Origin: Candidatus Omnitrophota bacterium
GTDB lineage: Bacteria > Omnitrophota > Gorgyraeia > Gygaellales > Gygaellaceae
Length of the DNA stretch: 35,187 bases
Direction of reading: 5' to 3'
Assembly: GCA_018400015.1 (NCBI GenBank)
Contig: JAGYNB010000009.1
Coordinates: 1-35,187 of the forward strand
In this document: positions 1 through 35,187 of the stretch, one piece after another
How the letters are laid out: every line of letters begins with the position of its first letter
Numbering within the stretch: position 1 is the stretch's first letter
Position numbers and translations under genes: made by a program
Notes under the pieces: generated by a model
What the model was told of the DNA's origin: nothing
Databases searched by the model: none
The model's input: only the letters and a program-made list of their open reading frames with translations

Positions 1-59
1 AAAGGCATTTTAAAAAAGAGATTGATTTAATAGTGGAAAAGGATATAGACCAATTATGA
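1..59 (+). CDS. 3' end of an unidentified gene (partial)
   Basis: An open frame runs from the window edge to a TGA at 57-59 and encodes only about 18 residues (RHFKKEIDLIVEKDIDQL). The stop overlaps the ATG of the next gene as ATGA, the usual sign of translational coupling, so this is probably the first gene of a pair with the XRE regulator. Too little is visible to name a family. A nucleotidyltransferase-type toxin would fit the pairing, but that is a guess from context. Confidence 0.5.
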   Translation, partial: RHFKKEIDLIVEKDIDQL

Positions 60-586
60 CCCATCAAGATTATTGGTTATGGGATAGAAAAACTACGCAA
101 GAGCAGGCTAAAAAAATCCTATCAGATACCGAAGATAAACGTTTTATTGCCTTTGCTGCATTACTTTTTTCCCGTAAAAATAACCCTAAGGAAGTCTTTA
201 CAGAATATATAAAGCCCGAGGCATTCCTGCAAAATTGGCTCAAGATAAAAAAAACCATGCGTAAAGACTCATGGAATAATCCCAGAATTGAATATTGGCA
301 GGCTATTTTCGAACACCTAAAGAAAAAATTTATTGAATCCGGAAGATATGACAGTATCATAAAAAAAGACGATAACAAAAAGTTTGCTTATCATAAAGAT
401 ATTGCGGAAAAAATTCGAACAGCGCGCAAAAAACAAGGCTTTACGCAAGCGGAACTTGCTCAAAAACTGAATGTTTCCCAGCAGCTGATATCTCGCATGG
501 AAAGCGGCAGGGATAATGTTTCAATACAGACTTTGAAAAATGTTGCAGGCGCATTAGGTGTTAATTTAATAGTTGAACTTTCATAA
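56..586 (+). CDS. XRE-family helix-turn-helix protein with an N-terminal domain of unknown function
   Basis: The C-terminal 60 or so residues of this 176-aa protein form a Cro/C1-type helix-turn-helix (IRTARKKQGFTQAELAQKL, then VSQQLISRMESG, then TLKNVAGALGVNL). It should bind DNA, probably at its own operon. The N-terminal 115 residues are rich in Trp and charged residues and match nothing I can name. The start overlaps the stop of the truncated upstream gene (ATGA), so the two are probably coupled, as in toxin-antitoxin pairs where the XRE protein is the antitoxin. That role is inferred. The response regulator follows 15 bases later. Confidence 0.8.
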   Translation: MTHQDYWLWDRKTTQEQAKKILSDTEDKRFIAFAALLFSRKNNPKEVFTEYIKPEAFLQNWLKIKKTMRKDSWNNPRIEYWQAIFEHLKKKFIESGRYDSIIKKDDNKKFAYHKDIAEKIRTARKKQGFTQAELAQKLNVSQQLISRMESGRDNVSIQTLKNVAGALGVNLIVELS

Positions 587-601
587 CCTGAAAGGATTTT
601 A

Positions 602-967
602 ATGTCAAAGATATTAATCGTAGATGACGAAAAAGATGTATGTGACTTTATCCAGAATTATTTTAGAAAACGTAAGATCGAATCTGCCATAGCCAACAGC
701 GGTTCTCAGGCGTTGGTAATGTTTGCAAACTATAAGCCTGATCTGGTGTTGTTGGATATCAAGATGCCCGGTCTTGACGGGTTACATGTCTTAGAAACAA
801 TAAAAAAAGAAACACCTGAGGCTAAAGTGATGATGTTAAGCGGAGAGGAAAACGAAGAAACAGTCAATAGGGCAAAACAGCTTGGCGCGATTGATTTTAT
901 CCATAAGCCTTTGGAGCTAAAAGAACTCTCAAAAGTAATAACGCTTTTATTGGGTGAAAACAACTAA
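602..967 (+). CDS. single-domain response regulator (CheY-like receiver)
   Basis: A 121-aa protein consisting only of a receiver domain. D8 and D9 form the acidic pocket, D52 in LLDIKMPG is the expected phosphorylation site, S80 is the switch Ser/Thr, and K102-P103 complete the active site. There is no output domain, so it should act by protein-protein contact. An AAAGGA-type ribosome site lies just upstream. The next gene, 12 bases away, is a GAF-HD-GYP phosphodiesterase, a likely partner: receiver and HD-GYP are often fused in one protein. No histidine kinase is in the window, so the signal is unknown. Confidence 0.93.
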   Translation: MSKILIVDDEKDVCDFIQNYFRKRKIESAIANSGSQALVMFANYKPDLVLLDIKMPGLDGLHVLETIKKETPEAKVMMLSGEENEETVNRAKQLGAIDFIHKPLELKELSKVITLLLGENN

Positions 968-979
968 GGAAGGGCTAAA

Positions 980-2149
980 ATGAAGCTTAATTACAAAAAA
1001 GAACTGGAAAATGCAGCCAAATCCATGATTTTGGTGCATAGGTTAGATACGCTTATAAAACTAATCGTACGCGTGATTATCAATAGGCTTAATGTAGTAC
1101 ATGCGGGAATATTGTTATTCGATAAGGCTAAACAAAGTTACGTATTGAGTTTTTCGCGAGGAAAAACCGGCAAAAGAATCCCCAAAGGTTTTATGCGTAT
1201 TGATAAAAACCATCCCTTGATCAGGTTTTTAAACAATGGCGACGGTAAGAAAGCTTTTGGAGACCATATTATTGAATACAAATTACTGAATAAAGCAATA
1301 AAAAACAAAAAACTCACTTATTTAAAAGATGTTTTTATGGAAATAAAGCTTCTAATGGATGATCTAGAGGTTGTTGCCTGTGTACCGTCGTTTTTTAGAA
1401 GCGAGTTGTTAGGGGTACTATTGTTGGGTAAAAAAGATAAAGGCGGATGGTTTAAAAGAGAAGAGCTTGATTTTTTTCAGGCCCTGGCATCAGACGTGGC
1501 CATGGCAATACATAATGCCCAGTTATTCGAACAGCTGCAGGATGAAGCAGAGCGGCGTTACAAGCTTTTTATGGGCAGCATCCTGGCCTTGGCAAAAGAG
1601 ATAGATGCCAAAGACCACTATACCTCAGGCCATACCGAGCGCGTTATAGATTATTCATTGGCAATAGTGGAAAAATTAAAAGAACTTGATAAGGCAGGGC
1701 CGATAACCGATGATTTTATAGAGGACCTAAAAATCGCCAGCCTTTTACACGATGTGGGTAAAATCGGGATACCGGAAAAAGTATTAAATAAAAACGGTAA
1801 GCTCGACGAAGAAGAATTTACCCTTATAAAACAACATACAACTATCGGAGTTTCCATATTGGAACCGATAAAAGAATTTTTAAAAGACGCGCTTTTGGGT
1901 ATAAAATACCACCATGAACGCTTTGATGGAACAGGCTATCCAGAAGGCTTAAAAGGCGAGAATATCCCTTTGATCGCTTCGATAATCGGCGTGGCCGACA
2001 GTTATGATGCGATGATAACCGACAGACCTTACAGAAAAGCATTATCAAAAGAGCAGGCAATAAATGAAATCCAGCGTTACTGCGGCAGCCAATTTCATCC
2101 GGTGGTTGCCGAAGTCATGGTCGCACTTTATAAAGAAAATAAAATCTAA
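980..2149 (+). CDS. GAF-HD-GYP cyclic-di-GMP phosphodiesterase
   Basis: A 389-aa protein with a GAF-like sensor in about residues 15-180 and a complete HD-GYP domain from about 200 to the end. Family hallmarks are H218 (HTERV), H257-D258 (HDVGKIGIP), H311-H312-E313 in HHERFDGTGYP, and the late ADSYDAMITDRPYR motif. HD-GYP enzymes hydrolyse cyclic di-GMP to pGpG or GMP on a di- or tri-iron centre. No transmembrane segment is evident, so it is probably cytosolic. A GGAAGG ribosome site precedes it. It sits directly after the receiver gene and before the glycosyltransferase (3-base gap), so signalling and envelope genes may share a transcript. Confidence 0.94.
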   Translation: MKLNYKKELENAAKSMILVHRLDTLIKLIVRVIINRLNVVHAGILLFDKAKQSYVLSFSRGKTGKRIPKGFMRIDKNHPLIRFLNNGDGKKAFGDHIIEYKLLNKAIKNKKLTYLKDVFMEIKLLMDDLEVVACVPSFFRSELLGVLLLGKKDKGGWFKREELDFFQALASDVAMAIHNAQLFEQLQDEAERRYKLFMGSILALAKEIDAKDHYTSGHTERVIDYSLAIVEKLKELDKAGPITDDFIEDLKIASLLHDVGKIGIPEKVLNKNGKLDEEEFTLIKQHTTIGVSILEPIKEFLKDALLGIKYHHERFDGTGYPEGLKGENIPLIASIIGVADSYDAMITDRPYRKALSKEQAINEIQRYCGSQFHPVVAEVMVALYKENKI

Positions 2150-2151
2150 CT

Positions 2152-3270
2152 ATGTCCGTTAAAAAAGTACTATTACTACATATATCCAATGTTTCAGGTC
2201 ATAAAAAAGCGACTGAAGCAATCAATTCTGCCTTAAAACAGATCGATCCGACAGTTCAAACTTTAAGCATAAATGCTTTCAATTACACCAATCCCATTTC
2301 GGAAAAGATTGTAAACTCTCTTTATATGAGTATTTTAAAGCGGATTCCTAGTTTCTGGGACTATCTTTATGATAACCCTAGTGTTGTCAAGGCGCTTAAT
2401 CGCTATAAGAAAATTGTCCACAGTATGAATCTGAAAAAACTCAAAAAACTCTACGATCAATTCGAAGCTGATGCGGTTGTCTGTACCCAGGCATTTCCCT
2501 GCGGGATGATGGCAGATTTTAAGAAAAAATACAATCTTGATTTTAAAATATTTGCCGTATTAACCGATTATATTGCGCATTCATTTTGGATATACGATAA
2601 CGTTGATTATTACATCTGTCCTGACCAGGTTGTAAAACGCACCCTTATTCAAAAAGGTATTAAAGAAGACCGCATAAAACCATTCGGCATACCGATCGAT
2701 CCTAAATTTAACTCTTCCTTTGACAAAAATTCAATCAAAAAATCTCTTGGTCTAGAAATCGATAAACCGACAATACTGGTTATGGGTGGAGGCCAAGGAA
2801 TCGGTCCGATAAAAGCAATTATCAGCCTTTTAATAAAAACCTCTGCTAATTTCCAGATAATTGTGGTAGCAGGAAGCAACAAAAAACTTTATAAGTGGTT
2901 ATGTAAAATTAAAAATAGACTCCAGAAAAAAATCTTTCCTTTTGGATTCATTAATAACATTGAAGAACTGATGTGCGCATCTGATTTGGTAATTACAAAA
3001 CCTGGGGGGATCACCACTGCAGAAGCCCTAACCATGAAACTTCCCATGCTGATTGTCAATCCCTTACCAGGACAAGAAGAATACAACAGCCATCATCTTT
3101 TATCGATTAAAGCGGCGATCAAAGTAGGCCATATAAAAAGAATACCCGGCATAATAGATATGCTGTTTAAAAACCAAGAAGCGCTAAACAATTTATCGGT
3201 TTCAGCCAAAGATGCATCTCATCCAGCTTCAGCAATAGATATGGCAAAATTAATAATCGAGTCTTTTTAA
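2152..3270 (+). CDS. GT28 glycosyltransferase of the MGDG synthase / UgtP type
   Basis: A 372-aa protein with the N-terminal MGDG-synthase fold (SGHKKATEAI at residues 15-24) and a C-terminal GT28 UDP-sugar domain with VMGGGQGIGP and K283-P-G-G followed by TTAEAL. Relatives transfer galactose or glucose from UDP-sugars to diacylglycerol, so this probably makes a glycolipid at the inner membrane. MurG is related but lacks this N-terminal signature. It lies between the HD-GYP gene and an LpxL-like acyltransferase, which supports a lipid role. Acceptor and sugar cannot be read from sequence. Confidence 0.85.
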   Translation: MSVKKVLLLHISNVSGHKKATEAINSALKQIDPTVQTLSINAFNYTNPISEKIVNSLYMSILKRIPSFWDYLYDNPSVVKALNRYKKIVHSMNLKKLKKLYDQFEADAVVCTQAFPCGMMADFKKKYNLDFKIFAVLTDYIAHSFWIYDNVDYYICPDQVVKRTLIQKGIKEDRIKPFGIPIDPKFNSSFDKNSIKKSLGLEIDKPTILVMGGGQGIGPIKAIISLLIKTSANFQIIVVAGSNKKLYKWLCKIKNRLQKKIFPFGFINNIEELMCASDLVITKPGGITTAEALTMKLPMLIVNPLPGQEEYNSHHLLSIKAAIKVGHIKRIPGIIDMLFKNQEALNNLSVSAKDASHPASAIDMAKLIIESF

Positions 3271-3273
3271 TTT

Positions 3274-4161
3274 ATGTACAGTTATTTAATCTATAAAATC
3301 GGGCAGTTCATGGCAATATATTTTCCTTTGCCGATTGCTTATTTAATTGCCGCAATATTATCAAGCCTGCAGTATTTGTTTTCTTTTAAGGACAGACATT
3401 GCGTAAGAAGTAATCTAAAACGAATAATCCCTGAAGTTGGCAAATTTAAAAGAGAATTGATCACCTGGCGCGTTTTTATGAATTTCGGTCATTATCTGGT
3501 AGATTTTCTAAGACTGCCGAAGCTTAACAAAATTCAAATCACGAAAAAAGCCAAAATTATCAATAAACACCTGCTGGATAGATCGATTGAAAATGGCAAA
3601 GGAGCAATTCTGGCAACCGGTCATATCGGCAATTGGGAGTTAGGCGGCGTTATTACTGCTTTAGACGGTTATAAACTTTTAGCTGTTGCTTTATCTCATA
3701 ATGAAAAAGATGTAAATAATTTGTTTAACGGCCTTAGGGCTATTGGTAACGTAAGGGTTGCACAAATAAAAAAAGCAGCCTTTGAATGCATGCGTTCATT
3801 AAAGAAGAATGAATTTGTCGCTATTGTAGCAGACAGGGATTTTACAAACTCTGGACTAATAGTTGATTTCTTTGGAAAGCCTACGCTTATGCCAAAGGGA
3901 CCGGCTATATTCGCGTTAAAAACCGATGCCTTGATATTACCGGTGTTTAGTTTTATGCGCAAAAATAATACAGTGGAACTGGTAATTAATGAACCTTTAA
4001 AAATATCCAAAACCGAAGATTTTGATGCTGATGTAAGAAAAATAACAATTCAAATAACAAAGATTCTCGAAGATACAATAAAAAACAACCCCGAACAGTG
4101 GTTTATGTTCAGACAGTTTTGGTTAAACAATGAAGAATTGTGTAATTATCCCCACGCTTAA
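3274..4161 (+). CDS. LpxL/HtrB-family lysophospholipid or lipid A acyltransferase
   Basis: A 295-aa protein with the family catalytic motif HIGNWE (H117 to E122, HX4E), a hydrophobic N-terminus for membrane anchoring, an aromatic/basic block AIVADRDF and a C-terminal PEQWFMFRQFW segment typical of LpxL-like proteins. The family adds an acyl chain from acyl-ACP to a lipid acceptor, in well-studied cases lipid A. Placement after a diacylglycerol-type glycosyltransferase leaves open acylation of another glycolipid. Its 3' end overlaps the GT2 gene by 32 bases. Confidence 0.88.
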   Translation: MYSYLIYKIGQFMAIYFPLPIAYLIAAILSSLQYLFSFKDRHCVRSNLKRIIPEVGKFKRELITWRVFMNFGHYLVDFLRLPKLNKIQITKKAKIINKHLLDRSIENGKGAILATGHIGNWELGGVITALDGYKLLAVALSHNEKDVNNLFNGLRAIGNVRVAQIKKAAFECMRSLKKNEFVAIVADRDFTNSGLIVDFFGKPTLMPKGPAIFALKTDALILPVFSFMRKNNTVELVINEPLKISKTEDFDADVRKITIQITKILEDTIKNNPEQWFMFRQFWLNNEELCNYPHA

Positions 4162-4798
4162 CGAAGAAAAAGCAATCGGTAATCTCATAGAACAGATAAA
4201 AATGCTGAGCTTGGATGTTGTTGTTATTGATGACGGTTCCCATGATAAAACCGCGGAAATAGCTAATAAAAAAGGCGCTCATGTAATCTCGAATAAAATT
4301 AATTTAGGTAAAGGCATTGCTTTAAGACAAGGGTTTAAACATGCAATCGAACTCGGATACGATGCAGTCGTAACTATGGACGGCGATGGCCAGCATAATC
4401 CTAAGGATATCCGGTCGTTGATCGAGGTAGGCTTTAAAGACGAGCAAACCGCAGTAGTAGTAGGCAACAGGATGCTGGAAGTGCGCAATATGCCCATTAT
4501 TAGAATCCTCACTAATAGAATTATGTCTAATTTAATTTCTTTTGTTTGTCATCAGAACATTCCTGATTCACAATGCGGTTTTCGCCTGATAAAGACTAAA
4601 GTGTTAAATAAGATTGACCTATCAAGTAAAAAATATGAAATCGAATCAGAGATTTTAATTAAGGCGGCAAGATTAAAACATAAAATAATATCAGTTCCTA
4701 TCCAGACAATATATGCTGGAGAAAAAAGCCAGATTAACCCCTTTATTGATACGATCCGGTTTTTAAAATTCATTATTAAGGTATATTTTGGAAAATGA
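4130..4798 (+). CDS. family 2 glycosyltransferase (dolichol-phosphate-mannose-synthase-like)
   Basis: A 222-aa GT-A enzyme: IIPTLNEEKAI at the N-terminus, the nucleotide-sugar motif DDGS at residues 34-37, and the metal site DGDGQH at 84-89. QCGFRLI near residue 150 is typical of the DPM1/DPG_synthase group, which load a sugar onto a polyprenyl phosphate. There is no C-terminal membrane tail. It overlaps the acyltransferase by 32 bases and Pcm by 4 (ATGA), so the block is clearly co-transcribed. It could supply a lipid-linked sugar to the envelope pathway encoded beside it; the sugar is unknown. Confidence 0.88.
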   Translation: MKNCVIIPTLNEEKAIGNLIEQIKMLSLDVVVIDDGSHDKTAEIANKKGAHVISNKINLGKGIALRQGFKHAIELGYDAVVTMDGDGQHNPKDIRSLIEVGFKDEQTAVVVGNRMLEVRNMPIIRILTNRIMSNLISFVCHQNIPDSQCGFRLIKTKVLNKIDLSSKKYEIESEILIKAARLKHKIISVPIQTIYAGEKSQINPFIDTIRFLKFIIKVYFGK

Positions 4799-5430
4799 TT
4801 GATTTTGACGCATTACGCAAACAAATGGTTGATCAACAGTTGATCTCAAGGAATATAACAGATGAACGAGTTCTCAGTGCTTTCCACAGCGTGAAAAGAG
4901 AGCTTTTTGTTCCGGAAAATCTGCTTGCGGCAAGCTATGCGGATAATCCTTTGCCGATAAACGAAAATCAAACCATATCCCAACCATATATTGTTGCATT
5001 AATGGTACAACTATTGGAATTAAAACCAACGGATATTATTCTGGAAATCGGAACCGGTTCTGGATACGAAACAGCGATACTTTCGCTTTTATCTAAAAAA
5101 GTATACACCATTGAAAGGATCTTAAAATTGCACGAACAGACCAAACAAATACTTCAAAGAAATGGGTTTGATAATATCGAGTATAAACTTGATGATGGTT
5201 CACGTGGTTGGGGCGATGAGAAAAAATTCGATAAGATAATCGTGAGTGCTGCAGCGACAAAAATACCCGAACCTTTACTTGCTCAATTAAAAGATCCGGG
5301 AATTATGGTAATCCCTGTCGGTGAAAGGTTCGCTCAGGTAATTACCGTAGTAAAAAAGATTCATAATAAAATTATTACCGAAAGAGACTGCGCGTGTTCC
5401 TTTGTGCCTCTAAAAGGAGAATTTGCTTAA
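4795..5430 (+). CDS. pcm: protein-L-isoaspartate O-methyltransferase
   Basis: A 211-aa protein matching PCMT closely: MVDQQLISRNITDERVLSA at the N-terminus, ENQTISQPYIVALM (substrate region), the SAM-binding LEIGTGSGYE at residues 83-92, and the late VIPVGERFAQ segment. It methylates isoaspartyl residues in damaged proteins so they can be repaired. Length is normal for the family. The start overlaps the previous stop (ATGA) and its own stop overlaps the next start by one base (TAATG). Confidence 0.95.
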   Translation: MIDFDALRKQMVDQQLISRNITDERVLSAFHSVKRELFVPENLLAASYADNPLPINENQTISQPYIVALMVQLLELKPTDIILEIGTGSGYETAILSLLSKKVYTIERILKLHEQTKQILQRNGFDNIEYKLDDGSRGWGDEKKFDKIIVSAAATKIPEPLLAQLKDPGIMVIPVGERFAQVITVVKKIHNKIITERDCACSFVPLKGEFA

Positions 5431-5903
5431 TGAATGAAGAATTGACAATATTTTTTACAGCAGCTTTGCCGATTGCGGAACTGCGGCTTGCGATTCCTTT
5501 AGGTGTAAAACTTCTAGGAAAAGAAGCGATATTAAAAATTGTTTTACTTTCTGTTCTTGGTAATTTATCGATTGTTATGCCAATATTGATACTGTTAACC
5601 CCTGTGTCCAACTGGTGCAGGGAACATGTTGCTGTCTTAAGAAAATTTTTTGACTGGCTTTTTAAAAGAACTGAAAAAAGAGGAAGATTGATCGAAAAAT
5701 ACGAATTATTAGGACTTATACTTTTTGTAGGAATACCTTTACCAGTTACCGGCGCATGGACAGGATGCGTTGCAGCAACACTGTTTAAGATGAAGCTTCG
5801 CAAGGCTTTTTTGGGGATATTCTGTGGTATACTGTTAGCCAGCTTTATCGTGACAGCTTTGACTTTTTTAGGTGTTATTACCTACACACAATTAACTCAT
5901 TAA
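5430..5903 (+). CDS. COG2426 / Sm_multidrug_ex family membrane protein
   Basis: A 157-aa integral membrane protein with about four hydrophobic segments. It has the family features PIAELRLAIPLG near the N-terminus and PLPVTGAWTGC in the middle, as in proteins annotated 'small multidrug export protein' (Pfam PF06695). No transport activity is established from sequence. The start at 5430 is chosen over the upstream ATG at 5394 because AAAGGAGA lies at the right distance and the family begins here. Its start overlaps the pcm stop by one base. Confidence 0.85.
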   Translation: MNEELTIFFTAALPIAELRLAIPLGVKLLGKEAILKIVLLSVLGNLSIVMPILILLTPVSNWCREHVAVLRKFFDWLFKRTEKRGRLIEKYELLGLILFVGIPLPVTGAWTGCVAATLFKMKLRKAFLGIFCGILLASFIVTALTFLGVITYTQLTH

Positions 5904-5909
5904 TTTTAA

Positions 5910-6563
5910 ATGGATAAATTATTTAAAAAAGCTTTATTGGTATCGCTATTAATTCATTTAGTTATTTTCTTGAGGCTTCCCAATATCGACTTAGAACAAA
6001 AGGAACAAAAGGAATTAAAACCTTTGAAAGTTAATTATATAAAAATTGCACCAAAGAAAATATTCACAGAAGAAACTCTTGTAAAAAATAAGAATATGAT
6101 TCAATCTAAATCATTAGTACAAACAAATAAAAACGTTAATCAAATTGACTTAAAAAGCGAGCGGTTTAACGTTTCTCAAACAAACCTATCTAAACCAATA
6201 AAATCTCTTGATAACGCAAAAACATTATCTAAAAGTGTAAGTCTGGCTGAAATAGAAAATATTCAGGAAAATCTTCCCGGATACAAAGACTATTATCATT
6301 CGATCCGCTCAAAGATAAAAAAAGCTGCTTATGACAACTATAGCGTATCCGATGTAGGAGAAATCCATATTTATTTTATCGTAAAAAATGACGGCACGTT
6401 GGTAGACTTCAGGATAAAAGATTCACTTTCTTCTGATTCTGCATCTTTGCGCAATATTGCTATTTTAAGCCTTCAGGATGCAAGTCCTTTTCCGAATTTT
6501 CCTAAGGAATTAACTACGGAAATACTCAGTTTTAACGTTATAATCTCATTCGAATCCAGATAG
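5910..6563 (+). CDS. TonB-like periplasm-spanning protein
   Basis: A 217-aa protein with one N-terminal membrane anchor (about residues 8-22), a lysine- and serine-rich linker of roughly 100 residues and a C-terminal TonB-type domain (about 130-217: GEIHIYFIVKNDGTLVDFRI ... SPFPNFPKEL). TonB proteins pass energy from ExbBD to outer-membrane receptors. The linker has little proline, unlike classical TonB, and no exbB or exbD lies nearby, so it may be a TonB-domain protein of another system. It is probably the last gene of the first operon, since a strong promoter follows. Confidence 0.8.
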   Translation: MDKLFKKALLVSLLIHLVIFLRLPNIDLEQKEQKELKPLKVNYIKIAPKKIFTEETLVKNKNMIQSKSLVQTNKNVNQIDLKSERFNVSQTNLSKPIKSLDNAKTLSKSVSLAEIENIQENLPGYKDYYHSIRSKIKKAAYDNYSVSDVGEIHIYFIVKNDGTLVDFRIKDSLSSDSASLRNIAILSLQDASPFPNFPKELTTEILSFNVIISFESR

Positions 6564-6584
6564 TTATAGCCTTTTAAGCTCTAT

Positions 6585-6613
6585 TTGACAGGTGGTGAGT
6601 TTAGTGGTATATT
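6585..6613 (+). promoter_or_regulatory. sigma70-type promoter of rpsU
   Basis: TTGACA at 6585-6590, a 17-base spacer, and TATATT at 6608-6613: a consensus -35, a near-consensus -10 and ideal spacing. Transcription would begin near 6620, just upstream of the AAAGGAGA ribosome site at 6623-6630. This fixes the rpsU start at 6637 rather than any codon upstream. Confidence 0.85.
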
Positions 6614-6636
6614 GTGTTACCAAAAGGAGAAAGAAA

Positions 6637-6798
6637 ATGCCAGAAATTCATATTAGAAATAAAGAATCTTTTGAATCTGCTTTACGTAAATTCAAGCGGG
6701 AAACAGACAAAGAGGGAATTTTACGGGAATTACGGGAAAGAAAGCATTATCAGAAGCCAAGCGAGAAGAAACGCAAAAAACACAGCAAGAAAAGATAA
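6637..6798 (+). CDS. rpsU: 30S ribosomal protein S21
   Basis: A 53-aa, very basic protein matching S21: PEIHIRNKESFESALRKFKR, then ILRELRERKHYQKPSEKKRKK. S21 joins the small subunit late and helps base pairing between the Shine-Dalgarno sequence and the 3' end of 16S rRNA. The open frame extends upstream to 6592, but that region contains the promoter, and AAAGGAGA sits seven bases before ATG 6637, so this start is firm. The length is slightly under the usual 58-70. Memo follows 24 bases later and may share the transcript. Confidence 0.95.
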   Translation: MPEIHIRNKESFESALRKFKRETDKEGILRELRERKHYQKPSEKKRKKHSKKR

Positions 6799-6822
6799 TA
6801 ATTATTAATATTTGGCGTGGTT

Positions 6823-7641
6823 ATGGTTAGGTATCCTGTAGCTGCTGGAAAATTCTACCCAGGCGAAAAAAATAGTCTTATTAAAATACTAGAAAAACTT
6901 GTTGTAAAAAGTGTTTCTGAAATTAACTGCCTGGGTTGTATTTTGCCTCATGCAGGATATATCTATTCCGGAAATGTCGCCGGTAAAACCATAGCTCAAG
7001 TTCAGGTAAAGAAAACCTGCATTATTATCGGTCCAAATCATACAGGCCTGGGAAAAAGATTTAGCGTATTTTCAAAAGGTACTTGGCGAACGCCATTAGC
7101 AGATACGCCTGTTGATGAAGAATTGGCAAAAGACTTGATTGATAACTGTTCTTTGTTAGAACACGATACACAAGCGCATCAGTTCGAACATTCTATTGAA
7201 GTTATTGTGCCGTTTCTACAGTATGTAAGAAGCGATGTAAAGATAGTTCCGATTATCGCCGGGTTAACCGATGATATGAAAAGTTTTCATTCGGTGGCGA
7301 TGGATATGGCCGAACTTCTAAAGAAATCTGGTAAATTAGACGATATTTTGATCATTACTAGTTCGGATATGACCCATATGGAAAGTTTATCAGTTGTGGA
7401 GAAAAAAGATAAAACTGCGATTAACAAGATTTTAAATCTTGATGAACAAGGTCTTTTTAATGCCGTAAAAAATGATAACATTTCTATGTGCGGATATATT
7501 CCGGCGATTATAATGCTTAAGTGCATAAAGGCTCTTGGCGGAAAGAAAGCAAAATTAATAAGTTATGATACGAGCGCAAGCATAACAAATGACTATTCCA
7601 GTGTAGTCGGTTACGCAGGAATGACAATCGAAAGGAACTAA
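6823..7641 (+). CDS. amrB: AmmeMemoRadiSam system protein B (Memo-like)
   Basis: A 272-aa Memo-family protein: YPVAAGKFYPG at the start, PHAGYIYSG, IIGPNHTG, HSIEVIVPFLQY, SSDMTH and a late Cys in CGYIPAI, near the His and Cys positions that line the Memo active site. It is one of the three AmmeMemoRadiSam components (AMMECR1, Memo, radical SAM); the biochemical role in bacteria is not settled. The radical SAM partner (AmrS) is about 21 kb away at 28887 and no AMMECR1 gene is in the window. ATG 6823 is preferred over the in-frame GTG at 6817; neither has a clear ribosome site. Confidence 0.92.
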   Translation: MVRYPVAAGKFYPGEKNSLIKILEKLVVKSVSEINCLGCILPHAGYIYSGNVAGKTIAQVQVKKTCIIIGPNHTGLGKRFSVFSKGTWRTPLADTPVDEELAKDLIDNCSLLEHDTQAHQFEHSIEVIVPFLQYVRSDVKIVPIIAGLTDDMKSFHSVAMDMAELLKKSGKLDDILIITSSDMTHMESLSVVEKKDKTAINKILNLDEQGLFNAVKNDNISMCGYIPAIIMLKCIKALGGKKAKLISYDTSASITNDYSSVVGYAGMTIERN

Positions 7642-7644
7642 AAT

Positions 7645-7998
7645 ATGGACGATGAAAGAAAAGTAGACGAATCCTGGAAAGAACAGGCAAACAAAGAAAA
7701 AACAGATGTAAAAGAAGAGGTAAAACAGGAAATTCCCAAAGATTTCCAGGCGGATTTTAAATTCTTTATCACAACTTTAGCTATGCAGGCAACAATTGCC
7801 TTGGGAGAAGTGCCAAACCCTATGGACAATAAAAAGGAGGCTAACCTGCCTCAGGCAAAGTTTATTATCGATGTTTTGGATATCCTAAAACTAAAAACCA
7901 AGGGCAACCTTACAGAAGAAGAGGAAAAGCTCTTATCTGAATTGATATATGGACTGCAAATGAGTTATGCAGCTTGTGCAGACAAGGAGAAAAAATGA
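7645..7998 (+). CDS. DUF1844 family protein
   Basis: A 117-aa cytosolic protein with a charged N-terminal 35 residues and a helical core (FFITTLAMQATIALGEVPNP ... QAKFIIDVLDILKLKTKGNL ... EEEKLLSELIYGLQMSY), the DUF1844 signature. The function is unknown. It starts three bases after amrB and its stop overlaps the next ATG (ATGA), so these small genes are coupled. Confidence 0.88.
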   Translation: MDDERKVDESWKEQANKEKTDVKEEVKQEIPKDFQADFKFFITTLAMQATIALGEVPNPMDNKKEANLPQAKFIIDVLDILKLKTKGNLTEEEEKLLSELIYGLQMSYAACADKEKK

Positions 7999-8150
7999 TC
8001 GATAAAGAACTTTTAGATTTATTAATATGTCCGTCGTGTAAAGGCGAAGTAGAAGAAAGAAATGGGAAAATTGTCTGTAAAGAATGCGGCTTAAAATACC
8101 CGATAAAAGACGGTATTCCTGTCATGCTAGTTGACGAGGCGCAAAAATAA
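7995..8150 (+). CDS. Trm112-like small zinc-ribbon protein
   Basis: A 51-aa protein, [20 protein letters not shown], with paired Cys at 12/15 (CPSC) and 28/31 (CKEC) and the family ending [11 protein letters not shown]. This is the Trm112/YcaR pattern. Eukaryotic Trm112 activates methyltransferases; in bacteria the role is unclear, though it often lies near envelope or metabolic genes. Ribosome site AAGGAGA is at 7984-7990. The ATG overlaps the DUF1844 stop, and aroQ starts 10 bases after its stop. Confidence 0.9.
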
Positions 8151-8160
8151 GGATACGATT

Positions 8161-8598
8161 ATGAAAAAAATACTTGTTATCCACGGACCCAATTTAAACC
8201 TGTTGGGAAAAAGAGAGCCGGATATATACGGTAAGTTTACGCTAGAACAAATCAACGAGCTTATAAAAAAAGAAGCTGCGCAATTAAAGCTTGAAGTAAA
8301 AATAATTCACTCCAATCATGAAGGAGAGATCGTTGATACAATAGGAAACGCCTCAAGTGAATTTGAAGCAATTGTCATAAATCCTGCAGCTTACACGCAT
8401 ACAAGCGTTGCTATAAGAGATGCGGTTTCAGCTTGCGGACTGCCAACCGTTGAAGTACATCTTTCCAATATTTATTCCCGAGAGGAATTTAGAAAAACTT
8501 CGCTTATATCAGGCGTTGCCTCAGGTCAAATTGCCGGTTTTGGCATACAAAGCTACATTTTAGGAATAAAAGCAGCTAGTTATTTAATAAATAAATAA
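8161..8598 (+). CDS. aroQ: type II 3-dehydroquinate dehydratase
   Basis: A 145-aa protein with the type II signature [16 protein letters not shown] (R18 and catalytic Y23), [19 protein letters not shown] and [15 protein letters not shown] (His 100). It converts 3-dehydroquinate to 3-dehydroshikimate in the shikimate pathway; aroB, the preceding step, is at 24175 in a separate operon. ATG 8161 is chosen because the family begins [11 protein letters not shown] and a GGA-type site precedes it; an in-frame ATG at 8131 lies inside the upstream gene. The order aroQ-pepQ-efp-accB-accC is widely conserved. Confidence 0.96.
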
Positions 8599-8599
8599 G

Positions 8600-9661
8600 A
8601 TGCCTACGAGATTAAACAGGCTTTTACAAACGCTTGAAAACAGGCATTTGGATGCTTTGTTTGTTACATCATGTGCAAACATATACTATCTGAGCGGTTA
8701 TTATTCGTCCGATGTATTTTTATTTATAAGCAAAAAGACTTCCTATATACTTTGTGACAAAAGATATTTGGAAGAACTGATAAATCGTACTGATAAAAAA
8801 TCTTTTAAAATCGCCCTAATTGAAAAAGATTTAACCTCAACCTTAAAACAACTCATCAAAAGACACAGGTTAAAAAGAATTGGATTTGAATCCGAGAATA
8901 TTTCTTTTTTTCTGTTCAATAAAATACGCTGTTCGCTCTTGAAAAATAGCGGTCTTATCCCTACCCAAGGAACAATTGAAAAGCTAAGGTCAGTAAAAGA
9001 TAAACAAGAAATAGCCAATTTAACAAAAGCGGTTCATTCCAACATGATCGCTTTTAGAAAAACAATGAAATACTCTTCTACAGGCAGAAGTGAGCATGAT
9101 GTTGCTTTGTTAATAAAAAAACTGTCCATCAACATGGATACAGAGCTTTCCTTTAAACCAATAGTGGCTTCTGGCAAAAGTTCCAGCCAACCGCATCATG
9201 TTGCAAGTCAATCAATTATAAAAAACAATGCACCCTTGCTTATCGATATGGGCATAGCGCAAAACCACTATAAATCCGACTTGACAAGGACCTGGTTTTT
9301 GGGTAAAATAACTCCTAATTTCAAGAAGCTGTATAATTTGGTGCTTGATGCCCAACTAATAGCTATCTCAAAGATAAAACCGGGTGTTGCTTTTTGCGAA
9401 ATTGACGCCGCAGCCAGAAATTACTTTAAAAAACATGCTGTTAAAGATAACTTCTTGCACAGCCTTGGTCATGGCGTAGGATTAGAAATCCATGAAACTC
9501 CGTTTGTAAATTCCAAAAATACCCAAATCGTTAAATCAGGTATGGTGTTTACAGTAGAACCTGGATTGTATTTCCCGAATAAATTCGGCATTAGAATAGA
9601 AGATATTATTGTTGTAACTGAAAAAGGATGCGAGGTCTTAAGTGGTAGTCTCGATAAATGA
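8600..9661 (+). CDS. pepQ: Xaa-Pro aminopeptidase / M24B prolidase
   Basis: A 353-aa enzyme with a creatinase-type N-terminal domain (about 1-125) and a pita-bread M24 domain. All five metal ligands are visible: D216, D227 (SDLTRTW), H291 (GHGVGLEIHE), E320 (VEPGLY) and E334 (IRIEDI). It removes residues N-terminal to proline or splits X-Pro dipeptides in the cytosol. It lies one base after aroQ and its end overlaps the GTG start of efp by 20 bases. Aminopeptidase P and prolidase cannot be told apart here; the symbol is provisional. Confidence 0.9.
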   Translation: MPTRLNRLLQTLENRHLDALFVTSCANIYYLSGYYSSDVFLFISKKTSYILCDKRYLEELINRTDKKSFKIALIEKDLTSTLKQLIKRHRLKRIGFESENISFFLFNKIRCSLLKNSGLIPTQGTIEKLRSVKDKQEIANLTKAVHSNMIAFRKTMKYSSTGRSEHDVALLIKKLSINMDTELSFKPIVASGKSSSQPHHVASQSIIKNNAPLLIDMGIAQNHYKSDLTRTWFLGKITPNFKKLYNLVLDAQLIAISKIKPGVAFCEIDAAARNYFKKHAVKDNFLHSLGHGVGLEIHETPFVNSKNTQIVKSGMVFTVEPGLYFPNKFGIRIEDIIVVTEKGCEVLSGSLDK

Positions 9662-10205
9662 ATTAAAAAACGGTTTGACAATTGAAATTGACGGCACTGT
9701 GTATATAATCACCAGCGCTGAGCATATTAAACCCGGTAAGGGAGCAGCATTTACAAGAGTAAGAATAAAGAATTTAAAAACCGGAGCGGTTTTAGACCGT
9801 ACATACAGGGCTAATGAAAAAATCCAGGAAGCCTATATCGAAGAGAAAAAACTCCAGTTTCTTTATATACAGGATAATATGTATTATTTTATGGACAATG
9901 AAACCTTTGAAGAAGTCCATATAGAAAAAGATGCCTTTGGCGGAAAAGAAAAATTCCTAAAAGATAATCTTGACGTTTGCGGATATTTCTATCAAGGAAA
10001 ACTTGTTAATATTGACCTGCCTAATTTTATCGTATTCGAAGTTATAACCACAGAACCGGGAATAAAAGGTGATACTGCAAAAAGTGCTACCAAACCAGCA
10101 GAGATAGAAACTGGCGCACTAATAAATGTACCTTTATTTATAAATCAGGGAGATAAAATAAAAGTTGATACGAGAAGTGCAAGTTATATCGAAAGGGTTT
10201 ATTAG
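9642..10205 (+). CDS. efp: translation elongation factor P
   Basis: A 187-aa protein covering the three beta-barrel domains of EF-P: KNGLTIEIDGTVYII, then IKPGKGAAFTRVRIKNLKTG, then the OB-fold end (VPLFINQGDKIKVDTRSASY). EF-P relieves ribosome stalling at polyproline. The tip residue is Lys 33 in PGKGAAF, so it belongs to the lysine-tip group, not the rhamnosylated-arginine group; the modifying enzymes are not in the window. The start is GTG at 9642, inside the end of pepQ; no ATG is available in frame near the conserved N-terminus. Confidence 0.95.
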   Translation: MVVSINELKNGLTIEIDGTVYIITSAEHIKPGKGAAFTRVRIKNLKTGAVLDRTYRANEKIQEAYIEEKKLQFLYIQDNMYYFMDNETFEEVHIEKDAFGGKEKFLKDNLDVCGYFYQGKLVNIDLPNFIVFEVITTEPGIKGDTAKSATKPAEIETGALINVPLFINQGDKIKVDTRSASYIERVY

Positions 10206-10214
10206 GAGGATATA

Positions 10215-10661
10215 ATGGCTAATATTAAAGAAATAAAAGAAATGATTTCATTGATGAACGAAAATAACCTTTCTGAGATTGAAATCGAAAAAGACGGTCT
10301 TAAAATAAAACTTAAACGAGTCTTAGGTCAAGTTGCATCTACTGCCGGCGTAAATGCGCCTATTGCCGTAGAACAAACGACTGTTAACGCCCAGGAGAAT
10401 CTTTCTGTTAAAGAAGAAAAATATCTGCAGATAAAATCGCCCATGGTAGGGACGTTTTACAAAGCGCCTTCTCCTGATGCGCCGCCATTTGTCGACACTG
10501 GAGAAAAACTGGAAGTAGGCCAAATAGTCTGTATAATAGAAGCGATGAAGTTAATGAACGAAATAAAATCGGAAATCAAAGGTAAAATCGTAGAAATATT
10601 AGTGGAAAACGGACGTCCGGTAGAATTCGGTCAGCCACTATTTTTAATCGAGCCTGCATAA
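10215..10661 (+). CDS. accB: acetyl-CoA carboxylase biotin carboxyl carrier protein
   Basis: A 148-aa protein: N-terminal helical region (about 1-37), a linker, and the biotinyl domain (about 71-148) with EAMKLMNEI; Lys 112 is the biotinylated residue. It carries carboxybiotin for malonyl-CoA synthesis, the first committed step of fatty acid synthesis. A full AGGAGG ribosome site lies at 10204-10209. accC follows one base after its stop; the carboxyltransferase genes accA and accD are not in the window. Confidence 0.96.
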
Positions 10662-10662
10662 A

Positions 10663-12027
10663 ATGTTTTCTAAAATATTAATTGCCAATAGAGGTGAAAT
10701 TGCCTTACGCATTATCCGCGCCTGCAGAGAATTAGGCATAAAAACAGTTGCCGTATACTCTGAGGCTGACAGATATTCGTTACATGTTCGTTTTGCAGAT
10801 GAAGCAATTTGTATTGGGAAAGCGCAAAGCGCACAAAGTTATCTTAATATCCCTGCTATTATAAGTGCCGCTGAGATTGCAGACGTAGAAGCAATTCATC
10901 CCGGATACGGCTTTTTGGCTGAAAATGCCCATTTTGCAGAAATATGCCAATCTTGTAATATTGCCTTCATCGGTCCGACAGCGGAAAATTTAAAACTTAT
11001 GGGCGATAAAATGGCTGCCAAGGAATTCATGAGAAAAGCGGGACTTCCTGTTATCCCGGGAAGTACTCAGGCAATCGCTGACAAAGACCATGCCTTAAAA
11101 ATAGCTAAAAAGATCGGCTACCCTGTAATTATAAAGGCTGCAGCCGGAGGCGGCGGAAGAGGAATGAGGGTATGCCACAACGATGTAACCTTATTAAGCT
11201 CTTTTATGACTGCCCAAGCTGAAGCCGAAGCCTGTTTTGGTGACCCAAGCGTTTACATTGAAAAATACATTGCCAAACCGCGCCATGTTGAAATTCAGCT
11301 ATTAGCAGACAAATATGGTAATGTTATTCATTTAGGAGAAAGAGATTGTAGCATACAAAGAAGGCATCAGAAACTCTTAGAAGAAGCCCCTTCACCAGCA
11401 GTCAATGAAAAACTGCGCAAAAAATTAGGAGAGTTGGCTGTAAAAGGAGCAAAAGAAGCAAATTATTCCAGTGCGGGCACAATTGAATTCTTGCTTGATG
11501 AAAAAGGCAATGTTTATTTTATGGAAATGAATACAAGAATTCAAGTTGAACATCCCGTAACTGAAATGATCACCGGCCTTGATCTGATAAAACAACAAAT
11601 AAAGGTGGCAAGCGGAGAAAAACTAAAAATTCACCAGGATAAAGTAAAATTCAACGGCGTATCCATAGAATGCCGAATAAACGCAGAAGATTTCTCAAAC
11701 GGTTTTGCTCCCTGTCCGGGAAAAATTGAATTTTTAAACCTTCCTGGCGGACACGGTGTAAGGATAGATTCGCATATTTATCAAGGTTATGAAGTCAGCC
11801 CTTACTACGACTCTTTGCTTGCAAAACTTATCGTTTGGGGAAGAAACCGTAACGAAGCAATCCAGATAATGAGACGAGCACTTTCCGAATTTGTCGTTGA
11901 ACCGATTAAGACCACTATTGATTTCCATTTAAAACTGATAAACAACCCCTATTTTATTAAAGGTGATATATCCACACATTTTGTAGAAGATTTTCTTAAT
12001 GAGGACATCAAAAGGGAGGTTAAATGA
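10663..12027 (+). CDS. accC: acetyl-CoA carboxylase biotin carboxylase subunit
   Basis: A 454-aa ATP-grasp enzyme starting [20 protein letters not shown]. It has the glycine-rich ATP loop [13 protein letters not shown], the [16 protein letters not shown] block and the catalytic/metal block [16 protein letters not shown], with normal length. It carboxylates biotin on AccB using bicarbonate and ATP. It directly follows accB, and its stop overlaps the Asp23 gene's ATG (ATGA). Confidence 0.97.
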
Positions 12028-12377
12028 GACCCGAATCAACAAAGACAGCCCTAGGAAACATTAAAATCCATAAAAACGTGATCAGTTCTACATGTTCCAT
12101 TGCAACGCTTGATACCGAAGGCGTAAGTGCATTATATACAAAGCCTGGCGATGAATTATTAAGAATTATTAATAAAGAATATAAACCGGGAGTAAAAATA
12201 AGCATTGATAAAAACAATGAAGTGGTAATCAATATCTCGATTATCGTAAAATATGGTCATAACTTAAGTCAAGTCGCATCAAAAGTACAGGAGAATGCGC
12301 GTTTAGCAATAGATAAAATCGTTGACATAAATATTAAAGATATTAACGTCATAGTTAAGGGGTTGGAAAGGAGGTAG
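12024..12377 (+). CDS. Asp23/Gls24 family envelope stress protein
   Basis: A 117-aa protein with the Asp23 core: [20 protein letters not shown], then VSALYT, then [29 protein letters not shown] and the VNVIVKG-like ending (INVIVKGLE). Asp23 proteins form a cell-wall or envelope stress complex in Firmicutes, anchored to the membrane by AmaP. The next gene encodes that anchor. Location after accC is common for this family. The exact role in a Gram-negative cell is unknown. Confidence 0.9.
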
Positions 12378-12378
12378 T

Positions 12379-12978
12379 ATGCGTTTTCTGACTATCGTTG
12401 GAGTTATTTTTTATGCTGCAGCACTTTGTATCGTAGGCGCATTATTGATTGCATTTTCTCAACAGTTGATTACACCCGTTCAGATTACCAATGCGGTAAA
12501 TTTTGTCGCCCAAGACAATAATCTTTTATACGTGTCTTTTTTCTTAGGTATAGTATTGATTTTTGTAGCTATTGTTTTTGCACAGCTTATTTTAGGCAAA
12601 ATCGAAAGAGAACGTTCAATTGCATTTAATAATCCTTCAGGCCCTGTAATCATCTCTTTATCGGCAATAGAAGACTTGATAAAAAGGTTAACCAACAGTA
12701 TTTTTGAAATTAAAGAATCAAGGCCGTATGTAGTAAAAACAAAAAAAGCCCTAGAGGTATATTTAAGGATAACCTTAAGATACGAAACAAACATTCCTGA
12801 ACTTACGGTAAGACTGCAGGACTTAATTAAAAATAAGCTCCAGGAAATTTTACGTCTTGAAGATCCGATTACCGTAAAAATCCATGTACAAAAAATTATT
12901 TCATCGGATGATAGAAACAAAAAAGAACTTGTAAAGGATTCGGAACCTGTGCCGTTTCAAGGGTATAAAAATCTTTAA
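12379..12978 (+). CDS. amaP: AmaP-like membrane anchor of Asp23
   Basis: A 199-aa protein with two membrane helices (about 3-25 and 46-73) joined by a short external loop, then a cytosolic Asp23-like beta/alpha domain (VISLSAIEDLIKRLTNSI ... VYLRITLRYETNIPELTVRL). In staphylococci AmaP holds Asp23 at the membrane. It begins one base after the Asp23 gene. The charged tail after about residue 175 looks disordered. Assignment rests on topology and the gene pair. Confidence 0.82.
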   Translation: MRFLTIVGVIFYAAALCIVGALLIAFSQQLITPVQITNAVNFVAQDNNLLYVSFFLGIVLIFVAIVFAQLILGKIERERSIAFNNPSGPVIISLSAIEDLIKRLTNSIFEIKESRPYVVKTKKALEVYLRITLRYETNIPELTVRLQDLIKNKLQEILRLEDPITVKIHVQKIISSDDRNKKELVKDSEPVPFQGYKNL

Positions 12979-13002
12979 ACTAACTTTTAACGAAAGGAAA
13001 AG

Positions 13003-14028
13003 ATGTCAAAGACTGGTATTTTAACAGGCGGGGGAGATTGCCCAGGGTTAAACGCTGTAATAAGGGCGGTGGTAAGAAAAAGCCTCAATGAAGGCAACAC
13101 CATTATCGGAATAAAAAACGGTTGGAAAGGTTTAATTGAAAACGACACTATGGAATTAACCCTTGATTCTATTTCCGGAATCTTGCCTAAAGGCGGGACT
13201 ATCCTCGGTACAAGCAGAACCAACCCATATAAAAATGATGGCGATGTGGAAAAAGTCAAAACAAATTTCAAGAAAATGAAACTTGACGCTTTAGTAGCTA
13301 TTGGCGGAGAGGATACCTTAGGCGTTGCCAATAAATTATACAAAGAAGGCTTAAATATTGTCGGAGCTCCTAAAACAATCGATAATGACTTAAATTGTAC
13401 TGATTATACGTTTGGTTTTGATACAGCAATTAATATCGCAACCGAATGCATTGACAGACTTCACACAACAGCGGAAAGCCATCACAGAATTATCGTTGTC
13501 GAAGTAATGGGACGACACGCCGGTTGGATCGCGCTTGAATCCGGTATTGCCGGAGGTGCAGACGTAATACTCTTACCGGAATTCCCTATTGATATTACTG
13601 ATGTCTGCGATATATTAAAGCGACGCAAAGCAAGAGGCAAGAATTTCAGCATTGTTGTGGTGGCAGAAGGCGCAAAATTCAAAGAAGGACTAATTTTGCA
13701 GGAAGAAAAGTTGGACTCTTTCGGGCATGTACGTCTAGGTGGTATCGGAAATAGACTTGCCAAGATGATTGAAGAAAAAACCGGTTTTGAGACCCGTGTT
13801 AGTGTTTTAGGTCATATTCAAAGAGGCGGTTCGCCTACTGCATTTGACAGAATACTTGGTACGCGCTTTGGCTTAAAGGCAGCAGAGTTGATTAAAAACA
13901 AAAAATTCGGTTATATGGCCAGCTTACAAGGCAATAAAATCGTGGAAGTACCGTTAGAAAACGCTGTTGCTTCGTTAAAGCTCGTGGATAAGGATTTTTA
14001 TAACATCGCAAGGGAATTTTCTGGATAA
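13003..14028 (+). CDS. 6-phosphofructokinase, probably pyrophosphate-dependent
   Basis: A 341-aa PfkA-family enzyme: TGGGDCPGLNAVIR, the substrate loop PKTIDNDL with D127, MGRHAGW and GHIQRGGSP. It phosphorylates fructose 6-phosphate. Two positions decide the phosphoryl donor in this family: ATP enzymes have Gly at 104 and 124 (E. coli numbering), pyrophosphate enzymes have Asp and Lys. Here, with no offset, they are D104 (GGEDT) and K124 (PKTID), so PPi is the likely donor and the step reversible. AAAGGA precedes the ATG. It heads a run into gmhA and thiamin genes. Confidence 0.92.
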   Translation: MSKTGILTGGGDCPGLNAVIRAVVRKSLNEGNTIIGIKNGWKGLIENDTMELTLDSISGILPKGGTILGTSRTNPYKNDGDVEKVKTNFKKMKLDALVAIGGEDTLGVANKLYKEGLNIVGAPKTIDNDLNCTDYTFGFDTAINIATECIDRLHTTAESHHRIIVVEVMGRHAGWIALESGIAGGADVILLPEFPIDITDVCDILKRRKARGKNFSIVVVAEGAKFKEGLILQEEKLDSFGHVRLGGIGNRLAKMIEEKTGFETRVSVLGHIQRGGSPTAFDRILGTRFGLKAAELIKNKKFGYMASLQGNKIVEVPLENAVASLKLVDKDFYNIAREFSG

Positions 14029-14029
14029 G

Positions 14030-14599
14030 ATGAAAGAAAAAATAAACTCGTTAATAAATAGTTGCATTGATACGCAAAAAACGCTATTTGACAACACTAA
14101 ACAAATAAGCGAGCTTACTGAGGCAATGATAAATTGTCTAAAAAACAAAGGTAAGATTATCTGCTTCGGTAACGGAGGTTCCAGCGCTGACACGCAGCAT
14201 TTTGCCGCAGAACTTGTGGGAAGGTTTAAAAAACAAAGAAAAGCACTTGCTTGCATTGCGCTTAATACTAATACCTCAATTATCACTGCCGTGAGCAATG
14301 ACTACGGATATGATGAGGTTTTTTCCAGACAAATCGAAGCGCTTGGCGAAAATAAAGACTTGGCATTAGGAATATCTACAAGCGGGACATCCAAAAATGT
14401 ATTAAAAGCTCTTACCCTGGCAAAAGAAAAGGGGCTAAAAACAGCCTTATTAACCAGCACCAGGCTAAAAAACAATGATTTAGGAATTGACCACATAATC
14501 AAGGTTGATTCTGCCGATACGCCTCGCATTCAAGAAGCACATATCCTCTTGTTACATATTATTTGTGAGCTGATAGAAGACTCTTGCGGCAATGAATAA
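14030..14599 (+). CDS. gmhA: SIS-domain sedoheptulose-7-phosphate isomerase
   Basis: A 189-aa GmhA-type protein: FGNGGSSADTQHFAAELVGR, then NTNTSIITAVSNDYGYDEVF, GISTSGTSKNVLKAL and the C-terminal RIQEAHILLLH. The Glu of AAELVGRF and the His of QEAH correspond to the catalytic acid and base of GmhA. It makes D-glycero-D-manno-heptose 7-phosphate, a precursor of ADP-heptose. It overlaps rfaE2 by 8 bases, a consistent pathway pair. A DiaA-like role is less likely because of that neighbour. Confidence 0.92.
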   Translation: MKEKINSLINSCIDTQKTLFDNTKQISELTEAMINCLKNKGKIICFGNGGSSADTQHFAAELVGRFKKQRKALACIALNTNTSIITAVSNDYGYDEVFSRQIEALGENKDLALGISTSGTSKNVLKALTLAKEKGLKTALLTSTRLKNNDLGIDHIIKVDSADTPRIQEAHILLLHIICELIEDSCGNE

Positions 14600-15059
14600 A
14601 AAAATAAAAACAAAACTCGAACTGCAAAAAGTTTTAAGATGTATAAGAAATAAAAGACAAAAGATTATTTTTACAAACGGCTGTTTTGATATAATTCATT
14701 ACGGGCATATAAAATACCTAAGAAAAGCAAAGTCTTTAGGCGATGTCTTAATCGTAGGTTTAAATAGCGACGTATCTGTAAAACGCATCAAAGGCAAAGA
14801 TAGGCCGATAAATAAACAGTTAATGCGCTCAGTTGTTTTAGCTAGCCTAGAGATGGTTGATTATGTCGTTATTTTTAACGAAAATACTCCGGAAAAACTA
14901 ATAAAACAAATCAAACCTGATGTATTAGTCAAAGGAGCAGACTGGGAAATAAAACATATTGCGGGAAGTGAATTTGTCAAGTCATATAATGGAAAAATTA
15001 AAAGAATTCCTTTCGTAAAAGGTTTTTCAACATCAAAAATCATAAAAAAAATATCTTAA
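14592..15059 (+). CDS. rfaE2: D-glycero-beta-D-manno-heptose 1-phosphate adenylyltransferase
   Basis: A 155-aa nucleotidyltransferase corresponding to the C-terminal domain of HldE: FTNGCFDIIHYGHIKYL with the HxGH motif, VGLNSD, RPIN and the KPDVLVKGADW block. It activates heptose 1-phosphate with ATP to ADP-heptose for surface polysaccharide. The kinase domain (RfaE1) and the phosphatase GmhB are not here, so the pathway is split. Its stop overlaps the next ATG by one base. Confidence 0.93.
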   Translation: MNKKIKTKLELQKVLRCIRNKRQKIIFTNGCFDIIHYGHIKYLRKAKSLGDVLIVGLNSDVSVKRIKGKDRPINKQLMRSVVLASLEMVDYVVIFNENTPEKLIKQIKPDVLVKGADWEIKHIAGSEFVKSYNGKIKRIPFVKGFSTSKIIKKIS

Positions 15060-15466
15060 TGCAAAAAATAATTCGATTAATTGACGCAAATACTAATCGA
15101 TGCCTTGAGGCGTTGCGCGTTTTAGAGGATATAAATAGGTTCTTATTAAATAACCGTATCCATACAAAAAAAATAAAAGACATAAGACACGCTATAATAA
15201 AGCAACTTAACGGGTTGTCAATTGACACTAAAAAAAGACTTACTTTCCGCGATATCAAAAAAGATATTGGCAAACTAAGCAATAACTCTGAATTAACCAG
15301 AAACACCTATAAAGATATTTATTTTGCCAACTTTGCACGGTGTAAAGAATCAATCAGGGTACTAGAAGAGTTTGCTAAGCTGTATTCAAAGAAAATCGCT
15401 GTGAATTTTAAGAAAATTAGGTACTCTCTCTATGAACTGGAAAAAAATTCTCTTAAAAAAAGCTAA
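15059..15466 (+). CDS. thiD2: ThiD2-type hydroxymethylpyrimidine phosphate kinase (free-standing)
   Basis: A 135-aa, helical, basic protein. IRLIDANTNRCLEALRVLEDINRFLL followed by IRHAI and, later, NFARCKESIRVLEEFAKLYS match the ThiD2 domain (Pfam PF17792), best known as an N-terminal extension of ThiE in other bacteria. ThiD2 has been reported to be a monofunctional HMP-P kinase, supplying HMP-PP to ThiE. Here it is a separate gene overlapping thiE by 35 bases in another frame. Recognition is by the N-terminal motif and context. Confidence 0.82.
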   Translation: MQKIIRLIDANTNRCLEALRVLEDINRFLLNNRIHTKKIKDIRHAIIKQLNGLSIDTKKRLTFRDIKKDIGKLSNNSELTRNTYKDIYFANFARCKESIRVLEEFAKLYSKKIAVNFKKIRYSLYELEKNSLKKS

Positions 15467-16061
15467 GCTTTACGTATTAATCGATACTAAAACTTGCAGA
15501 AATCCTGTTTTAACTGCCCAAATAGCAGCAACTGCCGGAGCCGATATCTTACAATTACGCTCTTATGATCTCACTGATCATGATTTAATGCTGGTTGCAA
15601 AAGAAATAAAAAAAATCTGCCAAAAACATAAATGTATTTTTATTGTAAATAACCGCATTGATATCGCATACTTAAGTAAAGCTGACGGAATTCACTTAGG
15701 GCAATCTGACATTGACCTAAAAAGTGCAAAATCCCTGCTTGGCAAAAACAAAATCTTTGGTAATTCATGCCACAACAACAAAGAACTTAAAGAAGCAATA
15801 AAAAATAAATTCGATTACATAAGCGCCGGGCCGATTTTTAAAACAAAAACCAAACCGGAATATAAACAGATTGGTTTTAAAAATTCCCTTAAAATCTTTA
15901 ATAATGGAAAAATCCCTGCCTTTGCCATAGGAGGGATTAATCTTTCTAATATCGATACCTTGATCCAACATTCTATGAATAGAATTGCTGTTTGTGAATC
16001 AATATGCAGATCTAAAGACGTAAAAAAAACAATTAAATCTTTTATAACAAAACTAAATTAA
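15432..16061 (+). CDS. thiE: thiamine-phosphate synthase
   Basis: A 209-aa TIM-barrel protein: ADILQLR, VNNRIDIAYLSKADGIHLGQ, SCHNNKEL, DYISAGPIFKTKTKP and FAIGGI are the ThiE landmarks in order. It joins HMP-PP and thiazole phosphate to give thiamin phosphate. The loop after QLR reads SYD rather than the common EKD or xKD, a small departure. It starts inside thiD2 (35-base overlap) and ends two bases before thiC. The start codon is the first ATG of the frame and is not certain. Confidence 0.9.
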   Translation: MNWKKILLKKAKLYVLIDTKTCRNPVLTAQIAATAGADILQLRSYDLTDHDLMLVAKEIKKICQKHKCIFIVNNRIDIAYLSKADGIHLGQSDIDLKSAKSLLGKNKIFGNSCHNNKELKEAIKNKFDYISAGPIFKTKTKPEYKQIGFKNSLKIFNNGKIPAFAIGGINLSNIDTLIQHSMNRIAVCESICRSKDVKKTIKSFITKLN

Positions 16062-16063
16062 CC

Positions 16064-17422
<1,359 letters not shown>

Positions 17423-17438
17423 TTATATAGAAAAATTG

Positions 17439-17467
17439 TGGACATATTGATTTTAAATTTATATAAT
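17439..17467 (+). promoter_or_regulatory. sigma70-type promoter of the ATPase gene
   Basis: TGGACA at 17439-17444 (five of six consensus), a 17-base spacer, and a perfect TATAAT at 17462-17467. It lies just after the tRNA and points to the ATPase gene at 17508, giving a leader of about 34 bases with no obvious Shine-Dalgarno. No terminator is visible between the tRNA and this promoter. Confidence 0.75.
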
Positions 17468-17507
17468 ATAGCTTCAGTCCAATAAAAGTTATGGTCGTAA
17501 TTTTAAA

Positions 17508-19133
17508 ATGGATTTAACAAAACAGATAGATATCTTTGGCCAGGAAACCATACTGGAGTTGCTTGAAAAAAGGTCTAAGGATTTTCTTGTTGGATACCGA
17601 AGAAATCTAGCCTTAATCGGAAGCGAATTCTGCGGTAAAACTACACTTATAACACACTGGATACAAAGAATTTATGAACCAAATATACTTCCCGTCTATA
17701 TAACTATAAACAAAACAACCTACTCACAGTTTGCAAAAGAAACAATCAAAACGATTTTTATTGCTGTTTTTAAAAAGCTCGGCAAGAATAATTCCAGCAC
17801 AAGACTAGAAGATCTGACAAAGGAACTTAAAACGATCAATCCTAAGATTGCTGAAAAAGGAAATAATGTAATAACGCTCAGCAAAAAAAGAAGCAACCTC
17901 GAAAGCTTTAAGGAGCTAATGCTGTTATTAGATACTATTTCCATAGAAATGAACTTATCGATTGTTTTTGTCCTTGAAGAATTCCACAACTTAGAAAAGT
18001 TTAAAATTAAGAACCTGTTTAAAGAATGGGGCAAAACCTTATGCCTGCAAAAAAATGTACTTTATGTAATCAGCAGTTCTTCAATTTTTAAAGCTAAACG
18101 TATATTAGATAACGAGCTAAGGCTTTTGTTCGGTAATTTTGAAATAATTGAGCTTGAGCATCTCAGTCAAAAAAACGCCTGTATGTTTATTAAAAAAGAA
18201 CTATTTCCATATGAAATCGAAGAAAGCTATCTTAATTTTATTCTTGATATAACTGACGGATGCATCTGCTATTTAAGGCTGATATCTGAACAGATAAAGA
18301 AAAATACTGTTTTAAATAACAACAAAACGGTGACTTCACAAATCATAAAAGAATCCTTAACGGAACTATTATTTGCCGACCTGGGGATAATTAATCAACT
18401 TTTTACAAAAAGAGTCCATCGTCTGGAAAACAGCAAATCAAATAAATTAATCATCCCGATATTGGTTTCTTTAGCAAACGGACACAAAAAAATAAAAGAG
18501 TTATTATTTGATGTTAAAAGTACACAGACAACAATAAAAAAACGATTAGCCGCTTTAATCAAAAATGATTTTATATCAGCAAATGGCAACTTTTATACTA
18601 TAAGCGACAGGTTTTTTTCTCTATGGCTTAAAACCGTGTACAGTGTAAAAAAAGAAAACGCAACTGACAGTACATACACGTTTTTAAATAAACTAAACCG
18701 CGAAATAGAATTATTTATGATTCATTCAAAACAAAAACTTTTCAACAGAATCGAGGAATTGTTTAGTCTATTCTCTGACGGAACGATAGAAATTGAATCC
18801 AAGTCTTTTCGCTTAACACATTTTCATGAAATAAAACCTATGCAATTTACAGATACGGAAACAAAAGACGGCCTAATTGCCCGCGCCGCTGGAGTTTTGT
18901 GGCTTACAATGATCAAACCAGATGGAGCCAAAGAGGAAGACGTAATAAAATTCTCTTTGAAATCTAAAAAATTCAAAAAGGAAAAACCAAGAAAAATTCT
19001 TATTTCATGCAAAGAGATTGATGCAAATACAAAGATACGTGCTAAACAAGAAAATATTACAGCAATCGATATAGACCAGCTTAATCGAATATTTAACCTA
19101 CATGAAAGACCATCGATTATAGCAAAAACTTAA
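17508..19133 (+). CDS. P-loop ATPase with winged-helix and a possible nuclease-like tail; role unknown
   Basis: A 541-aa protein. Walker A is GSEFCGKTT (residues 38-46) and Walker B/DExx-like is IVFVLEEFHN (about 150). An ISSSS sensor-1-like stretch and a lid region follow. Residues about 310-370 resemble a winged helix (LIIPILVSLANG ... TTIKKRLAALIKNDFI). The C-terminal 140 residues (VLWLTMIKP ... RKILISCKEI ... ITAIDIDQLN) have the alternating pattern of a restriction-endonuclease-like fold, but I see no clear D-ExK site. The architecture recalls archaeal-type ATPases (MNS clade of STAND NTPases). It has its own promoter and no recognisable partner. Confidence 0.75.
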   Translation: MDLTKQIDIFGQETILELLEKRSKDFLVGYRRNLALIGSEFCGKTTLITHWIQRIYEPNILPVYITINKTTYSQFAKETIKTIFIAVFKKLGKNNSSTRLEDLTKELKTINPKIAEKGNNVITLSKKRSNLESFKELMLLLDTISIEMNLSIVFVLEEFHNLEKFKIKNLFKEWGKTLCLQKNVLYVISSSSIFKAKRILDNELRLLFGNFEIIELEHLSQKNACMFIKKELFPYEIEESYLNFILDITDGCICYLRLISEQIKKNTVLNNNKTVTSQIIKESLTELLFADLGIINQLFTKRVHRLENSKSNKLIIPILVSLANGHKKIKELLFDVKSTQTTIKKRLAALIKNDFISANGNFYTISDRFFSLWLKTVYSVKKENATDSTYTFLNKLNREIELFMIHSKQKLFNRIEELFSLFSDGTIEIESKSFRLTHFHEIKPMQFTDTETKDGLIARAAGVLWLTMIKPDGAKEEDVIKFSLKSKKFKKEKPRKILISCKEIDANTKIRAKQENITAIDIDQLNRIFNLHERPSIIAKT

Positions 19134-19138
19134 AATTT

Positions 19139-19624
19139 ATGAAAATTGTAGCTATATCTGATACCCATATACCCATTAATGCTGCAAAACTACCCAAAAA
19201 ACTTCTGCAGGCTATAGAAACAGCAGACCTGGTTGTTCACACTGGAGATTTTGTTTGCTTAAAACTACTTGAATTATTAAAATCAAAATGTAAAGTAAAG
19301 GCGGTTTTCGGCAATATGGATTCAATAGAGATCAGAAACGAGCTTGTCTCATGCGAAATATTTAGTTTTGCTGGTAAAAAAATAGGGCTTATACACGGCT
19401 GGGGCGCTCCGGCAAACCTTTTACAAAATATTAAAGATAAATTCAAGAATAAAAACGTTGACTTGGTTATATTTGGCCACAGTCATCATCCGATATCGAT
19501 AAAAGAAGGTAAGACGATTTATTTTAATCCGGGAAGTCCTACTGATAAAATATTTGCACCCTATAATTCTTTCGGAGAAATAACCATCGATAAAGAAATA
19601 AAAACAAAAATCGTAAAAATTTAA
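19139..19624 (+). CDS. YfcE/MJ0936-type metallophosphoesterase
   Basis: A 161-aa calcineurin-like phosphodiesterase with the five metal blocks in order: DTHIP, GDFV, GNMD, HGWG and GHSHHP, ending NPGSPTD. Small enzymes of this family hydrolyse phosphodiesters with Mn or Ni; the natural substrate is usually unknown. It starts five bases after the ATPase gene and ends one base before the HIT gene. Confidence 0.92.
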   Translation: MKIVAISDTHIPINAAKLPKKLLQAIETADLVVHTGDFVCLKLLELLKSKCKVKAVFGNMDSIEIRNELVSCEIFSFAGKKIGLIHGWGAPANLLQNIKDKFKNKNVDLVIFGHSHHPISIKEGKTIYFNPGSPTDKIFAPYNSFGEITIDKEIKTKIVKI

Positions 19625-19625
19625 C

Positions 19626-20090
19626 ATGAATAAACTCTGGGCACCATGGAGAATAGGTTACGTAAAACAAACTAAAAAAAACAAAGGATGTATTTTTTGT
19701 AAAAGGGAAAAATCAATGCTGCTTAGAATTACTGAATATTCCTCTGCTATGCTTAATAAATTTCCTTATAATAACGGTCATATTCTAATTTCACCGAAAA
19801 AACATGTTGATGATTTGGATAAACTTTCAAAAAAAGAACTTCAGGACCTGATGGAGTTATTATTTTTTTGCAAAAAAAGAATAAGCAAGATAATCAAACC
19901 CCAAGGGTTTAATATAGGTGTAAATATAGGCGCTGCTGCCGGTGCGGGAATAGCTAAACACGTTCACATCCACCTTGTACCGCGATGGAACGCAGATACC
20001 AATTTCATGAGCACTACATCAAAAACAAAAGTAATTTCGCAGTCGTTGGCAGAATTAAAAAAACTTTTTAATAAAAATGGACAGAAATAA
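19626..20090 (+). CDS. HIT-family nucleotide hydrolase or phosphorylase
   Basis: A 154-aa protein beginning MNKLWAPWRIGYV with a CIFC pair near residue 22, the PYNNGHILISPKKH substrate block and the histidine triad HVHIHLVP (H112, H114, H116). It matches the bacterial HIT/ApaA-like group that splits AMP-linked compounds such as Ap4A. The exact substrate is not predictable. It overlaps the dGTPase gene by 14 bases, so two nucleotide clean-up enzymes are coupled. Confidence 0.92.
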   Translation: MNKLWAPWRIGYVKQTKKNKGCIFCKREKSMLLRITEYSSAMLNKFPYNNGHILISPKKHVDDLDKLSKKELQDLMELLFFCKKRISKIIKPQGFNIGVNIGAAAGAGIAKHVHIHLVPRWNADTNFMSTTSKTKVISQSLAELKKLFNKNGQK

Positions 20091-21216
20091 TTTAGCAAAA
20101 TATGCAGTGGCTGAAATCGATTCGAAGGGCAGAGTATTCAAAGAAATCGAACACGCGTATCGTAATATCTACGAACGTGATCGCGACAGAATAATTCATT
20201 GTGCTGCGTTCAGACGCCTTGAGTATAAAACCCAAGTATTTGTAATTATCGAAGGCGATTACTACAGAACAAGACTTACGCATACCTTAGAAGTGTGCCA
20301 GATCGCAAGAACCATTGCCTATGCCTTAGGTTTAAATGAACCTTTAGTAGAGGCAATTGCCTTAGCGCATGATTTAGGCCATACACCTTTTGGACATGCA
20401 GGAGAAGAAGCTTTAAACGAACTAAATAAAGAAAATGGCGGCTTTAACCATAACCGACAAAGCCTAAAAGTGGTTGAAGAAATGGAACAGCGTTATCCGG
20501 ATTTTAAAGGTCTGAACCTTACCTGGGAAACAAGAGAAGGTATAATCCGCCATGCATCCATTTATGACCGCCAGGAGAAACACAAAGAATTCTGCAAAAC
20601 TGCTAATGCCTCTTTAGAAACCCAGGTAGTTGACATTGCCGATGAAATCGCGTATGATAATCACGATCTTGATGACGGGCTGGCTTCTGGTCTTTTGAAA
20701 AAAAGAAATCTTGAAAAAATCGAATTCTGGGCTGAAGTCTCTAAAAAAGTAAAAAGCAACTATCCTGATATCAATAATGAAATCTTAAAATACCAGATAA
20801 TAAAAGAGATGATAAATGCTCAAGTTACTGATATAATAGATACATCTAAGGCCAGAATAGGAGAGCTTAATCCAGCCTCAGCTGACGAAGTAAGAAAATA
20901 TAAACATAAAATTATTTCCTTTAGCGAAAGGATGCAGAAAAAAAGAATCCCTTTAAGGGCATTCTTGAAAAAGAACCTTTACGAACATTACCGGGTTGTA
21001 AGGATGTCCACAAAAGCAAAAAGATTCATCACAAAGCTTTTTAATGAATATCTGCAAAACCCAAAGCAGCTGCCAGTTGAATATCAAAACAGAATAAACG
21101 ATTTTAACGATAAAAGAAAACTGAAAATTATTTTATGCGATTATATCGCAAGCATGACAGACAGGTACGCAATAGATGAGCACAAGAAATTATTCGACCC
21201 TGACGAAAAAGTATAG
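20077..21216 (+). CDS. deoxyguanosinetriphosphate triphosphohydrolase-like protein
   Basis: A 379-aa HD-domain protein: CAAFRRLEYKTQVF, RLTHTLEVCQIAR (His 69), ALAHDLGHTPFGHAGE (H98, D99) and VVDIADEIAYDNHD, which supply the HD metal ligands. Length and motifs fit the dGTPase type 2 family that converts dNTPs to nucleosides and triphosphate. Substrate preference in this group varies. The start lies within the HIT gene and the end overlaps the next gene by 41 bases. Confidence 0.93.
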   Translation: MDRNNLAKYAVAEIDSKGRVFKEIEHAYRNIYERDRDRIIHCAAFRRLEYKTQVFVIIEGDYYRTRLTHTLEVCQIARTIAYALGLNEPLVEAIALAHDLGHTPFGHAGEEALNELNKENGGFNHNRQSLKVVEEMEQRYPDFKGLNLTWETREGIIRHASIYDRQEKHKEFCKTANASLETQVVDIADEIAYDNHDLDDGLASGLLKKRNLEKIEFWAEVSKKVKSNYPDINNEILKYQIIKEMINAQVTDIIDTSKARIGELNPASADEVRKYKHKIISFSERMQKKRIPLRAFLKKNLYEHYRVVRMSTKAKRFITKLFNEYLQNPKQLPVEYQNRINDFNDKRKLKIILCDYIASMTDRYAIDEHKKLFDPDEKV

Positions 21217-22231
21217 ACTAATTCTATCCAGTATCCATACTGTATACAGATTAGTGAATTCGACCTTTGAATTAAAAGACTTGGTAATACGCATTACCAC
21301 TTTAATTAAACAAATTCTAAATGTCGACCAATGTGAGATATTAATTTTGGATGCGTCACATTCTCACACTATGCTGAAGTGTAAGGCAACGAAGAAGAAA
21401 CGCTACGTAAGCGAAAAAAAAGAAAAGATCACAAAACCGCTTTATAAAAAAATAATTAAAAACGTCTGTTCCGTATCCAAAAAAAGGACGCTTGCATTTC
21501 CATTAATTGCGGAGGATTTAATTGGTATTATTATTGTCTCAAGAAACAAAGCAAATGAAATCTTCGATACCTCAGATTTTGAACTATTGGTAACGATAAG
21601 CGAACAGATTGTGATCGGTATTAAGAACCTTCAGCTTTATGACGAGCAACAAAAGGTCATTTTAGGAAGCATAAAATCTATGGTTACACTGCTTGACGCT
21701 AAAGTCCCTAGACTTTACACCCATAGCAGAAAATTCAGCGAACTCGTGCTAAGCATTGCCGAAGAGATACACATTGATGAAAGACAATTGCGAATCTTAA
21801 AATATGCAAGTTTGTTGCACGATGCGGGAAAAGCCGATATCCCTCTAGGGATATTAACTAAAACTAAAAAACTGACTCACGAAGAATTTAGTATTATAAA
21901 AAGCCACCCTTCTAAAGGTGCGAAAATACTGCGTTCTCTATCGATTTTAAAACCTGCGCTTCCTATAATCGCGCATCATCATGAAAGGTTTGATGGAAAA
22001 GGCTATCCTTCGGGATTGAAAGGAAAACAAATCCCCTTGGGTGCGCGAATTATGGCTGTAGCTGATGCCTTTGAAGCAATGACATACGGCAGACCTTACA
22101 GACAAAGAATGACGCTTCAAGAGGCCGTAGAAGAAATTAAAAAGAACAGTAATTCTCAATTTGATCCAAAAGTTGTGGAAGCTTTTCTAAGAATAGTTAA
22201 TAAAAAACGCTGGAAGAAATATCTAAAATAA
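21176..22231 (+). CDS. GAF-HD-GYP cyclic-di-GMP phosphodiesterase (second copy)
   Basis: A 351-aa protein with a GAF-like region (about 25-155) and an HD-GYP domain. It has H183 (YTHSRKF), H215-D216 (HDAGKADIP), the HHERFDGKGYP block (Glu at 270) and ADAFEAMTYGRPYR. Key metal residues are intact, though HDAGKADIP and YTH depart from the usual HDVGKIGIP and GH. It resembles the gene at 980 in architecture, so the two are probably old paralogues sensing different signals. ATG 21176 is the first in frame and lies 41 bases inside the dGTPase gene. Confidence 0.9.
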   Translation: MSTRNYSTLTKKYRLILSSIHTVYRLVNSTFELKDLVIRITTLIKQILNVDQCEILILDASHSHTMLKCKATKKKRYVSEKKEKITKPLYKKIIKNVCSVSKKRTLAFPLIAEDLIGIIIVSRNKANEIFDTSDFELLVTISEQIVIGIKNLQLYDEQQKVILGSIKSMVTLLDAKVPRLYTHSRKFSELVLSIAEEIHIDERQLRILKYASLLHDAGKADIPLGILTKTKKLTHEEFSIIKSHPSKGAKILRSLSILKPALPIIAHHHERFDGKGYPSGLKGKQIPLGARIMAVADAFEAMTYGRPYRQRMTLQEAVEEIKKNSNSQFDPKVVEAFLRIVNKKRWKKYLK

Positions 22232-22235
22232 CGTT

Positions 22236-22826
22236 ATGAATAAACTTGACGCAAGACAAATAGAATTGTTCGAAAATAAATTTAAAGAGAATAAATCTAA
22301 AAACCCGTTTTCTTTTAAAGGTCACGGTAAAATAGGAAAAAATATCGCAATAACTATTAGCTATATAATAATCGGTATAATCTGTTTTTCGTTTGGAATC
22401 GAACAAGGGAAACAAAACGTTATTACAAAACTAAAACAAAATAGCAATTTTATTAAGGTGTCTAAAGACGCCAAGATGGTTTCTATTGAAAATAAAAATG
22501 CTCAGCAAACGGTTTCGGAAAAATCCACTTCACAAAAAAATATTAATCTCATTGAACCGGTCGAAAAAGAAAGTCTGCCGGTAATAAAACAAATTCCTAA
22601 AGAAGGCAATTATACAATACAGTTGGCTACATTTTCCAAGTCTGAATATGCCCTGGCTGAAACCAAACGGCTGTTAAAAAAGGGATTTGAAGCATTTACG
22701 CTTGATACAGGAAAACATGTTCTGGTTTGTTGGGGGAAATTTCCTACTAAGGAAACCGCAAAAAGTTCCCAAGAGATGGAATCACTCAAAGAAATATATA
22801 ACGACTGTTTTATAAGAAAACTATAA
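22236..22826 (+). CDS. SPOR-domain membrane protein
   Basis: A 196-aa protein with a basic N-terminus, one membrane helix at about 46-65 (ITISYIIIGIICFSFGIEQG), a low-complexity linker and a C-terminal SPOR domain (about 125-196: NYTIQLATFSKSEYALAETKRLLKKG ... VLVCWGKFPTKETA). SPOR domains bind denuded glycan strands in peptidoglycan at division sites, so this is probably a periplasm-facing wall-binding protein. It starts four bases after the HD-GYP gene. Confidence 0.88.
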   Translation: MNKLDARQIELFENKFKENKSKNPFSFKGHGKIGKNIAITISYIIIGIICFSFGIEQGKQNVITKLKQNSNFIKVSKDAKMVSIENKNAQQTVSEKSTSQKNINLIEPVEKESLPVIKQIPKEGNYTIQLATFSKSEYALAETKRLLKKGFEAFTLDTGKHVLVCWGKFPTKETAKSSQEMESLKEIYNDCFIRKL

Positions 22827-22839
22827 AAAGGAGAAAAAA

Positions 22840-23082
22840 ATGTCAATACACCCGTCACTAAAGTATTCTTTAAAGAACAAAAAACAAAAAACTGTACTCA
22901 GAAGAATAGACAGAATAAAAGACCTTATGGAAAAGGGCCTTTTCAAAGACGAAGTTATTTTTAAACTTCCCAAAACAAAGGTAGTAAAAATCAAGATGAA
23001 AAAGTCCTCTCGGGCTGATAAATCTGAAGGCGCAGAAGCAAAACCTGCTGAATCTGCAAAACCCGCAGCAAAAAAAGAATAA
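22840..23082 (+). CDS. PVC-type small basic protein (TIGR04137-like)
   Basis: An 80-aa protein starting MSIHPSLKYS, then KTVLRRIDRIKDLMEKGLFK, VIFKLPKTKVVKIK and an Ala/Lys/Glu-rich tail. The N-terminal 50 residues follow the pattern of the small basic protein conserved across Planctomycetes, Verrucomicrobia, Chlamydiae and relatives (M-S-x-H-PSLK, LKR-x-ER-x-x-x-L). It has been proposed to bind nucleic acid or the ribosome; the molecular role is not settled. A strong AAAAGGAGA ribosome site precedes it, suggesting high expression. The tail after residue 50 looks lineage-specific. Confidence 0.85.
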   Translation: MSIHPSLKYSLKNKKQKTVLRRIDRIKDLMEKGLFKDEVIFKLPKTKVVKIKMKKSSRADKSEGAEAKPAESAKPAAKKE

Positions 23083-23558
23083 TGTGCATTAAAAAAACTG
23101 TTTTACTTTTTTTTATAACTCTTTTATTTTTTTATAATGTTGCGAATGCATTTTCACCATTTATCGGCAAAGTAAAAACCGATAATGTCAATGTCAGACT
23201 CGGAGCGAACATTAATTTTATTACAATTACCCAATTAAATACTAACGACCAAGTAAAAGTAGTTGATGAACTTTACGATTGGTATAAGATAGAACTACCG
23301 AATAAAATTACTGCATATGTTAGCACTAAATACGTAACAGTCTTACCTGATAACGAATTAGCTCAAGTCAATGCGGATAATTTAAATGTAAGAATAAATG
23401 CGGATATCGATTCGGCTATATTAGGGCAACTTGACAAAGGAACATTAATAAAAATAAAAGCCGTAAAAAACAATTTCTTTGAAATTGATTCGCAGGGACT
23501 TATTTTTGGATGGATAAATAAGATGTTCATCGAAAAAAAACCGCCAAAGACATCATAA
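23082..23558 (+). CDS. secreted protein with two SH3b domains
   Basis: A 158-aa protein with a signal peptide (residues 1-23, hydrophobic core then ANA before Phe 24) and two bacterial SH3 repeats: KTDNVNVRLGANI ... YDWYKIELPN and NADNLNVRINADI ... FFEIDSQG. SH3b domains often bind cell wall peptides, so a periplasmic wall-associated role is likely. No catalytic domain is attached. Its start and stop both overlap neighbours by one base, coupling the PVC protein to the site-2 protease. Confidence 0.88.
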   Translation: MCIKKTVLLFFITLLFFYNVANAFSPFIGKVKTDNVNVRLGANINFITITQLNTNDQVKVVDELYDWYKIELPNKITAYVSTKYVTVLPDNELAQVNADNLNVRINADIDSAILGQLDKGTLIKIKAVKNNFFEIDSQGLIFGWINKMFIEKKPPKTS

Positions 23559-24172
23559 TGATCCTATCTCTTTTAACATCTTTAATATTATTTTTTATTG
23601 CCGTGGTAATACATGAATTTGCCCATGGATGGGTGGCGTATAAATTAGGGGATAATACAGCTAAATTTGCCGGCAGGCTTACATTTAACCCTTTAGCACA
23701 TATTGATCTTTACGGCACGATTATCTTCCCTATAATGCTGGCAATAATCAGCCAGGGTAGATTTATTTTTGGCTGGGCAAAGCCTGTTCCCATAAACTAT
23801 GCGAATTTAAAAAATCCAAAACGTGACATTGCCCTTGTAGGAATGGCAGGGCCAATGGCAAACTTTTTATTCGCCACTTTTTGTGCTTTTATTATTAAAC
23901 TAAATATTTTAAATCCTTTATTTTCTTATTTATTCTACTTAATGATTGTCTATAACCTGCTATTAGGAGTATTTAACCTAATTCCAATTCCGCCATTGGA
24001 TGGTTCGCGGGTATTAATGGGAATTTTACCCAATGAATTGGCGAGAAGCTATATAAAATTAGAGCCGTACGGATTTATGATTATCTTTGCCTTATTCTTC
24101 TTTGGCGGATTAAGGCTGATTGTTCTGCCGATTGTAAACATACTGGCTAATATTTTAGGAGTTGCATTCTAA
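23558..24172 (+). CDS. site-2 protease family (M50B) membrane metalloprotease
   Basis: A 204-aa multi-pass membrane protein with HEFAH at residues 19-23 (zinc His and catalytic Glu), FGWAKPVPINYANLKNP, GPMANF and the third ligand D148 in NLIPIPPLDGSR. This is the short cytoplasmic-active-site M50 type without PDZ domain, similar to YwhC-like proteins. The substrate is unknown. It lies between the SH3b gene and aroB (2-base gap). Confidence 0.93.
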   Translation: MILSLLTSLILFFIAVVIHEFAHGWVAYKLGDNTAKFAGRLTFNPLAHIDLYGTIIFPIMLAIISQGRFIFGWAKPVPINYANLKNPKRDIALVGMAGPMANFLFATFCAFIIKLNILNPLFSYLFYLMIVYNLLLGVFNLIPIPPLDGSRVLMGILPNELARSYIKLEPYGFMIIFALFFFGGLRLIVLPIVNILANILGVAF

Positions 24173-24174
24173 CC

Positions 24175-25269
24175 ATGAAATTAATCATAAATAAAGTCAG
24201 ATTGGGAAAAAGAAGCTACCCTATAATTATTGGGAAGAATATACTTCCAGTTGCAGCAAAAAGGATAAAAGAATTAAAACTAGGAACCGACGCAATAATA
24301 ATTACAAATTCTTTCTTAAGAAAAAAATACGGACATAACCTTGTAAAGAATCTAAAAGCTAACAATCTAACCGTAAAAGAATTTATCGTTCCGGACACTG
24401 AAAAAGCAAAATCATTTATTCAAATAAATAAAATACTTACTTCTATTTCTGAATACGATAAAGACAAGCGCCTTTTTGTCATTGCTTTAGGCGGCGGGGT
24501 GGTAGGGGACTTAAGCGGTTTTATCGCAAGCGTCTACAGAAGAGGAATTCCTTACCTGCAGATTCCCACAACCTTACTGGCTCAGATCGACTCCAGTATC
24601 GGCGGCAAAACAGCAATTAACTTAACCGCAGGCAAAAACCTAATCGGTGCTTTTTACCAGCCAAGGCTGGTTATCTGTGATATAGAAGTTTTAAAATCGT
24701 TAAAAAAACGCGATATCGTCTCTGGCTTAGGCGAAGCAATAAAATATGCAGTAATAAAAGATAAAACATTCTTTAACTATTTAGAAAAGAATGTCCATAA
24801 ACTCCTCGCCTGTAAAGATGATACGTTGATAACGGTGGTGGATAAATGCAGCATGATAAAAGCTGAAATTATCTCCAAAGACGAAAAAGAAGAAAATTCA
24901 ATCCGTACTGTTCTTAATTTTGGTCATACAATCGGACATGCTATCGAATCCGCCTCAAGTTACGATAAATTTAGACACGGCGAAGCAATTGGCCTAGGCA
25001 TGCTTTGCGCCTGTGAATTAAGCAAAGAGCTTAAACTCTTAAAGGAAACTGAACTTAATGAAATAGAAAAACTCATTAAAAAAGCCGGCTTACCGGTAAA
25101 AATAAAAGGTATTCCTTTAAATAAAATCATCGATGCACATTACCACGATAAGAAATTTATCGGTAAAACCAACAGGTTTGTATTAACATGCGGAATCGGC
25201 AAAACAATTATCAGAAATAATATTCCTTTGAAATTAATCAAAAAGGTAATAAAAAAGAGGTTATTCTAA
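24175..25269 (+). CDS. aroB: 3-dehydroquinate synthase
   Basis: A 364-aa enzyme: IALGGGVVGDLSGFIASVYRRGI (NAD site), PTTLLAQIDSSIGGKTAIN, GEAIKYAVIKD, LNFGHTIGHAIE and RHGEAIGLGM, which carry the Zn ligands. It turns DAHP into 3-dehydroquinate in the shikimate pathway. Length is normal. It is the last + gene here, and its final 9 bases overlap the 3' end of the convergent GspB-like gene. Confidence 0.96.
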   Translation: MKLIINKVRLGKRSYPIIIGKNILPVAAKRIKELKLGTDAIIITNSFLRKKYGHNLVKNLKANNLTVKEFIVPDTEKAKSFIQINKILTSISEYDKDKRLFVIALGGGVVGDLSGFIASVYRRGIPYLQIPTTLLAQIDSSIGGKTAINLTAGKNLIGAFYQPRLVICDIEVLKSLKKRDIVSGLGEAIKYAVIKDKTFFNYLEKNVHKLLACKDDTLITVVDKCSMIKAEIISKDEKEENSIRTVLNFGHTIGHAIESASSYDKFRHGEAIGLGMLCACELSKELKLLKETELNEIEKLIKKAGLPVKIKGIPLNKIIDAHYHDKKFIGKTNRFVLTCGIGKTIIRNNIPLKLIKKVIKKRLF

Positions 25270-25767
25270 CTCCAGAATCAAAGTCTCGCCGTCTTTTTTC
25301 ATTTCCACTTCAAGCGCGCTAATATCAAGGATAGTTGCACCATCAATCATATCGCCTTTAGTAACAATCATATCATTTATTATGGCAATGTTTTCATCAG
25401 GCGTTTGACCCATAACAATACCGCTTAAGAATAGACCTTCTTTAAATGAAGGGCCGGGGGAGGGGATAAACTTCTCTACAATCTTTTCCGCTCTAATGTC
25501 TTTTTTAGGAAAAAGTTTTTGTTTAATGACTGAGAAGTTATACTTTATCAAAAACACAAGTACCAAAAAGGCAAGTATCACATAAAGGAACTTATGTGTT
25601 TTGTTTGGATTTACTTGCTTTACCTTTGGATTATCGGAAATATCTCGTTCCTGGGTTGTCTGTCCATTAATAGTTTGTTCTGCGGAAGGATTCTTTTCAA
25701 CTTGAGTATCCGTAGGATTTTGAAGCTCGCCCTGTGCCTTGCGTAATGCGTCGTAGATTAGACTCAT
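25261..25767 (-). CDS. GspB-like protein of an ExeA/GspB pair
   Basis: A 168-aa protein with the signature start MSLIYDALRKAQ, a disordered Gln/Asn/Thr-rich stretch, one membrane helix (about 60-77) and a C-terminal domain (about 105-168: FLSGIVMGQTPDENIAIIND ... ILDISALEVEM) resembling the GspB/PulB periplasmic domain. With the adjacent ATPase it may help place a secretin or organise a type II secretion or pilus system. A local GC-rich insert encodes SPGPSFKEG around residues 103-111. Its ATG overlaps the ATPase stop by 4 bases; its 3' end overlaps aroB. Confidence 0.8.
   Translation of the reverse strand: MSLIYDALRKAQGELQNPTDTQVEKNPSAEQTINGQTTQERDISDNPKVKQVNPNKTHKFLYVILAFLVLVFLIKYNFSVIKQKLFPKKDIRAEKIVEKFIPSPGPSFKEGLFLSGIVMGQTPDENIAIINDMIVTKGDMIDGATILDISALEVEMKKDGETLILELE
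25436..25466. repeat. GC-rich palindromic insert, possible dispersed repeat remnant
   Basis: On the + strand CCTTC (25436-25440) and GAAGG (25448-25452) form an inverted repeat around TTTAAAT, followed by GGCCGGGGGAGGGG. Such a G-run is out of character in this AT-rich window. It encodes the Pro/Gly-rich stretch SPGPSFKEG in the linker of the GspB-like protein. It resembles small palindromic elements that insert in frame into linkers, but only one copy was seen here. Confidence 0.35.
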
Positions 25768-26567
25768 CTTTTGAATTCGTTGTATACTTCCTTAATAATA
25801 TCCGCTGAAATCTTTTTCGTGTCCCTTACAAAACCTGCCAACAACGCCAAATCACATATTATATTTATAACACGCGGTATGCCAAATGAAAAGTTAAATA
25901 TTTCATTTATGGACATATCATCAAATTCTAAATCAGAAAGGCATCCGGCCTTTTTCAAACGATGGTGGATATAATTTGCTACGTCGATTTTCTCAAGAGG
26001 CCGTACGTTATAATTAACCATGATTCTTTGATCAAGCTGTCTTAAGCTTGTTAAATTAAGCTTATCTTTTAATTCCGGCTGGCCCACGAGAACAATCTGC
26101 AGAAGTTTTTGTTTTTCAGTTTCTAGGTTAGACAAAAGTCTTATCTGTTCAAGCTGTTTTGGTTTTAAATTCTGCGACTCGTCAATTATCAAAACTGCGT
26201 TTTTATTGTTTTGCGCTAAATCTAAAAGAAAGTTATTCAATTCACTGATCATAGAAAGCTTATCTTTCTTTCTCGGCTTGATACCGAAATCGGCAAGGAT
26301 AAGACCAATAAGCTGCAGGTTGGAGAAATCCGGATTCAGAATAAATGCTGTCTTTACGGAATCATCAAGCTGATTGATAAGGGATTTACAAATCGTGGTT
26401 TTACCGGTTCCTACTTCACCGGTTAAACAAAGAATTCCTTTTCTTTCTTTGATGCCATAAATCAAAGCTGCCAAAGCTTCCTTGTGACTTGAACTTAAAA
26501 AGAAAAAGGAAGGATCGCTTGTAACATTAAACGGCCGTTCTTTTAAACAATAATATTGCGTATACAT
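25764..26567 (-). CDS. ExeA/GspA-type AAA ATPase
   Basis: A 267-aa protein beginning YYCLKERPFNVTSDPSFFF, the N-terminal pattern of ExeA-family ATPases, with Walker A GEVGTGKT (50-57), Walker B AVLIIDESQN and a sensor region (IVLVGQPELKDKL). In Aeromonas ExeA works with ExeB to assemble the secretin through peptidoglycan. It lacks the C-terminal peptidoglycan-binding domain of ExeA, so it is the short form common with pili and polysaccharide systems. It is the first gene of the minus-strand pair. Confidence 0.88.
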   Translation of the reverse strand: MYTQYYCLKERPFNVTSDPSFFFLSSSHKEALAALIYGIKERKGILCLTGEVGTGKTTICKSLINQLDDSVKTAFILNPDFSNLQLIGLILADFGIKPRKKDKLSMISELNNFLLDLAQNNKNAVLIIDESQNLKPKQLEQIRLLSNLETEKQKLLQIVLVGQPELKDKLNLTSLRQLDQRIMVNYNVRPLEKIDVANYIHHRLKKAGCLSDLEFDDMSINEIFNFSFGIPRVINIICDLALLAGFVRDTKKISADIIKEVYNEFKR

Positions 26568-26573
26568 ATCTAT

Positions 26574-26601
26574 ATTTTAACAACAATTATTCGTTTGTAA
26601 A
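26574..26601 (-). promoter_or_regulatory. candidate promoter of the ExeA/GspB pair
   Basis: Read on the minus strand: TTTACA (26601-26596), a 16-base spacer, then TAAAAT (26579-26574). The expected transcription start falls at about 26567, the first base of the ATG, and no Shine-Dalgarno is visible, so the transcript may be leaderless. Confidence 0.5.
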
Positions 26602-26605
26602 GTAT

Positions 26606-26633
26606 TTGACAAGGTTTTTTTTTATGTTATAAT
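26606..26633 (+). promoter_or_regulatory. consensus sigma70 promoter of the PilZ operon
   Basis: TTGACA at 26606-26611, a 16-base spacer with a T run, and TATAAT at 26628-26633: both hexamers perfect. Transcription should begin near 26640, leaving a short leader with GGAGGAG at 26644-26650. It is divergent from, and almost abuts, the minus-strand promoter. Confidence 0.88.
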
Positions 26634-26652
26634 TATCTTGGCTGGAGGAGAA

Positions 26653-26991
26653 ATGGATAATAATTTATCGCAAGATAAGCGTAGAGCTAATCGATTACGT
26701 ATGCATCTACCTGTTACATATAAAGTTATGTCAAATACAAGTTTTGGAAAAACAGTTACTAAAGACATTAGTAAAAGCGGATTAAGAATAGTATCTGATG
26801 CGTTCATTCCGCCTTTAACAGAACTAGCCTTACAAATTAATCTTTTCTCAAAAATTCTTAATCCTACTGCTAAAGTCGTTTGGTCACAAAGATTACCATA
26901 TAGCGACAGATACCAAGTAGGAATCAAATTTGAACAAATCAATAGCCCCGAATCCAGATATTTAGAGGATTATTTACTACTTCATCAATAA
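26653..26991 (+). CDS. PilZ-domain protein (c-di-GMP receptor candidate)
   Basis: A 112-aa protein with the PilZ pattern: RRANRLRMHLPVTY (the RxxxR-type arginines) and KDISKSGLRI (D/NxSxxG), followed by the beta-barrel strands. It should bind cyclic di-GMP, turning its level into a protein-level response. GGAGGAG precedes ATG 26653; an in-frame TTG at 26638 would fall at or before the transcription start and is rejected. It is the first gene of the operon after a consensus promoter. Confidence 0.9.
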   Translation: MDNNLSQDKRRANRLRMHLPVTYKVMSNTSFGKTVTKDISKSGLRIVSDAFIPPLTELALQINLFSKILNPTAKVVWSQRLPYSDRYQVGIKFEQINSPESRYLEDYLLLHQ

Positions 26992-26992
26992 A

Positions 26993-27136
26993 ATGGCAGA
27001 GCAAACAAACCAAGAACAAATTAAAACTTGTGCGGGTTGCGGTAAGCAATTAAAGCGTATAAGACGTTATTACAGAAACGGCAAATACCATTGTAATAAA
27101 TCCTGCTACAAGAAGGCAAAAGAAAAAAAAGACTAA
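26993..27136 (+). CDS. 47-aa Cys4 zinc-ribbon-like small protein
   Basis: A small basic protein, MAEQTNQEQIKTCAGCGKQL, continuing KRIRRYYRNGKYHCNKSCYKK, with Cys pairs 13/16 and 34/38 that could bind one zinc. It starts one base after the PilZ stop and ends three bases before the second PilZ gene, so it is certainly in the operon. I cannot assign a named family. The basic surface suggests nucleic acid or ribosome contact, or a partner role with the PilZ proteins; this is inference. Confidence 0.8.
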   Translation: MAEQTNQEQIKTCAGCGKQLKRIRRYYRNGKYHCNKSCYKKAKEKKD

Positions 27137-27139
27137 TTC

Positions 27140-27511
27140 ATGGTAGATAAAAGACCTCAACACGAGCGTCGAAGTCATCCACGAGTTGACAAACAAATCT
27201 CTTTAAAGCTATCTTTAAGCGATAAAGGAGATATCTTAACCGAGACACGCAATATTAGCGCAAAAGGCGCATATTGTCATGTTGCGCGCCCTTTAGGAAT
27301 ATTTTCAAAACTAAAACTTACGCTTATGGTACCGTTAAAACAAGACGGTAACGGAAAATCAAAAACAGTTAAACTTGCCTGTGAAGGAGTGGTGGTAAGA
27401 GAAATTCCCAGCCCTGACGGCAATGGTTATCTAGTAGGGATTTTTTTCAGCAACATAAATAATTTAACAGTAGAAAAAATTTCACAATATGTAGATTATC
27501 ACCTCACGTAA
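27140..27511 (+). CDS. PilZ-domain protein (second copy)
   Basis: A 123-aa PilZ protein: HERRSHPRVDKQISLKL gives the arginine motif and RNISAKGAYC gives the NxSxxG motif, with a barrel ending EIPSPDGNGYLVGIFF. It differs a good deal from the first PilZ protein, so it is not a recent duplicate and may bind a different partner. No clear ribosome site; translation may be coupled to the upstream 47-aa gene. Confidence 0.9.
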   Translation: MVDKRPQHERRSHPRVDKQISLKLSLSDKGDILTETRNISAKGAYCHVARPLGIFSKLKLTLMVPLKQDGNGKSKTVKLACEGVVVREIPSPDGNGYLVGIFFSNINNLTVEKISQYVDYHLT

Positions 27512-27517
27512 GCTTTG

Positions 27518-28042
27518 ATGCGAAAATCTCACTTACCTGAGAAAGTAAAACTAATTACAGGCCTTATTGCAGAAGATAAAAATCTTTTCGATGAGGCTTT
27601 TTTTTATTTAGAAAGAAAATTCTCTAAAATTGATTTTAAATCAGACCTGTTGGACTTTAAAAACACTAACTACTACAATAATGAAATCGGCTCAAACTTA
27701 AAAAGAATGTTTATTAGCTTCAGGCGCTTTATAAACCAAGAGACACTTGCTGACATAAAACTATTTGCAAATAGACTTGAAAAAAAGCTTTCCAGAAACA
27801 ACAAGAGAACGATTAATATCGACCCTGGATATTTAACGCTTTCCAAACTGGTTTTAGCAACAACGAAGGATTTTTCTCACAGAATTTACATAAAAAAAGG
27901 TATTTATGAAGAAGTAACTCTGCTTTTTAAAAAAGACACCTTTACGGAACTTGAGTGGACATACCCTGATTACAGAACAATAAAATACATCGAAACGTTT
28001 AATCATATAAGGCGTATTTACCAAACACAGATATCCCAATGA
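27518..28042 (+). CDS. DUF4416 family protein
   Basis: A 174-aa protein matching DUF4416 (Pfam PF14385): KVKLITGLIAEDKNLFDEA, then NYYNNEIGSNLKRMFISF, the conserved INIDPGYLTLSKLVLATTKDF and FTELEWTYPDYRT. The function is unknown; it is found mainly in anaerobic or deep-branching bacteria. ATG 27518 is chosen over the TTG three bases earlier. Its stop overlaps the M48 gene start (ATGA). Confidence 0.88.
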   Translation: MRKSHLPEKVKLITGLIAEDKNLFDEAFFYLERKFSKIDFKSDLLDFKNTNYYNNEIGSNLKRMFISFRRFINQETLADIKLFANRLEKKLSRNNKRTINIDPGYLTLSKLVLATTKDFSHRIYIKKGIYEEVTLLFKKDTFTELEWTYPDYRTIKYIETFNHIRRIYQTQISQ

Positions 28043-28884
28043 AAAATTTATTAGTGCTATCTTTTCTATTAATTTGCTGCGGCTGCGCAAGCGTATATAA
28101 TCCTGCTTTAGGTAAAAATGAATTTATCTTTATAAATACTCCTCAGGAAGTTGCTTTAGGAAAAGCGCTTAACGCACAAATGAAGCTTGAGGTAGCGGTA
28201 TCAAAAGATGAAAAACTAAACACCAGACTGAAAACAATCGGTACCAAGGTTGCCTTTAATAGTGATAGACAAGACCTGCGATTCGTATTTAATGTAGCGA
28301 ACGACAAAGAACTCAACGCATTCGCACTTCCGGGTGGATTTATCTATATAAATTCCGGACTTATGGAACAGGCAACGGATGATGAATTAGCCTGTGTTAT
28401 CGCCCATGAAATAGGCCATGTGGCAGCAAAACACTCTGTAAAAAGGCTTCAGGTAACTTTAGGTTATTCCATTTTACTGAGTCTAGTATTTAACGAAGCA
28501 AAGTATGTTGATACAAAAAAGGCGATTGATACGGTTTTTAACTATGTTGCCTTAGGTTACAGTAGAAGTGATGAGCGCCAGGCAGATGCGCTGGCAGTAA
28601 AATATGCCTATGAGGCAGGCTTTAACCCAGAAGGCATGGTGAGTTTCTTTAGAAAGCTTGAGACAGAAGCAAAAAAACAAGGCAGAAGCCGGCCGCTGGT
28701 TTTTTTTAGTTCTCATCCGCCAATAAATGAACGTATAAAGTACACTCAAGAAAACATTGAGAAAATAAAGAACAACCAAAGATTGATAGACTGCGATATA
28801 AAAATATGCCCTAAATGCAAAAGAACATACTCTAAAGAATTCAACTATTGCGAGGATGACGGGGAAAAGCTAACCTGTAAATAA
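28039..28884 (+). CDS. M48-family metalloprotease lipoprotein with a zinc-ribbon-like tail
   Basis: A 281-aa protein with a lipoprotein-type signal (hydrophobic core, then CCGC with Cys 16 as likely lipidation site) and an M48 domain with HEIGH (H123, E124, H127) and the third ligand in SDERQADALAV. It resembles BepA/LoiP-like proteases that check outer-membrane protein assembly. The last 30 residues carry CPKCKRTYSKEFNYCEDDGE, a zinc-ribbon-like pattern rare in an exported protein. It sits between DUF4416 and amrS. Confidence 0.88.
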   Translation: MKNLLVLSFLLICCGCASVYNPALGKNEFIFINTPQEVALGKALNAQMKLEVAVSKDEKLNTRLKTIGTKVAFNSDRQDLRFVFNVANDKELNAFALPGGFIYINSGLMEQATDDELACVIAHEIGHVAAKHSVKRLQVTLGYSILLSLVFNEAKYVDTKKAIDTVFNYVALGYSRSDERQADALAVKYAYEAGFNPEGMVSFFRKLETEAKKQGRSRPLVFFSSHPPINERIKYTQENIEKIKNNQRLIDCDIKICPKCKRTYSKEFNYCEDDGEKLTCK

Positions 28885-28886
28885 AT

Positions 28887-29837
28887 ATGCCTAAATATAT
28901 TGAAGCTTTTAAAAAAGGCAACTTAAGAAAGAAGATCGAAGCATTGATGCGCATGGAAGAAAATTGCTGTATCTGTCCGCGCAGATGCGGCGTTAACCGG
29001 CTAAAAAATAAGACCGGATACTGCCGTACGGGGCTGTTTGCAAAAGTTTATAGCTACGCGCCGCATAAAGGAGAGGAACCGGTGATATCCGGAAAAAACG
29101 GCTCAGGAACAATATTTTTCTCTGGATGCAACTTAAACTGCTGTTACTGTCAGAATTACCAATTCAGCCAGCTTGATGAAGGCAAAGAAGTCAATAAAGA
29201 AACTCTGTGTGATATGATGCTGGAGCTACAAAAACAAAAATGCCACAATATAAACCTTGTAACACCAACCCATGTAAGCGCTCAAATCTTAGACGCATTA
29301 GAACTTGCCATAACCAAGGGCCTGAATATCCCTATTGTCTATAATACTTCCGGATATGAATTGCCTGAAGTGATCGAAATCCTTAATAACGTTGTGGATA
29401 TTTATCTTGTAGACATGCGTTATGGCGATACAAAACTAGCTACAAAATACTCTAATGCCACAGATTACACTGAATATAACCAGCAAAGCGTAAAAGAAAT
29501 GTTTAAACAAGCTCCGAGTGCAAAAATAGAAAACGGCATTATGACCGAAGGCATAATCATAAGACATTTAGTATTGCCGCAAGATATTGGCGCTACTGAA
29601 AGAATCGCCGAATTTATAAGTAAAGCTCTTTCCAAAGGTATTCATATCAGCTTAATGAGCCAATATTTCCCGTTCTGTAATGCAAAGAAGTATCCTGAGA
29701 TAAACCGTAGGATCACCAAGAAAGAATACGCCCAGGCTAAGGTAATAATGAAAAAATATGGCCTTACAAACGGCTGGGTGCAGGAAGATAATGGCCTGAT
29801 TGATTTAGCAGGCGTAAACTTAAAAAGAAATATTTAA
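28887..29837 (+). CDS. amrS: AmmeMemoRadiSam system radical SAM enzyme
   Basis: A 316-aa radical SAM protein: CCICPRRCGVNRL near the N-terminus, then GCNLNCCYCQNYQFSQ with cluster Cys 81, 85 and 88, THVSAQILDALELA, YNTSGYE and the conserved end SQYFPF. This matches AmrS (PflA-related). Its substrate is not known. The Memo partner is at 6823, so the system is split across the region. It starts two bases after the M48 gene. Confidence 0.93.
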   Translation: MPKYIEAFKKGNLRKKIEALMRMEENCCICPRRCGVNRLKNKTGYCRTGLFAKVYSYAPHKGEEPVISGKNGSGTIFFSGCNLNCCYCQNYQFSQLDEGKEVNKETLCDMMLELQKQKCHNINLVTPTHVSAQILDALELAITKGLNIPIVYNTSGYELPEVIEILNNVVDIYLVDMRYGDTKLATKYSNATDYTEYNQQSVKEMFKQAPSAKIENGIMTEGIIIRHLVLPQDIGATERIAEFISKALSKGIHISLMSQYFPFCNAKKYPEINRRITKKEYAQAKVIMKKYGLTNGWVQEDNGLIDLAGVNLKRNI

Positions 29838-29854
29838 ATCTTCAGTTTAATTGT

Positions 29855-29883
29855 TTGCAAAAGTATTAATTTTCTAATAAAAT
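29855..29883 (+). promoter_or_regulatory. candidate promoter of the HAMP/prepilin genes
   Basis: TTGCAA at 29855-29860 (four of six), a 17-base spacer, TAAAAT at 29878-29883. Transcription would start near 29890, just before AAAAGGAGG (29892-29900) and the ATG at 29905. The spacing is right and the gap after amrS is the largest nearby. Confidence 0.6.
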
Positions 29884-29904
29884 AGAAGTATAAAAGGAGG
29901 TTCG

Positions 29905-30339
29905 ATGAAGAAGCTACTGTCAAAAAGATCAATCTTTAAGGTTGCCAATAAATACCAGAAAAAAGTAATGATGCTTGTATTTTGGTCATCGCTTATTTCA
30001 ATCGTGATTTCCTCTATTACTATATATTTAATGACTTTTGTGATCATTGCTTCTGAGATGCCGGATAAAGCGTTTATAACCTTTAATGTGGTTCCTGCTG
30101 CGGGCAAATCTGCTGTGGTTTTGGTATTATTGATGATATTGTGGCTTATGCTTATAATCGCTATTGCCCAACGGGTTTCCAATAAATTGGTTGGACCGAT
30201 TGACAGGCTTTATAGAGAGCTTGATGAAATCGGTAAGCTGGGAATAAAAAAACATATTCACTTCAGAAAAGGCGATGACTTAACAGAACTTGCCTCTAAG
30301 ATCAACAGGATTGTTGACAGAGTCCCAGCTCAAAAATGA
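29905..30339 (+). CDS. two-helix membrane protein ending in a HAMP domain
   Basis: A 144-aa protein with membrane helices at about 25-50 and 70-92, a short periplasmic loop, and a HAMP domain (about 93-140: LVGPIDRLYRELDEIG ... FRKGDDLTELASKIN). HAMP domains normally link sensor to output, but here no kinase, cyclase or methyl-accepting domain follows; the frame stops at 30339, overlapping the prepilin start (ATGA). It may signal through a separate partner. Strong AAAAGGAGG site. Confidence 0.85.
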   Translation: MKKLLSKRSIFKVANKYQKKVMMLVFWSSLISIVISSITIYLMTFVIIASEMPDKAFITFNVVPAAGKSAVVLVLLMILWLMLIIAIAQRVSNKLVGPIDRLYRELDEIGKLGIKKHIHFRKGDDLTELASKINRIVDRVPAQK

Positions 30340-30788
30340 TTAAAAGTAAAAGTTTTACCTTGGTTGAAATGATAATTGTAGTTGCTATAATCGCAACTTT
30401 AAGCGTAATCTCTGTCCCGTATTACAAAAACCATGCATTAAGGGTAAAATCTTTTGCTGCGCAAAAATACATCATGCTTATACGCGACACGATTGAAAGC
30501 TACACCATAATCAATACCGAATACCCTGAAAATCTTACATATCTAACTCAGGGAGAACCGCAATTAATTCCCTATGTGCCGTGTACCACCGAAGGCACAC
30601 AAGGAAATTATAAAGGCTACCGTTACCGTTGCCAGGAAATAACTGGAGGATCTTACCAGATCAGTTCATCGCCTCTTACGAAAAATGACGGCAGCTTTTG
30701 CTGGAGAATCCGAACAGGAGGACATATCCAAAAAAAAGACTACAATACAAAAAATGGTAATTGCAACGGACCTTGGATTTCGCCATAA
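30336..30788 (+). CDS. type IV pilin-like / type II secretion pseudopilin
   Basis: A 150-aa prepilin: short basic leader MIKSKS, then FTLVEMIIVVAIIATLSVI with Glu at mature position +5, then a small Cys-containing globular domain. Cleavage and N-methylation at Phe 7 are expected. The residue before the cut is Ser instead of the near-invariant Gly. It could be a minor pilin or pseudopilin. Linked to the HAMP gene by a 4-base overlap; the ExeA/GspB pair lies 4 kb upstream. Confidence 0.9.
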   Translation: MIKSKSFTLVEMIIVVAIIATLSVISVPYYKNHALRVKSFAAQKYIMLIRDTIESYTIINTEYPENLTYLTQGEPQLIPYVPCTTEGTQGNYKGYRYRCQEITGGSYQISSSPLTKNDGSFCWRIRTGGHIQKKDYNTKNGNCNGPWISP

Positions 30789-30804
30789 GCCTTAATAAAT
30801 TTAT

Positions 30805-31602
30805 ATGAGAATAATCATTATACTATTAATCGGGGGCGTCTTAGTATTTAGCTACGTAAAATATCTTGAGAAAACTGCGATATTCTTCCCGGAAAAAAAC
30901 CTCACTAGTACGCCCAAAGAAATAAATATCGATTTTGAAGATATTTATTTTACTACCTCTGATGACCTTAAGCTAAACGGCTGGTTTATCCCTAATGCCA
31001 ATGCAAAACATACAATTGTTTTTGCACACGGCAATGCTGGTAATATCTCTGGCAGAACCGACAAAATAAAGCTTTTAAAAGAACTGAACCTAAACATATT
31101 TATATTCGACTACCGCGGTTATGGTAAAAGCCAAGGCTCTCCCACTGAAACCGGCATATATACAGATACAAAAGCAGCTTATGAATGGCTTACAAACATA
31201 AAGGGAATAAATAAAGATTCAATTATCGCCTTAGGAGTATCTTTGGGAAGCGCTGCGGCAATAGATCTAGCCAGTAAAGTAAAACTAAAAGCCTTGATCA
31301 CAGAAGGCGCTTTTACCAATGCAAAAGACATGGCCAGAAAACTCTATCCGTTTTTACCTGGTTTTATCTTCGGCGTAAAGTTCGATTCGATCAACAAAAT
31401 AAAAACAATTGAGATACCGAAATTATTCATCCACAGTAAAACTGATGAAATAGTGCCGTTTGAATTATCGCAAAGACTTTATGAAGCAGCAAAACAACCA
31501 AAGACACTTCTTGCTTTAAACGGAACACATAATGATTCGTTTTTATTGCAATCGGGGGATTATTTAAAAGGCATAAAAGACTTTATAAAAAGTTTAGATT
31601 AG
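30805..31602 (+). CDS. membrane-anchored alpha/beta hydrolase (ABHD13/BEM46-like)
   Basis: A 265-aa protein with an N-terminal membrane segment (about 2-16) and an alpha/beta hydrolase domain: FAHGNAGNISGR (oxyanion region), DYRGYGKSQGSP, nucleophile S146 in GVSLGSA, D214 and H242 completing the triad. It belongs to the BEM46/ABHD13-like group of esterases or peptidases of unknown substrate. The pattern TEGAFTNAKDMAR is also typical. It starts 16 bases after the prepilin. Confidence 0.9.
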   Translation: MRIIIILLIGGVLVFSYVKYLEKTAIFFPEKNLTSTPKEINIDFEDIYFTTSDDLKLNGWFIPNANAKHTIVFAHGNAGNISGRTDKIKLLKELNLNIFIFDYRGYGKSQGSPTETGIYTDTKAAYEWLTNIKGINKDSIIALGVSLGSAAAIDLASKVKLKALITEGAFTNAKDMARKLYPFLPGFIFGVKFDSINKIKTIEIPKLFIHSKTDEIVPFELSQRLYEAAKQPKTLLALNGTHNDSFLLQSGDYLKGIKDFIKSLD

Positions 31603-31611
31603 GAGGCAGAC

Positions 31612-32373
31612 ATGAAAAAAATTAGCCTTGTTGTAGCTTTATTGTGCATATTTGTTTTTTCAGGTATTTGTTTTGCACAGGATGAGCCAATAGTTGAACC
31701 GATAGAAGAAGTTTCTATCGTAAGCTTGATCGCTGACTCAGAAGATTTTAACGGTAAACGCGTAAGCACCTCAGGATATTTTGTCTATAACACAACTGAA
31801 CAGGCGCTTTATTTATCCACAGAGTCAGCCAATAATCTTCTTACTAAAAATGGTCTCTGGGTAGAGTTATCAGATGAAACAGACCTAAAAGAGAATATCA
31901 ACGAGTTAAAAAACACATTCTGCAATATTCAAGGTATTGTCAATATAGATGAAAAAGGTCCTGATGCTAAATGGAGCACCAGCCTTAATGAAGTAGATGT
32001 AATCATTCCCTTAAGAAGAATGCAACAGGTGGATACAATTGTAGAATCGCCAGTCTTGCAACCAATAGAACCAAAAGCAACAACAATCACTCCAAAAGAA
32101 ATCATGAATATTGCCATGGAAGCAGCCAAAGTAGAAGACCTTGACCTTACTACACGCATTATGTATTTAGATAAAGGCAACGCCGATTGGCTGCAACTGC
32201 TAAACACCTTAAACCCGGAAGATATGCCCGTATATGAATACCTGCAAAACAGAAACTACCAGGCAATCAGATTCTCAATGATAGAAGGTGATGGCGAAGA
32301 TGTATGGTTTTTTATTGACCTTGATACTGGTGAAATGCTCGGGGAATACGAAAATAGACAACTAGACGAATAA
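31612..32373 (+). CDS. secreted protein with an OB-like domain, unknown function
   Basis: A 253-aa protein with a signal peptide (cut likely after Ala 22 in CFAQ). Residues about 35-140 (SLIADSEDFNGKRVSTSGYF ... LYLSTES ... GLWVEL ... NIQGIVNI) resemble small OB-fold proteins that start with 'loop I-A-x-P-x-x-F-x-G-K-x-V'. Residues about 165-250 are a second domain ending WFFIDLDTGEMLGEYENRQL. No catalytic residues can be assigned. AGGAGG lies before the start and the B12/radical SAM gene begins at the next base after its stop. Confidence 0.7.
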   Translation: MKKISLVVALLCIFVFSGICFAQDEPIVEPIEEVSIVSLIADSEDFNGKRVSTSGYFVYNTTEQALYLSTESANNLLTKNGLWVELSDETDLKENINELKNTFCNIQGIVNIDEKGPDAKWSTSLNEVDVIIPLRRMQQVDTIVESPVLQPIEPKATTITPKEIMNIAMEAAKVEDLDLTTRIMYLDKGNADWLQLLNTLNPEDMPVYEYLQNRNYQAIRFSMIEGDGEDVWFFIDLDTGEMLGEYENRQLDE

Positions 32374-34287
32374 ATGCCTGCAAGACTTAAAAAATCCTTC
32401 AGCTATGTAAACAGCGTATTAAGTTTTGTAGTTTTGGGATTTTTTTTTGAACCTGCAATATTCACATCTTACCTTAGCCAAAACGTTAGAGACTCGATAT
32501 TCGGCATACCAATATTGCTATTTTTTATTACTCTAAGATTAATATTTTTTAGCGGTGCATATGCTACGCTTATTGAAATAGCAAGCGATGAAAACCTTAC
32601 CTTTTCTTTTAAAAACTTCCTCAACAACTTAAAAGAATACTGGAAACTATATCTAGCGTTAAGTATTATTCCAATAATTATACATTTTTGGTTATTTTTA
32701 ATTTTTCCTTATAAAAATATTCCCTATACAGGATTAAGCACATTCCTGGACGTATTGATTCTTTATATCCTGGCTTCAGTGATAATCGATAAAAAATACT
32801 TAAGAAAACTGCGTATTCCTAAAAACAAAATCAATATTAAACCAAACGATATTCTTACAATATTATCGATTGTTCTTGTAAGTATCGGTTTGGTAAACAT
32901 AGCTCACCCAATTGAAATAAAACTATTTCACCTATACAGGGTAATTCTCTTTGCGATTAAATATCTTCATTTTTTACTGTTTTTTTATATCTGTTTTTTA
33001 ATTCTTGATAACCATACCGAAATTAAACAATCAATCGAAACTGATAGTGAGATTTATATGATTTTACCTAAAAGTTCCGCAACAATACCAGGTGCAATAT
33101 CGCTTATACTAAGATTGTATACGCCTGTATTTGCAGTATTGAGGGCAATGACTCCTGCAAGATATAAAATAAGAGAATTTAATCAAGTTATTTGGCGCAA
33201 AAGATTCTTTAAGCCTAAAAAGCTGGTAGCTATAACCTGTTTTACATCTAACAGCCCAGAAGCCTATAAGATAGCCGAATCTTTTAGAAAAGCAGGCTCA
33301 AAAGTTGTTATGGGCGGGCCCCATGTGAGCTTTTGCGCTGATGAAGCTTTAGAATATTGCGACAGCGTGGTAATTGGGGAGGCAGAGGGGGTATGGGAAG
33401 AAGTCGTCAAAGATTATGAAAACAACAGCTTAAAACCTAAATACAACGCACCAATACTAGAGAACTATTATGAGAAAACCACTGAAAAGATGCTTATGCT
33501 TCCTCCAAATGTACTAGCAAAAAGCCTTTCCACAGGAAGGGGCTGTAAATTCAACTGTTTTTTTTGCACAATTCCGATACTGTGTGGTAGAAAGATCAGA
33601 AAAATTCCAGTCTCTGATATGATCAGACTCTTTAAAAGAGCCAGTCTGAAAATTAAAGAAATAAAATTTATGGATAATAATATCTACTCAGACCCTGTAT
33701 ATGCAAAAGAACTGTTTAAGGCAATGATCCCGTTAAGAATCAGATGGACTGCTTCGTCCAGCCTTGATATTGCAAAGGACCCTGAAGCCTTAGACCTTGC
33801 CAAGCGCTCAGGCTGCAAAATACTTTTAATCGGTTATGAAATTACAGACTCCTCAATAGAAAAAGAAAAAAAAGGAAAATTTAGTTTGGCAGATGACTAC
33901 ATAAAACTGTCAGGGATAATCAGAAAAAAAGGCATTGGAATAAAAGCGCATTTTATCTATGGCTTTGATTCAGATACCTTAAAAAGCCTATGGACCCTAT
34001 GGAAGTTCTGCTTCAGACTGCCGGCAGATTACACATGTATAAACTTTTTAACACCCCTGCCAGGTACTAAGCTGTACCAGGATAAACTCGCCAACAATGA
34101 AATAACCAACTTCAACTGGCGCAATTACTCCTTAACAAGGTTCGTAACAAACTCAAAGAACATCAATACAGAAGTCCTAAACTGGTTCCATCCAATAATA
34201 ACATTAGGATTCTTATCAACAACATCATCTGTTGGATTTATTCTGATAATCTTAATAGTAATTACTTATTTATTTTATGTAATTTAA
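32374..34287 (+). CDS. membrane-anchored B12-binding radical SAM enzyme
   Basis: A 637-aa protein. Residues about 10-215 are a membrane region with roughly six helices. About 250-365 is a cobalamin-binding-like Rossmann domain (LVAITCFTSNSPEAYKIAESF ... VVMGGPHVSF ... VVIGEAEGVWEEV). About 375-590 is a radical SAM barrel with CKFNCFFC (Cys 391, 395, 398). A last helix lies near 610-635. B12-dependent radical SAM enzymes often methylate or rearrange unactivated carbons; placement in the membrane suggests a lipid-like substrate. It lacks the usual DxHxxG start of the B12 domain, so cobalamin may not be bound. Confidence 0.85.
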   Translation: MPARLKKSFSYVNSVLSFVVLGFFFEPAIFTSYLSQNVRDSIFGIPILLFFITLRLIFFSGAYATLIEIASDENLTFSFKNFLNNLKEYWKLYLALSIIPIIIHFWLFLIFPYKNIPYTGLSTFLDVLILYILASVIIDKKYLRKLRIPKNKINIKPNDILTILSIVLVSIGLVNIAHPIEIKLFHLYRVILFAIKYLHFLLFFYICFLILDNHTEIKQSIETDSEIYMILPKSSATIPGAISLILRLYTPVFAVLRAMTPARYKIREFNQVIWRKRFFKPKKLVAITCFTSNSPEAYKIAESFRKAGSKVVMGGPHVSFCADEALEYCDSVVIGEAEGVWEEVVKDYENNSLKPKYNAPILENYYEKTTEKMLMLPPNVLAKSLSTGRGCKFNCFFCTIPILCGRKIRKIPVSDMIRLFKRASLKIKEIKFMDNNIYSDPVYAKELFKAMIPLRIRWTASSSLDIAKDPEALDLAKRSGCKILLIGYEITDSSIEKEKKGKFSLADDYIKLSGIIRKKGIGIKAHFIYGFDSDTLKSLWTLWKFCFRLPADYTCINFLTPLPGTKLYQDKLANNEITNFNWRNYSLTRFVTNSKNINTEVLNWFHPIITLGFLSTTSSVGFILIILIVITYLFYVI

Positions 34288-34868
34288 GATAGGTGCTTAT
34301 AGATAAAACTGAACTTTGATATTGATTTTACACATAGGTAGGTTATAACTAAGACAGTATCATACTGCAGATCAGTATAGATCGGCCAGATAAAGTTCTT
34401 TATAACTAAGAACCCCACTATTGTAATAACTAAAATAGTATCTAAATAGTAGATAGTAGAAACAAGAGAGGGAATAGAGAACTTCTTACTTAAGACTTCA
34501 CAAAGCTGATAAAGAGATAGTTGGTTGTAGTCACCTGATATAAGTTTTTGCGCTATTTTTATAATATTGGCCTTTTTGCTCCAGTGTAGCTTAAAAATAG
34601 GGAACAAAAACACTATTCCAAGCCAGTAATAGCTGTAGACTCCTGAAACATTGACAAAAACAATAAAAATGGCTATTATTAGGTTTAATAAGGCTTGGCC
34701 TAAGATAATATGCTTTATGTGGGTGTAATTTGCTTTAATATTAGCATCAGCTGTGAGTTCTTTTTTAACCTGTGGTTTAAATAATAGATAAGCAAACCAT
34801 CTGTAGGTATGAGCATCTGTCTTAATAGTGGAAGAGACTATTTGCTGGGTTTGGGTTAAATCAGCCAT
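34284..34868 (-). CDS. multi-pass membrane protein of unknown function
   Basis: A 194-aa protein with a polar N-terminal 55 residues and about four membrane helices (HIILGQALLNLIIAIFIVFV, YYWLGIVFLFPIF, STIYYLDTILVITIVGFLVI, DTVLVITYLCVK). I recognise no family or conserved polar motif. Its stop overlaps the end of the B12/radical SAM gene by four bases (TTAA), so the two converge. Base composition is like its neighbours. A candidate promoter lies immediately upstream. Confidence 0.72.
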   Translation of the reverse strand: MADLTQTQQIVSSTIKTDAHTYRWFAYLLFKPQVKKELTADANIKANYTHIKHIILGQALLNLIIAIFIVFVNVSGVYSYYWLGIVFLFPIFKLHWSKKANIIKIAQKLISGDYNQLSLYQLCEVLSKKFSIPSLVSTIYYLDTILVITIVGFLVIKNFIWPIYTDLQYDTVLVITYLCVKSISKFSFIYKHLS

Positions 34869-34874
34869 AGGTAG

Positions 34875-34903
34875 ATTTTACAGGGTTTTTGAAGGGATTG
34901 CAA
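34875..34903 (-). promoter_or_regulatory. candidate promoter of the minus-strand membrane protein
   Basis: Read on the minus strand: TTGCAA (34903-34898), a 17-base spacer, TAAAAT (34880-34875), the same hexamers and spacing as before the HAMP gene. The expected start of transcription is at about 34868, the A of the ATG; no Shine-Dalgarno is present, so the message may be leaderless. Confidence 0.5.
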
Positions 34904-34922
34904 GAGAGAAAGTGTAGTTTAT

Positions 34923-35187
34923 ATGCTCAATATACTGAATAGAATTAAAATAGCTAGCTTAGTATTGGTTTTTTTATTAGCAGGCTGCGGTCAAAAAACC
35001 GATCTTGATATCAAAAAATCATCTGCTTTAGAGAAATCCATTCAAAGAAAATACTCAGAACATTCAGAAAAACTTTTTGATTTAGCTGAAAAACTAGCTA
35101 TAAGCAGTATGAATTTAAGTGATCTTGAATCGTGGTTAAACGAGCAAGCAGAAAAGTTACAGCCGGATGAAAGAATGCCGTTACTAG
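34923..35187 (+). CDS. lipoprotein of unknown function (5' part, runs off the window)
   Basis: The frame is open from ATG 34923 to the window end, giving 88 residues. A short basic start, hydrophobic core and lipobox LAGC (Cys 22) mark a type II signal peptide. The mature part is a charged helical stretch (KYSEHSEKLFDLAEKLAISS) and then LSDLESWLNEQAEK. Too little is visible to assign a family. It is divergent from the minus-strand membrane gene, 54 bases away, and no strong promoter is evident for it. Confidence 0.7.
   Translation, partial: MLNILNRIKIASLVLVFLLAGCGQKTDLDIKKSSALEKSIQRKYSEHSEKLFDLAEKLAISSMNLSDLESWLNEQAEKLQPDERMPLL

Follow-up and report, generated by a model that had tools for sequence, protein, structure and literature searches.

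A membrane-domain/B12-binding/radical SAM fusion protein and its putative four-helix partner in Omnitrophota

Radical SAM enzymes acting on lipids are known, and our literature search found no description of one that is a multi-pass membrane protein. Among the radical SAM enzymes that also carry a B12-binding domain, most methylate their substrates, according to PMC13142503. The same text attributes other chemistry, mainly ring formation or rearrangement, to OxsB, HpnJ, BchE, PbsB and the proposed ladderane and tetraether enzymes, and names hopanoids, lipids and porphyrins among the substrates of these non-methylating members (PMC13142503). The lower-face residue, below the cobalamin, is placed in the loop after strand 3 (PMC13331322).

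Here, we describe a B12/radical SAM protein with a polytopic membrane domain, encoded in a 35,187-nucleotide stretch of DNA (hereafter the window) from a Candidatus Omnitrophota bacterium (assembly GCA_018400015.1, JAGYNB010000009.1). The stretch is contig 69 of a 1.41-Mb genome that is 93.5% complete. Its nearest relative is a MAG assigned to Candidatus Gygaella obscura (Omnitrophota; L050); PMC8542988 describes the genus from a lake in Antarctica. The fusion proteins of the two genomes are 75% identical, and the gene order around them is mostly kept.

Anatomy of the fusion protein

The interval 31612-34287 comprises two genes, one for an exported OB-like protein and one (32374-34287, forward strand) for a 637-residue protein with a six-TM domain, a B12-binding domain, a radical SAM domain and a C-terminal membrane helix. 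This architecture, first proposed in a sequence-only reading of the DNA, is confirmed by Pfam and hydropathy. The N-terminal membrane domain (residues 1-216, 32374-33021) contains six hydrophobic segments, at residues 12-30, 41-59, 92-110, 120-138, 160-178 and 190-208 (Kyte-Doolittle, 19-residue window, mean of at least 1.6), and a seventh at residues 619-637 falls within the C-terminal hydrophobic helix or hairpin seen by hydropathy and in the model (residues 599-637, 34168-34287 including the stop codon). A weaker segment, residues 238-256, is not counted as a membrane helix because the model places it within the B12 fold. The same script finds almost no hydrophobic segments in the soluble relatives (L054-L111), and the membrane segments of the fusion therefore exceed chance expectation. 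These relatives, from several phyla, often occur as tandem arrays of two to three B12/radical SAM genes (∼420, 450 and 480 residues).

The B12-binding Rossmann domain (residues 223-352, 33040-33429) is matched by PF02310 with 41.4 bits against a cut-off of 32.1, over residues 280-344 (profile positions 51-120 of 121), and structurally by OxsB, AerR and others. It precedes a radical SAM core (residues 386-542, 33529-33999) that is recognised by PF04055 (42.7 bits, cut-off 29.5) and by structural matches, and contains the CxxxCxxC motif of the 4Fe-4S cluster at residues 391-398 (33544-33567), found in all 37 long fusion genes. Its fold, motif and Pfam matches thus place the catalytic part of the fusion in the B12/radical SAM superfamily, and we infer that a 4Fe-4S cluster and cobalamin are its cofactors.

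The AlphaFold2 model of the fusion protein is of moderate quality (mean pLDDT 69, pTM 0.60), with pLDDT below 50 in the iron-sulphur loop region (residues 387-407). Within the model, residues 223-635 resemble AprD4 (6fd2) with a Z-score of 20.3 over 363 residues, followed by OxsB (16.9), MgmA (16.2), TsrM (15.4) and CysS (15.4). AprD4 is not known to be cobalamin-dependent, and because it is the closest solved structure, cobalamin use by the fusion enzyme is uncertain. In the search with the whole model, the matches cover residues 223-630. The positive charges of that domain (K+R count) are found at the N-terminus and in loops 2 and 4, predicting an N-in/C-in topology that would place the B12/radical SAM body in the cytoplasm.

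No curated family claims the fusion protein. The equivalogs scanned (HpnJ, ladderane type, BchE and HpnR) were all rejected as far below cut-off: the best curated profile, HpnJ (TIGR03471), reaches 76.1 bits against a cut-off of 577.6 (residues 384-577), the ladderane-type TIGR04072 54.9 against 360 (residues 297-537) and BchE (TIGR02026) 49.1 against 481.35. PADLOC returned only a weak match to the candidate model PDC-M51A (31.7 bits), over the B12/radical SAM part. A Pfam search of 29 N-terminal domains gave scattered weak matches, each in one member, such as DUF624 in one of the 29 at an E-value of 0.0037, with no match in the window's member.

A convergent four-helix partner

Downstream of the fusion gene, on the reverse strand at 34284-34868, lies a gene for a 194-residue membrane protein. 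The two genes meet tail-to-tail with a 4-base overlap of their 3' ends (34284-34287). Proteins of this family are ∼200 residues long, with two to four hydrophobic segments (cut-off 1.3); the window's member has four. Across an alignment of 28 sequences Asp18 and Trp24 are invariant, and the loop between helices 2 and 3 is conserved with the consensus TLYQxxExYSxKYxIPSLVD. Positive charges at the N-terminus and in loop 2 suggest that both lie in the cytoplasm, where the enzyme's catalytic body is also expected; for both proteins the topology is derived from hydropathy and charge. As with the membrane domain, a Pfam search (28 partners) gave only scattered weak matches, each in one member, the best being UbiA in a single member at an E-value of 0.00026. 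Foldseek found no structural match to the partner model (best E-value 2.3), and PDB profile searches found no relative of either the six-helix domain or the partner. As far as these libraries show, the two represent new membrane protein families.

A profile built from five partner sequences matches 20 of 384 Omnitrophota genomes, including all 18 that carry the N-terminal domain. In one of the others (G361) a fusion gene was found with the full-length profile, although the N-terminal profile gives no match there; the match in G009 is weak, carries a stop codon and was discarded as chance. The neighbourhoods examined contain 43 fusion genes or fragments, of which 30 have the partner tail-to-tail with the enzyme. 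The script, with a limit of 120 bases, lists 29 of these, 18 with overlapping 3' ends; the thirtieth is a second copy in L185, overlapped by its partner by ∼46 bases. In two cases (L188, L213) the partner abuts the enzyme on the same strand. Two paralogous reading frames in L193 (2541-5084 and 8001-10598; 847 and 865 residues) carry the partner fused to the N-terminus of the six-helix protein. The remaining nine are arranged otherwise: three stand in tandem ahead of a further copy that is paired (L180 has two of these, L197 one), one (L199) has its 5' end facing its neighbour's partner, two are truncated by contig ends (L182, L212), one is broken (L189), and two are intact without an adjacent partner (L191, L216). 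The L189 gene (5950-8660) is split over different reading frames, through decay or sequencing error, while the partner gene next to it is intact. In L052 (8009-13848) three fusion genes stand in tandem, with a single convergent partner behind the last copy.

Enzyme and partner also diverge together. Distance matrices for 28 pairs correlate at r 0.64 (N-terminal domain) and r 0.57 (B12/radical SAM part), values that none of 2000 free shuffles reaches. When shuffling is confined to paralogues of the same genome, 64 of 2000 shuffles reach the value for the N-terminal domain and 15 of 2000 that for the B12/radical SAM part, compared with 8 of 2000 in the same test between the enzyme's own two halves. 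Since the correlations exceed most of these within-genome shuffles, a given enzyme copy tends to keep its own partner. The 34284-34868 product is the true conserved partner of the fusion enzyme, and we infer that the two form a physical complex. Partner genes normally lie on one strand, and tail-to-tail partners with overlapping stops are unusual; the overlapping stop regions could couple expression of both subunits through their 3' ends.

Distribution, origin and neighbourhood

A scan of 84,980 named genomes, made with two short patterns only, yielded 62 relatives. Four loci, all from Omnitrophota, match all or most of the fusion at 38-75% identity, three from residue 1 or 5 (L050, L051, L052) and one from residue 53 (L053). 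Searched with an N-terminal domain profile, 18 of 384 Omnitrophota genomes yielded 43 matches in all, with up to five per genome. None of these 43 is a stand-alone six-helix domain, and those with short frames are explained by contig ends or one broken gene. The fusion is therefore not a local one, and an assembly artefact is likewise ruled out, as the same architecture is common to 37 long genes from these 18 genomes. At least five hydrophobic segments precede the B12/radical SAM part in 33 of the 37, and a C-terminal segment is present in 36, the exception being truncated by a contig end. Within the order of the source genome (128 genomes) a strong match occurs only in the two Gygaella genomes. 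Outside the phylum, sets of 22, 198, 194 and 199 genomes, searched with the N-terminal profile and no positive control of their own, contained no convincing match. A partial match of 20 bits to profile positions 85-175, in G734, was set aside as chance, the frame being an unrelated membrane protein by eye.

A quick tree of the B12/radical SAM part (72 rows, with 35 of the 178 collected soluble frames and some long branches among the outgroup rows) contains a branch that separates the 37 fusion rows from the 35 soluble rows with an SH-aLRT of 89. In one alignment (A6) the L050 row lacks the start methionine. A soluble paralogue from Gygaella (L040, L041) is the sister group of the fusions, the joint clade having an SH-aLRT of 99. 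The fusions form a single clade and the C-terminal helix is already present in its soluble sister, so the membrane domain of six helices was most probably acquired in one event, later than that helix. The paralogue, with its hydrophobic C-terminus, is present in three genomes (L040:9213-10556, L041:9216-10622, L042:1-1356). Elsewhere, a 721-residue B12/radical SAM protein from a deltaproteobacterial MAG (L082:9812-11977) carries a pair of hydrophobic segments close to the C-terminus and may have become attached to the membrane independently.

The genes around the fusion were also considered. A hydrolase gene (30805-31602) and the gene for the 253-residue exported OB-like protein (31612-32373) lie on the same strand as the fusion. 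The sequence-only reading had joined them to it as anchored hydrolase and secreted partner of one envelope-modification unit, with conservation of these two genes and of the convergent gene proposed as a check. All three are located where that reading had put them, and the same strand and close spacing favour such a unit, as does the OB-like gene directly abutting the fusion, also in Ca. Gygaella obscura. However, among the fusion neighbourhoods only that of Ca. Gygaella obscura has relatives of the OB-like protein, and no relative of the hydrolase appears in any of them, L050 included; only the convergent gene is conserved, in all 18 carrier genomes. Neither protein can be a general partner of the fusion, and an envelope-modification unit of this composition is largely refuted and very improbable.

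At the other fusion loci the upstream gene is mostly a different one each time, and neighbour clustering found no family beyond the pair recurring in more than 7 of 19 genomes. The commonest, at 7 of 19, consists of sensor kinases and response regulators. Their presence could suggest that the fusion descends from a B12/radical SAM enzyme but is no longer a catalyst, serving instead as a membrane-bound sensor of a cofactor or of redox state, and its soluble paralogue (L040, L041, L042) does adjoin FIST-like, histidine kinase and response-regulator genes (assigned by eye). Against this, the CxxxCxxC motif is kept without exception in the long fusion genes and no kinase is adjacent to 32374-34287, leaving a sensor improbable. 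The same clustering found no lipid, isoprenoid or hopanoid gene recurring beside the pair, and no fatty-acid gene recurring beside fusion genes.

Several other loci came to light. Within the window (28039-29837) an M48 peptidase gene adjoins an AmmeMemoRadiSam/NrdG-like radical SAM gene, an arrangement kept in Ca. Gygaella obscura. The source genome also encodes a 1440-residue reading frame with three radical SAM matches (L218:10463-14785; G000 contig C1, ∼294462-298784), set by eye in an apparent O-antigen/ABC-export cluster rich in other radical SAM genes. An apparent fatty-acid or aryl-polyene synthesis cluster (L043, G000:C1:409000-418724), also named by eye, holds ketosynthase, thioesterase, MMPL-type exporter, LolA-like and radical SAM genes, and its B12/radical SAM gene is truncated by the contig end. 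In G056 a radical SAM match (C35:12819-13436) falls within a giant reading frame of 27,888 residues.

Putative function and comparison with known enzymes

We consider it about an even chance (∼0.5) that the pair is an integral-membrane cobalamin radical SAM enzyme with a four-helix subunit, performing radical chemistry on a hydrophobic, membrane-resident molecule. In such an arrangement the N-terminal six-helix domain and the C-terminal helix would hold the B12/radical SAM body at the cytoplasmic side of the inner membrane, and the convergent four-helix protein would be a dedicated subunit whose conserved cytoplasmic loop faces the catalytic body. A hydrophobic substrate (lipid, polyprenyl or quinone-like) could then enter from the bilayer through the six-helix domain, and the 5'-deoxyadenosyl radical would attack an unactivated carbon, followed by methylation or by ring or C-C bond formation. 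Counting against this reading are the two intact fusion genes with no adjacent partner and the finding that lipid-pathway genes do not recur around the pair.

A membrane-resident substrate would be the most natural reading of a catalytic body held in this way. From the architecture this molecule would probably be a lipid, and the lipid as well as the type of reaction performed on it are our guess from architecture and related enzymes. Several of the nearest curated profiles do concern lipids or hydrophobic molecules (HpnJ, ladderane type, BchE, HpnR), but lipids are not singled out by this ranking because PhpK-type P-methyltransferases, RiPP enzymes and AprD4 score close to them. The comparable scores of RiPP (ApyD) and protein-methylating (MgmA) relatives would equally suit modification of a membrane protein or a membrane-bound peptide instead of a lipid, and up to five matches per genome could correspond to several protein targets. 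Yet no conserved neighbour fits such a target, given the variable upstream genes and the low recurrence of any family beyond the pair, and we regard a protein or peptide substrate as unlikely.

Much the same weight can be given to the idea that the membrane part is simply an anchor for an enzyme with a soluble substrate. Soluble enzymes share the catalytic fold, and in the nearest paralogue (L040, L041) a C-terminal helix is the only membrane attachment, although six conserved helices and a co-diverging four-helix protein would be superfluous for an anchor, which makes this explanation doubtful as well.

Extending the reading of a membrane-resident substrate, we tentatively suggest, at odds clearly below even, a cobalamin radical enzyme that is embedded in the bilayer and has a membrane vestibule of its own and a dedicated four-helix subunit. 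It would make a new membrane lipid found only in some Omnitrophota and would have been diversified by duplication, up to several copies per genome. A modified lipid would thus be predicted for a phylum about whose envelope chemistry very little has been learned. A B12/radical SAM body within a polytopic protein, accompanied by a co-diverging subunit, would be a new means of delivering radical chemistry to the bilayer, and it brings with it two membrane protein families, the six-helix domain and the four-helix partner, that have no database name. We found no description of a polytopic B12/radical SAM protein or of this pair, in a literature search that covered titles and the opening lines of abstracts and largely left out subscription papers. 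The fusion family is conserved and, as first supposed, apparently undescribed: an enzyme class already known, here in a membrane version with two components.

How far the fusion departs from that class can be judged from its closest characterised relatives. AprD4 (6fd2), a radical SAM diol dehydratase, is both the best structural match and the best PDB sequence match, but it acts on paromamine, and the match starts at residue 223, so that nothing in AprD4 corresponds to the membrane domain. The similarity to the hopanoid radical SAM protein HpnJ likewise misses the six-helix domain, and no hopanoid gene stands beside the pair, while the likeness to the ladderane-type lipid B12/radical SAM protein consists of the below-cut-off match to residues 297-537. 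Closer to home, the soluble Gygaella paralogue (L040, L041) is ∼40% identical to the fusion and also ends in a membrane helix, but has neither the six-helix domain nor an adjacent four-helix partner. OxsB, TokK, TsrM and CysS share with the fusion a B12-binding Rossmann domain followed by a radical SAM barrel (Z-scores 13-17); to our knowledge, none of these four has a polytopic membrane domain or a membrane subunit, both of which are conserved in the fusion family.
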